DNA from: an uncultured Fretibacterium sp.
GTDB lineage: Bacteria; Synergistota; Synergistia; Synergistales; Aminobacteriaceae
DNA length: 60,373 bases
Direction: 5' to 3'
Assembly: GCA_946183145.1 (NCBI GenBank)
Contig: CAMGZM010000014.1
Location: 1-60,373, forward strand
Shown: positions 1 through 60,373 of the stretch, piece by piece
Layout of the letters: each line of letters starts with the position of its first letter
How positions within the stretch are numbered: the first letter of the stretch is position 1
Notes under the pieces: generated by a model
Databases searched by the model: none
Told to the model about the DNA's origin: nothing
What the model saw: only the letters and a program-made list of their open reading frames with translations
Program-made: the position numbers and the translations under genes

Positions 1-92
1 TTGAAGCAAAAAGTTTTCATGATATGGAAATTATATTATATTAAGTCATTCATCCCCATAGCTAAAGCGAGGGGCTTTCTGGCTGCCTTTTA
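1..92 (-). mobile_element. Left end of an IS200/IS605-type element (truncated by contig end)
   Basis: Read on the minus strand, this stretch starts directly after TTAC (plus-strand GTAA at 93-96). It contains the subterminal hairpin region CCCCTCGCTTTAGCTATGGGG and runs outward off the contig. The last 92 nt of the window (60282-60373) are an inverted copy: the outermost 55 nt are identical and the remainder differs at a few positions. The internal tnpB element at 8012 has a similar CTAGCTTTAGCTATGGGG core. IS608-type elements insert 3' of TTAC, which matches both junctions. The transposase or tnpB body lies outside the window. Confidence 0.75.
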
Positions 93-623
93 GTAATTCA
101 CGACTGAAGCAAATAGTGTAACGATAAACGAAACGCCAACTACACCCGTAACGCTCGCAACCTGCATGAGTCCCAAGTTCCAGAACTGAGACAAAGACAG
201 AGAAGTCATCACAGAAACAAACGGGTTATCGATGAAAAACTCCGCTGTCGCCACTGCTGCCGGAAAAACATAGTAGGAAATGACTCTTTTCGCTCCAAAA
301 TAACGGCAAAGGAAGTACACAAAGAACGGAAACCAAATCCGTATTCCGTTGAATGTGCAGAAAACTTAATTCTGAATGTTGAAATCGTCCTCAACGAGCC
401 GGAAGAATGTTATGTTTGCTGCAACAATCATTCCCACAAGCATTAAGATAATTGATGACCATTTTGTGCGGTTGTTGATGAATCTGATAAGCGGTATGGC
501 AAATATCCAGGCGCAAATCCCGGTGTTGAAAATGCCGTAAGAAAAAATCGTCAGCAACAATCCCAGAATCAGCCAGAAGTACGGATGACTCTTCTCAAAT
601 TCTTTCATATTTCTTCCTTTCAC
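90..623 (-). pseudogene. Apolipoprotein N-acyltransferase-like membrane protein, decayed and IS-truncated
   Basis: The minus-strand frame starts at 623 (MKGRNMKEFEKSHPYF) with hydrophobic helices, stops at a TAA at 366-368, and then continues in the same frame from 365 to 90. The continuation reads GIRIWFPFFVYFLCRYFGAK and later QVASVTGVVGVSFIVTLFAS before VVNY. That later stretch resembles the membrane part of Lnt-type acyltransferases, which add the third acyl chain to lipoproteins, just before their nitrilase domain. The nitrilase domain is absent because the IS left end begins right after the TTAC of the last tyrosine codon, and the final TAA is supplied by the IS. Both lesions are seen in the sequence; the Lnt assignment is an inference from the short conserved stretch. 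Confidence 0.6.
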
Positions 624-634
624 AATTTTATGAT

Positions 635-2380
635 CTACCGGGCAAAGACTCTTTTTCCCTCGAAATATGTTGCTTCAGGTTTTGCGGTGTGAATCTCTTT
701 TACAGGGCAAGTCAAAATATCTTTGTCAACGAGAAGGAAATCTGCATATTTTCCGGCTTTGACGCTTCCTCTTTCGTCCTCAATGAACATCTGCTTTGCA
801 CAGCCTATAGTCATGGCCGTTAATGCCTGTTCGCGTGTTACGAGTTCTTCAGGCCACCAAGGATTACCGTTCTCGGCGTGATATACACCAGTCAAAGCTA
901 TCTCCATAACGCCGAAAGGATCATCAGGGCTGTTGCTTAATGCAGGGTAGTCCGTGTGAAATGATACGGGGATTCCGTAATCGAAAAATGATTTCATGGG
1001 ATAACCTTTGTCGGCCATGTTTGAAGGAAGAATAGTTTTCAGTTCCTCAGCTGTTGCATTGGTGTTGTGATGCCAGAGCATTCCCGATGTAACGTAAATG
1101 TTGTTGTCGGCCATTCGCTTATAGTCAGGTTCGATTACGTTGCGAATGTGTACGATCGTGTTGCGCATTTCAGGTTTTCCGCCGTTAATATACGCATTGA
1201 CGACTCGGTTGACTCCCTTGTTGCCGAGCGCGTGAATGTGCATGATTAATCCGTTCGCGTTGGCTTTTCGCGTTATGTCGGTAATCTCTTCCTCTGTCCA
1301 GTTGACGATTCCCTGATGCCCGTCAGGATATTCAGGCTCAATGAATCCCGTTCCGCTTTCTACAGTTCCGTCCATGAAGAGCTTAATCCAGTTCAGTTTT
1401 ACGTGCAGGGAAGCGAATTTTTTTGCGGCTATAGCTTTCTCAAGAACTGCATCAAGATTCATCCAGCTGTCAATCTCGTAGCTGAAGCCCAAAACGAATT
1501 TCAGTTTTCCGGCCTCGTCCATCTGATGGGCTGCCTGATAGTAAGTATCATTGAAGAAGTATGACGAGTAACCATCAAGATACATTGTGTAACCTTCCGA
1601 CAAAATAAGCTCCTGAATTTTTTCGAGGCTTGATTTCGCCATGTCAACAGAAAAGAGAGCTTCATTGTCAAGGAATGAACGCACGTAAGTTGATGCCTGC
1701 TCCGAAAGAAAACCTGTAGGCGTTCCGTCCGAACCCATAGCAATCTCGCCGCCGCGTATGTCATTGCCCTTTTTGAGTACAGTACCGTCTGCGCTCATTA
1801 TGCCCGCGTTGACAAGTGCAATTGTGTTCACGAGACTCTTGTGATTCTCCTCGTCAGCAAAGTACATAGGAATATCGCTGCAAATTGCGTCTAACTGCTG
1901 ACGTGTCGGCATATTGTGCTTGAATGTCTGAAACTCCCAGCCCATTCCGTAAACAGCTTTAGCTCCTGTTTCTTTTGCTTTCTTGGCTGTTGCGGGGACA
2001 ATCTCATTTAGAAACTTCTCTACAGTATCTTCAAAGGCTATCATTGTCCCGAATGACTGTACAGCATATGCTGAGAGATAATGCGCGTGTCCGTTTCCGC
2101 AGCCAGGCATTACGAGACCTTTTCCCGTGTAATCGATAACCTCAGTTTTGCCCTTCTCGATGAAAGACTCGACTCCTTTCTTGTCGCCTACGTAGATGTA
2201 CTTTCCATCCTTCACAGCAAACGCTTCCGCAATCGTGCCGCCTTCGGACGTGAAAATTTTTCCGCAGACTACGAGGTCAGCAAACGTTTTTTCAGACTCT
2301 GCCGCTGAAGTGCATACAGTGAAACTTACGATCACAAGCACAGCAATAAAGAGACTGCACACTTTTTTAGAGAGATTCAT
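635..2380 (-). CDS. Exported YtcJ-like amidohydrolase (amidohydrolase family 3)
   Basis: A 581-residue metal-dependent hydrolase of the YtcJ/AepA group. Residues 1-27 form a signal peptide (basic start, hydrophobic core, cleavage near TSAAES), so it probably acts outside the cytoplasm. Metal-binding motifs in order are HAH at 98-100, MHIHALGNKG in the middle, IVHIRN, and FHTDYPALS with the late aspartate. The length is normal for the family. The substrate cannot be read from sequence; relatives cleave amide or ester bonds in small molecules. The start at 2380 follows a GGAGGAG ribosome-binding site. It lies downstream of the GTPase operon on the same strand with a 94-nt gap, so it may be a separate unit. 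The HAH is preceded by GCGNG where many homologues have a D before it. Confidence 0.85.
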   Translation of the reverse strand: MNLSKKVCSLFIAVLVIVSFTVCTSAAESEKTFADLVVCGKIFTSEGGTIAEAFAVKDGKYIYVGDKKGVESFIEKGKTEVIDYTGKGLVMPGCGNGHAHYLSAYAVQSFGTMIAFEDTVEKFLNEIVPATAKKAKETGAKAVYGMGWEFQTFKHNMPTRQQLDAICSDIPMYFADEENHKSLVNTIALVNAGIMSADGTVLKKGNDIRGGEIAMGSDGTPTGFLSEQASTYVRSFLDNEALFSVDMAKSSLEKIQELILSEGYTMYLDGYSSYFFNDTYYQAAHQMDEAGKLKFVLGFSYEIDSWMNLDAVLEKAIAAKKFASLHVKLNWIKLFMDGTVESGTGFIEPEYPDGHQGIVNWTEEEITDITRKANANGLIMHIHALGNKGVNRVVNAYINGGKPEMRNTIVHIRNVIEPDYKRMADNNIYVTSGMLWHHNTNATAEELKTILPSNMADKGYPMKSFFDYGIPVSFHTDYPALSNSPDDPFGVMEIALTGVYHAENGNPWWPEELVTREQALTAMTIGCAKQMFIEDERGSVKAGKYADFLLVDKDILTCPVKEIHTAKPEATYFEGKRVFAR

Positions 2381-2474
2381 AATTATCTCCTCCTACAATA
2401 TATTTTCCTCTTTTGATTTTACGATAACGCCGCTGAGTATTGCAAGCACCTAATACGCCGCATAATGCACACAC

Positions 2475-3704
2475 CTACACATACAAACTGTCAATTTTCC
2501 GCTTCAATGCCTCTACATTACTGCGTGAACCTATAACCCAGCATCCTCTTATCTTGTCGAGCTTGGGAGATTTTGCAGCCTCAAGCATAGTGCTTAGTTT
2601 TTTTCTGATTGAGTGAATATTGCGCTGTGATATTTTCTGCTCACTTACTGATACATTAATATGTGCGGACTGCAATTTGCTCAAAGCCTCAGCGATAATT
2701 ACGAGGCTTCCTTCTTTCAATCGGGCATCAGAATTTTCTTCAAGCTCCCTCACAATTTCACCTGCAAGACTGTCAAAAGGGATTTTTCCGTGCCTGTAGT
2801 CATTAATAGTATTCTCAATCGTAACTCTGTCATAAGGCTTGATGTCATTCCCGTACTCCCTGAGCTTGTCCGCTAAAATTCCTGAGATACTTTTAGTGCT
2901 GACGGAAGGATTTTCCGCTGGAACTGAGAGAAGATTCTTTATGTACTTCACAGCTTCTTCAGGCCCTATTATGATTAAGCCTCCTATTATCGCGATTGTG
3001 AGACCGATAAGAAGTATCGCCGTCCAGTTTATTTTTCGCGCAGACTCTTCGTCATTATCATTTTCAGACGGAAGAATATCGCTTACAGTTCCCTTTTCAG
3101 CAAGCACAATGAGATTCTGAATATCCCTGCCGCCTGTATCGAGTCTTTCACCGTACATAGTCCATTTCAGGATATAGCCGTCATAAGGCCATACGGGATT
3201 TTTTTCCAGCTCATCGGGCAGCCATTGATCAGCGTCATAATCATGCAGAAATTTCACGCTGTCATTCTTTTTTTCCTGAAGCCAGGCTGTGAAGTTTTCC
3301 TCATTGAATCTCACGCTCTCGCCTTCAGGAGTATCAATATCTTCTATATCTTCCTGCATTGCCTTTTCTGCATTCTCCCATTCGAGAACAACGCGCATAA
3401 AAGCCGCCCATGCCGCAGCCTTTTCATCACGCCCGAATATCTTGCAGAAAGAGAACTTCAAGGGCCGCCCCCTGCTGTCATTTTTGCCCCTGTCCATTGA
3501 CGAGGCTATGAGGTATATATATTCTCCGTCCTCAAAAAGAGAAGCTGAAGGGCCTTCCTTTGAGTCAATCCGTCCGACTTGGCGTAACGGCCTGAAACCT
3601 GATTTTTCGCTGAGAGTCCTGCGCCCGCCGTCATAATAAACGCGGTAATCCTCCCAGAAAGTTGACGTAACGAAACGGAATCTTATGCTGCTGTCCATTC
3701 TCAA
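2475..3704 (-). CDS. Membrane protein of a GTPase operon, unknown function
   Basis: A 409-residue protein that I do not recognise. Residues 1-110 form an alpha/beta-looking domain with a conserved-looking stretch SMDRGKNDSRGRPLKFSFC (69-87). Residues 110-225 are acidic and mixed. A single strongly hydrophobic helix spans about 227-247. The remaining C-terminal part is helical and probably on the other side of the membrane. It is the last gene of a four-gene unit and its ATG overlaps the stop of the preceding GTPase gene (ATGA), so the two are translationally coupled. Its place in the operon suggests a membrane anchor or effector for the GTPases. This is inference; no catalytic motif is visible. 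Confidence 0.7.
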   Translation of the reverse strand: MRMDSSIRFRFVTSTFWEDYRVYYDGGRRTLSEKSGFRPLRQVGRIDSKEGPSASLFEDGEYIYLIASSMDRGKNDSRGRPLKFSFCKIFGRDEKAAAWAAFMRVVLEWENAEKAMQEDIEDIDTPEGESVRFNEENFTAWLQEKKNDSVKFLHDYDADQWLPDELEKNPVWPYDGYILKWTMYGERLDTGGRDIQNLIVLAEKGTVSDILPSENDNDEESARKINWTAILLIGLTIAIIGGLIIIGPEEAVKYIKNLLSVPAENPSVSTKSISGILADKLREYGNDIKPYDRVTIENTINDYRHGKIPFDSLAGEIVRELEENSDARLKEGSLVIIAEALSKLQSAHINVSVSEQKISQRNIHSIRKKLSTMLEAAKSPKLDKIRGCWVIGSRSNVEALKRKIDSLYV

Positions 3705-4678
3705 AGCCCCAAAAGTTTACGGCCGCAGATTATCTCGAATCTGTCATCTGTCGTCTTTATCCCTTTGCGGACATAGGCACTTATTTCGGGGAGATTGTCG
3801 GATGTAAACAGATTCATCAGCCAGTCAAAAAACTGATCCCACCAGCTGCTGTCTTCCCTTTTTCTCTTGAACTGCTCAAGAAGGAAACTAAGAGCATATC
3901 TTAACGGCTGATCTGTGTGTTCAGGCTTGAATCTCTGCCCGGCTTTCTTCATGAAAACCTGCTCGATTTTGTCCCCGTCTAAAAAATTGAACCTGCTGAA
4001 TTTTACGCTGCCGATTGTGTGTATCGGAAGCATTGCTATTGCGACTCTTCCTTTGTACTGTTCTGACTCGGCCATTAACAGAGTACTCTTAAACGCATGT
4101 TTCACCGCCACTTTGAGAGCCTGCCGACTGTCCCATGTCTCTGTGTATTTCTCGCACTTTATCGGCACAAGCAAAATCAGTTTTTCCTGCTTGTCATCCT
4201 CAAGTCCCTTCTTCAGCATCTGCTCAATGTCCCGAATTGCCGCATACTTGATATATTCCCCGTCATTCTCCATGATGTATGGCGTATCTATTGCCACGAT
4301 TACAGCCGCGGATTTCTTCACGATATTCACGACTTCGTTATAATCTTCCTCGTTGGCGTTCCTGCTTATAAAACCGCCGGGAAAATCATAAAACGTAACT
4401 GGTATAGAATCTTTCTTGCCCTTTATCGTGAAATCAAAACGCTTTATTTCACTGTCGCCCGCAAGAACTTTCACGTTGTACTGTCTCTTGCTGCTGTTGG
4501 CTTCTGTTTCGAGAATCTCGTAAGCGTCCTCAAGATCTGCATATGTCTTTCTGTCAGTCGGATAAAATGAACCCGGCAAAAGGTCTTCAAATAATCTGTT
4601 CATGCACGCAAGCATTGATGTTTTTCCTGACCCGCGTGGGCCGAGCATGGTGAATATTAACCGGTTGCTGTCTGCCAT
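3701..4678 (-). CDS. P-loop GTPase-like protein (paralogue of its upstream neighbour)
   Basis: A 325-residue P-loop NTPase. The Walker A motif GPRGSGKTS is at residues 13-21. A Walker B/G3-like segment VTFYDFPGGF follows the middle strand. A later VPIKCEKYTE segment sits where a G4 specificity loop would be, and a TIGSVKF segment follows it. The upstream neighbour has matching DYPGSM, VPLQCEKYTQ and TIGNVRF segments, so the two are paralogues. The overall plan resembles the TRAFAC-like small GTPases described from conflict-system operons (double-GTPase types), but I cannot confirm the family. It has no membrane segment. It overlaps the next gene by 4 nt and follows its paralogue by 21 nt, with a GGAGG ribosome-binding site upstream. 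Confidence 0.8.
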   Translation of the reverse strand: MADSNRLIFTMLGPRGSGKTSMLACMNRLFEDLLPGSFYPTDRKTYADLEDAYEILETEANSSKRQYNVKVLAGDSEIKRFDFTIKGKKDSIPVTFYDFPGGFISRNANEEDYNEVVNIVKKSAAVIVAIDTPYIMENDGEYIKYAAIRDIEQMLKKGLEDDKQEKLILLVPIKCEKYTETWDSRQALKVAVKHAFKSTLLMAESEQYKGRVAIAMLPIHTIGSVKFSRFNFLDGDKIEQVFMKKAGQRFKPEHTDQPLRYALSFLLEQFKRKREDSSWWDQFFDWLMNLFTSDNLPEISAYVRKGIKTTDDRFEIICGRKLLGL

Positions 4679-4699
4679 AAAATTTTTCCTCCTTACGAT

Positions 4700-5620
4700 T
4701 TACGCACCTGTTATGTAATCAAGCCCGAAGAGAATATCAAATCTGTATAAATCTGTTTCGTGCCTGATGTCTGAAAATAATTCTTTCATATAGCTGCTGA
4801 CAAGCGCATTTTCTATGATTCCGCTGCCCTGCATAAATTCATTCAGGATAAAAAGCAGTGAAAGTTTCAGCAGTTGATCCGCGTTCCTTTGCGCTGATTC
4901 TGATTCCCTGTCCCTGACATATACATTCCTGATTACTGAGCCCCACGGCGAGAAGTCAAAATGATCAAATCTCACATTTCCGATTGTCTCAACAGGAACA
5001 ACAGCCGCAGAGAATCTTTTTCCCATAGAATTATGGACGCTGAGAGATTCTATTATTTCGCTGAACACTGACACGACTCCCGCGTTCAGCCTTTTCGCTT
5101 CATCTTCTGTATACTGGGTGTATTTCTCACACTGAAGAGGCACGAATATATAGAACCTTCCCGCATTATCTTTAGGCATTGAGGATTTTATTACCTGCTG
5201 AATCTTCCTGGCGTTTATCTTGCCCGTGAACTGACCTTCAGACTCCATGAAATATGGCGATGATAATGTGATGATAAACACTGTGCTTTCATTCGCGGAA
5301 CTTTGCAGAGTGCTTATGTCTTTGTCATCTTTTGCGTTGAGCATTGAGCCGGGATAATCATAAAATTCAACCGTGATTTTGCTTCTGTCAGTTTTAAGCG
5401 CAAAACTATCAGCCCCGGAAGGAACGTAATTTTTTCCCAATACGTTTTCAAGCTCATTCATCATACATTGTTTCAGCGTTGTTTTTCCTGAGCCTGACGC
5501 GCCGAGCATAATTATGTTGAATTTCCTTTCACTGAACTGTGAGATTGCACTATTCAGACTGGCATTTATTGTTTCCCCGAAACTGTCGCCCCATTGCTTT
5601 AATTTATCCCCGATATACAT
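4700..5620 (-). CDS. P-loop GTPase-like protein
   Basis: A 306-residue P-loop NTPase. An amphipathic lead (1-33) precedes Walker A GASGSGKTT at residues 40-48. The G3-like motif is VEFYDYPGSM. VPLQCEKYTQ and TIGNVRFDHF segments match the downstream paralogue. The C-terminal third is helical. The ATG at 5620 overlaps the TGA of the upstream large GTPase (TGATG), a sign of translational coupling and probably of fixed stoichiometry. The two small GTPases could pair with each other or be switched by the large one. GTP as nucleotide is inferred, not shown. Confidence 0.8.
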   Translation of the reverse strand: MYIGDKLKQWGDSFGETINASLNSAISQFSERKFNIIMLGASGSGKTTLKQCMMNELENVLGKNYVPSGADSFALKTDRSKITVEFYDYPGSMLNAKDDKDISTLQSSANESTVFIITLSSPYFMESEGQFTGKINARKIQQVIKSSMPKDNAGRFYIFVPLQCEKYTQYTEDEAKRLNAGVVSVFSEIIESLSVHNSMGKRFSAAVVPVETIGNVRFDHFDFSPWGSVIRNVYVRDRESESAQRNADQLLKLSLLFILNEFMQGSGIIENALVSSYMKELFSDIRHETDLYRFDILFGLDYITGA

Positions 5621-7890
5621 CAGCGCGCAAAATCAAAATCCCCTGCTTCACAAGCCTGCAACGCCGAATTTAATGATGTCCGCAAGCGTGTGCGTGCCTC
5701 GCTGAGTCTCTGTGAAGCTCCGTATTCCTCCGGCCATACCCTTCCGCTTAACGCCATGTAGAATTCCCGCCACTGAACTTCAAGCGGTGAGTCTTCCGTG
5801 CCGTCTGAGCGAATCATAAGGTCTTTGAACTCCTCTGCTATGGCAAACGCTGCTTTGTTGGGTTCAGGGTATATTTCTGAAAATGTTTTGCGGAGCGCGG
5901 AAATACTCTCCTTGTAGAGAGTCTCAAGAAGGTTTATTTCGTCGTCCTCATCGTTAATGTCAGGTATTCCGTACTCCATTGAGTCGCGGTCAAGAGGGTC
6001 AAGCCGTGTAAGCGAACTTCTAAGCCTGTGCTGAATGAAGCTGCGGTAATTTATCTTCCACGTATCAAGAAGCGTGAAGCCTTCCATAAGCGTTGGAACG
6101 TCATTCGCAAATCCTGATTCTGTTATGAATTCCCTGATTTTAGCCAGCATTGTATGATCTGAAACTTCAAAGCAATTTTTCAGCCTGCCCTGTTCCGCAA
6201 GTATCATGCAGATTGAGTCCTTCATCTGGTTTAATACGCTGTCAAGAATGTCATCAAGATTTTCCTGCATTTTATGGCTTAATGAAGTTCTCAGCCTGTG
6301 CATTGCTCCTTCGTATGCTGTCAATCCGCCGCCCTCTATCTGTGTTTCAAGCCTGATATATTCCCGGAGTCTTTCTGAATGGTCGCTGCGTTCTTCTGAT
6401 GAGAGTATATTTTCGATTCTTTTTTTGAACTCAGCGCAGGGTTCATCACGTCTTTTTCTGAGTTCCGAATCTCTGCCCACGCTGTTATTGAGTCCGCTCT
6501 TCAAATCTCTCCACAGTTTGCCGAAGAGAATATTAAATCTGCGGCTGTCTCCGAGATTATTGCTGTCTTCCTTCACATATTTCTGCAATCCCTGAAGAAG
6601 GCTTGTCATTTTCCCGGTTACAGCGTCAATCATGGCCTGAACATTTCCGGCATATTCGCGGTCATTGGCTTCTATGTGCTTTTCGAGGAAGTCAAGCGCG
6701 GTGTCGATAAGCAGCGAGGAAACTTCATCCTGATTTGTGCAGTCAGCTATAACTGTGTCGGCGACTCCTATTTGTGCGTTTGACATTGAGGCTCTGAGGG
6801 CTTCACACTGCGGCATATTCTCAGCTCCCGGCCTTGAGTCGTGGTTGAATACCCAGAATGACCAGCGTTCAATCGGAAGTTTTTCCCCTAATGCCCTTCT
6901 TGCCTGGCTGTATAAATGCACCTCGTTGTCCTGCCATCCTGCCCCGGCGTTTGACGGTTTCGACAGGAAGAATACAAGGTCAACCTGATCGCTTAGCGCA
7001 CTAACTACACGTTCAACGTCCCCGATCCTTGTATCGCCGAGCCCGGGAAGGTCTATCAGCCTTAACGCCCCAACGTCAGCATTCGGGAACTTGCAGAATA
7101 TCTCTACTTTGTCCACGGCCATGTGCTTGAAGTAAACACGCTCGCCCTTCTCGTTATCCTGTGCTACGTATTCGCGTATTTCGCCGCGCTTTATGGTCAT
7201 CGGAGGCCGTCCCAAGAAATCCTGATACTGCGGCAAATGATTCTGCAGGTCATGAAGGTGAACGAGATGTAGTTTCATCTGTGTGGAATCTTCCGGGCTT
7301 GCCTGAAAACTTTCCGGCGATGGGAGAGTCATCGAGCTGAATTCAAGAATTGTTACGGGAGTGAATAAATCGGGCTTGTATCTCTGTAATTCCTGAAAGT
7401 AAGGTGCTATGTTGTCGCTGATAAATCTTTTCTCACTAAGAAAACTCACTTGCGCATATGCTTCTGATGCTGACGGTTCGTTAATTATGTCGCTTCTGAC
7501 TCCTGTGCAGAACGCTAAATTTCCGTCTGGTATCTCTTCAGTGCTTAGTCCGGTTATCGTCTGAAGGAGCCGGCTTTTTCCCTGCCTCGCACGCCCTATC
7601 ACTGCGATATTCAGAGTGTCGCGCGATAATCTAGTCTGGATTTTCGACAAATCTGCGCTTAGTGAATTGCATTCGGATATTATTCCGTCTGAATTTTCCA
7701 TAGCTCTTAACAGCCCGTTGAATGTATTGTTGAGTTCCTCACTGCCTGAAGCTGTTTCAAGTGATAACATCCTGAACCTGTCGAATTTTGTCGCCGCCTG
7801 CATTAAACTTTCTCTTACTGAGCTTATTTTAACGGCCAATGGTTTCCTTTGCTTTATGATGCTTGCAATTCTTTCCTGACGCTCATACAT
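5620..7890 (-). CDS. Large dynamin-like GTPase
   Basis: A 756-residue GTPase and first gene of the operon. After about 95 residues of helical lead, G1 reads IGRARQGKS (about residues 98-106). G3 is LIDLPGLGDTRIGD and a G4-like FNHD lies in SFWVFNHDSR. The rest, about 450 residues, is long helices with no membrane segment. This architecture resembles the bacterial dynamin or GBP-like superfamily. I place the start at ATG 7890 (MYERQERIAS) because GGGAGG lies directly upstream; an ATG at 7905 overlaps that ribosome-binding site. A promoter is visible at 7924-7951. Together with two small GTPases and a membrane protein it forms an operon not found in standard housekeeping sets. Confidence 0.85.
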   Translation of the reverse strand: MYERQERIASIIKQRKPLAVKISSVRESLMQAATKFDRFRMLSLETASGSEELNNTFNGLLRAMENSDGIISECNSLSADLSKIQTRLSRDTLNIAVIGRARQGKSRLLQTITGLSTEEIPDGNLAFCTGVRSDIINEPSASEAYAQVSFLSEKRFISDNIAPYFQELQRYKPDLFTPVTILEFSSMTLPSPESFQASPEDSTQMKLHLVHLHDLQNHLPQYQDFLGRPPMTIKRGEIREYVAQDNEKGERVYFKHMAVDKVEIFCKFPNADVGALRLIDLPGLGDTRIGDVERVVSALSDQVDLVFFLSKPSNAGAGWQDNEVHLYSQARRALGEKLPIERWSFWVFNHDSRPGAENMPQCEALRASMSNAQIGVADTVIADCTNQDEVSSLLIDTALDFLEKHIEANDREYAGNVQAMIDAVTGKMTSLLQGLQKYVKEDSNNLGDSRRFNILFGKLWRDLKSGLNNSVGRDSELRKRRDEPCAEFKKRIENILSSEERSDHSERLREYIRLETQIEGGGLTAYEGAMHRLRTSLSHKMQENLDDILDSVLNQMKDSICMILAEQGRLKNCFEVSDHTMLAKIREFITESGFANDVPTLMEGFTLLDTWKINYRSFIQHRLRSSLTRLDPLDRDSMEYGIPDINDEDDEINLLETLYKESISALRKTFSEIYPEPNKAAFAIAEEFKDLMIRSDGTEDSPLEVQWREFYMALSGRVWPEEYGASQRLSEARTRLRTSLNSALQACEAGDFDFAR

Positions 7891-7923
7891 CAACAAACCT
7901 CCCATGATTCATATTTTTGTTTC

Positions 7924-7951
7924 ATTATATTTATTTTTACTGTTCGTTCAA
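7924..7951 (-). promoter_or_regulatory. Sigma-70-type promoter of the GTPase operon
   Basis: On the minus strand TTGAAC (7951-7946) is followed after 16 nt by TATAAT (7929-7924), about 35 nt upstream of the ATG at 7890. It is the only good hexamer pair upstream of the four-gene operon. Confidence 0.55.
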
Positions 7952-8167
7952 TAGACAGCAAGAGAACATAAAACACATGGACAATCAGCGGGTGCTATAA
8001 TCCTTTATTACTTCAGAACAGCACACAGAAGCATCAAAACACCGCACGGATACCTCTAGCTTTAGCTATGGGGAGGAAGCGTGTAATTTCTTTTTTAGTT
8101 TTTCGCTAATATCTTAAATTTTTAGCGAGATATGATATACTTTTTTACAGAAAGTGAGGTGAAAATC

Positions 8168-9443
8168 TTGTACTTAACTGTAAAAAAATCAGCTCAAAAA
8201 TCTCTCAGTTCGTGAATACAAAACCTTGCGTACTCTTTGCAGACTATCCAAAAATTTGTTTAACGAGGCTATGTACAGTGTCAGACAGTATTACTTTTCC
8301 GAACGCAAATATCTGCGTTATGAGAATAATTACTATGTCTGCAAGGAAAGTGAAAACTATCAGGCTTTAGGCACTGAAATAGCCCAGCAGACTTTGAAAG
8401 TTGTTGACCGCTGTTTCAAGTCCTTTTTTGCGCTGGTGAATAAAGCTAAATCCGGCTCGTATCAATTCCGCATGATAAAACTTCCGCATTACCTGAAAAA
8501 AGACGGCTGGTTCTCTCTGATAATCCCGCGAATAAAGATTAAGGACGGTTATTTTACGCTACCTATGTCGAGGGATTTCAAAAAGGAATATGGCGAATTA
8601 CGTTTTAACATTCCGCCTAACATAGCAGGCAAAAATATTCAGCAAGTACGTATTCACCCGCGAAATAATGCACGTTTCTTTGAGATTGAATATATTTACG
8701 AACAACCAGAAATGAAAGCAGATGTTGACGCAGAAAAATTCTTAGGTGTTGACTTAGGACTTGATAACTTAGCAGTGTGCGTAACAAGCGAAGGGGCATC
8801 GTTTATTATCGATGGAAAACAAATCAAATCATACAATCGCTTGTACAACAAAGAAAACGCGAGGCTTCAGAGTATCAAGGACAAGCAGAAACACAAAGGC
8901 TTAACAGCGCGTCAATATCGCAATCTGAGGAAACGCAATGCCCGTATTAATTACGCGATGAGTGTAGCTGCCCGAAAAATTATCACGTACTGTATCAATC
9001 ACCGAATAGGAAATATCGTAGTAGGTTACAATCCTGACTGGAAGCGCGAAATCCATATAGGGACGCAGAATAATCAAAACTTTGTGCAAATCCCGCATGG
9101 ACAATTACGCGAAAAGTTAGCATATCTTTGCGAGCTTTACGGCATAAATTATGTTGAGCAAGAAGAAAGTTACACGTCAAAAGCAAGTTTCTTTGATAAT
9201 GATGAATTGCCAACGTACAACGCGGATAACCCCCAAAGCTATAAATTCAGCGGGACGAGAATAACACGCGGGCAGTACAGGACATCAGCGGGGTATGTTT
9301 TCAACGCGGATGTGAACGGAGCATTAAACATACTAAGAAAAAGTAAACTGGTGAGCTTAATGGCTCTACAGGATAGAGGCTGTGTAAGCCAGCCCCGGCG
9401 AATAAGGGTATTCTGGAGCGGTAGTATGCGAGTCCAGACGTGA
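8168..9443 (+). CDS. tnpB: TnpB RNA-guided endonuclease, N-terminal frameshift
   Basis: TnpB-family protein of an IS605-type element, ancestor-like to Cas12, which cuts DNA next to a target-adjacent motif guided by RNA from the element's right end. The RuvC-like residues are visible: D in GVDLGLDN, E in EQEESYTSKAS and D in NADVNGALNILRK. Homologues begin MYLTVK-QLK. Here TTG at 8168 after GAGGTG starts that peptide, but the A7 run at 8183-8189 puts it out of frame. With six A the product would be 424 residues and continuous. Without correction the main frame is open only from just after the A run, with TTG 8226 as the next start, removing about 20 residues. It may be inactive, or the run may be miscalled. 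Confidence 0.85.
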
Positions 9444-9498
9444 GGCCGTATACCAATCTTCACCTAAAGCCCTTGCCTTTAGGCGTGGGGTAGTTTAC
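9380..9498 (+). ncRNA. Candidate omega RNA (TnpB guide RNA) at the element's right end
   Basis: In this family the guide RNA scaffold is transcribed from the 3' part of tnpB through the right end, and the guide is the sequence just outside the element. A stable hairpin CCTAAAG/CTTTAGG with a 7-nt loop lies at 9463-9483, followed by GGCGTGGGG. The extent is a guess based on family knowledge. Confidence 0.35.
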
Positions 9499-9553
9499 CA
9501 CAGGGCTATTGCTATAACCACAAACGCAAAAGAAAAAGGAAGAATAATCTCGC

Positions 9554-11419
9554 ATGGCAGACAGCAAAGACTATCAGAAACTCGCCCAAAATTTATTGGT
9601 CTCCGCGCAAAATGGCAATGCTAAATCACAGTATCAGCTCGCAGTACTGTACAATGACGGAAAAGGCGTTGAGAAAAATTACACTGAAGCCGCAAAATGG
9701 TATCTCATGGCCGCAAAGCAGGGGCATCAAAAAGCACAGCTCTATTTAGCTCTCCTCCTGATTAACGGAAAAGGTGTTCCGAAAAATTACAAACAGGCCG
9801 CGCAATGGTTAGCTAAATCGGCGCAGCAGGGCGAGCAGAAGTCCCAATACTATTTAGGAATGCTTTACTATAAGGGAGCAGGAGTCGAAAAGAATCTTGA
9901 CAACGCAACTCTCTGGCTTAAACTTTCAGCCAATCAGGGGAACAAAGACGCTCAGAAACTACTTGACGAAATTATGACACTTGATATGCCTGTGCTTGAT
10001 GATATTGACAATGACGATGACATTAACGCTGCTAATGATATGCCGAAGGAGCAGCCCAGCCGGTCAAAATCAGGGATATTTCTTGCGGCTGTTCTGTTTG
10101 CTGCTGTGCTTTTTGCGGGAGCAGGCGCGGTATATTATTTCCTGAACGGGCGTAACTTTGAGCATGATATTATTCAGTTCGACGCAGGAAATATTGATGT
10201 CTTCAAACTGGCCGCATACGGAAGTCCCAAACAGCTTAAAGAAGCCGTAAAGCATGGCGCAATTTTCAATGTTGAATGGAATATGCTTGATACACATGGA
10301 GCTGATACAGAGGAATCGATTTTTGAGAGCGGCGAAACTCCCCTTCACCGGGCCGCCTCACTCAACAGGAATCCCGAAAGTATAAAGTTCCTCATATCGC
10401 AGGGGCTTGATGTCAATGCTGTGGCTACCGCCGGCACTATGCTGGTCGGGACTCCTTTGTACTGCGCTGTGGTGCATGGAAACACTGAGGCCGCAAGAGA
10501 GCTTCTTAAAGCCGGGGCAGATCCTAATGCGTATTCGGATTCAGGAAATATGCTGCAAATTTTAGCGTGCTCAGACAATAATCCATCATCAAAAAGCATA
10601 GCAGAGCTTCTCATAAAATACGGCGCGAACGTCAACGGGCATAATGAAACCGACAGAAAAAGGAATATGATCAAACCGCGTTCATCATGGACTTCAGAAA
10701 AGCCTTTCGACAATATTCTTGATGATGTTTATGACGGAGATGTAAGAGTTTTCATTGCGTCATCCGTTCCGCTTACTTTGGCTGTGCTTTATGATAATCC
10801 CGAAATGGTCGACTGGCTTCTTGATGAAAAAGCTGACCCTAATATAAGCAATATCGAAGGCAGAATAGCAATGCACTATGCGGAAGAATTTCCAGACGAC
10901 TCAAAAATGAAACGCTCAAAAGCCTTCAGAAGACTCAAAGCCGCGACTGAGAAAAGCATAAAGCAGAATGTAACATCAGCAAAAGATTATGAGAGCGCGA
11001 AATATCTTAATGACTTGCTCGCGTTAAAGAAAGTGCCTGACTATATCAGGAACAAGGGCAGCTTCTTCTGCAATCCTGATTTCCTGAAATCCGGCGGAGT
11101 TGTTGAGATCAAGAATGCGGGCGGCGCAAACGTCAATATGCGCTCACAGCCTAACATGCAGGCCAGAATTATAGCCCAGCTTAATGAAAACAGCCCCGCA
11201 GATTTTCCGATGTACGCAGGCGAATGGACTAACCTTAATGGCGAGCGGTGGATTATGACACAGTATTTTGACGACAGCACAAAAGACATTGAGACAGCAT
11301 GGATTTTCGGAAAATACACAGGGATTATGACGGGGGAAGAATACGCGGTGCTTTTAGACGGCATTGTTGAAGCTGAAGCTGAGTATGGCACCGAAGAGAC
11401 TCGCTCATTGACGCAGTAA
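9554..11419 (+). CDS. Sel1-repeat / transmembrane / ankyrin / SH3 protein
   Basis: A 621-residue multidomain protein. Three or more Sel1-like repeats occupy residues about 10-140 (for example YQLAVLYNDGKGVEKNYTEA). An acidic linker leads to one membrane helix at about 174-196. Ankyrin repeats follow at about 250-440 (GETPLHRAA, GTPLYCAVVHGN, AGADPNA). An SH3-like domain lies near 515-590 (NVNMRSQPNMQARI). The Sel1 part should be cytoplasmic and the ankyrin/SH3 part outside, which suggests a protein-interaction or envelope-stress role; no enzyme motif is seen. The frame stops at 11419, but the -1 frame continues sensibly to 11562, so the original C-terminus may be frameshifted. A ribosome-binding GGAAGAA lies upstream. 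Confidence 0.8.
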   Translation: MADSKDYQKLAQNLLVSAQNGNAKSQYQLAVLYNDGKGVEKNYTEAAKWYLMAAKQGHQKAQLYLALLLINGKGVPKNYKQAAQWLAKSAQQGEQKSQYYLGMLYYKGAGVEKNLDNATLWLKLSANQGNKDAQKLLDEIMTLDMPVLDDIDNDDDINAANDMPKEQPSRSKSGIFLAAVLFAAVLFAGAGAVYYFLNGRNFEHDIIQFDAGNIDVFKLAAYGSPKQLKEAVKHGAIFNVEWNMLDTHGADTEESIFESGETPLHRAASLNRNPESIKFLISQGLDVNAVATAGTMLVGTPLYCAVVHGNTEAARELLKAGADPNAYSDSGNMLQILACSDNNPSSKSIAELLIKYGANVNGHNETDRKRNMIKPRSSWTSEKPFDNILDDVYDGDVRVFIASSVPLTLAVLYDNPEMVDWLLDEKADPNISNIEGRIAMHYAEEFPDDSKMKRSKAFRRLKAATEKSIKQNVTSAKDYESAKYLNDLLALKKVPDYIRNKGSFFCNPDFLKSGGVVEIKNAGGANVNMRSQPNMQARIIAQLNENSPADFPMYAGEWTNLNGERWIMTQYFDDSTKDIETAWIFGKYTGIMTGEEYAVLLDGIVEAEAEYGTEETRSLTQ

Positions 11420-11427
11420 GAAACAAC

Positions 11428-11562
11428 ATGTATTACAGCTTTTATCCCAAAGAGGCCGGCTATCTGCCTGTAGAACAGCAGTGCGAAAGAGTCTTCAGTA
11501 ATTACACATGGCGCACTGAAAAAACGGATGATGAAAGATGCGTCAAAAGGCCAGCTTCTTAA
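11428..11562 (+). pseudogene. Possible frameshifted C-terminal tail of the Sel1/ankyrin protein
   Basis: A short frame reads MYYSFYPKEAGYLPVEQQ and continues to a TAA at 11560-11562. It extends upstream into the end of the preceding gene as LIDAVRNN in a different frame. The composition looks like real protein, and a one-base loss near 11395-11410 would join it to the upstream gene. No ribosome-binding site precedes it. It could instead be an independent 44-residue peptide. Confidence 0.35.
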
Positions 11563-11587
11563 TTATGGCCAAGCTGAATTTTGACGC
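11540..11587. repeat. Long imperfect hairpin
   Basis: GCGTCAAAA (11540-11548) pairs with TTTTGACGC (11579-11587), and inside it CAGCTT (11552-11557) pairs with AAGCTG (11571-11576), leaving a 13-nt loop. It sits between the convergent Sel1 gene and the GH3 pseudogene and could terminate either transcript, although no long T run follows. Confidence 0.5.
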
Positions 11588-11615
11588 ACACATCTGAAAA
11601 CGTGTGGTGAACTTT

Positions 11616-14222
11616 TCACACAGAAAGTTTCAGGAAGAATTTACCCTCCGCAGTACTGTCAGCCATGTGGCACGGACTCACGGCATCCTGAAGAACTTTG
11701 CGGCGGTACTGTATCATTTCGGCGTAAAGCGCATGAGTTCCGGGTTCGTTGAAGAGTATTCTGACTGTCCTCGATGTACCCAAAATTTTGGTGCATTCTT
11801 TTGCTGACTCATCCCTGAGAACATGAGACATTCCCGCGGCCATGCTGAAATTATTTCCCCAGTTCATCGGCTCAAGCACAAGGCTATAGCTTCCTTCTTA
11901 ATCGTCATGTATGAACACGTAATCCGATATGAGAATACCCGTTTTCCTGACAAACGTTTGAACAGCGCGGTAAACGTTTTCTTCCGTTATGCCATCCATC
12001 GCTTGAATGTCATAGTCTCTTGGGCAAAGTCCTGTTACGGTTACAGAATTATTGCGGACTTCCTCACAGCGCACGAGAATATTTGTGCAGTACCTGTAAA
12101 GCCCGGAAAATCCCGACACTATTACGCGGTATTCTCCTCCCGGCAAAAGCTCATGAGCGAGGATAGTTTTCGACTCGTTCAGCGGCATAAACTCGTAGAA
12201 ATTCGCTGAGAGATCAATCTCGTACATGTCAGTATTAGGTACAGCCCGCGCAATGAAGGCTTCACCGTCTGCAAGAAAATTATTCCTGTACTTAACGTTC
12301 TTCATGTTGTCCCGGATGATGTCAGCGTAAATAGTGTAGCTCCCTGTGCCGTCAGCTATAACTTCAGCGAGTGAAGGCCATATATCTTTTACGAGAGGCA
12401 ATATATTTCCGTCCTTGCAGCGCGTGAAAATTTCACGGAGTTCCTTTGCTCTTTCGGGTTCGGGGGCTATGCGGCTGTTGAGCTTTTTGCGTCTGTCATC
12501 GGGGAATCGTTTCAGCTCGCTTATGCGTCCGGCCTCAATGTCATTGCAGAGTTTTTCCCAGTCTTTAGCGAGTCTCTGAATGCTGCTGAGGAATATATAT
12601 GCGTCAGGAGCGTAGATAGTTGTGATGTCCTTTTCACGGAGCGCAAAGAACAAGCGGGGGTACTCAAGATACATAAGCTCATCAGGGAATAAAATCTCAG
12701 CGGGTGAAGTAATATCGGCTTTCTTCTGTGAAAGGCTTGCGCGTACATTCTCATTGCAGAACTCAGAGAGGAGAAGCCCCGTTAATGTGCTTGTGTATTT
12801 CGTATCGAGATTCCGAATCGGATTGCGGTAAAACAGGCTCTCGGCCATGATGAAAACTTTTTTGCCCGCTAACATTCTTTCCATCTCACGCAGGTACGGC
12901 GCAATGTGCTTTTGCGTTACGGGAAGCCTCTTAGGGACTCCGATACGGCCATAAGACAGAGTATAGGCGGTAATATCCTCGTCAGTGAAGATAAATGACT
13001 CGTCAATTCGCCGGGCTAAGTCAATCATAGGCTGGTACGTGTCGTAATTCGTCAGCGGAAGGCGCGAACGGTAACCGTTAATTGTTCCTATTTCGGAGAA
13101 GTTGTAGCGCAGTCCGTAATCTGATTTCCCGCCGTTTTCCAGAATGTTATACAGCGCACGTATCTGGAACTCTTGAACAGTTTCCGGCACTGTACGATTG
13201 TCATTGTAGAGAAGTCCCCCGGCTGAAAAACTCTCTGTGTTCTCATCAGACAGGAAATATTTTGTCATGTTGTTGAGGTCATCAATCTGTCTTGGAGGAT
13301 ATAATTTTGACGGCTCAAGAGGCTTTATGATTTTTGCGTAAGGAGTCAGAAGCTCAAAGATTTTCCTGCGTATATCTTCTGCAACATTTCCCTTTTTGAG
13401 CATAAATCCGCCTTCGAACATCAAGAGATGTGCAATCGTATCATCAGCATAAAAGCCGTAATGAAAAATAGTATCACAAATTTTCTTGAAGCCCTGCGCG
13501 TATCTCAGAAGCTGTTCATCGTTCTTGCTTGACTGCATGGCTGAAGAGCTGTTCACGAAATACACATATCCTATGAGCTGAGGCAGAAGACATATATTCC
13601 CCGCTTTGCCGAATGCGTTAACACTGAACGCGCAATCTTCCGCAAACTCTATTGACGGGTCAAAACGCAGATTATTTTTCCTGATGAAGTCCGCGCTGTA
13701 CAGCTTGTGCGTAACCATTCCGAACATGCCGCAGAAAATCTTTTTGCCGTCCCATGTGTCTTTGTTCACGACAATCTCCTCGCGTGTCTGATTCCATAAC
13801 ACTGTCTCATTCAGGATCAATGACGCTTCACTCTCAAGCTCAACTTCACGGCGGAATGCGCAAAAGTCCGCCCCTGTCCTCTTGATGTGGCGCAATGCTG
13901 TCTTCAGGCATTCGGGCGTGTACATGTCATCACCGTCAAGGAAGCCGATGTATTCACCCGCAGCAAGGTCAATCCCTCTGTTTCTGGGACTTGACGGCGT
14001 GTGGTGCGAATCGTGGAGAATTTCTGCCCTCACATTCTCACAGCCTCCGAGAAGCTCAATAACCTGACGCTCGTATTCTTCCGCTGAGTTATGGATGACG
14101 ACTACCCACTCTATATTCTCAAAGCCGAGTGTCTGATTCTTCATTGACTCAATCGTCATCCTGAACATATGAAGGCCGACGTTGTGCAGCGGGGTAATAA
14201 TTGAAACCTCATATTTTTTCAT
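11616..14222 (-). pseudogene. Glycosyltransferase 2 / GH3-type acyl-amido synthetase fusion with in-frame stop
   Basis: Residues 1-330 form a GT-A glycosyltransferase of family 2: SIITPLHNVG start, nucleotide-sugar DGDD in YIGFLDGDDMYTPE, and PSSPRNRGIDLA. Residues about 345-774 look like a GH3 adenylate-forming amido synthetase (LTNYDTY, SANFYEF, VIVSGFSGLYRYC). A TAA at 11898-11900 follows YVFIHDD. The same frame then runs on as EGSYSLVLEPMNWG to 11616 and looks like the GH3 C-terminus, giving 868 residues if the stop is ignored. The stop removes only the last 94 residues. The GT2-GH3 fusion is unusual. It neighbours a ligase and a condensation-like gene on the same strand, suggesting a small acyl or amide conjugation pathway, now decayed. 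Confidence 0.7.
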
Positions 14223-14257
14223 GAAAGATCACCTGTAATTTATAGTTTTGCGATGAG

Positions 14258-16042
14258 CTAAATAAGCCGCTCATGTGAAGCAAGAAATTCTGTTGCGTCA
14301 AAATCACTGCTGTATATGAAATCAAGATTGTATGATGTCATATTCGAGTCGCGTTTTCTGGTTATGGATATGTCATCAGCAACGAAGGAGATAATTTTTG
14401 TGCTCTCGCTCTTTTTGCGCTGTTTGTCGAAATCGTACAACTGCCCGCTGTCCTCAAACGTAATCCGCATGAAATTCCTGAAGCATATGCAGTGAAGATA
14501 TATATCTCCTACATCATCAAAGGCATTCAGGATTCTTTCAGTGAGCATTTCCTCGCAGTCGAGTCTTATACGGCTGGCTTTCTTGGGACGGAACCCGAAC
14601 TCAAGCGCGTAATCCTCAATCATGGCCGCCAATGGTGTTATTGCGTATGACGTGTTCTTTATGCCGACTTCAAGAACGCAGACTCCTTTTTCGAGTTCGT
14701 TATCAAGCTCCATTTTCCGCAGACGTTTCAACATGTCCGTATGAAGAGTCCTCTGGTCAACTTTCCCCGTTGCGTTAAGCGGGAATGTGTCATAGATGAA
14801 GAAATACGCCGGGACTTTGAACGAGCCTAGCTTTTCTCGAAGATATTTTCTCGCTGCGTTCTCGTCGAAATTCGCACCCGCCTCAAGAGTTACGCACGCG
14901 CCAAGATTTTCGCCGTAAAGTCTGTCCTTGAAGCCGAAAACCCTGCACTCTTTCACGCCGTGTATGTTGACTGCTTCCGCTTCTATTTCGGTGGGAGTGA
15001 TATTTTCACCGCCCTTTATGATAATGTCCTTGATACGTCCCATAATGCGGACATTGCCCTCATCATCCATAACGCTGTCTTCAGGGCGAATCATAATGAA
15101 GACGGAAGCTGTTTCAGTCATGCCCAACATGTTAAGAAACGTTGAATGATTCAGGGCGGCTTCAAACCTCGTAAACTGCACCGGGCTTGTGTAGCTTCCT
15201 GCAATCGCGCACATTCTGATGAACGGGGCGCATTTGTCCGTGAACTCTTTGCTGTCTATTATGCTCTGATAGACCGCACCGACTGACCATAAATCAGTGA
15301 TGCTTTCACGCTGGACTATGTCGGCTATATCCTGCGCCTTGACTTTTTCAGGGATATAGACAGTTCCGCCAAGAGCCAAATACATGCAGGGCACTCCAAG
15401 CCCAAACGCATGGAACAGATGAAGCGCAACACATGCCTTGTCGCCAAGTACGGATTTGCACTCTTCCGCCATTCTCAAAACGATATTTATCATGAAATAC
15501 TGCGACGTAAGTACGGCCTTCGGGAATGCTGTTGTACCTGAAGTGTATATGATGTATGCGTCATCCCGTACGTTTCTTGTGTCGTCAATCTCCTTTAACG
15601 GCGCGGAGTCAAAATCAGTCTCAAAGAGTGAGAACAATTTATCCTCAGGAAGCCCGAAAGACTGCGCGAGGGATTTTGCCTCGGAGATTTCGCCCTTTGT
15701 GTCGTGAGTCGTCCCGTAAAAAGCGTACTTGCTGTCAGTGAACGTTACCAGCTGCGCAACATCATCAACCGTGTAATTTGAGTTCAGGCACACAGCAACC
15801 GCCCCCGCATGTACAATCCCCTAATAGACGCAGAGCCATTCAGGGCACGCGCTTGACCAAAGCACAACATGATCTCCGCTATTCACGCCGTGTTCAATGA
15901 GAAATGATGACACGTGATCTATTTTTGCCATTAAGCTGGAATAAGTCAGGCACTTTTCACCCATAACTACAGCGGGCTTGCCTGGATTTTTCTTTGCGTT
16001 CTCCTGAAGTATGTCGTAATATTTCTGTTCTGTGAAATTCAT
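14258..16042 (-). pseudogene. Adenylate-forming ligase with RsbW-like C-terminal domain, in-frame TAG
   Basis: An acyl-CoA/amino-acid-ligase-type AMP-binding protein: core motif YIYTSGTTAFPKAV, NMLGMTETASVF, GRIKDIIIKGGENITP and the lysine-containing NATGKVDQRTL. The start is MNFTEQKYYDILQENA at 16042. A TAG at 15821-15823 interrupts PEWLCVY-GIVHAGAVAVCL, where relatives have a hydrophobic residue or tryptophan. Both sides are in the same frame and give 594 residues. After about residue 465 a further 130 residues resemble a HATPase_c_2/RsbW-type domain (SRIRLDCEEMLTERI), an unexpected fusion. A downstream restart at 15793 would lack part of the adenylation fold. It abuts the condensation-like gene and probably shared a transcript with it. 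Confidence 0.7.
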
Positions 16043-16043
16043 A

Positions 16044-17362
16044 TTACACTCTCTTCAGCCTTTCAAGATTCATTATGTTGTGAGTAACAAGCCTGTTGTC
16101 CGTAATTTTTGCGTCAATTCCGGCGGAACTCAGCTTGCGGCAAATTGAGTTTGCTATCTTGTCGCTGTCGTAACGCTGTACTGATGCTATGCTCATCTCA
16201 TCGCGGTATGTGGTAATTTGCAGGAAAGATACGCCGAACGGAGAGTCTATTGTGATATTCTCGAAAAGGTCATCTGCTCCTTCAGACATGTCAAGTATTC
16301 CCAAGTATGTTATGCCCATTGAGACGGACTTTGCTATTTCTGCTGTCTGCGTGGTAAGCTCGCGGCTCTTTGCGATTATTCCTTCAGGCGCGGCCTCAAA
16401 TCCTCTAAGTCTCTGCGATTTGTCGTACAGAATCCCGGCGAAATTCTCCGGCTTCCTCTGAAGGGTTATCATCTCGCGTAAACGTTTGCACTGCTCCTCA
16501 ATTGGTGCGCTATATTCCGAAAGGCTTGACGACAGAAAGACCGACTCCGAAAAATTCACGATTGTTTCGGCGTTGAAGACTCTGCGGAGGTCAGCAGGAA
16601 GAACCAGAAAAATATTCTTGTCGGTGCCGTATGCTTCACGTATTGCGTTCGAGGTAATGTACAAAAGAAAAGGTACGAAGCTCGTGTTATGACTCTTTGC
16701 GGCCTTGAGGAAGTGTGATGTGCTGAGTGTGATTCGTATGATTCTGCTTGACGGTGAATCAACGCTGTAATTCTCTTCAGGAAACGTGAATATATCTTCG
16801 GGGATTTCGGGCTTGTATGACGGAATTGCGTCCTTTCTTGCGTAAAACTCGTAGGGGTTGAGATTGGATTCTGTTTGCCATTCGCTTTTGTCGGGAGCTT
16901 TTGAGCGTATCACACCATTGAAGTAATCATCAGGCAGTCCCTTTACGTGAACGGCATAACGGCAAATCACAGCTTTCACGAATCTGCTGAGTCCGCTCCA
17001 GTCTGAGAGACCGTGATACAGGGAGAATGTTACTTCATTTTCTCTGACGGGTCAGACTGGAAGCAGAACAAGTAACCGTTCATATCACTTGTGGCGAAAT
17101 CATAACGATATTCTGACGGGAGCAGCGCAACATGATTGTGATTCTCCTAGTAGAATAATCTTCCGTCTTTAAGCACTGTCTGAACTGAAAACTCCGGGAA
17201 CAATCTCAATGCCTCGTCAGCGGCCATGATTAACGCCTGATGATTCACGGGTGCTTTGAAGGTGAGATTTAATCTTATGTCCATTGTCATGCCTGGCTCT
17301 GAAGCTGTGAAGTAAAAATATTTGTCTGAAGCTCCTAATTCACGCAATATACATCCCTCCAA
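16044..17362 (-). pseudogene. Condensation-domain-like acyltransferase, nonsense and frameshift
   Basis: The frame opens at 17362 (SDKYFYFTASEPGM), resembling the N-terminus of alcohol-acetyltransferase or NRPS condensation proteins. A TAG at 17147-17149 follows KDGRLFY. The frame continues ENHNHVALLPSEYRYDF to about 17050, where one A appears lost from an A run; restoring it gives SEKNEVTFSLYHGLSDWSGL and joins the downstream frame that ends at 16044. HGLSDWSG stands where the catalytic HHxxxDG motif is expected and is itself degenerate. A further upstream peptide, MKEVQPLEEEKYQFWRDVY from ATG 17403, is in another frame and may be the true start, implying another indel. The gene is clearly broken unless all lesions are sequencing artefacts. 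Confidence 0.6.
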
Positions 17363-17854
17363 AACTGATATTTTTCCTCTTCAAGCGGCTGTACTTCCTT
17401 CATTATTTCCGCCCTCATTCCGTCATTGAATGTGCATGTCAGAACGGGAGTTTGAGAAGTTCATTGAAGTATGATTCAAAACTTGCACATATTATACATG
17501 TGATATAACTTGCGGCGTTACATAATTTTTTCGTTGCCGTGCATCTTACACAAAAGGAAGTTACATCACTCCCAATTCAATATTGTTTTCCACATTCACA
17601 GTGAGAAAATTTATCGGAATCATGTCAGCAAAATTATTCTTGCAATGAGGAGTCATTACGTTCGTCACAAAAAATTCACTCACACGCTTTCACGCACTCC
17701 GTTAAGTTAGCTTTTCGGCACATTGCAGGGGCAGCTGTGAAAGTTTGAAGAATGTAACAAAAAACTTGACCGCGATTTTATGCGCTGGTAAAATGCAAAT
17801 CAACAAAAAAGTTTGACTGATATAATTTCCATGTAACAAAGGAGACTGACTCAC
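17363..17854. other. Intergenic region between the decayed cluster and the iron operon
   Basis: The left edge may hold the true N-terminus of the condensation-like gene (17335-17403, minus strand). A minus-strand TATAAT lies at 17491-17496 but without a convincing -35. The right edge holds the iron-operon promoter elements. I see no further gene, tRNA or repeat; open frames on the minus strand here are shadows of the iron permease gene. Confidence 0.5.
17766..17826 (+). promoter_or_regulatory. Promoter region of the iron-uptake operon
   Basis: TTGACC (17766-17771) and TAAAAT (17789-17794) are separated by 17 nt. A second possible start site is an extended -10, TGATATAAT (17818-17826), with no clear -35. 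A clear Fur box was not recognised, so iron control is only inferred from gene function. Confidence 0.5.
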
Positions 17855-19330
17855 TTGCTTAAGTGTAAGAGGAGCTTTGCGATTTTCGTGGGGCTTGTGT
17901 TTTTGTTGACGCTGATAATTTTTGTTGACGCAAATGTTTCTGAGGCCGCCAAGAAAAAGAAGCATTATGACGACTGGCGCGGAGTTGCGGCTGATATGGC
18001 ACTCGAATTTAACGCGGCAATTGATGACGTTGTGAATGACAAGTACGATGACGCATACAAACATGTTAATGATGCTTACTTCAAGTACTATGAAGTTCAG
18101 GGAGTCGAACGCACGGTTATGTACGCGATTTCGGCGGCGAGAGTCAATCACATTGAGGCTCAATTCAGGGACATCAAGCACGTACTCTTAGGCAACCAGC
18201 AAAAAGAGAAAGGCGAATTGATTCGGCAGATTGAGGCACTAAAGATAAAAGTCTATAAAGACTCAATGGTTCTTGATGGTTACGCGACTGTTGAAGACTC
18301 TGACAGCGTAGGCGAGGCAATTTACGCAGACACAAAAGTTACGCGTTCGGAGATTCTCACGTCAGCAAAAACAGAATCGACAGCGGAAAATCTCACGTCA
18401 GCAAAAGAAACAGCACAAGAAATTTCACCGTCAACCGAAAAATCTTCAGCAGAAAATTCTACGTCAATAGAATCATCAACCACAGAAAAATCATCAGCAC
18501 CAAAAGCACCCGTTAATAGAGACTGGCTGACATTCTTAACGGCATTCGGGCTTCTCGTTCGTGAAGGGCTTGAAGCAATACTCGTTATCGTTGCGATTGT
18601 GGCATATCTCATCAAGACAGGCAACAAGAACATGCTGAAGGGAGTCTATCTCGGCTCATTGGCGGCAATAATTGCGAGCGTGATTCTTGCGTGGGCATTA
18701 GAGACTCTCATGGGTGAACAGAGCGGTGTTGCTCGTGAACTGCTTGAGGGCTGGACGATGTTTCTTGCGGTCGCGGTTCTGTTCTACGTCAGCAACTGGA
18801 TGCTCTCAAAGGCTGACAATATAGCGTGGGAAAACTACATAAGCGGGAAAGTTCAGCAGTCAATCGACTCAAAATCACAATGGACTCTGATTTTTGCGGC
18901 GTTCATTGCAGTGATGAGGGAGGGCGCAGAATTAATCCTCTTTTACTCGGCTGCTTTCACTGGAGGAATGAGCAACCCTGCGTATATCGCTTACGGAATC
19001 GCGGCGGGAGTTCTCGTTCTCGTTATCGTGTGGGTATGCTTCAGATATTTTAGCGTGAGGCTTCCTTTGCGGGCGTTCTTCATGTTCACAAGTATATTGC
19101 TGTTCCTCATGTGCATATCGTTTATGGGGAAGGGCGTTGTTGAGCTGACAGAAGCGGACGTTATTACGGGACGAACGGTCATTCCGGCCATGAAGGGATT
19201 CAGCATTGAGATACTGAGCATATACGACAGGGCGGAGACTCTTATCCCTCAAATAATGCTCGTGATCGCGGCAGTGTGGATTATGCTGCCTCACATTTTC
19301 AGGAAAAAGGATAAATCCCCGGCGAAATAA
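17855..19330 (+). CDS. FTR1-family iron permease
   Basis: A 491-residue inner-membrane iron permease. Residues 1-31 are a signal-like hydrophobic segment, followed by a roughly 200-residue extracytoplasmic domain with a Ser/Thr/Glu-rich linker, then about seven membrane helices. The two FTR1 iron-binding motifs are present as VREGLEAILV (about 230-240) and VMREGAELIL (about 350-360). The translation start is TTG 17855 after AAAGGAG. It heads an operon with P19, a DUF2318 protein, two FtsX-like permeases and an ATPase, the same order as the Campylobacter jejuni p19 iron system, which imports iron delivered to the periplasm. A basic KKKKHYDDW segment follows the signal. Confidence 0.9.
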   Translation: MLKCKRSFAIFVGLVFLLTLIIFVDANVSEAAKKKKHYDDWRGVAADMALEFNAAIDDVVNDKYDDAYKHVNDAYFKYYEVQGVERTVMYAISAARVNHIEAQFRDIKHVLLGNQQKEKGELIRQIEALKIKVYKDSMVLDGYATVEDSDSVGEAIYADTKVTRSEILTSAKTESTAENLTSAKETAQEISPSTEKSSAENSTSIESSTTEKSSAPKAPVNRDWLTFLTAFGLLVREGLEAILVIVAIVAYLIKTGNKNMLKGVYLGSLAAIIASVILAWALETLMGEQSGVARELLEGWTMFLAVAVLFYVSNWMLSKADNIAWENYISGKVQQSIDSKSQWTLIFAAFIAVMREGAELILFYSAAFTGGMSNPAYIAYGIAAGVLVLVIVWVCFRYFSVRLPLRAFFMFTSILLFLMCISFMGKGVVELTEADVITGRTVIPAMKGFSIEILSIYDRAETLIPQIMLVIAAVWIMLPHIFRKKDKSPAK

Positions 19331-19372
19331 TGCAGGGTGTTTATACAAAAATTTTCAGGAGGTAAAAGATTC

Positions 19373-19972
19373 ATGAAGAAGATTATTCTTTCAGTATTGT
19401 TGCTTGCATTTTGCGGCACGGCGTTTGCGGCTCCCGCTCCTGTAGCGGCTCCCGTCTCAATGAAGCCCGGCGAGGCAGGATTCGAGGAGATCCCCATCGG
19501 TGAGACTCAGGTCGGCCCGTATAACGTTGCGGCGGTATATTTCCAGGCTGTTGACATGTACCCGACAGGAAAAGGACTCTCACGCGAGGAGTCAGACATG
19601 CACCTTGAAGCAGATATTCACCTCAAGCCCGACGCAGCTGTAGCATACGGATTCGGCAACGGCGAGGACATCTGGCCCGCGTATCTCACAGTGAAGTATG
19701 AGATTATCCCGCTGTCCAGCAAGAAGCCCGTAATGTCAGGATCATTCATGCCGATGAACGCTGACGACGGCCCGCACTACGGCGCGAATATCGCAAAAGG
19801 CCTCAAGGTCGGCAAATATACTCTCCGTTTCATCATTGAGCCGCCTTCGGATTACCTTCTTCACATTGATGATGAGACTGGAGTCCCCGCTAAGGAAGGC
19901 GCAAAAGAGTTCTTCAAGACTCACACCGTCGAATTTAAGTGGGACTATACGGCCGAGCAGTTACAGAAGTAA
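19373..19972 (+). CDS. P19/Tp34-family periplasmic iron-binding protein
   Basis: A 199-residue periplasmic metal-binding protein. The signal peptide is MKKIILSVLLLAFCGTAFA. The body carries the family's metal-ligand region around YFQAVDMYPTG and DMHLEADIHL, and PMNADDGPHYG. Proteins of this family dimerise, bind copper and iron, and hand iron to FTR1. I place the start at ATG 19373 because AGGAGG lies at 19357-19362; an upstream in-frame start would add a non-signal-like extension. It lies 42 nt after the permease. Confidence 0.88.
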   Translation: MKKIILSVLLLAFCGTAFAAPAPVAAPVSMKPGEAGFEEIPIGETQVGPYNVAAVYFQAVDMYPTGKGLSREESDMHLEADIHLKPDAAVAYGFGNGEDIWPAYLTVKYEIIPLSSKKPVMSGSFMPMNADDGPHYGANIAKGLKVGKYTLRFIIEPPSDYLLHIDDETGVPAKEGAKEFFKTHTVEFKWDYTAEQLQK

Positions 19973-20004
19973 TCAAGCACAAAAAATATCACGGAAAAAT
20001 TTTG

Positions 20005-20040
20005 CGGAGGCTCTGAAAATTTCGGGGCTTCCGTTTAATT
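20005..20040 (+). terminator. Hairpin between p19 and the DUF2318 gene
   Basis: CGGAGGCTC (20005-20013) pairs with GGGCTTCCG (20025-20033), nine pairs including two G-U, followed by TTTAATT. It may act as a leaky terminator or mRNA stabiliser that lets the two proximal genes be made at higher level than the distal transporter genes. Confidence 0.4.
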
Positions 20041-20049
20041 ATGGGAGGG

Positions 20050-21313
20050 ATGAAAAATTCTTAAGTATCTCGTAGCTGTTACGTATCATCTTTCATCATT
20101 CGCAATAATTCTCGGAATAATATTGAGCTTTTCACGCAGAAAATTTACGGTCATTGCGTCAATTCTCGGATTTGTCGCGGGCTGTGTGATTTTCGGCGTG
20201 AGACTCTATGATCCTCGCGGAATGAATCTCCTGCTAATTTGGTTTAACCGCTGGCTTATCGTAACAATTTCGGGACTCGGAGTCGTCTCGTTGATTCTCG
20301 TTGTGATTGCGTCAGTCTTCAGGGGAAAATTCACGTGGCTTGCGTGCGTGTTAAGTTTGTCGGCGTTAATCGCTGTATCAATGATGTATCTTGTTCCGCC
20401 TGTGTTGCAGTTCACGCGGGAATTTGTGTATTTCGGCGAGGCTGGCATAAGCACAAACGCATTACTCCGCGCTTTAGGTTTCACGCTCGGAATATTCGTA
20501 TGTCTCTTGCTGACGTTGAGCGCGTATGAAGTTCACCAGTCATTGAACACGGCAGGGCAGGGATATTTTTTCGCGGCAATTTCGGCTGTGATTTTCGCCC
20601 TCGAATATCTTACGGCGGCGGCGGCTTCACTTCAGCGGCTGAAAATTCTGCGGACTTCTGACACATTCGCGGGAGTCTCTGTGTTTGACGTAATGATTTG
20701 GAGGGACGCGAATCCCAATGCGTTTTTGTTCGCGCAGTTAGGACTCGCGTTAGCCATGTTGATTTTCGTTATCTATACTCACCTGAAGCCCTCAAGAGTT
20801 TATCCCAACAAAGCACTTTTGCGGAAGGAAAAAGCACGCTTGCGAGATTGCCGGCGTTGGTCATGGAGTCTCTGCACGTGGGGAATCATGGCCGTGTTTA
20901 TCGTAATCGTTCTTCACTGGTACGACACAAAGCCCCCGGAGGAAGTCCAGCCCGAACCTTACGCACTGAATGACGGAATAATCAGCGTGAATCTTGCGGA
21001 CGTTTCAGACGGTCATCTGCATAAATTCTCGTACGTTACGCCAAATGGCTATGATGTTCGCTTCCTCATCGTCAAGAAACCCGCCGGGACTGCTTACGGA
21101 GTCGGCCTCGACGCTTGCGACATATGCGGGATTGCCGGATATTACGAGCGCGGTGATGAGGTTGTCTGCAAACGCTGTGATGTCGTCATGAACAAGAACA
21201 CAATCGGCTTCAAGGGAGGCTGTAATCCTGTTCCGTTTGAATACGAGGTTAGAGCGGGAAAAATTTTCATTGACACTCAAGAATTAGTGAAGCATGAAAC
21301 GAGGTTCAAATAA
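20050..21313 (+). CDS. DUF2318-type iron-sulfur membrane protein
   Basis: A membrane protein of about 420 residues with several N-terminal helices and a C-terminal extracytoplasmic domain carrying cysteine pairs ACDICG, VCKRCD and a later GGCNPVP. This is the DUF2318 signature of the gene next to FTR1-P19 in iron operons, where it probably handles electrons for ferric/ferrous conversion. The natural start appears to be ATG 20050 after GGGAGG, but five A follow and throw the frame off; with four A it reads MKILKYLVAVTYHLSSF and joins the long frame. Without correction the long frame has no ATG near the ribosome-binding site; ATT 20057 or TTG 20123 would be needed. The last codon overlaps the next gene. 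Confidence 0.75.
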
Positions 21314-22575
21314 TGTTTTTGCGAATGATAACAAAGACCCTCATACGGCAGAAAAGCAAGATGATTATGATCGCTTTCACCGTTGTGTTAGGGGTATCAC
21401 TTTCTACGGCCATGATGAATGTTATGTTAGGCGTTGGCGACAAAGTGAACAGAGAGCTTAAAGTTTACGGAGCTAATATCACGGTCAGGCACAAGGACGC
21501 GGCATTGATGAGCGATCTATACGGGCTTGAAGGACAGGGAGTCAACGATAAATTTCTCCGTGAAGATGACGTACTCAAATTGAAGTCTATATTTTGGGGC
21601 TTCAACATTCTTGACTTTGCGCCGATTCTTGAAGGACGCGCGAATCTTAACGGCTCGGAAGTCTCCATCATTGGGACATGGCCGGAAAAACACGCGACAT
21701 TACCGACAGGTGAGGAACTTCACACGGGCTTGAAGTCATTGCGAACTTGGTGGGAGATTAGCGGCGAATGGCTGAATGAAGATGACAATAACAGCGTGAT
21801 GATTGGGAATTTGCTTGCGTCGCAGAAAAATATTCACGTGAATGATACAGTAACAATTGACGGAAAAACTTTCAACGTAAAAGGAATCTTCAACGACGGC
21901 GGGAATGATGACAGCAAAGTGTTAATGACTCTCCCGTCAGCACAAAAACTCCTCAACCTTAACGGCAGAGTCTCAGACATAGAAGTATCAGCCCTCACGA
22001 CTCCCGACAACGATTTAGCACGAAAAGCAGCCCAAGATCCCCGGAGTCTTTCACCGGAAGAATATGAGACGTGGTACTGTACCGCATACGTAAGCGCGAT
22101 ATGCCATCAGATTCAGGAGGTAATAGAGGATGGAGTCGCAAAACCAGTGAGGCAGGTTGCAGAATCAGAAGGAACAATCCTCAACAAAACGACTCTCTTG
22201 ATGATACTGATTACGATTCTAAGCTCTATAGGCTCTGCGCTCGCAATCTCAAACCTAATCACAGCAAGCGTAATCGAACGGAGTCAAGAATTGGGACTCC
22301 TTAAAGCGTTAGGCGCGTATAACTGGCAGATTGTTCTGTTAGTCCTCGCTGAAGTAATGATTACGGGGATTGCTGGCGGTGTTGTCGGTTACTTCATGGG
22401 AATCGGATTCGCACAGATTATAGGGCAGACTGTTTTCGGATCGTACATCGAGATTGCGCGGATGGTGATTCTTATCGTCGCGGTGATTCTGTTCCTCGTT
22501 ACGTTAATCGGGAGCATTCCCGCAATACGTTACTTGATGGCTTTGAAGCCTACGGAGGTTCTACATGGCAAATAA
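21313..22575 (+). CDS. FtsX/MacB-like ABC transporter permease (iron operon)
   Basis: A 420-residue permease: an N-terminal membrane helix (MIMIAFTVVLGVSLSTAMM), a large periplasmic domain, and three C-terminal helices with LGLLKALGAYNWQIV, the FtsX-family coupling region. It corresponds to the first permease of the p19 system. Such MacB-type transporters transmit mechanical work to the periplasm rather than import a substrate directly. The start ATG 21313 overlaps the preceding stop, and the following permease overlaps its end. Confidence 0.85.
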   Translation: MFLRMITKTLIRQKSKMIMIAFTVVLGVSLSTAMMNVMLGVGDKVNRELKVYGANITVRHKDAALMSDLYGLEGQGVNDKFLREDDVLKLKSIFWGFNILDFAPILEGRANLNGSEVSIIGTWPEKHATLPTGEELHTGLKSLRTWWEISGEWLNEDDNNSVMIGNLLASQKNIHVNDTVTIDGKTFNVKGIFNDGGNDDSKVLMTLPSAQKLLNLNGRVSDIEVSALTTPDNDLARKAAQDPRSLSPEEYETWYCTAYVSAICHQIQEVIEDGVAKPVRQVAESEGTILNKTTLLMILITILSSIGSALAISNLITASVIERSQELGLLKALGAYNWQIVLLVLAEVMITGIAGGVVGYFMGIGFAQIIGQTVFGSYIEIARMVILIVAVILFLVTLIGSIPAIRYLMALKPTEVLHGK

Positions 22576-23800
22576 CACAGAGAAGCGCAATAGACACGGA
22601 AGCCGCCGGAAGATGTATATCCGAATGGTAGCAGGCTCATTGATACGCCGGGCATCACGACTCATTATCGCGGTGCTTGCGATTGCTATCGGAGCTACGA
22701 TTTTGTCCGGCCTCGTAACAATATATTACGACATTCCCGAACAATTAGGGCGCGAGTTTAGATCTTACGGCGCGAATCTCATTGTGTTACCGCGTGGAGA
22801 GTCAAAGATTACGCGTGAGACTTTGCAGAAATTGCGCGGGCTAATCGGTGATGAAAAAATTGTAGGCATGGCACCATACCGCTATCAGACAGTCAAAATC
22901 AACGAACAGCCGTATATTATCGCCGGGACTGACTTAACGGAAGCGGAGAAGAACAGCCCGTTTTGGTACGTTGAAGGGAGCTGGGGAAATTCTGCGGATG
23001 TCTCGCAGGTCATGACAGGCCACGAGATAGCGCAGACATTAGGACTCAAATTAGGCGACACGTTCATGGTTCAGGGCGTGAAATATGGACATCACGCAGA
23101 GGCCTCAAGGCAAGATCTTTCAGCAGAAGAGAATCAGAAGAGAGACTCGGCGCGTCAAAACTTCCACAGAAATTTTACGGTGAAAGGGATCGTATCAACA
23201 GGAGGAGCGGAAGAAGGATTCATTTTTGCTGATATTGATATGCTTGATGAATTGATAGGTGATACGTTTCGTGCTGATGTCATAGAGTGCAGCATAGTTG
23301 CGGACGCTGAAGAACTTTCTGCGCTGTCAGAGCGAATCGAAAACGAAATCCCCGAATTAATGCCGCGTGCTGTGAGGAGACTCACTCAGTCGCAGGATAT
23401 AGTACTCGGAAAATTGCAGGCTCTCGTACTTCTCGTTACGGTTGTGGTACTCATCATCACAATGATTTCTGTTTACACGACAATGACGGCCATGATTGCG
23501 GAAAGACGGCGCGAGATTGCGCTGAAGAAAGCGTTAGGAGCTGAGAACAGACTCGTGATGGGTGAATTGCTCGGTGAAGGGGTAATGCTCGGCTTCATCG
23601 GCGGCGCGTTGGGCGTATTCTTGGGATTCGAGTTCGCGTTACGTGTAAGCCTTAACGTTTTCGGACGGGGGATAAACTTTCAGCCCGTGTTAATCCCCGC
23701 AACAATCGCGATATTCATCATCATCACCGTAACAGCCTCAATAATTCCAGTACGCAGGGTAATGGACATTCACCCCGCAATAGTCCTTAAAGGAGAATGA
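22565..23800 (+). CDS. FtsX/MacB-like ABC transporter permease (iron operon)
   Basis: A 411-residue paralogue of the preceding permease with the same plan: basic N-terminus, one helix (LIIAVLAIAIGATILSGLV), periplasmic domain and three C-terminal helices with REIALKKALGAENRLVMGE. ATG 22565 lies after GGAGG and overlaps the previous gene by 11 nt. The two permeases probably form a heterodimer with the ATPase encoded next. Confidence 0.85.
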   Translation: MANNTEKRNRHGSRRKMYIRMVAGSLIRRASRLIIAVLAIAIGATILSGLVTIYYDIPEQLGREFRSYGANLIVLPRGESKITRETLQKLRGLIGDEKIVGMAPYRYQTVKINEQPYIIAGTDLTEAEKNSPFWYVEGSWGNSADVSQVMTGHEIAQTLGLKLGDTFMVQGVKYGHHAEASRQDLSAEENQKRDSARQNFHRNFTVKGIVSTGGAEEGFIFADIDMLDELIGDTFRADVIECSIVADAEELSALSERIENEIPELMPRAVRRLTQSQDIVLGKLQALVLLVTVVVLIITMISVYTTMTAMIAERRREIALKKALGAENRLVMGELLGEGVMLGFIGGALGVFLGFEFALRVSLNVFGRGINFQPVLIPATIAIFIIITVTASIIPVRRVMDIHPAIVLKGE

Positions 23801-24516
23801 TTATGCCAAAAACTATTTTACAGCTTCAGAACGTCTCAAAGATTTACGGTAACTTGAAAGCCCTCGCAGATATAAATCTTTCTGTCAATGCGGGCGACTG
23901 GCTTTCTATAATGGGGCCTTCAGGCTCAGGAAAAACGACAATGATCAACATAATCGGCTGCATGGATACACCGTCAACAGGAAGCGTGATACTTGACGGA
24001 ACCGACATAAGCAAAGAGAACGCCGCAAATCTCACACGAATACGCCGGGACAAAATCGGACTCATCTTCCAGCAGTTTCACCTGATAAGCTATCTTACAG
24101 CCGTCGAGAATGTCATGGTCGCGCAGTATTATCACAGTATGCCCGATGAGGAAGAAGCACTAGAAGCCCTCGCAAAAGTCGGACTTGCTGACAGAGCTAA
24201 TCATCTTCCCGCGCAGTTATCCGGCGGAGAACAGCAAAGAGTATGTATAGCTCGTGCGCTGATAAATTCCCCGCAAATACTTTTAGGCGATGAACCAACA
24301 GGGAATCTTGACGAGGAAAACGAGGGAATCGTTGTAGACATTTTCAGGCGTTTGCATGAAGAGGGAGTAACGATTATCGTTGTAACTCATGATCCTGAAG
24401 TCGGAGATGTGGCGCAGAGAAAAATTATTCTCGAACATGGCCGTATTGTTGATGATATTGACCAGTCCGCGACATTCGGTGAAGCGTTAAGGCTTAAAGG
24501 CAAGGGAAGAGTCTAA
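23797..24516 (+). CDS. ABC transporter ATP-binding protein (iron operon)
   Basis: A 239-residue ATPase of the LolD/MacB type: Walker A GPSGSGKTT, Q-loop FQQFHLI, signature LSGGEQQR, Walker B LLGDEPTGNLD and switch histidine VTHDPEV. It overlaps the second permease by 4 nt and completes the six-gene unit. In Campylobacter two thioredoxin-like genes follow; none is present here. Confidence 0.9.
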   Translation: MIMPKTILQLQNVSKIYGNLKALADINLSVNAGDWLSIMGPSGSGKTTMINIIGCMDTPSTGSVILDGTDISKENAANLTRIRRDKIGLIFQQFHLISYLTAVENVMVAQYYHSMPDEEEALEALAKVGLADRANHLPAQLSGGEQQRVCIARALINSPQILLGDEPTGNLDEENEGIVVDIFRRLHEEGVTIIVVTHDPEVGDVAQRKIILEHGRIVDDIDQSATFGEALRLKGKGRV

Positions 24517-24540
24517 AACAGCGGAGTGATAAACGCATTT

Positions 24541-24590
24541 GCGCCGCAAACTTTTACCCCTTCAAGCGTGAAACTATGCGGCGTTGTTTC
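24541..24590 (+). terminator. Weak hairpin after the iron operon
   Basis: GCGCCGCA (24541-24548) can pair with TGCGGCGT (24577-24584) across a 28-nt loop, followed by TGTTTC. The large loop and poor T run make it doubtful. Confidence 0.25.
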
Positions 24591-24688
24591 ATTCTGTTAT
24601 CTCGCAGCAGCTGTTATATGATCGAGCAAGGCACTTAGTTATATAATAAACATACAATGAGACTTGTGCAACAAAGGGGCGAATTTAT

Positions 24689-25483
24689 ATGTCTTGGCTA
24701 TGGTCTGCTCTTATGCCTCATCCTCCTGTTTTATTGCCGGAAATAGGCAGGGGCAGGGAAAAAGAAGCTGTAAAAACCTTGCAAGGAATCGAACAAATTA
24801 CATCGGCCATAAGAAAGCCTGATTTTCTTTTTGTTCTTTCTCCTCATCAGCCTTACTCATCAGGAGCTTTGTTTATAAATTCCGCAGATGTTTATCACGG
24901 TTCATTTGCTTTGTTTGGAGTTCCTCATGTGAAGCTGAGTATGATTTCAGCAGATATTTCTGAAATTTGCGCGTATCTGGAAAAATCTGGCATTCCTGTA
25001 CGCATGAAGGCGTTTGAAGATTTAACACGTGATCAAGGAAGCATGGTGCCTCTTTATTTCATGAAACGTGCGTGGGGAGATTTGCCGCCTGTAATTATCT
25101 CTTCTCCGATAGGTCTTGCGCCTCATCAGGCATTCGCAATGGGTCAGTTTCTGGCGCAGTTCCCCGTCAAGAAAAATTTTGCGCTGCTGGCAAGCGGAGA
25201 TCTTTCACACCGCCTTACACCTGATGCCCCTGCTGGTTATGAGCCTGAATACGCTCCGATTTTTGAGTCTGCTGTCGAGGAAGCTCTCAAAATGTCTTCA
25301 CCTGATCCGCTTTTCAGCCTTGATGAATTTCTCATTGAACGCGCCGGGGAATGCGGTCTCCGGTCTCTTATGGCTATGCTGGGTTTAGTTTCGTGTATGC
25401 CAGACTCAAGTATAGATATTTTCTCGCATGAATGGCCGTTTGGTGTCGGCTATTGCAATGCCTTATGGAGGAATCATGAATAA
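24689..25483 (+). CDS. amrB: AmmeMemoRadiSam system protein B (Memo-like, class III extradiol dioxygenase fold)
   Basis: A 264-residue protein of the Memo/LigB-like fold. Conserved metal-site positions are seen as MPHPPVLLPEIG at the N-terminus, VLSPHQPYSSG, and LLASGDLSHRLTPD. It is followed by AMMECR1 and a radical SAM protein, the defining AmmeMemoRadiSam trio found across archaea and anaerobic bacteria. The biochemical reaction is not established; a modification of protein or RNA has been suggested. ATG 24689 is preceded by AAAGGGG. Confidence 0.8.
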   Translation: MSWLWSALMPHPPVLLPEIGRGREKEAVKTLQGIEQITSAIRKPDFLFVLSPHQPYSSGALFINSADVYHGSFALFGVPHVKLSMISADISEICAYLEKSGIPVRMKAFEDLTRDQGSMVPLYFMKRAWGDLPPVIISSPIGLAPHQAFAMGQFLAQFPVKKNFALLASGDLSHRLTPDAPAGYEPEYAPIFESAVEEALKMSSPDPLFSLDEFLIERAGECGLRSLMAMLGLVSCMPDSSIDIFSHEWPFGVGYCNALWRNHE

Positions 25484-26000
25484 CGCTCCCGTAAAACTCG
25501 CACGCGAAACTGTAACAAGGCTGCTTGAAGGACATTCTTTGCCCGAAAACGGAAATGAAGTAACAGCTTCTACACTATGGAAAGAGCACAGAGCCTGCTT
25601 TGTGTCAATCAAGAGGAACAACGGCGAACTGCGGGGCTGTATCGGAACTTTAAGCCCGTTATATGCTTCTCTTGACATGGAAATTATCGCTAATGCTGTA
25701 TCAGCCTCAACACGCGATCCAAGATTCCCGCCAATGACGAAAGATGAGCTTGATTCCGTAATTTTTTCCGTTGATGTACTCTCTGAGCCTGAAACTGTCA
25801 GCGGAATCGAACAGCTTGATCCTAAGAAATACGGCGTTATTGTCTCAAGAGAATACCGGCGCGGCGTTCTTCTGCCTGATCTTGAGGGCGTGAATACTTC
25901 TGAGCAGCAGGTTCAAATTGCCGCCATGAAAGCTGGCTTGTATGATCTTGATGGTGTCAAGCTGGAACGGTTTACAGTTGAGCGTTACAAGGAAATATGA
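25476..26000 (+). CDS. amrA: AmmeMemoRadiSam system protein A (AMMECR1 domain)
   Basis: A 174-residue AMMECR1-domain protein with the characteristic GELRGCIGTL motif, followed by ANAVSASTRDPRFPP. I start it at ATG 25476 because GGAGG is directly upstream; the longer in-frame extension overlaps the previous gene. The stop overlaps the next gene (ATGA). Human AMMECR1 is a homologue of unresolved function. The tight spacing suggests the three products act together. Confidence 0.88.
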   Translation: MNNAPVKLARETVTRLLEGHSLPENGNEVTASTLWKEHRACFVSIKRNNGELRGCIGTLSPLYASLDMEIIANAVSASTRDPRFPPMTKDELDSVIFSVDVLSEPETVSGIEQLDPKKYGVIVSREYRRGVLLPDLEGVNTSEQQVQIAAMKAGLYDLDGVKLERFTVERYKEI

Positions 26001-26860
26001 TTAGTGCCGAGTGGTGGAGAAAGAACGATGATAACAGTGTCTCCTGCTTTCTTTGCTTCAGGGGCTGTAAAATTGCAGATGGTCATTGCGGGGCTTGCGG
26101 AGTACGCTTCAATGAAAAAGGCGTGCTGATTTCTCCGTACCTGGGGAAATTCTGTGCCTGTGCTGTTGATCCTGTCGAAAAGAAGCCGCTTTATCACTGG
26201 AAGCCTGACACTCTCATTTACTCGCTGGGCAGTATAGGCTGTACTATGAATTGTCCCTTTTGCCAAAATTATAGGATTGCACGCCCGGAGAAAACGCTCC
26301 CATTAACACATGAAATTACAGCATACGAGCTTGTGCGGAATGTCAGAGACTTAAACCTTGACTCAGTTGCTTTTACCTACAACGAGCCTACACTTCAAGC
26401 CGAATATATTTGCTCTTGCGCTCCTGTGCTTAAGGAGAATGGTATTGCTGTCGTTCTTGTAACAAACGGTGCTATGTCATCTGAAGCAGCTTCTGAGATT
26501 ATTTCATGTATGGGCAATGACGGAGCTGTCAACATAGACATCAAGGCGTTTAACGATAAGGCTTACAGAATGCTTGACGGCAGTTTGGGAACGGTCAAAA
26601 GCAATATACAATCATTTGTTCAAGCTGGTATACATACAGAATTAACGCACCTCGTTGTGCCGGGCATTAACGATAACATTGACTCTTTCGCTGAGATGGT
26701 TGAATGGATTGCTGCTGTTTCACGTGATATTCCGTTGCACATTACACGATATTTCCCCGCTAGAAATTATCACGAGCCGCCGACAAATACAGAACTTCTC
26801 TATTTCATGGCCTCAATCGCAAAAGGGAAATTACGCTTTGTGCATATTGGCAATGTGTAA
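25997..26860 (+). CDS. amrS: AmmeMemoRadiSam system radical SAM enzyme
   Basis: A 287-residue radical SAM protein. The cluster-binding CTMNCPFC gives the CxxxCxxC motif (C82, C86, C89). An extra cysteine-rich segment precedes it (C17, C20, C24, C31, C34). FTYNEPTL and NIDIKAFNDKAYR match pyruvate-formate-lyase-activase-like members. It is the third gene of the trio, overlapping AMMECR1 by 4 nt. Confidence 0.9.
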   Translation: MISAEWWRKNDDNSVSCFLCFRGCKIADGHCGACGVRFNEKGVLISPYLGKFCACAVDPVEKKPLYHWKPDTLIYSLGSIGCTMNCPFCQNYRIARPEKTLPLTHEITAYELVRNVRDLNLDSVAFTYNEPTLQAEYICSCAPVLKENGIAVVLVTNGAMSSEAASEIISCMGNDGAVNIDIKAFNDKAYRMLDGSLGTVKSNIQSFVQAGIHTELTHLVVPGINDNIDSFAEMVEWIAAVSRDIPLHITRYFPARNYHEPPTNTELLYFMASIAKGKLRFVHIGNV

Positions 26861-27032
26861 ATGAAGGTCAGTTAATGTCCTATAATTCCGCTATAATTTC
26901 CCCGCTTCAAAAATGTTTCATTAAGATTACATATCGGCAGCACGAGGACAGTTTGAGATTAGGCTAGTTAATCCCGTCAATTTTTCGTTGATGTCATAAA
27001 GACGGATATTCGCTCAGGAGGTGTTTTCATCT

Positions 27033-28100
27033 ATGCTTGAGGAAATATTATCACCCGAAAATCTCGGCGCAGCTTATGCCAAAGTCGTCCAGAATAACGG
27101 GGCTTGCGGCATTGACGGCATGTCAGCAAAAGAGCTTTCTGCATTTCTTGAACGCAGCGGCGAAAGAATCATCAACGCCATTCTTGCAGGAACGTATACC
27201 CCCCAGCCTGTAAAAACCGTGAAAATCCCTAAATCCGACGGCAAGTTGAGGACTCTCGGAATCCCAACAGCAATTGACAGATTTATTCAGCGTGCAGTTG
27301 TTCAGGTTTTAGCACCGCTTTACGAGAATATATTTTCTGATGACAGCTTCGGCTTCAGGCCGGAACGAGGCATTGAGGACGCTGTGAAAAAATCTCTGCA
27401 ATATCTTAACAGCGGCCATGACTGGGCGGCAGATCTGGACATGGAAAAATTTTTTGACTCTGTATGCCGTGAAAAACTTTTGCAGATTTTAATCCGGGAT
27501 ATTCACGATAAAAGAGTCCTGAAGCTGATAAATTCCTACATTAATTGCGATGCTGTTGACAGGTGCAGGCGCATTCATACCAGCGCGGGAATACATCAGG
27601 GCGGGCCTCTTTCTCCCCTACTCGCTAATATCATGCTTAACGAACTGGACAGAGAATTAACCAGAAGGGGCGAACTTTTTGTGCGTTACGCTGACGACAT
27701 GATGATTTTCTGCCGGAATGAAATTTCAGCAAGAAACGCATTGAAACACATCACGCCTTACATCGAAAAGGGGCTGTCTTTGAAAATCAACGGTGAAAAA
27801 ACTTCCATATCTCACGCCGAAAAAATAAAATTCTTAGGTTACGGATTTTTTCTGACTCCTGAAGGCTACAAGATAAAAATTCACCCCGACTCAATCAGCA
27901 AATTCAAAGAAAGAGTCATATCGCTTGCAAAACGCAACGAGACCGAAAAAATCCGTCAGTATTTCACCGCATGGATAACTCATTACAGACTCGCAGATCT
28001 GGACAGCTTTTTACACGACTGCCGGAAATGGCTCACATTCTCACAAGAAACTCAAAACTTTTTGGCCTCTTTCCGCCTCAAGCAGCTAAAGCAATCATAA
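27033..28100 (+). CDS. CRISPR-associated reverse transcriptase (group II intron-like)
   Basis: A 355-residue RT next to cas1. The finger and palm motifs are ADLDMEKFFDSV, IHQGGPLSPLLANIML and the catalytic YADD (about residues 219-222). KFLGYGFFLTPEGYKI and a maturase-like thumb (WITHYRLADLDSFLHDCRKW) follow. No endonuclease or intron RNA is seen. CRISPR RTs let Cas1-Cas2 acquire spacers from RNA. ATG 27033 is preceded by AGGAGG at 27016-27021; an in-frame GTG at 27021 overlaps it. It is not fused to Cas1: the stop lies 17 nt before the cas1 ATG. Confidence 0.9.
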   Translation: MLEEILSPENLGAAYAKVVQNNGACGIDGMSAKELSAFLERSGERIINAILAGTYTPQPVKTVKIPKSDGKLRTLGIPTAIDRFIQRAVVQVLAPLYENIFSDDSFGFRPERGIEDAVKKSLQYLNSGHDWAADLDMEKFFDSVCREKLLQILIRDIHDKRVLKLINSYINCDAVDRCRRIHTSAGIHQGGPLSPLLANIMLNELDRELTRRGELFVRYADDMMIFCRNEISARNALKHITPYIEKGLSLKINGEKTSISHAEKIKFLGYGFFLTPEGYKIKIHPDSISKFKERVISLAKRNETEKIRQYFTAWITHYRLADLDSFLHDCRKWLTFSQETQNFLASFRLKQLKQS

Positions 28101-28117
28101 CGGGAGCTTTCTTTACG

Positions 28118-29122
28118 ATGAGAAAAACTCTGTATATATTCAGTTCCTCCACACTGAAGCGCAAAGACAACACACTTCTTATACAGGTCAAGAATAAAGA
28201 CATTCAATATCTGCCTGTTGAATCAGTCGAGGAAATTTTTGTGATGGGAAATATTGAAATCAACAAGAGTCTTCTGGAGCTTTTAACCGAAAAGGGAATC
28301 GTCGTTCACTTTTTCGACTATTACGGCTCTTACTCCGGCACTTATTACCCGCCTGAAAGCAAAAACTCCGGGCAGGTCTTTCTGAGTCAGGCTGCCTTCT
28401 GTCTGAATGAACATAAACGTCATGAACTCGCTGCGGCGTTCGTCATCGGCGGAATAAGGAACATGATCGGCCTTATCAGCTATTACCAGAGACGGCACAA
28501 GAGCATATACTCTCAGGACATCGCTGAATATCTGCGTTTCTGCATGGCTCAGGCTCCCGGAACATATGACATAAATTCTCTGATGGGCATTGAAGGCACC
28601 GCACGAAGCAAGTACTATGAATTTTTCGACAGGCTGATAACTGATGAGAATTTCAAGATCATACGACGGATACGCAGACCGCCGAACAACATCATGAACG
28701 CCCTGATCAGTTTCATTAACTCAATGTGCTACGCGGAGACTCTGACTCAGATTTACCACACACATTTAGACCCGCGAATAAGTTTTCTTCATTCGCCTTC
28801 TGACAGGAGGATCAGCCTTAATCTTGATGTCTCGGAGATATTCAAGCCTGCATTAGTTGACCGTCTGATATTTTTCCTCGTCAACAAAAGAATGCTGAAG
28901 CCTTCCGATTTTGAGTCCGGCAAAGACGGGGGAGTCTATGCTTCACATGATGCCCGGAAAATTATTGCTGAGGCTTGGGAGAAATCTTTGCGCGGTACAA
29001 TCACATATCCCGGTACGAATCAAAAAATGGGCTGGCGGCGTGTCATTCGCTCGGAAGTTTTCAAGGTTCAAAGATTTATCATCGAGGGCGTTCGTTATGT
29101 GCCTTTTCTTTTCGACTGGTAG
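28118..29122 (+). CDS. cas1: Cas1 integrase
   Basis: A 334-residue Cas1, the catalytic half of the spacer integrase. The N-terminal beta domain is MRKTLYIFSSSTLKRKDNT. The active-site set is recognisable as E in MGIEGTARSKYYEFF, H in SFLHSPSDRR and the acidic DVSEIFKPALVDRLIF. The start is ATG 28118. The frame is open 147 nt further upstream inside the RT gene, but that peptide does not look like Cas1. Confidence 0.93.
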   Translation: MRKTLYIFSSSTLKRKDNTLLIQVKNKDIQYLPVESVEEIFVMGNIEINKSLLELLTEKGIVVHFFDYYGSYSGTYYPPESKNSGQVFLSQAAFCLNEHKRHELAAAFVIGGIRNMIGLISYYQRRHKSIYSQDIAEYLRFCMAQAPGTYDINSLMGIEGTARSKYYEFFDRLITDENFKIIRRIRRPPNNIMNALISFINSMCYAETLTQIYHTHLDPRISFLHSPSDRRISLNLDVSEIFKPALVDRLIFFLVNKRMLKPSDFESGKDGGVYASHDARKIIAEAWEKSLRGTITYPGTNQKMGWRRVIRSEVFKVQRFIIEGVRYVPFLFDW

Positions 29123-29132
29123 GAGGGGTAAT

Positions 29133-29402
29133 ATGTTCGTAATAATGGCTTATGACGTAAATTCAAAGCGTGTTGCCAAAGTCCTCAAGACATCGCGGCG
29201 TTATCTTCTCTGGGTTCAGAACAGTGTATTTGAAGGCGAGATTACTCCCGGACGTTTGAACGCTCTGAAAAACGAACTCAGGAAAATTATCAGCGAGGAC
29301 GAGGACAGAATTTTGTTTTACGTTTGGTCGAATAAACACTATCAGGACAGGATATGCTTAGGCGTGAACAGTGAAGTTATTGATGATACGGGTATAATCT
29401 GA
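29133..29402 (+). CDS. cas2: Cas2
   Basis: An 89-residue Cas2 of ferredoxin-like fold: MFVIMAYDVNSKRVAKV carries the conserved first-strand aspartate. WVQNSVFEGEITPGRL and ILFYVWSNKHY follow. It bridges Cas1 dimers in the integrase. AGGAGG lies just before ATG 29133, 10 nt after cas1. The frame is open upstream within cas1, which is not meaningful. Confidence 0.93.
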   Translation: MFVIMAYDVNSKRVAKVLKTSRRYLLWVQNSVFEGEITPGRLNALKNELRKIISEDEDRILFYVWSNKHYQDRICLGVNSEVIDDTGII

Positions 29403-29690
29403 CATTGAGATTTAACGGGCAGGCAGAATTATCTGACAATTATGTGCGGAAAATGGTCAAAAACATGAAGCCTTACGCTGTAAGTATTAACAAAGCTGAT
29501 TTTTTATGACTTTGACCAATATAAAGAATGAGCTTTGAAAAATTGAGTTTTTTGCAACAAGTGCGGAAGTGTGAAAAAATGTGTTTTGTGGCTTTGATGA
29601 TGGTTTATGAGTTTGGCTGATTATTGATTTGCGTAATTCAAGCAGGCGTGTTAAAATCCGCGACATAGTAATTATGCGGTGTGTCGAGGG
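29403..29690 (+). promoter_or_regulatory. CRISPR leader with extended -10 promoter
   Basis: A 288-nt AT-rich non-coding stretch lies between cas2 and the first repeat. TGTTAAAAT (29649-29657) is an extended -10 about 34 nt before the first repeat. The degenerate repeats lie at the far end of the array, so new spacers should enter here. No other gene is visible. Confidence 0.6.
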
Positions 29691-30918
29691 GTTACGAATG
29701 TTCCTATGAGGGATTGAAACGAAGTTGATGACGATGCTATCGCTTTCTGTGGAGGTTACGAATGTTCCTATGAGGGATTGAAACGTTCAAGGAACTCAAT
29801 CATTCCAATACCAAAGTTACGAATGTTCCTATGAGGGATTGAAACCAATTGCGCTCCTTCCTTCCTCTCTCGCCCTTCGTTACGAATGTTCCTATGAGGG
29901 ATTGAAACTATCTATTGGAAAGGGGATTAATGTAGTTATCGTTACGAATGTTCCTATGAGGGATTGAAACCAATTGCGCTCCTTCCTTCCTCTCTCGCCC
30001 TTCGTTACGAATGTTCCTATGAGGGATTGAAACTTCCTCTCTATGTCCCATGCATTCAGGGCATACGGTTACGAATGTTCCTATGAGGGATTGAAACCAT
30101 TTGTTGCTTACTCTTTGAACTGCCACTCCGTTACGAATGTTCCTATGAGGGATTGAAACCATGATGTAGGCCTCCCCTAAGCATTCATCAGGGTTACGAA
30201 TGTTCCTATGAGGGATTGAAACCTACCCAGCAAAATTAATTAGTTCGGCAGATAAGGTTACGAATGTTCCTATGAGGGATTGAAACAATCAACAAGTTTG
30301 GGCTGAAATACTGCCTCGTTACGAATGTTCCTATGAGGGATTGAAACCCCATATTCGCAACGTTTTGAATTCCCCACTTCCGTTACGAATGTTCCTATGA
30401 GGGATTGAAACCATCAGCCATATTAATATTACTTTCATCAGTTGGTTACGAATGTTCCTATGAGGGATTGAAACTTGAAGGTTCCATTAACCACCCTTCG
30501 CGATCCCAGTTACGAATGTTCCTATGAGGGATTGAAACCTTATACCCGAACCTTTAAGTTTACTCATACCATGTTACGAATGTTCCTATGAGGGATTGAA
30601 ACCAGCAAGCCGTCCCTCCCAAGGGTCTTCATCCCGTTACGAATGTTCCTATGAGGGATTGAAACCTTGTCGTAGTACTCCTCCACTCTCTCACTGAGGG
30701 TTACGAATGTTCCTATGAGGGATTGAAACGAGAAGGAAACAAGTTGAAGAGCCATTGGGAGGTTACGAATGTTCCTATGAGGGATTGAAACTCTTTGATG
30801 AGCGGGATATGGAAGTACTCACACGTTACACAATGTTCCTATGAGGGATTGAACCCCACAAACTGCATTATTGAGTTTGTATGTTTCGTTACACAATGTT
30901 CCTGTGAGGGATTGAAAT
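29691..30918 (+). CRISPR. CRISPR array, 20 repeats and 19 spacers
   Basis: Eighteen identical 30-nt repeats start GTTACGAATG and end GATTGAAAC. Two terminal 31-nt degenerate copies (30825-30855, 30888-30918) carry an ACA in place of G after GTTAC plus 3' changes, marking the old end. Spacers are 31-34 nt. Spacers 3 (29846-29878) and 5 (29971-30003) are identical. The last 8 nt, ATTGAAAC, match the usual type III/I 5' handle, so the array is read on the plus strand from cas2 toward the effector genes. Cas6 at 40403 should cut within the repeat. Confidence 0.97.
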
Positions 30919-30991
30919 TTCTTTACAATATTCACGAACTACTAAGCACAAATTAAGTATAACTTCATCGCTTTTTGTCCACTGACTGCGA

Positions 30992-30997
30992 TATAAT
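30992..30997 (+). promoter_or_regulatory. Possible -10 of the effector operon
   Basis: TATAAT lies 40 nt before the ATG of the CARF gene. No good -35 is seen at normal spacing, so this is tentative. Confidence 0.35.
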
Positions 30998-31036
30998 TTC
31001 TTCATTCAATGAAAAACTTTCAAGGAGGCAGCAATA

Positions 31037-32503
31037 ATGGACGAGAAAAAGAAAGTGCTGTTTTCATTTGTTGGAAGCCGCGATCCCTATTCAGACGGAA
31101 AAGCAAAAAGGCTCTGGAAAAAATTTCAGGGCCGCGAAACAACTTCAGAAGGCAGCGTGCTCACAGCGTGCAGATGGCTGAAACCCGACATAGTTTATCT
31201 TTTCCCGTCAAGCAAGGAGAAAGCCGCACAGCCCGGAAATCACACCGAAGACAAAGCAAACGAAGCCCGCGAAATTATACTCTCAAAGTTCGGCGTCAAA
31301 GAATGCACCGTAATGCCCCTCATGACAGAAAACGCAACGGATACGACAAAACTTTACACGTGTCTTCGCAACAACATGCGGAGGATATTCAACAGCCTGA
31401 CGAAAAATTACCCCGATGAGCAGGACTGCATCAGAAACAGGTATGAGCTGATCTTCATTCTGACTTCCGGCACTCAGCAGATGAACGAGAGCGCAAGATT
31501 ATTCCTTCCGAGCCTGCCCTATGAATTCCAGTACTACACGTGCATTGCTCCAGGATTCGCGCAGGGCAAAGACAGAGTCAAGCCCACTGACTTAAAGCTC
31601 GCGGATGAAGCTCGGCTGCTTAAATCGATAGAGGCCAATGCAGACGGTTACTACTTTCACTCAGTTGTAGAAAATTGTAGGATATTGGCTGAAGTTTCCG
31701 TATTGGAAAAGCGTCGGGATCGTTCAAACGTAATCGCAAATTTATTCACAGCGTATGAAGACATCGATGTAATGCAGTACGATTCAGCATACGATAAAAT
31801 ATCGCTGGCAGCAAGTTATTACAGCAGGCACAAGGAAGATTTTCAGGAAAAACAGCCGATCTTGCCTATAGCTGAAATAGGTGAGGTGCTTAACAGACAG
31901 GCGGAATTTCTCAAAGGTTTATGGGGCAGAGTCAGAACCAATGATGAGGGTGAAGACGTGAACAGCCTGATAGATTTGTTCTTCAACATGGAACGCGCTT
32001 ACACTCGCGGGAATTATGTTGACGTTCTCGCAAGGTTCTGGCGTTTGCGTGAGGGAATGATGAACTTCAGACTGCTGACGTATCACAAACTTGACAGAAG
32101 AAACTTGAGAAAACCATTCATCAGCAAAGAGGATGAGCAGACCCGCAAAGCAAATTATGACCGTTTAATGAAAAGTGATTACCGCGACAGAGTAGACCCT
32201 AACGGCTGGGTGAGGAATGAGATAATCGCGGTTGTGTCATTGCTGACGGGGTTTTTCGGAGACAGGGAGCTTGCAGAATTTGAGAACGTCTACAGGGCAA
32301 AGCTCGAACGTCTTCAGAAAGCGCGGAATCAAACAATCGTCGCTCATGGAATGCTTCCGGTGTCAAAAGATGCTGCGGATATGTGCATGACGTTAGGCAA
32401 AGAAATAATCAAACTCATTCCGGGCGGCCATGAAGTTTATGACATTTACCCGTTCAAGCGCGAGAATATTCAGGAAGTGTTGAATCTGCTGAAATATATT
32501 TGA
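31037..32503 (+). CDS. CARF-HEPN ancillary RNase (Csm6/Csx1 or Cas02710 type)
   Basis: A 488-residue type III accessory effector. The N-terminal CARF (Rossmann) domain has VLFSFVGSRDPYSDG at the first strand and the ligand-loop-like LTSGTQQMNESA (142-153). The C-terminal helical part ends with RNQTIVAHG (R430 to H437), an Rx4-6H HEPN RNase signature. It is expected to bind cyclic oligoadenylate made by Cas10 and then degrade RNA. ATG 31037 follows AGGAGG. It is the first gene after the array and lies 10 nt before the large RAMP gene, so it is co-transcribed with the complex. Confidence 0.82.
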   Translation: MDEKKKVLFSFVGSRDPYSDGKAKRLWKKFQGRETTSEGSVLTACRWLKPDIVYLFPSSKEKAAQPGNHTEDKANEAREIILSKFGVKECTVMPLMTENATDTTKLYTCLRNNMRRIFNSLTKNYPDEQDCIRNRYELIFILTSGTQQMNESARLFLPSLPYEFQYYTCIAPGFAQGKDRVKPTDLKLADEARLLKSIEANADGYYFHSVVENCRILAEVSVLEKRRDRSNVIANLFTAYEDIDVMQYDSAYDKISLAASYYSRHKEDFQEKQPILPIAEIGEVLNRQAEFLKGLWGRVRTNDEGEDVNSLIDLFFNMERAYTRGNYVDVLARFWRLREGMMNFRLLTYHKLDRRNLRKPFISKEDEQTRKANYDRLMKSDYRDRVDPNGWVRNEIIAVVSLLTGFFGDRELAEFENVYRAKLERLQKARNQTIVAHGMLPVSKDAADMCMTLGKEIIKLIPGGHEVYDIYPFKRENIQEVLNLLKYI

Positions 32504-32513
32504 GGAGGAAAAT

Positions 32514-34769
32514 ATGCCTTTCCATAATCCGTATAATTTTGTCAGAACGCCGGCGAGATCCGATAAAGTTCTTTGCAGTCCATTCGCCGGAGATTATGAC
32601 CCTTCAAAGCCCGAACGCAGAGAAAATTTTTCAAGATACTGGCCCGAAAGATACAGCGGTGAAATTTCCGTAAGACTCAGAACAGCAACTCCCCTTTTCA
32701 TCACAGACCCACGAACAAAAACTCCCTCTCAAGTTAGCAACCACTATATTTATGACTGCATGGCCGAGATTCCCGCAACGGCGTTAAAGGGGATGTTGAG
32801 TTCTGCTTACGAGATAATCACTAACAGCCGTTACAGGGTATTTTCTGAGAAACAGCATTCCAGGCGTTTGGGATTCCGCTATCAGGCTAACGCGTCATTA
32901 GTTCCGGGAAGAGTCAGAGAGTCAGGCGGAAAATTTACCGTAACACTTTTCACAGGAACGTCAAGAATCGGCCATGATAAAGCTGACGGCCCGTTATATG
33001 CGGCGTGGCTTCCGGCTTACAGAGGAGGACGCTGCATAATCCCCGGCGAAATTCATAACGCAATGTACTGCGAAAACGTAGAACTCGGACTCTACAGTTA
33101 CAGAGGCGGAATATTCAAATTATGGTGCGTCAAAAGCATAGGCGGCAAACAATTTCAGCCAATAAGCAGAAATATCTCGGCGAACTGCGAGCAAACAATA
33201 AGGGCGGACGGCTACATAGTAATATCCGGCAAGACAATCAACCGAAAGCATGACGAAAGATTTTTCTTCAACGAGAGCGGCAAAAATCCTGTAGAGCTTC
33301 CGATTTCCGATCCTGTGAGAAAACGTTACGAGGATTTAATCGCGGATTATCAGAGAACGCACGAAATCATAAACGGAAGGGAACAGAATCCCGTAAATGA
33401 TCCGAATGATGAAGAAATAATTTTCGGCAGTCATATCGATGACCCTTCTATGCTTGATCTTAGGGACGGCGATTTTGTTTACGTCAAAACAGACGGAACG
33501 AAAGCAGAAGCCCTTTACCCCGTGCAAATTTCGCGCGAGCTTCATGAAGCATCAGTGTGGGATTGTCTCGATAAGAGTCTCAAACCAGCAAATGACATAT
33601 CACAGTTATCACCCGCAGATCGTCTTTTCGGATGGATAAATCAAAGCGGCTCCGGGTCATGGAAAGGGAAAATACAAATTACTTCAGCCAAATATGAATC
33701 TTCAGACGGAATCTCAGACCCCGTAGAACATTTTGATGAGCCTTTAACACTAAGCATACTGGGAGAGCCTAAGCCGTCGCAGGCAAGATTTTATCTCGGC
33801 AAAAATGACGGAAGCCCTCAGAATAACGGCATTCCGAAAGAGAGAGCATCATACAGCCCCGGCAAGCATATACGAGGCAGGAAAGTTTATCTTCATCATA
33901 CGCTTCATTTCCTGAAGAAAGATGAGCGCGGGCAATATTGGGACTCATTCGCGCAAAACGGTTTCAGGCGTGAGAAATCAAATCAGAACCGTTCAATAAG
34001 CGGGTGGATTCCTCCTCAAAAGACATTCAGCTTCAAAATACGCGTTGAAAATCTGACAAGTGAAGAGTTAGGTGCGCTGTTGATTCTGTTTTCGATCGAT
34101 AACGAATGCTGCTTCAGATTGGGTTATGGTAAACCGCTGGGATTGGGCAGCGTCAGACTCTCGATAAACGGAGATATAGAGATAGCGACAGGTCAGCAGC
34201 TTTCAGAGCGTTACAGAAGTATTACAGCGTCGCAGAAATATCGCCTCCCTGAATCTGAACGCGAAAAATGTATCAAGGCGTACCAAAAAGCAATGGCGGC
34301 GGCATACAGCACCGTGATTTTTGAGGATGTGAAAGTGCCTGATGTTTTGCGCTTTAGTGATGATTTGTATAACCTGCTTAATGATGACCAGAAAAAAACG
34401 CTCCATGAAGTATGGCTTTCTGCGTTAGACAGAGACCAGAACACTGCACCGACAAATGAATTGCCCGAAAAAGAAACGTTGACGGAACTTTTCACGGAAG
34501 AATATTTTGATGAGAAATACAAGGAAGATTTGCGGAACTGGAGAGAATACCGAAAACAGAGCAGGAAAAATGATTACGGCTGGAGAAAACTCGATTTCAT
34601 AAAGTCGTTTATCGATTCAATGAAGGGTTTTACTGAGCCTGTAATGTACCCCGTAAGCAGAAAAGGCAACGAGGGATTTCAATGGTTCGCGGAAAATGAA
34701 AGAATTGCTGATGGAAAATGCACAGGATATTCACTGCCTGAAATGGGAAAAACTTTAGAGGAGCTGTAA
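32514..34769 (+). CDS. Type III-D RAMP protein, TIGR03986-like (Cas7 with insertion)
   Basis: A 751-residue RAMP protein. It begins MPFHNPYNFVRTP, a start typical of the TIGR03986 family. RAMP features include SVRLRTATPLFI, IPATALKGMLSSAYE and the glycine-rich LGYGKPLGLGSVRLS. A large charged insertion and a helical C-terminus make it much longer than a single Cas7. In III-D variant (III-Dv) complexes a Cas7-insertion subunit of this size is present. It should form part of the crRNA-binding backbone. ATG follows GAGGAGG. Confidence 0.8.
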   Translation: MPFHNPYNFVRTPARSDKVLCSPFAGDYDPSKPERRENFSRYWPERYSGEISVRLRTATPLFITDPRTKTPSQVSNHYIYDCMAEIPATALKGMLSSAYEIITNSRYRVFSEKQHSRRLGFRYQANASLVPGRVRESGGKFTVTLFTGTSRIGHDKADGPLYAAWLPAYRGGRCIIPGEIHNAMYCENVELGLYSYRGGIFKLWCVKSIGGKQFQPISRNISANCEQTIRADGYIVISGKTINRKHDERFFFNESGKNPVELPISDPVRKRYEDLIADYQRTHEIINGREQNPVNDPNDEEIIFGSHIDDPSMLDLRDGDFVYVKTDGTKAEALYPVQISRELHEASVWDCLDKSLKPANDISQLSPADRLFGWINQSGSGSWKGKIQITSAKYESSDGISDPVEHFDEPLTLSILGEPKPSQARFYLGKNDGSPQNNGIPKERASYSPGKHIRGRKVYLHHTLHFLKKDERGQYWDSFAQNGFRREKSNQNRSISGWIPPQKTFSFKIRVENLTSEELGALLILFSIDNECCFRLGYGKPLGLGSVRLSINGDIEIATGQQLSERYRSITASQKYRLPESEREKCIKAYQKAMAAAYSTVIFEDVKVPDVLRFSDDLYNLLNDDQKKTLHEVWLSALDRDQNTAPTNELPEKETLTELFTEEYFDEKYKEDLRNWREYRKQSRKNDYGWRKLDFIKSFIDSMKGFTEPVMYPVSRKGNEGFQWFAENERIADGKCTGYSLPEMGKTLEEL

Positions 34770-36365
34770 ATGTATCTGATAAATCTTGAGACGAGCGGAA
34801 ATCAGGCGTATATATTCGCATCGAACAAGCTGCGTAATATCACAGGAGCTTCGGAGCTTCTTTACCGTGTCGGAACAAAATACGTTGAGCGCGCTTTGAA
34901 AACAGTTTCTGGGCGTGAGTTCAGCGTCAAAAATATCACAGACGAAAAACCCATTGAGGACGAAAATTCGCCGGACTTTGAAGCAGTCATAGCAACATCG
35001 GGAAAAGCGTTGTTACTTGCAAGAGACAGAGAGTCCGCAAAGAGATTCATAACCGAATGGAGCAGAATTATAGCTGATGAAGCCCCCGGAGTTGACGCGC
35101 TTGCGGTGTGTTCGCAAAGCTCGTTTGATGTCCGTGCGGGAATTGATGAGTACATGAAAGTTTTTCGTGAAACAGAGCGTGAAATGACTTTGCTCAGGAT
35201 AAACGAGGGATCGTCATTGTCGCGTTTTCAGAGGATTCCCGTAACATCTGAGTGCGTATATTCAGGTTTGCCCGCGTCATTTGTGGAAGACGGCCGGCCA
35301 ATTTCGGAAAAAAGCCTAGCACAGCGCAAAGCCTCGAAAGATTCCGAGATAGGGAGCCGAATGAAGAAACTATTTCCCGGCAATGCGAGCGAGAAAATTC
35401 TGGACGGTCTCGACGGTCTTGAGGGTTTGGACTGGCTTGCGGTGATTCATGCTGACGGCAACGGACTCGGACAGCTATTCATAAATTTGGGCGATTACGT
35501 GAAAAAACTTGCCGGGGAAAAAGCAACAGGACGCGACTACATAAATTACTACCGAAAATTTTCGTCAGCATTGGACGAGATAAGCTGGGCCGCGTTCAAT
35601 AAAACAGTCTGGGAAATATGGGGAAATACTGAGCCTCTAATCATTCCCATAGTTGTCGGCGGTGATGATTTGACCGCAGTAATGGACGGTTACGAGAGCT
35701 TGAGGTTTGCTGAACGCTTCATGATAAATTTCTGCAACGGCACGCAGAAGAATGAAGATACAAAAATGATTCTTGAAAGCAGCGGAATAAAAAATCTCGG
35801 AATGTGCGCGGGAATCTCAATCGCAAAACCTCATTTCCCTTTTTCACAGTCTTACAGCCTCGCAGAAGAGTTAATGAAAAGCGCGAAACGTGTAAAAACT
35901 CAATACGGAGCAGACAGCATAGCAATGGATTTCCACATTCTTTATGATTCGTCGGTCTCTTCACTCTCAGACATTCGCGGAAAAATGACTATAGGCGACA
36001 GAATATTGACGCAGAAACCTTACGTAATATCCCAAGGGCAGACATTAGCGCAGGCTGCGAGTGATGAATGGCAAATTTCCCACGATTACGGCAAATTCAC
36101 GAAAGCCGTTGAAGCACTGAAGAGTCTTCCGTCATCACAGGCGCATGGAGTCAGGGATGATCTTTTCGCGCAGATGAGAGAGACGCAGGAGTCGGAATGG
36201 CAGTTCTTGCTGTCATCATATCCCGGGTTAAAAGACGCGTGGAAAGATGTTCAGGGAGATTTGAAGCTCTACACAAAAATCAACGCTGACGAATACAGCA
36301 CGGTGTTTCTTGATGCGCTTGAAATGATGAAATTTCTTGACGACAAGGAGAATCAGACGGAATGA
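34770..36365 (+). CDS. cas10: Cas10, short form without HD domain
   Basis: A 531-residue large subunit. It starts directly in a palm-like region (NLETSGNQAYIFASNKLRNI) with no N-terminal HD nuclease motif. The first palm has AVIHADGNGLGQLF (D229). The second has the cyclase VVGGDDLTAVMD (GGDD at 297-300). Helical Cas11-like segments form the C-terminus. GGDD predicts cyclic oligoadenylate synthesis on target RNA binding, matching the CARF effector. Lack of HD means no DNase activity from this subunit. It starts one base after the preceding stop and overlaps the next gene by 4 nt. Confidence 0.88.
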   Translation: MYLINLETSGNQAYIFASNKLRNITGASELLYRVGTKYVERALKTVSGREFSVKNITDEKPIEDENSPDFEAVIATSGKALLLARDRESAKRFITEWSRIIADEAPGVDALAVCSQSSFDVRAGIDEYMKVFRETEREMTLLRINEGSSLSRFQRIPVTSECVYSGLPASFVEDGRPISEKSLAQRKASKDSEIGSRMKKLFPGNASEKILDGLDGLEGLDWLAVIHADGNGLGQLFINLGDYVKKLAGEKATGRDYINYYRKFSSALDEISWAAFNKTVWEIWGNTEPLIIPIVVGGDDLTAVMDGYESLRFAERFMINFCNGTQKNEDTKMILESSGIKNLGMCAGISIAKPHFPFSQSYSLAEELMKSAKRVKTQYGADSIAMDFHILYDSSVSSLSDIRGKMTIGDRILTQKPYVISQGQTLAQAASDEWQISHDYGKFTKAVEALKSLPSSQAHGVRDDLFAQMRETQESEWQFLLSSYPGLKDAWKDVQGDLKLYTKINADEYSTVFLDALEMMKFLDDKENQTE

Positions 36366-38611
36366 AGACAAGACTTCTGAGAATAGAATTCCAGTCCGAC
36401 TGGCACATAGGAACAGGAGCCGGAATCCCCGGAAGCACAGACCGCCAAGTCTTGAGAGATTCTCAGGGGCTGCCTTACGTGCCGGGGAAAACTCTCACAG
36501 GAATATTACGGGACGCGGCCGAATTTGTAGCAGATGTTCGCGGCGGAAGCGTGAAAGATTTACCGTCAAAAATATTCGGTGCTCAATCGGAGTCAGATTC
36601 ATGCGCGAGGGCGGCTAAAATCGGGATAAGCAGCGCGGAATTTCCCGGAGAAATACGAGATTACATTTTGCGGAATGATTTAACGTCAGCACTATTTCAC
36701 GTTCAGCCCGGAATAAAGATCTACAATGAAACAGGCTGCGCGCAAGAAGATCATTTGTTTTCACTCGAAAAGGTTCGGCGCGGTTGTGTGCTTTATGCTG
36801 AAGTTGTTTTCATGGAAGAGCTTTCTGATGATGAAATGAAGCTGCTTGATGACGCTGTGAAAGCTGTACGCAGAATCGGAGGCAAAAGAAGACGCGGTGC
36901 GGGACTCTGTAATTTGCGCTGGGTCTCAGGCATTAAGGAGCAGGAATCACACGCAGGCTTTTCACTTCAGGATTTCGATTCACCGCTTAAGCTGAAAGTG
37001 AGACTGACGAATCTACAGCCGCTGATAATAGCAGGGAAGGCACTCGGCAATACAGTTCAGAGTGAGACGGAAATACCCGGATATATGCTCCTCTCGTATT
37101 ATGTGAATAAAGTTTTTTCACCGCTCGGAAAAGAACGAATGCAGAAAGCCGTAACGAACAATGAAATCATAGTCAGCAACTTTCTCCCGGAACTTTGCGG
37201 GCATGAAGCGTTACCCGTTCCGCTCTGCATGGCCGAGAAAAAAGAAAGCAAAGAATTAGTCAACCGTCTTGTAGCTGAAGCGGCCGGAAATGAGCAGATG
37301 AAAGACATTCGCAGCGGCTATATCAGGGTTCAGCCGGGTGAAATGATCTATTACTCAGCAGGAATCCATAAAAGCACGAGGACTCACAACACAGTAGAAG
37401 ATGAATCACAGAGGCCGGACGAAACAACAGGCGGATTATTCACGTATGAATCAATCGACGCGGAGCAGAAATTCATCGGCACAGTAAAAATCGCAAAATC
37501 GCTCCTGAATGACGTAATGCAGTCGGGAGGAAGGGAAAAAATTTTCTCAGCATTAAGCCGGGACATTCACAAGATTGGACGCTCAAGCAAGGACGAGTAT
37601 GGAAAAGTGATTATCGAAACAGTTTCGCAGTCTGAAAAAGAAAGTGAATCATCCGGGCTTCTTCAAGGAAAATATTTAGTGATATATCTGAAGTCGGATA
37701 TTCTTCTGAGAGATGAATACAACGGATATTCAACGAGGCTTGACGATATGAAGAAGGCACTCGGCGAAAAACTCGGTGTAACTCTTGATGACATTCCGCA
37801 AAATGAATGGCAGGAAAAAGGAGACAGCAACATTTCTCCGCTTGGAGGAACTCGCGGGCATTGCGTAAGAACAGGGAGGCGCGATTCGTGGCAAACTGTC
37901 TGGACACTTCCGAGACCGTCATTAATATATTTCCGTGAAGGCAGCATTTTTGTGTTCAAAGTCTCAGACCCTGAGCACTGGAGCGCGGAAAAAGCAGAAT
38001 CACTCACTCAAAACGGATTAGGTGAAAGATTAGCGGAAGGATACGGGCAGATTATGCTCAACCCCGATTTTATTTGCGGCACTGACGAAAAGTTATCACG
38101 AGGCGAAATCACAAGCACAGCAGTTGACTCAAGCCGGGGAATTTCAGCCGGGGAAAATTTTTCGGACTTCCTTGACGATCTGAAGAATGATGCAGTACGC
38201 AGACGCTTCCGGCAAATCGCAAGACGTGAAGCCTACGAGATAATACACGGCAGCAGCAGAAATCCTTTCACGGGATATGATGACGTATCATGCGACAAGA
38301 ACAGCCGTCCCACCGCGAGCCAGTTCGGTGCGTTAAGAGAGGCAGTATCAGCAGGCATTAACATATTTCGGAAATGGACGGAACTTATCAGCACAGAGAG
38401 CAGCAATCAAAACTCGTGGAGTAAAGACTGGCAGGAAATGCTGAGAGATTTAGCCGAAAATCCCGGAATTTTTGTGAGCTTGAGACCGTCTTTTTCTGAT
38501 TTCCATTTTGAGCCTGACACCGCCGGGGAAATGCTCGCAATATTTCTCGATGTCCTTTGCGAGGCCGTATTTGATGACGAAAAAGAGCAGAAAGGAGCTG
38601 TGAATGAATGA
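36362..38611 (+). CDS. csx10: Csx10-like fused RAMP protein (Cas7-Cas5-Cas11 type)
   Basis: A 749-residue protein with at least three parts. The N-terminal RAMP domain has SDWHIGTGAGIPG, GLPYVPGKTLTGILRDA and the glycine-rich RRIGGKRRRGAGLCNL. A second RAMP/Cas5-like part begins LKVRLTNLQPLIIAGKALG. The last 150 residues are helical, as a Cas11 domain would be. This matches the Csx10 marker of type III-D and the Cas7-Cas5-Cas11 fusion of III-Dv complexes. Subdomain naming is inference. Confidence 0.75.
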   Translation: MKTRLLRIEFQSDWHIGTGAGIPGSTDRQVLRDSQGLPYVPGKTLTGILRDAAEFVADVRGGSVKDLPSKIFGAQSESDSCARAAKIGISSAEFPGEIRDYILRNDLTSALFHVQPGIKIYNETGCAQEDHLFSLEKVRRGCVLYAEVVFMEELSDDEMKLLDDAVKAVRRIGGKRRRGAGLCNLRWVSGIKEQESHAGFSLQDFDSPLKLKVRLTNLQPLIIAGKALGNTVQSETEIPGYMLLSYYVNKVFSPLGKERMQKAVTNNEIIVSNFLPELCGHEALPVPLCMAEKKESKELVNRLVAEAAGNEQMKDIRSGYIRVQPGEMIYYSAGIHKSTRTHNTVEDESQRPDETTGGLFTYESIDAEQKFIGTVKIAKSLLNDVMQSGGREKIFSALSRDIHKIGRSSKDEYGKVIIETVSQSEKESESSGLLQGKYLVIYLKSDILLRDEYNGYSTRLDDMKKALGEKLGVTLDDIPQNEWQEKGDSNISPLGGTRGHCVRTGRRDSWQTVWTLPRPSLIYFREGSIFVFKVSDPEHWSAEKAESLTQNGLGERLAEGYGQIMLNPDFICGTDEKLSRGEITSTAVDSSRGISAGENFSDFLDDLKNDAVRRRFRQIARREAYEIIHGSSRNPFTGYDDVSCDKNSRPTASQFGALREAVSAGINIFRKWTELISTESSNQNSWSKDWQEMLRDLAENPGIFVSLRPSFSDFHFEPDTAGEMLAIFLDVLCEAVFDDEKEQKGAVNE

Positions 38612-39924
38612 GCCGAAAAATTACCGCAAAAATATCAGTCAAAGGAACTCTGAAAGCCGCCACACCGTTATCAGTCGGAGGAAGCGGAGTCGGTGAACAT
38701 GTTGACATAGAGCTTGCCACAGACGGAGCCGGGAAATGTTACATCCCCGGTACGAGTCTTGCGGGTGCTATACGTTCATGGCTCGAAAGGCACGGCTGCA
38801 AAAATCATTTTTTCGGTGAAACAGACGGTGAAGCGAGCCGGGTTTACGTTAATGACGCTCCAATACATGGCGCAATAAAAGAACGCAGGCACGGAATATC
38901 AATCAATGATGACACTGGTACAGTTTCAGGGCGTGAAGGATTTTTATACACACGGGCGATTTTGCCGCGGGGGACTTCTGTACCTTTCAGCCTCGAACTT
39001 GACGCAATCAGCGAGAATGACGGCGGTATTCTGGCACTTATCGTAAAAGCACTTGAAGCAGGAGAAATACGATTCGGCGGGTGCAGGGCGCGGGGAATGG
39101 GCAGAATGTATCTCACAGGCACCGAGATAAATTTCTATGATTTCGCGAACGATGATACAGCCCTCGATTTGTGGCTCAATAACAGCCCGTCAGCAATAAA
39201 CAGCCTCGACAGTTTCACGATGCCCCAATTAAACGAGGAGAAATCATTTCACGTAAAAATCAACTGGAAGCCTGAGTCAAACTTGATGGTAAAATCCGGG
39301 TTTGACGGTATCAGCACAAAAATAATGTCCTTAGTCAGCGGAGTCGGTGAAGGATTAGCACCCGTGATTCCCGGTACATCGCTTAAAGGGATTTTCAGAG
39401 CGCACGCGAGAAAGATTCTCAGCACTGTTCTTGAAGATGACACGTCAAAAATTCTTGATGACATTTTCGGGGACAAGGACAGAGCCGGCCGCCTGATGAT
39501 AGATGATGTTTACTGCAACAATCAGCCAGTGCCGTTTGAGGACTGGATCACAGAGAACGCAGAGACATTAGATCGATTCACAGCAGAAAATCAGCACGTC
39601 GCAATAGACAGATTCACCGGGGGAGCCTCGCAGGGAGCGTTATACAATGCCCGTCCTGTGAAAAGCTCTTGCACATGGGAGCCGATAATCATAACTCTTG
39701 ACTCATATCCCGAAATCCCCGACGAAACTCTGAAACAGGAGCTTGCGTTATTGAAACTTTTAGTGCGTGATTTCTCGGAAGGATATATTTCTGTCGGATT
39801 CGGATCAAGGCGCGGGCTTGGCAGAATTTTACGGGACATTGAAGCGGAATATATGAATTTCCCGCCTGATGATGAACTTCAAGAAAGCTGGAATAATTTT
39901 CTGAGAGGGGGCTTCATAGGATGA
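38608..39924 (+). CDS. Double RAMP protein (Csm3-like Cas7-2x fusion)
   Basis: A 438-residue protein with two consecutive Csm3-like Cas7 domains. The first has TPLSVGGSGVGEHVDIE, CYIPGTSLAGAIRSW and FGGCRARGMGRMYL. The second has VIPGTSLKGIFRAHA, an aspartate-containing AIDRFTGGASQGALY and VGFGSRRGLGRIL. Aspartates in the Cas7 thumbs cut target RNA, so RNA cleavage activity is plausible. The gene overlaps its neighbours on both sides by 4 nt, keeping complex subunits coupled. Confidence 0.83.
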   Translation: MSRKITAKISVKGTLKAATPLSVGGSGVGEHVDIELATDGAGKCYIPGTSLAGAIRSWLERHGCKNHFFGETDGEASRVYVNDAPIHGAIKERRHGISINDDTGTVSGREGFLYTRAILPRGTSVPFSLELDAISENDGGILALIVKALEAGEIRFGGCRARGMGRMYLTGTEINFYDFANDDTALDLWLNNSPSAINSLDSFTMPQLNEEKSFHVKINWKPESNLMVKSGFDGISTKIMSLVSGVGEGLAPVIPGTSLKGIFRAHARKILSTVLEDDTSKILDDIFGDKDRAGRLMIDDVYCNNQPVPFEDWITENAETLDRFTAENQHVAIDRFTGGASQGALYNARPVKSSCTWEPIIITLDSYPEIPDETLKQELALLKLLVRDFSEGYISVGFGSRRGLGRILRDIEAEYMNFPPDDELQESWNNFLRGGFIG

Positions 39925-40412
39925 TGGCCGAAACTATATGCTGCAAAAAAGTGTTTGAGGGATTAAGCGCGAATGATGCCTTCAGTATGCTCGGTGATGA
40001 GAAATTTTACAGCCTCGTTTACAGTCCGAAATTCTGCAGATTTTCGAGTCCTGACAAAGTGCCGGATGTATTCGAGATGAGATGCTTCAATGAGAATTTT
40101 GAGCTTCGATGGGTAAAGAATGCTGAAACGGTGATTATCTCAGAGCATCAGGCATTCAGGGATTTTGACATGGAAAACGCCGGGAGTTTTTACAGACGTT
40201 CGAGCAAATATCTTTTGTGGGGGACTGCAAGAGATATTGACGGAAAATGCTGCCTGTTCGATTACAGAACCGGGAAAATTGATCTTCCTTTTACGGCTGA
40301 AGAGGGCAGAAGAATTTTCCTTACGTTTGATGAATTTTTCCGACCCGACTCAAAGCACGGCAATATGATATGGCAGTTTGAACGCCTCACAGGGTTAACG
40401 CCATGCACATAA
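39921..40412 (+). CDS. csx19: Csx19-like protein
   Basis: A 163-residue protein with no catalytic motif. Position (between the Cas7 fusion and cas6), size and segments such as EKFYSLVYSPKFCRF and RRSSKYLLWGTARD fit Csx19, a small accessory subunit specific to type III-D. I base this on context more than on sequence recognition. Confidence 0.55.
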   Translation: MMAETICCKKVFEGLSANDAFSMLGDEKFYSLVYSPKFCRFSSPDKVPDVFEMRCFNENFELRWVKNAETVIISEHQAFRDFDMENAGSFYRRSSKYLLWGTARDIDGKCCLFDYRTGKIDLPFTAEEGRRIFLTFDEFFRPDSKHGNMIWQFERLTGLTPCT

Positions 40413-41152
40413 CTTTATACTTCAAATCAGCGGACGGAGATTTTATCCGTGTTCCCCGCGCTAACCTGCATTTGTTCCAGGCATTAATCTATAACGTGCT
40501 GCCCCCTGAACACGCTTCATTTCTTCATGATGAAGGCTACCTGATTAAGGGGAAACACTTGAAACTTTTCGCAATGAGCTGGCCGATCTCAGAAAAAACT
40601 CCAGTCTTTGAGGATCGCGCAATAAGATTCCCTTCCCCTGTAAAAATAGTAATCTCAACGCCAATTATTGACACTATGGACGGGATAACGGGAAGCATAT
40701 TGAAATCGGGAGTGCTGCGAATAGGAAACAACAGCGTATTATGCAGCAAAGTCGAGGCCGAACAGCAGACAGCAGCGAAAAATTTTATGACCGTGAAAAC
40801 TCTATCACCCGTAACATGTTACACAAAGACAGAACGGAACGGGAAGCCTTATACGCAGTATCACAATCCTGATGAGCAGGAGTTCGAGAATCTAATCTAC
40901 AACAATCTCATACTGAAATTCCAGGCCATGAATCCAGGAAAACCAATCCCAAAAGGAAGAGTATCTGTTACGCCTGTGGGAGATATGTACGAGCGTCTTT
41001 CACGGTTCAGCGAAAAAGCACCGTTCCCCGTAATAGGCTGGAGCGGAAAATTCAGGCTTGAAGGGCCGAAAGAATTATTGCAGGCAGCATTAGACTGCGG
41101 AATAGGAGTCAAGAACAGCGGCGGCTGGGGCTGCATAACAATAGCGGAATAA
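40403..41152 (+). CDS. cas6: Cas6 crRNA endonuclease
   Basis: A 249-residue Cas6 with two ferredoxin-like RAMP folds. The C-terminal glycine-rich loop GIGVKNSGGWGCI is the hallmark. An N-terminal histidine-containing segment (LHLFQALIYNVLPPEHASF) may hold the catalytic residue. It processes the array transcript upstream. It overlaps csx19 by 10 nt. Confidence 0.9.
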   Translation: MHITLYFKSADGDFIRVPRANLHLFQALIYNVLPPEHASFLHDEGYLIKGKHLKLFAMSWPISEKTPVFEDRAIRFPSPVKIVISTPIIDTMDGITGSILKSGVLRIGNNSVLCSKVEAEQQTAAKNFMTVKTLSPVTCYTKTERNGKPYTQYHNPDEQEFENLIYNNLILKFQAMNPGKPIPKGRVSVTPVGDMYERLSRFSEKAPFPVIGWSGKFRLEGPKELLQAALDCGIGVKNSGGWGCITIAE

Positions 41153-41166
41153 CGGAAGGTGTTAAT

Positions 41167-42261
41167 ATGACGGAAAAAGCAAGGAAACATGAAGGTGATT
41201 CAGCGTTCAGCAAATTGACGAGGCTACTGCGTCTTGTCAGGTTCATTGCTGAACACGGCAGGGAGGGAGCTGCATGGCCGGAAATCAGAAGAAATGTTTA
41301 CCGCGATTTTGCAGATGAAGATACAACAGACAGCGCGCTTCTCCGGAAATTTACACGGGACAGGGAGGCCGTCAACGCAAGTTTCTATCTTGATGATGAT
41401 GATGATAATGTTCTCCCTGATACGGCGATCATCAAGAGGGTCAAAGGAAGATACGTAATTCACAGCGGCTTGAACTTAATGCTCCCCATGACACTCAAAA
41501 AGGAAGAAGCCCTTGCTTTAGTGTCAGGCGTAAGGCTTATCCCTGAATTTATCCCTCCGCTAAAAATTGCGTCAAACAGATTATGGCTCAGGATGAAAAA
41601 TCAGATGTCCGACGAAATTTTAGAGGAATGCGAGTATCTTACTTCAGCGACAGTTTCAGCGATTCCAATGTCGGCCGAAGTTGATCACGATGTATTCATG
41701 AAAATTCTTGAAGCGATTCACACAAGGCAGCTCATAAGAATCAACAAGTACGCAAAAGCATGGCCGGATGATTTAGAGTCCTGTGAATTTTCGCCGCACG
41801 TAATTTACATGAGGCATCACGCTTGGTACGTTCTGGGAAAAGTTTCGGGAAAACAGAGAATATTGCGGGTTGACAGGATAAAATCTGCGGACTTGCTGAA
41901 TAAACCTCAGAAAAATCCCCCGTCAGCAGAAGAACTGAAAGAGCTTGAGAGAGATATACAGCTCGATTATAACCCGTTCAGAGAATTTCCCTCGGACGGC
42001 TGGGAGATAAAGTTACGCATAACAGGATCATTTATCCGGCCATGTATGGAAACAGAATGGTTCCCCGGAGAAAAAAAGACTCTTAGTCCTGACGGTGAAA
42101 GCCTGATATATGAAGTAAAGCTGAAGGGGCTTGAGGCTGTAACTTTGTGGATAATGCGCGCGCTTGACTGTGTTGAAGTCTTGAAGCCCGCCGAACTCCG
42201 CAAAGAGATCGACAGGCGCGTGAACGAATACATTAACCGCAGAAAAAAATCTCAAAAATAA
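41167..42261 (+). CDS. WYL-domain transcriptional regulator
   Basis: A 364-residue regulator with an N-terminal winged-helix region (FSKLTRLLRLVRFIAEHG) and a WYL domain (SPHVIYMRHHAWYVLGKVSGK, ILRVDRIKSADL), followed by a WCX-like C-terminus. WYL proteins often control CRISPR and other defence operons in response to nucleotide ligands. As the last gene of the cas operon it probably autoregulates it. Its end overlaps the convergent PP2C gene by 10 nt. Confidence 0.85.
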   Translation: MTEKARKHEGDSAFSKLTRLLRLVRFIAEHGREGAAWPEIRRNVYRDFADEDTTDSALLRKFTRDREAVNASFYLDDDDDNVLPDTAIIKRVKGRYVIHSGLNLMLPMTLKKEEALALVSGVRLIPEFIPPLKIASNRLWLRMKNQMSDEILEECEYLTSATVSAIPMSAEVDHDVFMKILEAIHTRQLIRINKYAKAWPDDLESCEFSPHVIYMRHHAWYVLGKVSGKQRILRVDRIKSADLLNKPQKNPPSAEELKELERDIQLDYNPFREFPSDGWEIKLRITGSFIRPCMETEWFPGEKKTLSPDGESLIYEVKLKGLEAVTLWIMRALDCVEVLKPAELRKEIDRRVNEYINRRKKSQK

Positions 42262-43256
42262 AAGTTAAGGCTGTAGCTCCGTGACAAAAGGCTTCTTTTA
42301 CGTATGAGTCCTTTTTTGCTCAATTCACGGAGGAGTCCGAGTACCTGTTTTCGTTTGAGACCGTGCAATTTAGCGGCCTCGATTATTTTTGCTCGTGATA
42401 ATTCAGACTGGCCCGCGATTATGCCGAGAATTTTCTCGCGGTTCTCTTTCGCCTGAGCCGTACTCACCCCGATGAAGCTGTATTGATCCACCTCGTCAAG
42501 ATCCCTGTATCCCCTGAAATATTCATCAGGACGCGACATCATGACAAGGCTGCAATCATCGCGCGTGTTTTCCTTGACGACTTCATCAAAAAGCCCGCGG
42601 AGCTCATCATTCATATCTTCTTCAGGATACATTATGCTTTTCTGCTTGATCTCTTCAAGAATGCCAGCAAATTTATTGCCGTGAAAAAAGCTGTCCCCGC
42701 TTCCGTCAGACATCAATACAACTCCCGAAATACCCGACACGCTTCCTTTTGAGACTCTCAGCCTGAAAAGCGCATCATGTGATGACGTGAAAAATGTCGT
42801 GTTCTTGTACTCGCCGTTGTCAGGCAATGAGATTGCAACAGTCTCGCCACGCCTCGAACAGCCTATAACCCCGTCGCCCAAATGCAACAACATCATGGAT
42901 CTGTCATCTGACGCAGCAGCAAGCAAAGTAGAGCCGAGATCCTTAATTCCGCACTTCATATCACGGGATAAGGCGTAAAGTTCCGAGATTACAGCGTCAA
43001 GAATATCACGCTTTACCGTCTCAGCATCAGGATTATTTATCATCGAGTCAAAATCGGAGCAGAGTTTTTCACAGATTACTTTCACGGCCGACTCCGCTCC
43101 GTAATGAGAAAGTGAAGCAGACCCCGCGCCGTCAGCGAGCGCAATTGCTGTAACACCGTTTTTGCGGAGGGAGAAAATTTTATCCTGGCACGGCGTATCA
43201 TTCTCAATATGCCTGCGTCCCTGTACTGCTGTTCCTGAAATTTTCCATGTATACAT
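42252..43256 (-). CDS. PP2C-type protein phosphatase with C-terminal winged helix
   Basis: A 334-residue phosphatase. The PP2C metal motif is AIALADGAGSASLSHYGAE, and VVLMSDGSGDSFF is a second metal-site aspartate. Residues about 255-334 form a helical DNA-binding-like domain (SELSRAKIIEAAKLHG, RKQVLGLLRELSKKGLI). It lies 3 nt after the kinase gene. vWA, kinase and PP2C together define a TerY-P-type phosphorylation triad, in which the phosphatase reverses the kinase. Confidence 0.85.
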   Translation of the reverse strand: MYTWKISGTAVQGRRHIENDTPCQDKIFSLRKNGVTAIALADGAGSASLSHYGAESAVKVICEKLCSDFDSMINNPDAETVKRDILDAVISELYALSRDMKCGIKDLGSTLLAAASDDRSMMLLHLGDGVIGCSRRGETVAISLPDNGEYKNTTFFTSSHDALFRLRVSKGSVSGISGVVLMSDGSGDSFFHGNKFAGILEEIKQKSIMYPEEDMNDELRGLFDEVVKENTRDDCSLVMMSRPDEYFRGYRDLDEVDQYSFIGVSTAQAKENREKILGIIAGQSELSRAKIIEAAKLHGLKRKQVLGLLRELSKKGLIRKRSLLSRSYSLNFYF

Positions 43257-43259
43257 CGT

Positions 43260-45029
43260 TTACGCCCCTTTCGTTATGCTGTCGAAATGGCAGCTCTTGC
43301 AGGTTTCAGCGTCGTAAAAAAGGCTTTCCGGCAAAGTCTCGCCGCATAATCTGCACTTCCTGTATTTGATGTCTTTGCTGTACTTTTCACGGCTTGGGAA
43401 TAATTCCGCGCTCATTGCGTCATTGATTATCATGTTCGACATGGCCGTATGATATGCGTACATCAGAACAAGCCAGTCATTGACAGAAAATCTTGTGCTT
43501 TCGGTGTTGTTCCGGCCGTCCTTCCTGAACGTGTCAATAAATGCGTTCTTTAGTCTGTTCGTGAGATGACTCCAGATATACCGCCATGATCCTATAGGCT
43601 GAAGCTCCCAGACATTTCCGGGCACGGGTCTCTCGCCTGTTCCGTAAGGGAAAATCATTGCTTTTATGTCCGCGGCAGACTGCGAGCCGCCTTGATGCGC
43701 GTACGGCTGTTTTCCCTGCATCATCAGCATGAAGAGTAGAGTCGCTACAGAAAAATTCTCGTTGCCTTCAGTCCTCATTACGTCAGAAAGATTCCTCCCG
43801 AAAAGCTCAGGTGCTACAAATTCATCCGTCCCGACATAACAAGGATATGACTTGTATTGATAGCTGTCTGTGTCAATAAAGTAAACTTCATAGGGAGAAA
43901 CGAACATTATATTTTTCAGGCTAATATCTCCCATCAGAACATCATGATCATGAAGATATTTGATTCTCTTCAAAATACTGATAGAGAGGCAGACTAAATC
44001 ATCTTTTTTCCATGACGGGAAAGCGTCAAGAAAATCTTTCTGAGGCATTTTCAGACAGGTTAGCGGCCTTCCTTTAGCTTCTTCCATAATGAAGCCTGTA
44101 AATTCACCGCTTGAATTGTTCAACACCTCAAAAGGAAAGCATATCCCCTTGAAATTCAGCCTGCTTGAAACCATGAGCCTGATTTTTTCGCGCCTTCTTG
44201 CGGTGCATGACTGATCGTTGTAGATTTTCGCGACACGGCCGGGAACATCAGTAGCAAATACGCTCCCTTCACCGCCCGAACTGATAAATTTTGTGAGCGT
44301 GTAAGTCCTGCCGCTTTCAGCATAAACTTTGTCATTAATGCCCGGAATTACTGAGCGTTTCAGAAGCGTATCCGGCATCGTCGTAACAGGAAGCACTGAT
44401 ACTTTTTTGGCGGTTAAAGGCGTTCTGCTTTCGGTTCTTTTCGGACTGAAAGAGTCAATGATATTGCTGTTGATTATGATGATCGTATCATTCTGGTAAA
44501 CGAGTTGAATATCATGAATAAATCCCGTCAAGTTTATGTGCTGCCCACGCCTTAATGACATAACTTTGCTTTCAGCATTGTTGACGAACTTGCAGACAAT
44601 AACGCCGTGAAAATTTGTGTCATCAGAAGAAAGCCTCACGACAAAATTCTGTCCGTCCCTGTCCGCTGAGTTTACAGTTCCCGAAAAAGTGATCCATTTG
44701 CCTTTATAGCTCCCTATAATGTGATTCTTGCTGTAACCGCTGATTATTTCCGACGGGAGAATCTTAACGGGAGTCTGTTTGTGCGCGGGATATGCCGTAT
44801 CATTTCCGCCAGCATACGCAAGGTTTCTGTAATAGCTGTCATAAATCTTGTCGACTTGCTCCTGATTAAGCGTATTTCTTACGGGAGTAACGCCGCTGAT
44901 GTTCATGAGTTTCTCAAGTTCTCCGCTTGATATTCTGAGATCGGAGCTTACATTCTCAAGCGTATAATCTCCGGCGGGTTCATCTTTGCGCGAAAAAAAG
45001 CCGCTCAAAATGTTATCGAATATTCCCAT
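43260..45029 (-). CDS. Protein kinase with N-terminal helical domain, OB-like insert and C-terminal zinc ribbon
   Basis: A 589-residue kinase. Residues 30-70 form a small helical domain also found in the neighbouring PIN protein. Residues 105-195 look like an OB/tRNA-anti-like fold (GKWITFSGTVNSADRDG). The kinase domain starts near 245: glycine loop SSGGEGSVFATD, VAK lysine at 268, catalytic loop LMGDISLKN (D368) and metal site DTD (386-388) in place of DFG. The end has a CxxC-x15-CxxC zinc ribbon (C559, C562, C578, C581). A C-terminal zinc ribbon is the mark of TerY-P kinases. Target proteins are unknown; neighbours are the obvious candidates. Confidence 0.82.
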   Translation of the reverse strand: MGIFDNILSGFFSRKDEPAGDYTLENVSSDLRISSGELEKLMNISGVTPVRNTLNQEQVDKIYDSYYRNLAYAGGNDTAYPAHKQTPVKILPSEIISGYSKNHIIGSYKGKWITFSGTVNSADRDGQNFVVRLSSDDTNFHGVIVCKFVNNAESKVMSLRRGQHINLTGFIHDIQLVYQNDTIIIINSNIIDSFSPKRTESRTPLTAKKVSVLPVTTMPDTLLKRSVIPGINDKVYAESGRTYTLTKFISSGGEGSVFATDVPGRVAKIYNDQSCTARRREKIRLMVSSRLNFKGICFPFEVLNNSSGEFTGFIMEEAKGRPLTCLKMPQKDFLDAFPSWKKDDLVCLSISILKRIKYLHDHDVLMGDISLKNIMFVSPYEVYFIDTDSYQYKSYPCYVGTDEFVAPELFGRNLSDVMRTEGNENFSVATLLFMLMMQGKQPYAHQGGSQSAADIKAMIFPYGTGERPVPGNVWELQPIGSWRYIWSHLTNRLKNAFIDTFRKDGRNNTESTRFSVNDWLVLMYAYHTAMSNMIINDAMSAELFPSREKYSKDIKYRKCRLCGETLPESLFYDAETCKSCHFDSITKGA

Positions 45030-45040
45030 GACAAAATCAC

Positions 45041-45682
45041 TTAACCTTTCCAGCTGACTAAATTTAACTGCCCTTGAGTGTCAAGTTTATACACGGTGAT
45101 TTTTCTGTGCCTTACGGAGTCCATATGAAGCATCGTCAATAAATCCTGCGCTAACTCGTAATCCTGAGTGATAAATACAAGCTCGCGCTGCAGGGCAAAC
45201 ATGGCCGCTATCTTGTGAAAAACATTGTCGGCAAAAGTCCCGTCATTATCATCACCGTAAACCGCTATGACTCCCATATCTTTGTAGCTGAGAATTGCAC
45301 TGAGCATATTTCCGGCGCGTTTTGCGAGGCTCTCATTCTGGTTTTGCAGTGCCTTCTTGTTCAGTTCCATTACGACAACAAAGGGGATTATCAGCTTCTG
45401 CCCCGTTCGGAGAAGCTCAGGTGATGAATTTTTCAGGAATATCTCCGCGCCCGGGTGAAGCAACGATGATGTGTCAATGAGAAACATTTTGCCGTTCACA
45501 GAGTCATCAACATTTGCGCTTAAAGCCAGCCACGCATCATAAAGCCTGTCGCGCTCGGTGTCGGTCAAAAATCTTCCACGCGGCCGGATTGGGATTCCGC
45601 ATTCTGAAGCAAGCCGCCGTACTTCTTTTGCTGGCATCTCAAAATCACGGGACAATGAAGCGAACGTGCAACGCCTCTCCAT
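45041..45682 (-). CDS. PIN-domain nuclease with N-terminal helical domain
   Basis: A 213-residue protein. Residues 10-52 (SRDFEMPAKEVRRLASECG and on to YDAWLA) align with residues 29-70 of the adjacent kinase. The PIN domain has acidic residues at D70 (FLIDTSS), E106 (VVMELNK), D152 (TFADN) and D174 (FITQDYELA). PIN domains are usually metal-dependent RNases. I choose ATG 45682 because TGGAGG lies just upstream; ATG 45697 would overlap the previous gene. Confidence 0.8.
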   Translation of the reverse strand: MERRCTFASLSRDFEMPAKEVRRLASECGIPIRPRGRFLTDTERDRLYDAWLALSANVDDSVNGKMFLIDTSSLLHPGAEIFLKNSSPELLRTGQKLIIPFVVVMELNKKALQNQNESLAKRAGNMLSAILSYKDMGVIAVYGDDNDGTFADNVFHKIAAMFALQRELVFITQDYELAQDLLTMLHMDSVRHRKITVYKLDTQGQLNLVSWKG

Positions 45683-45684
45683 GA

Positions 45685-46473
45685 TTACCGCCTCCATAAT
45701 ATCAAGTCGCCTGTGTCGTTTATGTGAGCCGCGATAACTTTGGGATATTTTGACGCTAAACTTTCTGCGAGATCTGAGTCCTGCGTGATAACAGCGGTTC
45801 TCTCATGCTGCAAAATTTCTTCAGTGTCATCAAAATCTCCGGGACATTCGCGAATACTTATGACTCCCTCCTCGTTCTTAGTTTTCAGGTAGTGAAGTGC
45901 CTCGTCAAGATCAACATTTTCATCCGAGTCCCCGGATATTTCTATGTACTCTTCAAGCTCATCAACAGCCGCTGAAGGAACGAATATTTTTGCGCCGTTC
46001 TGCCTCAAAAAAGGCTCAAGACGTGTAACAAAAGCCGGAAAATTCTCATCCTCAACTGCTGAAGTGTCAGCGTAAATCTCATAATTCCCGGCCAAGTCAG
46101 AAAGAAAATCATCATCCGTACTGTTATCATTCTGCCTGAAGGTATCAAACCAGCGTTTAACGAGAACAAAACCGCCGTCATCATTCATTCTCAATGATTC
46201 GTCCTCAGGCGTTAATATTCGCAGAACAGCCCGGTATATGCTGCTGTCTTCCGTACTCGAAGCTCCGTCAAAAACAGCGGCCAATGCGAGATAATGAGCC
46301 TCGTGAAATCTGTGAATGCCGTCCTCAACTCCTGCAATAATCTCAAGAGGAAGGCCGGATTTTTCTGCGAGTTCCTGACGTGAAAGATTCATGATGAGTC
46401 TTGCGGGCTTAATCATAGAGCTGAAATTTGACAGCAATTTTTCGCGTTTTATAGTTCCCTCGTAATTTGTCAT
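45685..46473 (-). CDS. XRE-type helix-turn-helix fused to PIN-domain nuclease
   Basis: A 262-residue protein. An XRE-like HTH occupies about 26-55 (LSRQELAEKSGLPLEIIAG). An acidic middle region follows, then a PIN domain with D136 (IYADTSAV), E172 (AAVDELEEY) and D232 (VITQDSDLAE). It resembles a self-regulated toxin-like nuclease. No separate antitoxin is seen; control by the phosphorylation triad is a hypothesis. ATG follows GGGAGGGAG. Confidence 0.8.
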   Translation of the reverse strand: MTNYEGTIKREKLLSNFSSMIKPARLIMNLSRQELAEKSGLPLEIIAGVEDGIHRFHEAHYLALAAVFDGASSTEDSSIYRAVLRILTPEDESLRMNDDGGFVLVKRWFDTFRQNDNSTDDDFLSDLAGNYEIYADTSAVEDENFPAFVTRLEPFLRQNGAKIFVPSAAVDELEEYIEISGDSDENVDLDEALHYLKTKNEEGVISIRECPGDFDDTEEILQHERTAVITQDSDLAESLASKYPKVIAAHINDTGDLILWRR

Positions 46474-46488
46474 AGTAAAATCTCCCTC

Positions 46489-47187
46489 CTAAATTATGAT
46501 TGATCCCCATGTGCCGTCGACTTTCGGAAGCGTAACAGCCTCTCCCGGATTAGACACAGTAACTTCATGTACGCTGACACTGAGCCATTCAAAGAAGCCC
46601 TTGAAGTTAAGACCTTTCAGCGCAAGAGGACGCATTTTTGGTGAAAATTGAGACAGCGTGTTAATATTCGCCTGATTTCCGATAGCTAACGGGAAAATGA
46701 CGAGCTTATTACGCGCAACAAGATCCTGCGTTCTTGATATTGCCCGCGAAAGTTCAGAGGCTGCCCCGTTGGGTTCTCCGTCAGTCATCAGTATGAGCCA
46801 GGGGTGATAATAGGGAACGCCGATACTCTTGTAGTAATTCTTCCTGTCTTCAAGCATATCGAGCGACAAATTTACGGCCTCGCCCATGGGAGTCATGCCT
46901 TCAGCTTTGAGGGACGGAGGCACAGGAACATCATCAACGTGTGAGAAGTCCTGTATGCGCTGAACATCATTGCAGCCAAATGTTACGATTGAAATATCAG
47001 CGGAATACCTTGAATCGCAGTCATTCTTCACGCAGTCATAAAACATGCGGACTCCTGCGTTCAATTCGTTTATGGGATGCCCGCGCATTGAGCCGCTTGT
47101 GTCGAGGCAGAGCGAAAGGGGAAGCTGTGAAAATGCTCCTCCGCGTGTGAGGGTTGATGTTTTTCTGAAAATATTTCTTCTTGACAT
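46489..47187 (-). CDS. TerY-like von Willebrand factor A protein
   Basis: A 232-residue vWA protein with a full MIDAS: LCLDTSGSMRG (D29, S31, S33), the threonine in EGMTPMGEAV, and LMTDGEPNG. It matches the TerY-type cytoplasmic vWA of tellurite/stress operons. In TerY-P systems it acts as the scaffold that links kinase and phosphatase. ATG follows GGAGG. It lies 16 nt before the next gene. Confidence 0.87.
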   Translation of the reverse strand: MSRRNIFRKTSTLTRGGAFSQLPLSLCLDTSGSMRGHPINELNAGVRMFYDCVKNDCDSRYSADISIVTFGCNDVQRIQDFSHVDDVPVPPSLKAEGMTPMGEAVNLSLDMLEDRKNYYKSIGVPYYHPWLILMTDGEPNGAASELSRAISRTQDLVARNKLVIFPLAIGNQANINTLSQFSPKMRPLALKGLNFKGFFEWLSVSVHEVTVSNPGEAVTLPKVDGTWGSIII

Positions 47188-47207
47188 GATATTTTTCCTC
47201 CGTTCAG

Positions 47208-48029
47208 CTAATCGAAAATGCTATCCCAAATGCCTTTGACGACCGAACCAACTGCAAGAGCCGCCCCGACTCCTACAGCTACGGGAGCCCAAACAGGCGC
47301 GCTTGCTGCTGCAAGGACTGTAGCCGCTCCTGCGCTCGCAACTGATGCCGCCGCCGTGCCAGCTGCTGCCGCAATACCTCCCCCGACAGTTTCACGTGCT
47401 ACATTCGCCGCAAATTCTCCGCCGTCAATTTCACCGTCAATAAACTTTGCGCCGCTCGAAAGGACTTCAATCCCTCCCGAAATTGCAGCACCTAACGCAC
47501 CGGAACTTCCCGCAGCTTTTGAGACAGAATGAAGCGTGAGTTTTCCTGCACTGTTTCCGATCGTCTGAGTCGCAATCCTCGCTGTGTCTGATGATGAAAT
47601 TCCTGATGATGTCATTTTCTGGGTTACGCCCGCCGCTTTTGCAGCCTCGTTGAATGCCGCTGTGGTTTCTGTAGTGCCAACAAGGTTAGTGCCTGCATAT
47701 TTCCCGCTTGCGACCTGCCTTACGGTTTTGCCGATTGATCCAGCTGTGTCTTTAAGCTGCATACGTGATACGATTTTTCCCGCCTGCTGAACAATAACGT
47801 CATCTCTTACGGCTGTTGCTGACTGTGTGAGGGATGCTGTTTTGCCGGAGAGTATGTTAGCAGGGTTGATGTTATGAGCGTCCTTAACGAGAACTTCATG
47901 AACTACGCCCTTGAGGTTGGGATTGCGCCCGGCTCTTGCGAAAGCATCAAGTCCGGCTTTGCCCTCATAAGCTGAACGCGCCGCGGCTGTCATAGTTCCT
48001 GCGCTGCTGCTGTTTTTCTTCTCTGTCAT
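47208..48029 (-). CDS. Glycine/alanine-rich hydrophobic protein, possible membrane-active effector
   Basis: A 273-residue protein and first gene of the TerY-P-like operon. The N-terminal half is soluble-looking with many Ser/Thr/Lys. From about residue 180 it becomes strongly Gly/Ala-rich with small-residue repeats (GGGIAAAAGTAAASVASAG, VGVGAALAVGSVVKGI), a glycine-zipper composition seen in pore-forming or membrane-inserting proteins. Start ATG 48029 has GGAG at 9 nt; ATG 48038 is too close. I do not recognise a family. Many Ser/Thr sites could be kinase targets. Confidence 0.65.
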   Translation of the reverse strand: MTEKKNSSSAGTMTAAARSAYEGKAGLDAFARAGRNPNLKGVVHEVLVKDAHNINPANILSGKTASLTQSATAVRDDVIVQQAGKIVSRMQLKDTAGSIGKTVRQVASGKYAGTNLVGTTETTAAFNEAAKAAGVTQKMTSSGISSSDTARIATQTIGNSAGKLTLHSVSKAAGSSGALGAAISGGIEVLSSGAKFIDGEIDGGEFAANVARETVGGGIAAAAGTAAASVASAGAATVLAAASAPVWAPVAVGVGAALAVGSVVKGIWDSIFD

Positions 48030-48146
48030 GTTTAGCATCTCCGTTTCGTATTTTTGTGGAACCCAAATCCCTCAAACAATGACGAAAGTATACGGCGGTA
48101 TATAGACAAAAAATGACCTGCTATAAATTCAATTTTGTGTAAATGC

Positions 48147-48180
48147 AAAAAAAATCCCCCCGCCATAATGACAGAGGGAT
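48147..48180 (-). terminator. Rho-independent terminator of the TctC-CitMHS gene
   Basis: On the minus strand ATCCCTC and GGGGGAT form a 7-bp stem with one G-U pair, followed by eight T. It lies about 35 nt after the transporter stop and upstream of the next operon. Confidence 0.7.
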
Positions 48181-48214
48181 AAATCTTCCGAAAAGTTTAC
48201 AGCGTGAGCTACTG

Positions 48215-50554
48215 TTACAGCGGAGTAACTCCCAGAACGATACAGGCGAGAATAGCGAGAATACTTACGCTCCATATCCACACAAGCGAGTACTTTATGT
48301 GTTCGCCCACGTCAATCTCAAGAAGTCCGAGACCTAAATACATTGCCGGGCTTAACGGGGAAATCATGACTCCGACGTTCTCAGCTACAAGCAATACGCA
48401 CGCAACATCCATCGGGTTCACTCCGAACTGCGAGGCGATTCCCACAACAACAGGAAGAAGCCCGAAATAGAACGAGTCAGTCCCTAAGCACATGATTAAC
48501 GGCACTGCGAAGCACGCAACTATGAAGTGTGTATAGCGTCCGAGATCCGGCGGGATTACCGTAACAACTGCTGAGGCCATAGCGTTAAGCATTCCCGTAC
48601 CGCTCAATACGCCCGTGAAGATTCCTGCCGCAAACAGCGTAACAACCATTGACATTGCCGCAACGCCGTAATTCTTGAGTTTTCCGTTCTGCTCCTTGAG
48701 GCTCTTGATGTTGAACGGGAGAGTCAGCGCAAGCGCAAGCATGAACGTATACGCAGGGTTAAGCAGTCCCATCATCAATATCACGATTACCGCAACGACT
48801 ACGAGGAAGTTATACCACTGAAGAGCTGATGATACTTTCGGTTTGTCGTCAGCCTTTGCTGTTGTGTCTACTGCTGAATCATCTGCTGTGAGTCCGAGCT
48901 TCTTTATTCTCCTCTTCTGGATTCCGCTCTGAAGGAACGCTACTACGAATGTGATTACGAGCATTGCGCCCTGAACAGGAAGAAGTCTGTGCCATAAGTT
49001 ATTGGGGTCTGTCTCAAGAACTGTTGCTGCTCTGATTGTCGGGCCGCCCCAAGGACATACGTTCATAACGCCGATTGCAACGCACACAAGCATCATTAAC
49101 GCGCGGTTATCCATCTTCAATTTCTTGAACAGAGGAAGCATAGCCGTTATCGTGATGATGAATGTTGTTGCGCCTGAGCCGTCAAGGTGTCCGATTACAG
49201 CAACAGCCGCCGTTGCGCAAAGCACCGCCGTAACGTTTGTTCCTGCTTTCTTGATGAGGAAATTCACAACAGGGTCAAAAACTCCCTGATCTGACATAAG
49301 CGAGAAGAACGAAATCGAGAACACGAACAATGACACAGTAGAAACCATTTTGCTTATGCCGGAAGCCGCGAACTTGTTTATGACAAGCGGGTCAAATCCT
49401 GCAACTAATGCCGCGATTGTCGGAAGAAGTATGAACGCGATCGGAGGAATGACAATCTTCTTGATGAGGCAGATGATGAGAACGAGCACCATAATGAAGC
49501 CGATTACCGCAAGTTTTGGTGATGGTGCTGCTTTGGGTGCTGCTTTCTTTGAGTCCTTTGCGGGCTTCAGCATGTCGGTGAAGGTTTTGTACTCGTCATC
49601 CATAATTTTCTGGTACTCTGACGCGGGCGCGAAACCGGGTCTCTCGTCATATGCTCCGAGAATGAGAAACTCTTTCCACGAATCAGACTTTGTTGCTTCC
49701 TCGATTGCTTTTGACATTGCGTCTATTGCGCCCTGAGGTGTTCCCTTCTTGGCGAAAATTCCTCTTTCAGGCCCTAAGAACGCTTTGACTCCGACTTCCC
49801 CGGCGGCCTCGATGGTAGGATAAAGGTTCATCTTCTTTTCTGAGAGCGCAAGAAGCGGTGTTATGTCTCCTGCTGCTATAAGTTCGTCTATTTCGTCAGT
49901 GCCGGTAATCATCATGTCAATCTGCCCTGCTTTGAGAGCGTCATTCATGCTTGCGCCGTTGGGATATGACACTTCAAGAACATTGAGACCCTCAAGAGCC
50001 TGGCGCATTGATATTCCGTCAACACCTGCGCTTGTGAGCATTCCTACGCTTATGCTGAACGGATGAGACTTCACGAACTCGCGCATTTCCGAGAAATTCG
50101 TATAGCCGCGTTCCTCCATTGCCTTGCGTGATGCCGCGATAATGTTGATGGCGTTCACGAGTCTTGCGACTGGTACAAATTCGTCCTTGAACTTGAAGGG
50201 CATAGCTCCCTGTACGTCCATCGCGAAAAGACTCTGAGTCCCAAGCATGAACGTATAGCCGTCAGCAGCTCTCTCACGTGTGAATGACGCGCCGTTTACA
50301 CCGCCGTTGCCCGTAACGTTCTGGACTTCGATCTCCTGTCCGAGTTCCTTTTTGAGAAGAGGGATTAACGCACGGAGAGTCGAATCTGCTCCGCCTCCTT
50401 CACCCCAGGGACATACGATAATGATTTTGCGGTCAAATTTCCAGCCGGATGACTCAGCGGGGCTTGCCGGGCTTGCTTCGTCAGCCGCTAAACATGCGCC
50501 GAAAATTGACAGCGTGAATAATGCAGTGAGTACTACAAATGCTAAACGCTTCAA
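48215..50554 (-). CDS. TctC-type binding protein fused to CitMHS-family permease
   Basis: A 779-residue fusion. Residues 1-24 are a signal peptide. Residues about 38-335 form a tripartite-tricarboxylate substrate-binding domain (IIIVCPWGEGGGADSTLRA, GNGGVNGASF). After a Lys/Ala/Pro linker there are about 11-12 membrane helices. Their GHLDGSGATTFIITITAMLP and CPWGGPTIRAATVL motifs are those of the CitMHS citrate-metal symporter family. TctC proteins normally serve TctAB, so a tethered binding protein on a CitMHS permease is a different design. The likely substrate is a di- or tricarboxylate. A promoter (50594-50623) and GAGGAGG precede ATG 50554. Confidence 0.85.
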   Translation of the reverse strand: MKRLAFVVLTALFTLSIFGACLAADEASPASPAESSGWKFDRKIIIVCPWGEGGGADSTLRALIPLLKKELGQEIEVQNVTGNGGVNGASFTRERAADGYTFMLGTQSLFAMDVQGAMPFKFKDEFVPVARLVNAINIIAASRKAMEERGYTNFSEMREFVKSHPFSISVGMLTSAGVDGISMRQALEGLNVLEVSYPNGASMNDALKAGQIDMMITGTDEIDELIAAGDITPLLALSEKKMNLYPTIEAAGEVGVKAFLGPERGIFAKKGTPQGAIDAMSKAIEEATKSDSWKEFLILGAYDERPGFAPASEYQKIMDDEYKTFTDMLKPAKDSKKAAPKAAPSPKLAVIGFIMVLVLIICLIKKIVIPPIAFILLPTIAALVAGFDPLVINKFAASGISKMVSTVSLFVFSISFFSLMSDQGVFDPVVNFLIKKAGTNVTAVLCATAAVAVIGHLDGSGATTFIITITAMLPLFKKLKMDNRALMMLVCVAIGVMNVCPWGGPTIRAATVLETDPNNLWHRLLPVQGAMLVITFVVAFLQSGIQKRRIKKLGLTADDSAVDTTAKADDKPKVSSALQWYNFLVVVAVIVILMMGLLNPAYTFMLALALTLPFNIKSLKEQNGKLKNYGVAAMSMVVTLFAAGIFTGVLSGTGMLNAMASAVVTVIPPDLGRYTHFIVACFAVPLIMCLGTDSFYFGLLPVVVGIASQFGVNPMDVACVLLVAENVGVMISPLSPAMYLGLGLLEIDVGEHIKYSLVWIWSVSILAILACIVLGVTPL

Positions 50555-50593
50555 AGGTTTTTCCTCCTCATAAAATTTTTTGTGGATGTCGAT

Positions 50594-50623
50594 ATTATAG
50601 CGGAATTACTGTTACATTGTCAT
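50594..50623 (-). promoter_or_regulatory. Promoter of the TctC-CitMHS gene
   Basis: Minus-strand ATGACA (50623-50618), 18-nt spacer, TATAAT (50599-50594), about 40 nt before the start codon. Confidence 0.45.
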
Positions 50624-50639
50624 TAATTGGACTCACTGA

Positions 50640-51854
50640 TTATCGTTTGCGTTCTCCGAGAATTTTCTTGTACATCTTTCGGACAAATGAATATATACCC
50701 GTCCTGAATGCAATTTTTCTCAGGAATGACTCCAGCCTCGTCTTGAATGTTCGGGGGAAAAATTTTCTCAGCGTCCCTTCTGGGTCATGGCCGAATGACT
50801 CCCAGAATTTTGCGTAACGCTCCTCATCTTTAGGAACAGGGTAAAACATTTCGCGAGAACTGACTCTCACTGCGTCGTCAGGATTGATTTTTGCGTGAAT
50901 GCAGCGTGATAATATTTCCGGCAGAATCCCGCGTCCCTTCTGCGTGTGAACAAGAATGCGTGTTATTCCGGCGTTGTGCGTGAATTTCCCGCTGTCTTTC
51001 GTGAAGTCGGAAGCGTCCCAGCAGTCCCACAATGTGAAGTCGCTGACCCTGTAGCGTTTCTTGAACTTGCACGAATAGCACAACGGACGGTCGCAAACGT
51101 TCGAGAAAAACGCACGCATCATTATGTTTGTCTCTATACCCTCATAAACCGAGCGTGATTTTTCCCTGACAACTGCAAACTGTGAGTAAAGATAGCTGTA
51201 TTTGTCCTTGTCCCTGAATCGCAAATCTTGAGCGTTCGCAGCGTCAACAATATTAAGAAACGCATTCCACACAGCCGGAGAAGATACAGCATGACAGACA
51301 ATATCAACCGTAACCAGCAGAGGCGCCTCGCTTTCACTGCCCAGAAATTTCAGCAAGCCTTCAACCTCGCAGGGAGTCCCGCTGAAGAGAACGCGCCTTC
51401 CTTCACGCAAAAATTTCCGTGCCTCGCTGAATGATTTTCCTTTGTCGCTCTGAACATATTTGCTGTTCCTGAAAGAGTGAAGCTCCCCGGAGTTTTCCGC
51501 GAACTTGTGAATCACCCTGAAATTTTCACCGTAACCAGCTCCGAATACGACTCCGCCCTCGTCAAGAACCGACTCAGCAATTGCCGTGAATGCTCCTCCT
51601 GATGTGCTGTCTTTGAGGATTTCGGGGTCTTTGTGCTGAATGATGTACGCTTCCTGCTCAAAGGCTGACTCTTTTTCCGGGTTAAGGATTGGGCAGACGG
51701 ACTCACATTTTCCGCAGCTGATACAAGTCTGAGTGTTTGCTGACGGATAAAGGAATCCCTGACTGTCTGGAGTCATTTCGATTGCGTTTACGGGGCAGAT
51801 GTTCATACACGCGGAACACCCGCAGCATTTTTCCTTGTCTTTTATCGTTATCAT
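50640..51854 (-). CDS. FrhB-type iron-sulfur protein (F420 hydrogenase/dehydrogenase beta-subunit family)
   Basis: A 404-residue protein. The N-terminal dicluster ferredoxin has CCGCSACMNICP and CISCGKCESVCP. The remainder is an FrhB-like fold (SGGAFTAIAESVLDEGG, FSGTPCEVEGLLKFLG). Members next to polysaccharide pyruvyl transferases occur in surface-glycan loci, where they probably deliver electrons to a sugar-modifying step. The ATG overlaps the stop of the pyruvyl transferase gene (ATGA). Confidence 0.85.
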   Translation of the reverse strand: MITIKDKEKCCGCSACMNICPVNAIEMTPDSQGFLYPSANTQTCISCGKCESVCPILNPEKESAFEQEAYIIQHKDPEILKDSTSGGAFTAIAESVLDEGGVVFGAGYGENFRVIHKFAENSGELHSFRNSKYVQSDKGKSFSEARKFLREGRRVLFSGTPCEVEGLLKFLGSESEAPLLVTVDIVCHAVSSPAVWNAFLNIVDAANAQDLRFRDKDKYSYLYSQFAVVREKSRSVYEGIETNIMMRAFFSNVCDRPLCYSCKFKKRYRVSDFTLWDCWDASDFTKDSGKFTHNAGITRILVHTQKGRGILPEILSRCIHAKINPDDAVRVSSREMFYPVPKDEERYAKFWESFGHDPEGTLRKFFPRTFKTRLESFLRKIAFRTGIYSFVRKMYKKILGERKR

Positions 51855-52335
51855 GATCGAGCCTCCAATGATTCGCGTAAAAATTTCAGTGATGACTCGC
51901 GGAATGCCTGCAATTTTTCCCGCACTGAATGAGAGTCGAACTCACGCGCAAGAGATTCTGACGGGCTGTCGTTTTGACTCACGAACCTTGATATGATTCC
52001 CAAGTGTGAAGCGATTGATTCGATTCGTGTGTTTGTTGAGAGTGTTGAATTTCCTGAAAAGCGTCGGAATGTGAGAAACTTTTTGCCGTAAATCAGCGAG
52101 AACATTGTGCCGTGAAAAGAGTCTGTGAAAACATATTCGGCGTTCTTGATGAGATTCACGAAATCTGCGGGCGTTACGCTGTAGGGTCTTTCGTCTGCGT
52201 ATGGCTTTTCGTCAAACGCTATATACTGGTCGAGATGAGGAAGCGCGATGACTTTCAGCCCTAAAATTTTCGCAAGCTCACGTACAAATTTTCTCTGCCA
52301 TTCGTTTGCGCCGAGAAGATAACAAAATACGTAAG

Positions 52336-52345
52336 CCCCCCCCCC
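52336..52345 (-). repeat. Homopolymeric G10 tract in coding sequence
   Basis: Ten C on the plus strand (G on the coding strand) inside the pyruvyl transferase gene. Nine G restores the frame. Tracts of this length are classic phase-variation switches, but they are also sites of sequencing error. Confidence 0.8.
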
Positions 52346-52566
52346 TATGTTCAGTATAATTACGGTTGATTAATACATTATCCCATTCATCAGACGTAAG
52401 AAGCAATGTAGGATCGCAAACTAATTCGGCGTTTTGTCCTGTGAGAGTCTTTACGATTTCCTGCCCTGATTTTTCGCGGACTGAAAGATGATTTATGCGC
52501 GACAAAAATTTTCGTGCTTTTTCCTCCTGCGCTTTCTCGACGTAAGAGACTCCGAAACTTGAAGCG

Positions 52567-52596
52567 TATGAGATTCGTTTTTATGAGATTCGTTTT
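52567..52596 (-). repeat. Perfect 15-bp tandem duplication creating a stop
   Basis: TATGAGATTCGTTTT occurs twice without a gap. On the coding strand the second unit inserts TAA-KRIS between KRIS and YASS. Length 15 keeps the frame, so the only damage is the stop codon. Confidence 0.9.
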
Positions 52597-53143
52597 ACTT
52601 CATCGGGAACAAAGTTAAGCGTGAAGAAATCCCCGGCGATTTGCGAGGGCAGCCACACTTGATCGCTTCCCACAAGAACGGCTGAATATTCGCGGCATGA
52701 GTCAGAAAGATTTTCCCACGATTCAAACAGGCGGGAACGTTTTATCATCTCGCGCCTGAAATCGCTGAATAATTTTCCGCGTGTTGAGCTTCCTTTTCTG
52801 TATTCGGGGTGAAAGAGCTTGTGAAATTTTTTGAGTGCCATGCTTCCTTTTTCTTTCACGATTGAGGCATCGAATATTTTTCCTGCGAAGTAACGTAATT
52901 TTCTCCTGCGTATTGATTTCTTCAACGCCGTGAAATTTATTGCTTCTGTCTCATAACCCAAGTCGTTAATTTTCCGGCAAGTTGCGAACGCCTGAAGAAC
53001 AGTCCCGTAATTGTCCGCATAATCACCGAGGGCGAGCAAAATTTTTCCGGGCATAAGTGATTCACTCCTTTTGTGTTTGGGATTGATGGCCGGAATTTTA
53101 GCATAATGTGAATGCGGCGGGGATTCATTCTTTGCGTGAATGA

Positions 53144-53149
53144 TATACT
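53144..53149 (+). promoter_or_regulatory. Extended -10 of the asd-hom-lysC operon
   Basis: TGATATACT (TG at 53141-53142, hexamer 53144-53149) lies about 40 nt before the GTG start. No good -35 is present, as is common for extended -10 promoters. Confidence 0.45.
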
Positions 53150-53189
53150 ATGCAGAAATTTTTTGACAACTTAAGGAAGTGTATCAATC

Positions 53190-54278
53190 GTGCAGAAAAA
53201 ATTGAGCGTCGGTGTTCTCGGTGCTACCGGGATGGTTGGACAGCGTTTCATTCAGATATTGCATAATCATCCGTGGTTTGACGTGAAAGTCATAGCCGCT
53301 TCTCCTAACAGCAAGGGAAAAACTTACGCTGAGGCCATGACAGGAAGATGGCTTCTTGATGAGCCAATCCCCGATAACGTTAAAGGCTTGGTGCTTCGTG
53401 ATGTTAATGATGTGAAGTCTGTAGCTGATGATGTAGATTTTGTATTCAGCGCGGTGAATCTCACGAAAGACGAAATAAAGAAGATTGAGGAAGATTACGC
53501 CCGCACAGAAACCCCGGTTGTGTCTAACAACTCCGCTCACAGATGGACACCAGATGTCCCGATGATAGTACCCGAAATCAATCCCGAACACGCAGAAATT
53601 ATCCCCTTCCAGAAAAAACGACTCGGAACTTCACGCGGATTTATCGCCGTAAAACCTAACTGTTCACTTCAGAGCTATGTACCTGCTTTTGCGGCGTGGA
53701 AAGAGTTTGAACCGTATGAAGCAATTGTTACGACATATCAGGCAATCTCAGGAGCGGGAAAAAATTTCAGCACATGGCCGGAAATGGTCGGCAACGTAAT
53801 CCCCTACATCGGCGGTGAAGAGGAGAAATCCGAGAAAGAACCCCTGCGAATCTTCGGGCATATCGAGGGCGGCGCAATAGTCCCGGCAAGTGAGCCGTCA
53901 ATCTCCGCTCAGTGCATAAGAATCCCCGTGCTTTACGGTCATACGGCGGCTGCTTTCGTGAAATTCCGCAAGAAACCAGACAGCAAAGAACAGCTCATTG
54001 ACCTTCTGAATAACTTTGCGGGAATCCCTCAGCGTGAGAAATTACCGACAGCCCCGGCACAGTTCATAAAGTACATGGAGGAAGACAACCGTCCGCAGGT
54101 AGCACTTGATGTGAATTACGGCGGCGGAATGGGCGTAACAATCGGAAGGCTCAGACCTGACACTATATATGACTGGAAATTTGTCGGACTCTCTCACAAC
54201 ACGCTCAGAGGCGCGGCAGGCGGTGCAGTTGAATGCGCTGAACTGTTAGTGAACATGAAATACATTGAGGCGAAATAA
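53190..54278 (+). CDS. asd: Aspartate-semialdehyde dehydrogenase
   Basis: A 362-residue enzyme reducing aspartyl phosphate to aspartate semialdehyde with NADPH. The nucleotide loop is GVLGATGMVGQRF. The catalytic cysteine is in VKPNCSLQSY. SNNSAHRW and the later histidine region IPVLYGHTAAAF complete the family pattern. The sequence is closer to the archaeal/fungal-type Asd than to the short proteobacterial one. Start is GTG 53190 after AAGGAAG. First gene of an operon for threonine, methionine and lysine precursors. Confidence 0.93.
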   Translation: MQKKLSVGVLGATGMVGQRFIQILHNHPWFDVKVIAASPNSKGKTYAEAMTGRWLLDEPIPDNVKGLVLRDVNDVKSVADDVDFVFSAVNLTKDEIKKIEEDYARTETPVVSNNSAHRWTPDVPMIVPEINPEHAEIIPFQKKRLGTSRGFIAVKPNCSLQSYVPAFAAWKEFEPYEAIVTTYQAISGAGKNFSTWPEMVGNVIPYIGGEEEKSEKEPLRIFGHIEGGAIVPASEPSISAQCIRIPVLYGHTAAAFVKFRKKPDSKEQLIDLLNNFAGIPQREKLPTAPAQFIKYMEEDNRPQVALDVNYGGGMGVTIGRLRPDTIYDWKFVGLSHNTLRGAAGGAVECAELLVNMKYIEAK

Positions 54279-54279
54279 C

Positions 54280-55302
54280 ATGATTAACGTTGCAATATTG
54301 GGACTCGGCACAGTAGGCGGCGGAGTCGCTGAAGTAATCGAGAAGAATCAGAACGAAATCCGCAAGACACTCGGCGATAACATTCACGTGAAATACATTC
54401 TCGACATTCGCGACATTCCCGGAGTCGTCAACGACATAAACATTATCGTGAATGACCCTGACATTAAGGTAGTCTGCGAGACAATGGGCGGAAAAGAACC
54501 CGCGTACACATACACGCACTTAGCACTTGAGCGCGGAATTTCCGTATGCACATCGAACAAGGAGCTTGTAGACGCACACGGAGTCGAACTCAGCGCAATA
54601 GCACGCGAACATAACTGCTCATATCTCTTTGAGGCCAGCGTAGGAGGCGGCATACCGTTACTGCGCACAATACGCGAGGCATTCGGCCATGAGAGAGTCT
54701 CACGCATAGCAGGAATCCTTAACGGAACATGCAACTACATTCTCACGAACATGAAAGCGGGAAAAGATTTCGACTCAGCCCTGAAGGAAGCACAAGAGAA
54801 AGGATTTGCAGAGAGAAACCCTGCGGCAGATGTTGAAGGACACGACACAGCGCGGAAAATCGCGATACTTGCCTCGTTGGTGTCAGGCAAAAAATTTTCG
54901 TACGAGCAAGTTTCATGTGAGGGAATAACGTCAATCACACAGCAGGACATAGCAGACGCTGAGTCTAACGGAATGGCCATAAAACTTTTGGGAGTCTATG
55001 AGGCTGACGGGCCTTCTGTTGTTGTCGCTCCGTATCTTGTGCCGAAATCGAGTCCCCTTTACGCGGTAAATGACGTGTTCAACGGCATAATGATCTCCGG
55101 GAATATGGTTAATGATGTCATGTTCTACGGAAGGGGCGCGGGGAAATTGCCGACAGCGAGCGCGGTTGTGTCTGACGTAATAGAGTGCGCGAAAAATATC
55201 GGGCATAACATTCACACGGGATTTTCTGACATTCAGCCGGTGCAGTCCGTAAATGCTCCGTCAAAACCTGAAGGGCGAAAACTCAGGGTATTAGGCGAAT
55301 AA
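54280..55302 (+). CDS. hom: Homoserine dehydrogenase without ACT domain
   Basis: A 340-residue oxidoreductase producing homoserine. It has NAD(P) loop ILGLGTVGGGVAEV, SVGGGIPLLRTIREA and ILNGTCNYILTNM (catalytic signature region), and GFAERNPAADVEGHDTARK. Usual enzymes of about 430 residues carry a C-terminal ACT domain for threonine feedback; it is absent here. ATG 54280 follows the asd stop by 1 nt; an in-frame TTG 15 nt upstream lies inside asd. Confidence 0.92.
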   Translation: MINVAILGLGTVGGGVAEVIEKNQNEIRKTLGDNIHVKYILDIRDIPGVVNDINIIVNDPDIKVVCETMGGKEPAYTYTHLALERGISVCTSNKELVDAHGVELSAIAREHNCSYLFEASVGGGIPLLRTIREAFGHERVSRIAGILNGTCNYILTNMKAGKDFDSALKEAQEKGFAERNPAADVEGHDTARKIAILASLVSGKKFSYEQVSCEGITSITQQDIADAESNGMAIKLLGVYEADGPSVVVAPYLVPKSSPLYAVNDVFNGIMISGNMVNDVMFYGRGAGKLPTASAVVSDVIECAKNIGHNIHTGFSDIQPVQSVNAPSKPEGRKLRVLGE

Positions 55303-56612
55303 TGAAGAAGGTTGTGAAATTCGGCGGAAGCTCATTAGCTGATGCAAATCAATTCCGTAAAGTCGCTGAAATAATCCGGGCTGATGAGATGAGAGTCTTT
55401 GTTGTTCCTTCAGCACCGGGAAAACGCAACTCATCAGACACAAAAGTTACTGACCTGTTGTATCAGTGCTATGACATGGCCGCAAAGGGTAATGATTTCT
55501 CCGTGCCATTCTCAGCGGTGAAAGAGAGATACGGCGAAATAATATCAGGACTCGGACTCAATCTCTCATTGTCGGGAGCGTTTGAGGAAATAGAGTCGAG
55601 CTTGAGAGATTCCCCCGAAAAAGATTACACGGCTTCAAGGGGTGAATATCTCAACGGCTTAATCATGGCCGAATTTTTAGGGTATGAGTTTATTGACTCT
55701 GCTGACGTGATATTTTTTGACGAGAACGGGAATTTTGACGGCGCAAAAACTTATCCCATACTCGCAGAAAGACTCAAAGGCTCAAAGGGCGCAGTAATAC
55801 CCGGCTTTTACGGCTCATCACCTGACGGGAGAGTCAAAACATTTTCACGCGGAGGAAGCGACATAACCGGCTCAATCATCGCGAGGGCTTGCAGGGCTTG
55901 CACATATGAGAACTGGACAGACGTATCAGGACTCCTCATGACAGATCCTCACATTGTCCCGAATCCCGCAAGAATCGAAAGCATAACTTACCGTGAATTG
56001 CGTGAGCTTGCCTACATGGGCGCAAGTGTGATGCACGAGGACGCAATTTTTCCCGTCAAAAGCGCGAACATTCCCATCAACATACGCAACACAAACAGGC
56101 CGGAAGACTCTGGCACGTGGATTGTCGGCAACACTGCACGGCGTTCAAAGTTCACGATAACAGGAATCGCCGGGAGAAAAGATTTCTGCGCAATCACAAT
56201 CGCAAAAGACCTCATGCACTCGCAGGCAGACTTCTACAGGAAAGTTGCTCAGTGTTTCGAGGAAAATAATATCCCTCTTGAGCATCTGCCATCAGGAATC
56301 GACACGCTTACGGTTATTGTTCAGGAGTCGAAATTCATCGAGCATGAACAGGACGTATTGAGCAGAATCGCAAAGTTCGTTGAGCCTGAGTCGGTTGAGG
56401 TTGAAGCGGGTATTGCGTTAATCGCTGTTGTGGGAAGAAGCATGAAGTCTCAGACAGGAACCGCCGCAAAAATCTTCAAGGCTCTTGCTGACGAACGCAT
56501 TAATGTCCGAATGATAGATCAGGGAGCAAGTGAGCTGAATATTATTGTGGGAGTCTTGAATCCTGACTTTGAAGACGCTGTGAAAGCTATATACAATGCG
56601 TTTGTGAATTGA
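55302..56612 (+). CDS. lysC: Aspartate kinase
   Basis: A 436-residue enzyme phosphorylating aspartate, the first step of the pathway. It has KFGGSSLADANQF at the N-terminus, FSRGGSDITGSIIA and a C-terminal pair of ACT domains (VVGRSMKSQTGTAAKIF, RMIDQGASELNIIVGV), the site of feedback control. With Hom lacking ACT, regulation probably sits here. The start overlaps the hom stop (TAATG). Confidence 0.93.
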   Translation: MKKVVKFGGSSLADANQFRKVAEIIRADEMRVFVVPSAPGKRNSSDTKVTDLLYQCYDMAAKGNDFSVPFSAVKERYGEIISGLGLNLSLSGAFEEIESSLRDSPEKDYTASRGEYLNGLIMAEFLGYEFIDSADVIFFDENGNFDGAKTYPILAERLKGSKGAVIPGFYGSSPDGRVKTFSRGGSDITGSIIARACRACTYENWTDVSGLLMTDPHIVPNPARIESITYRELRELAYMGASVMHEDAIFPVKSANIPINIRNTNRPEDSGTWIVGNTARRSKFTITGIAGRKDFCAITIAKDLMHSQADFYRKVAQCFEENNIPLEHLPSGIDTLTVIVQESKFIEHEQDVLSRIAKFVEPESVEVEAGIALIAVVGRSMKSQTGTAAKIFKALADERINVRMIDQGASELNIIVGVLNPDFEDAVKAIYNAFVN

Positions 56613-56642
56613 GATTGATACGTGAGAAAATGTGAAAAAGAG

Positions 56643-56675
56643 TCCCCCCTGCCGTTTTTGACAAGGGGGATTTTT
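56643..56675 (+). terminator. Bidirectional terminator between lysC and the surface protein gene
   Basis: TCCCCC (56643-56648) pairs with GGGGGA (56665-56670) across a 16-nt loop. TTTTT follows on the plus strand, and CTCTTTTTC on the minus strand. It serves both convergent genes. Confidence 0.75.
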
Positions 56676-56684
56676 GTTTGTCCT

Positions 56685-59498
56685 TTAACGTTTCTTAATG
56701 AGCAGGGAGATTCCCGCAAGCATTAACGCTGAAATTGCCGCTGAAACGTTGCAGCCTCCTCCGCCTGATGAGCCGCCTACGCCCTGATCTGTTCCCGTTT
56801 GCGTTGTTGTGTTGCTGTCAGTGTTTGTGTTTGGTGTTACGTTCTGGATTGCGTCAGGGGTTGCGATTCCGTCTGATGTATTTCCTGCTGTGAGCGATGA
56901 GATGTAGAACGTGAGATCCCATTTTCCGTCTTCGCTTCCGTCGCCTATGAGTATATACGGTACATCATCATCCTTGAAGATTTCAACGTAAGCAGTTTTT
57001 GACGTTCTTACGCTTGAGCCGTCAGCCATTATCACAATGAAGTCAAGACACAGTTCATCATTGTACAGGAACGCCCTCACGCAGTCCGCAGCACTTACTC
57101 CGATATTGCTTCCCTTGTTGTTGATGGCCGTGAAAAGATTTGCGTCTCTCTCTCTTGTTGCCTCTGAACGTACCCACACAGTTCCGTAACGCGAAAATAT
57201 GTTGAATAGCTCCGTTGATGTTGACGCGCTGTCCATTTCGTTCCAGTGATTCACTATGAGGCTGTTTGAACGCGGGACTCTCATTCTTATTGCTACAGGC
57301 TGAAGGGGTATATCAACGCTCGTGTAAATGATTTCAGAGACGTTGACTCCCATAACACCCGTATCACCTGAAGTCGGCGTTTCTGGAGTCGGTTCAGGGG
57401 TCGGCGTCGGCGTTGTGATGTCTTCTGACTCGGTTGTGTCTGAGCCTGTATCTTTTGAGACAACACGCACAAGCCCTTCCGGCACTGTCTTTGTGATCTT
57501 GAATGCGTCAATTGCTGATGAATTTATGTACAGTGATGTTACTGTTGCGGGGTCAGCATCATCGCCGTAATCTGAAGCCGTTATCCTTGATGTGTCAGAA
57601 ATCAGAGGCCCGCGCCCAATCATTGACGGAAGTTTTCCCGTGAGAACGTATAACTCCTCGGCTGTCTGGTTAGTATTGCTCGCAACGTCAGCAAAATCCA
57701 TGATGAACTCACGAACATTAACGCCGCTTTCAGGTGTGTGATTTCCTCCCGTAATCGGAGTCATTCCGCCTATACGCCTGTAGTTGAGACGCAAATTTTT
57801 GGGATTCGCAGACGCGTATTCATAGAGCCTGAATGATTCGGATGTGTCATTCTGCGTGCTGATTGTCCTATAGCCCTCGCCGATATTGTTCTTGTAGACT
57901 GTTACAAGTCCCGGCGCAATCTGGCTGTGTGCGTCAAGCAAAAATGTTTCCGGCAATGTCCCGTACATGTCCGCCGTCAAATCATACTTCCAGTAATCCG
58001 GCATTATGTTGCTGTAGCCGTCGCGGTATGTAGGAGTCCCGTTCACGGTGTTAGTCATGTCGTAGCGGTAAAGCTCGTAGCGTGTTCCTGTTCTGTTCGT
58101 GATTCGAGTCTCAAGTTTATACTGTACATCACGTGAGCCGATCATGAAGAACGTTCCTAAATCCTGATCCGGCTTGTCATATTGTGCGTCCCACGTGAAT
58201 TTTATCCTGTTCACTATGTTGTCCGCGCTGTCTGATACTATCATGTCGAAAAGCAAAGGTGTTACTGACGCATTGCCCTCCGCAACATTCGCAATCACAA
58301 GAGGAAGTGAAGTATATTCCCTGTAATTCGTGTAGCCCGGCGCAAAGCTCGCACGCTGCCTGAAAGTGATATAGCCCAATTTGCTCCCGTACTCTGATGG
58401 AGTTATACCCCTGACTCTAACGTTCGTGCTTAATGATCCGGCTGATGATATTGCCTGCTCCGTTGATGGGTTGAGATTGATATTGTAATCGCTCTCGAAT
58501 CCTGAGAAGGCTATAGACTCGTTTATGTTCCTGATTTCGCAGATAAACATATCCCCGGCTGTATCAGTCTCTATTGTGTAGACGAGATTATTTGAAGCGT
58601 CATAAACTTTGTCATGGCTCGCGCTCACTGTATACGCTAAAGCATCGGCTGATGTATATATCTGGTCGCCCGAAACTTTGTACATTACTGTTCCGGCTGT
58701 GTTGCGTAACTGGACATGAGTCGCGATGACTGTAGTTTTGTCCGCTGAATAGTCATTTGAGACAACGAGCTTGTAGCCGATCTCGTATTTTCCTGTGCTG
58801 CTGTTGCGTACGTACAAATCCGGCGAGCTGTATATATATGCTATAGGCTCTGCTGTCGGATAAGTTTCATTTCTCCAGTCGAAACCCTGAAGCCACCATT
58901 TTGATGTCGTCTGAGTCGTTCCTGTTGTCCTGAAATCCCACCAAAACGGGAAATGACGCGCATACGGATTCCCGAAGTCAATGTTGATTTCTCCCTGCCC
59001 GTTTGTGATGACGAAGCATAAACTTTCTACGGGGTCAGGGTACGTATCATAAACTTCACGGTTGATATATCTTCTCCACGCGGCCGCATATGGCTGAGGC
59101 TCTTCAGCGAAAACGAAATTGAATCCGTCAAGCAAATCTCCCACAGTCCGAAACGTAATATCAGGCATTTCACCGCCCGTTGTCCTTCTGTAAATCCCCG
59201 TGTAAGTCTCATTAGTGGCGATGTTGTAGACTCTGCTTCTTATGCCGTAATAATAATTCTCGTAGACAGTCGCGAACCATTGAGGCCCTGCAACTTTTTC
59301 CGAACGAGCAGCACCCGTAACATCTCTCAGCTGATAGAAGAAATTGTAATCTCCGTAGCCGTAACGCCCGTAAACTTGCGCTTCATAGTCCGGGCTTGTG
59401 TACCAGAAATGCAAATTGTACGGGTCATATTCCGCGCCCCATGAGACTCCGCACATAACCGTAAGCAGGAAAATTCCCGCCGCAAAACGTTTGAACAT
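56685..59498 (-). CDS. Large secreted surface protein with Synergist-CTERM sorting tail
   Basis: A 937-residue exported protein. The signal peptide is MFKRFAAGIFLLTVMCGVSWG. The body is rich in Tyr, Thr and Asn with beta-type repeats and no enzyme motif. A Thr/Pro-Glu linker (TPTPTPEPTPETPTSG) lies near residue 710. The C-terminus has a Thr/Asn-rich stretch, then GGSSGGGGCNVSAAISALML and a basic KKR end: the Synergist-CTERM pattern with an invariant cysteine, predicted to be processed and perhaps lipid-anchored. It points to Synergistota. GGAGG precedes ATG 59498. Confidence 0.8.
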   Translation of the reverse strand: MFKRFAAGIFLLTVMCGVSWGAEYDPYNLHFWYTSPDYEAQVYGRYGYGDYNFFYQLRDVTGAARSEKVAGPQWFATVYENYYYGIRSRVYNIATNETYTGIYRRTTGGEMPDITFRTVGDLLDGFNFVFAEEPQPYAAAWRRYINREVYDTYPDPVESLCFVITNGQGEINIDFGNPYARHFPFWWDFRTTGTTQTTSKWWLQGFDWRNETYPTAEPIAYIYSSPDLYVRNSSTGKYEIGYKLVVSNDYSADKTTVIATHVQLRNTAGTVMYKVSGDQIYTSADALAYTVSASHDKVYDASNNLVYTIETDTAGDMFICEIRNINESIAFSGFESDYNINLNPSTEQAISSAGSLSTNVRVRGITPSEYGSKLGYITFRQRASFAPGYTNYREYTSLPLVIANVAEGNASVTPLLFDMIVSDSADNIVNRIKFTWDAQYDKPDQDLGTFFMIGSRDVQYKLETRITNRTGTRYELYRYDMTNTVNGTPTYRDGYSNIMPDYWKYDLTADMYGTLPETFLLDAHSQIAPGLVTVYKNNIGEGYRTISTQNDTSESFRLYEYASANPKNLRLNYRRIGGMTPITGGNHTPESGVNVREFIMDFADVASNTNQTAEELYVLTGKLPSMIGRGPLISDTSRITASDYGDDADPATVTSLYINSSAIDAFKITKTVPEGLVRVVSKDTGSDTTESEDITTPTPTPEPTPETPTSGDTGVMGVNVSEIIYTSVDIPLQPVAIRMRVPRSNSLIVNHWNEMDSASTSTELFNIFSRYGTVWVRSEATRERDANLFTAINNKGSNIGVSAADCVRAFLYNDELCLDFIVIMADGSSVRTSKTAYVEIFKDDDVPYILIGDGSEDGKWDLTFYISSLTAGNTSDGIATPDAIQNVTPNTNTDSNTTTQTGTDQGVGGSSGGGGCNVSAAISALMLAGISLLIKKR

Positions 59499-59513
59499 GT
59501 AAAAATTTCCTCC

Positions 59514-60230
59514 TTAATTTGGTATGCCTATGTATGAAACTGTAACATCTCCGCCGTATTCCGGGGAAATGTCTAATCCCTTCTTCATTCGGTGAAACGT
59601 AACTGTTCTTGCCGCCCTCACCGAAACGCCAAGCTCCTCGCCCGTATCACAGTCAAGCCCCGACGGTATATCAACCGCGACGATATGAGACGCAAATTTG
59701 TTCATGGCCTCGACAGCCCTGCGGAAGATTCCTTCAAGCGGACGGTTGAGTCCAGTCCCGAAAATTGAGTCTATACATGCCTCGCAGCCCTTTAACGCGC
59801 TCTCAAATTCAGCAAAATTTTCATCGTTCACAGTGTGCAGAACTTCAGGCGCAAGACGAGTCATGATTCGCAAATTTGTCTGAAAGTCCGGGCTTCCCTT
59901 CTTGGGATCTCCGAGAATGTAGACTCGCACGTCTTTTCCCATTATGCACAAGTGCCGGGCAATCGCGAGTCCGTCCCCGCCGTTCGAACCAGGAGCGCAC
60001 ACAACCGCAAATATCGCGTACTCCTGAACGACCCGGACAACAGCAAGAGCAGCATTCTCCATCAATAATATGCTCGGTATTCCGAATGTCTCAATCGCTC
60101 GTTTGTCTGCGTCTCTTGCCTGCTGGCGTGAAAATGCTTCCGGCGAATTTACTCCGGCGTAAATAACTTCCCTGTGAAATTCGTCAGGGTCATAGAAATA
60201 TTCAAGCTCATTGTCAAATTCAGGGGGCAA
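59514..60230 (-). CDS. nnrE: NAD(P)H-hydrate epimerase
   Basis: A 238-residue YjeF-N-type epimerase that repairs hydrated NAD(P)H. Motifs are RDADKRAIETFGIPSILLME, APGSNGGDGLAIARHL and VAVDIPSGLDCDTGEELG. Most bacterial forms are fused to the dehydratase; this one stands alone. TTG 60230 is taken as start because GGAGGAG lies 7 nt upstream; this gives about 30 residues of non-conserved lead. Confidence 0.88.
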   Translation of the reverse strand: MPPEFDNELEYFYDPDEFHREVIYAGVNSPEAFSRQQARDADKRAIETFGIPSILLMENAALAVVRVVQEYAIFAVVCAPGSNGGDGLAIARHLCIMGKDVRVYILGDPKKGSPDFQTNLRIMTRLAPEVLHTVNDENFAEFESALKGCEACIDSIFGTGLNRPLEGIFRRAVEAMNKFASHIVAVDIPSGLDCDTGEELGVSVRAARTVTFHRMKKGLDISPEYGGDVTVSYIGIPN

Positions 60231-60281
60231 ATGAATCTCTCCTCCGTCAAAAAAATTTTGGTGATTACGATATTATATTAC

Positions 60282-60373
60282 CAAAAAACAGCCAGAAAGC
60301 CTCTAGCTTTAGCTATGCGGATGAATGACTTAATATAATATAATTTCCATATCATGAAAACTTTTTGCTTCAA
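60282..60373 (+). mobile_element. Left end of an IS200/IS605-type element (truncated by contig end)
   Basis: It begins directly after TTAC (60278-60281) with CAAAAAACAGCCAGAAAGCC, followed by the CTCTAGCTTTAGCTATG core. It runs outward off the contig and is an inverted copy of positions 1-92. The insertion lies between nnrE and whatever comes next, in the promoter side of nnrE. Confidence 0.75.

Follow-up and report, generated by a model that had tools for sequence, protein, structure and literature searches.

A poly-G tract in a polysaccharide pyruvyl transferase gene of Fretibacterium as a well-supported candidate for a slipped-strand phase switch

Phase variation by poly-G tracts is best known from host-adapted proteobacterial pathogens. 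The epsilonproteobacteria are poor in mismatch repair. The poly-G loci of Campylobacter are short G runs inside ORFs, which are located mainly in surface-modification genes, and the genomes show mixed ON and OFF states; about 95% of the in-ORF tracts have G on the coding strand and about 5% have C (PhasomeIt survey, PMC6321876). The homopolymeric-tract genes of Helicobacter canadensis follow a translational on/off logic, with dozens of tracts per genome and with length variation seen in the sequencing reads (PMC2823697). The PF04230 family of polysaccharide pyruvyl transferases includes CsaB (Paenibacillus alvei) and Pvg1p (yeast), and the residues R148 and H308 of CsaB have a role in PEP binding (PMC10435577).

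The locus described here lies in a 60,373-nucleotide stretch (the window) of an uncultured Fretibacterium sp.; the window is contig 14 of a draft genome of 2.55 Mb in 25 contigs (G000). It resembles the Campylobacter loci in its short coding-strand G runs within ORFs, its mainly surface-modifying targets, and its mixture of ON and OFF genomes. However, the organism belongs to the Synergistota, MutS and MutL are present, the runs are somewhat longer (9-15), and the tract is well inside the gene, at the linker between two PF04230 domains. The number of tracts per genome and the translational logic are also similar to those of H. canadensis, whereas the variation seen here is only between species. 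The enzyme belongs to the same Pfam family as CsaB and Pvg1p and may have the same two-domain fold, with the arginine of an SVRE motif and the histidine of an FHGT motif at plausible PEP-binding positions; it is, however, distant from both in sequence, and it is paired with an FrhB-like protein. Poly-G contingency loci are of a known kind, and a pyruvyl transferase is a new target. Among open-licence papers, no literature joining the Synergistaceae with phase-variable genes was found, and earlier reports are possible; the papers that name both Synergistetes and phase variation have other subjects, as far as their titles and abstracts tell.

An earlier note on the window had described a pyruvyl transferase gene with two lesions, a G10 tract that sets the two halves one base apart and a perfect 15-bp tandem duplication that brings in a TAA. 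Both lesions were confirmed (Table 1), and the duplication adds K-R-I-S followed by the stop. Frame 0 is coding upstream of the tract, starting from the ATG at 53054 on the minus strand. The N-terminal piece covers positions 1-162 of the PF04230 profile, with one TAA inside; the C-terminal half (profile 188-276) is in the +1 frame and runs to the stop at 51851-51853. The two halves score 68.7 and 49.8 bits against a cut-off of 25.3, and the C-terminal half alone reaches 52.3 bits, above the Pfam cut-off. A length change at the tract would therefore alter the frame of a conserved protein, the halves of which are in frames 0 and +1. Judging from its family, the enzyme probably modifies a cell-surface glycan with pyruvate ketals. 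Since the counterpart of the PEP-binding histidine lies downstream of the tract, the OFF product should be inactive.

Table 1. Features of the pyruvyl transferase locus, in window coordinates.
Feature	Position	Strand	State and basis
PF04230 polysaccharide pyruvyl transferase gene	51851..53054	-	OFF as assembled, two lesions; Pfam, ortholog
G10 tract, putative slippage switch, interdomain linker	52336..52345	- (C10 on +)	sequence, orthologs, predicted coil
Perfect 15-bp tandem duplication, 2 copies, private to G000	52567..52596	-	sequence, orthologs
In-frame TAA made by the duplication	52581..52583	-	sequence
TGA ending frame 0 shortly past the tract	52278..52280	-	sequence
Arg of SVRE motif, probable counterpart of CsaB R148	52476..52478	-	upstream of the tract; equivalence inferred
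His of TDSFHGT motif, probable counterpart of CsaB H308	52112..52114	-	downstream of the tract; equivalence inferred
FrhB/FdhB-like 4Fe-4S protein gene	50640..51854	-	Pfam PF04432, PF04422, Fer4; sequence

The stop codon of the transferase overlaps the ATG of the FrhB-like gene by 4 bp (ATGA), and the FrhB-like gene has a GGAGG of its own. Through coupled translation, the partner may also be affected by the state of the transferase. The same pair was found at L074 (1932-4334, on a contig labelled as a Ruminococcus MAG), beside a GT4 gene and a deacetylase-like gene. The transferase and the FrhB-like protein thus form a recurring module of glycan loci.

Apart from the G10 tract, no homopolymer in the window exceeds 8 nucleotides. 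In the whole 2.55-Mb genome, 27 G/C runs of at least 9 were found, against 0.29 expected by extrapolating the decay of run lengths. The A/T runs of at least 9 served as a control: 42 were found against about 200 expected by the same extrapolation, and there was no excess. A chance origin of the G runs was rejected by these two comparisons. Runs of at least nine G are present in all 43 genomes of the genus, with up to 59 per genome, and in most genomes of an order-level sample (range 0 to 78). Two genomes from other families of the order, G071 (78 runs) and G091 (76 runs), have more than any genome of the genus; they may have phasomes of their own, or they may just have a higher G+C content.

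Ninety-one tracts were read in three genomes, and 33 of these are inside long open frames. The frame phase was called by the lengths of the open frames, as codon-usage scoring was too weak for the short sides. G is on the coding strand in 31 of the 33 in-gene tracts and C in 2, and the 31 G tracts are distributed over the phases 0, +1 and +2 as 7, 12 and 12. By Pfam, the tract genes are mainly glycosyltransferases (GT2, GT4, GT6, GT10, FucT, Caps_synth), together with other surface-glycan genes: LicD, MBOAT, O-antigen ligase, NTP transferase, CMP-sugar synthetase-like, CDP-alcohol phosphotransferase, and FkbM methyltransferase. Some of the tract genes have no Pfam match. No glycan classes were found in a small set of control genes, consisting of nine other genes of the window and one from L073. 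Loss of mismatch repair was considered as the cause of the many tracts and is unsupported, because mutS and mutL are both present and intact in the genome. With intact MutS and MutL, the rate of slippage may be moderate or slower.

The position of the tract in the fold was examined with a structure model of a tract-free homologue (L074), which is of moderate quality (pLDDT 66, pTM 0.70). The tract site corresponds to a coil between two Rossmann-like domains. As far as this model can tell, a G run would be well placed in such a loop, which should tolerate additional glycines. The Foldseek search with the model identified GT-B enzymes and, at a lower rank, yeast Pvg1p (5ax7), with a TM-score of about 0.5 and a high rmsd; sequence searches against the solved structures in the PDB gave no match. 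A second PF04230 subfamily (G011, G021, G034) has runs at the same linker, immediately ahead of the second domain's first strand; the three loci, L076 (G11), L077 (G11) and L082 (G10), are all out of frame. In a third subfamily, L184 (G021) has a G12 run at this linker and is in frame. Overall, 7 of the 8 PF04230 genes of the genus with a readable run of at least nine G share the +1 phase, and one is in frame. This is mildly odd for random drift, and chance together with shared ancestry is perhaps the explanation.

Two further PF04230 genes with G11 runs were observed. A CsaB/WcaK-like gene (L081, G031:C19, 1631-1641) has its run elsewhere in the gene, a few dozen residues upstream of its RYH motif, and is out of frame. 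In the other gene (L080, G033:C75, 2040-2050), the run is directly followed by a run of N, which may be an assembly gap or a masked stretch.

Orthologs of the transferase were compared in three genomes of the same genus (G031, G005, G065), which are different species; in all three, the FrhB-like gene follows the transferase. The G031 ortholog has G10 and the G005 ortholog has G9 at the identical site; each is one base out of frame and otherwise open. In G065, the tract is interrupted by A's (GGGGAGAGGGG), and an uninterrupted ORF of 395 aa is present. Extra inactivating changes are therefore not shared by the relatives: one copy is intact, and the other two are broken only by the phase of the tract. 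The tract thus differs in length and frame among the homologues, with G10, G10, G9 and an interrupted intact form in the orthologs, and the in-frame G12 in another subfamily. The G065 locus has the gene order of the window (TctA, FrhB, transferase, asd), apart from one additional small gene, and the G031 ortholog is flanked by a glycosyltransferase and a CDP-alcohol phosphotransferase. In G031, L175 (G031:C24) has two poly-G runs within 2.2 kb of one glycan cluster, one in the pyruvyl transferase gene and one in the adjacent CDP-alcohol phosphotransferase gene, and both genes are out of frame.

Two independent lesions in one gene, together with an intact G065 copy that has no pure tract, could also mean that both lesions are fixed and that the gene is a pseudogene decaying in this lineage. 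This explanation is unlikely. Across about 1,200 bp of the gene, there is no further stop or indel. The dN/dS between G000 and G065 is about 0.10 before the tract and about 0.14 after it, which indicates purifying selection on both halves, and private replacements in G000 do not outnumber those in the intact G065, so no acceleration specific to G000 is seen. These values fit a gene that is often functional, rather than an old pseudogene. In addition, three species have retained the tract at one site, and other PF04230 subfamilies have it there as well. A local variant of decay, in which the copy of this strain has been degenerating from the duplication onward, is still compatible with these results.

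Sequencing or assembly error is a less probable explanation, in which the true tract length differs from the assembled one and the duplication is an artefact. Short-read sequencing is known to be weak at poly-G, which is prone to errors. The assembly is at draft stage, and 4 of its 50 contig ends are at poly-G runs (C4 end, C18 start, C20 start, C22 end). However, mixed tract lengths would likewise break the contigs at such runs. Pure runs are also found at the same place in independent assemblies of other species, and errors would not favour the coding strand of glycan genes in this way.

The two lesions had been proposed in the earlier note as two slipped-strand switches. For the G tract, this proposal is supported by the orthologs, by the selection before and after the tract, and by the recurrence of such tracts in glycan genes throughout the genus. 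The second, independent reversible site at the duplication is not supported. Apart from this duplication, the window contains no perfect tandem duplication with a unit of 10 bp or more; its two copies are identical, and a collapse would remove the stop exactly. However, there are only two copies, and the extra 15-bp copy is private to G000, as none of the three orthologs has it. Slippage of a long G run is normally far more frequent than the collapse of such a short two-copy repeat. It is thus very improbable that the duplication gains and loses copies often enough to act as a switch of its own. It is more simply read as a private, probably recent insertion that occurred or persisted during an OFF state of the gene, and it may still collapse occasionally. 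Because its TAA lies upstream, slippage of the G run alone cannot turn the present allele on.

Programmed recoding, in which frameshifting by the ribosome or slippage of RNA polymerase on the G run would yield some full-length protein, was considered because of the shared +1 phase of the PF04230 genes and rejected as the least credible explanation, since the phases of the in-gene G tracts show no preferred shift, L184 is in frame, the tract lengths and flanks vary, and the upstream TAA blocks any such rescue of the G000 gene.

The results are best explained by a contingency locus, in which slippage of the G run toggles the PF04230 gene and the duplication is a separate private lesion rather than a second switch; the probability of this reading is estimated at roughly 0.8. 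That the G tract is a slipped-strand phase switch is well supported, though not proven. In the proposed mechanism, slipped-strand mispairing at the interdomain linker would change the run length, and this change would shift the downstream half, with the putative PEP-binding histidine, in or out of frame. The copy in the assembly is OFF, being one base out of frame at the tract. The tract variation known here lies between species; tract lengths may also switch within populations, and the cell surface would presumably be altered by such switching. The transferase tract is one of a few dozen poly-G runs of this genome, many of which are probable switches, mainly in surface-glycan genes.

For the genus as a whole, there is a good though not a strong likelihood that these gut Synergistaceae, and possibly much of the order, have a poly-G phasome of dozens of surface-glycan genes, in which the linker switch of PF04230 was gained in at least three subfamilies and the ATGA-coupled FrhB-like partner is maybe co-switched. 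The same architecture, with coding-strand G runs in glycosyltransferase, LicD, capsule, and pyruvyl transferase genes, occurs across a genus with gut members in another phylum. Many of the glycan genes that appear broken in such assemblies may be OFF-phase alleles and not pseudogenes, and the switching is a prediction testable in existing metagenome reads. The genus-wide pattern suggests stochastic diversification of surface glycans in commensals as well, perhaps as a defence against phages or host immunity.
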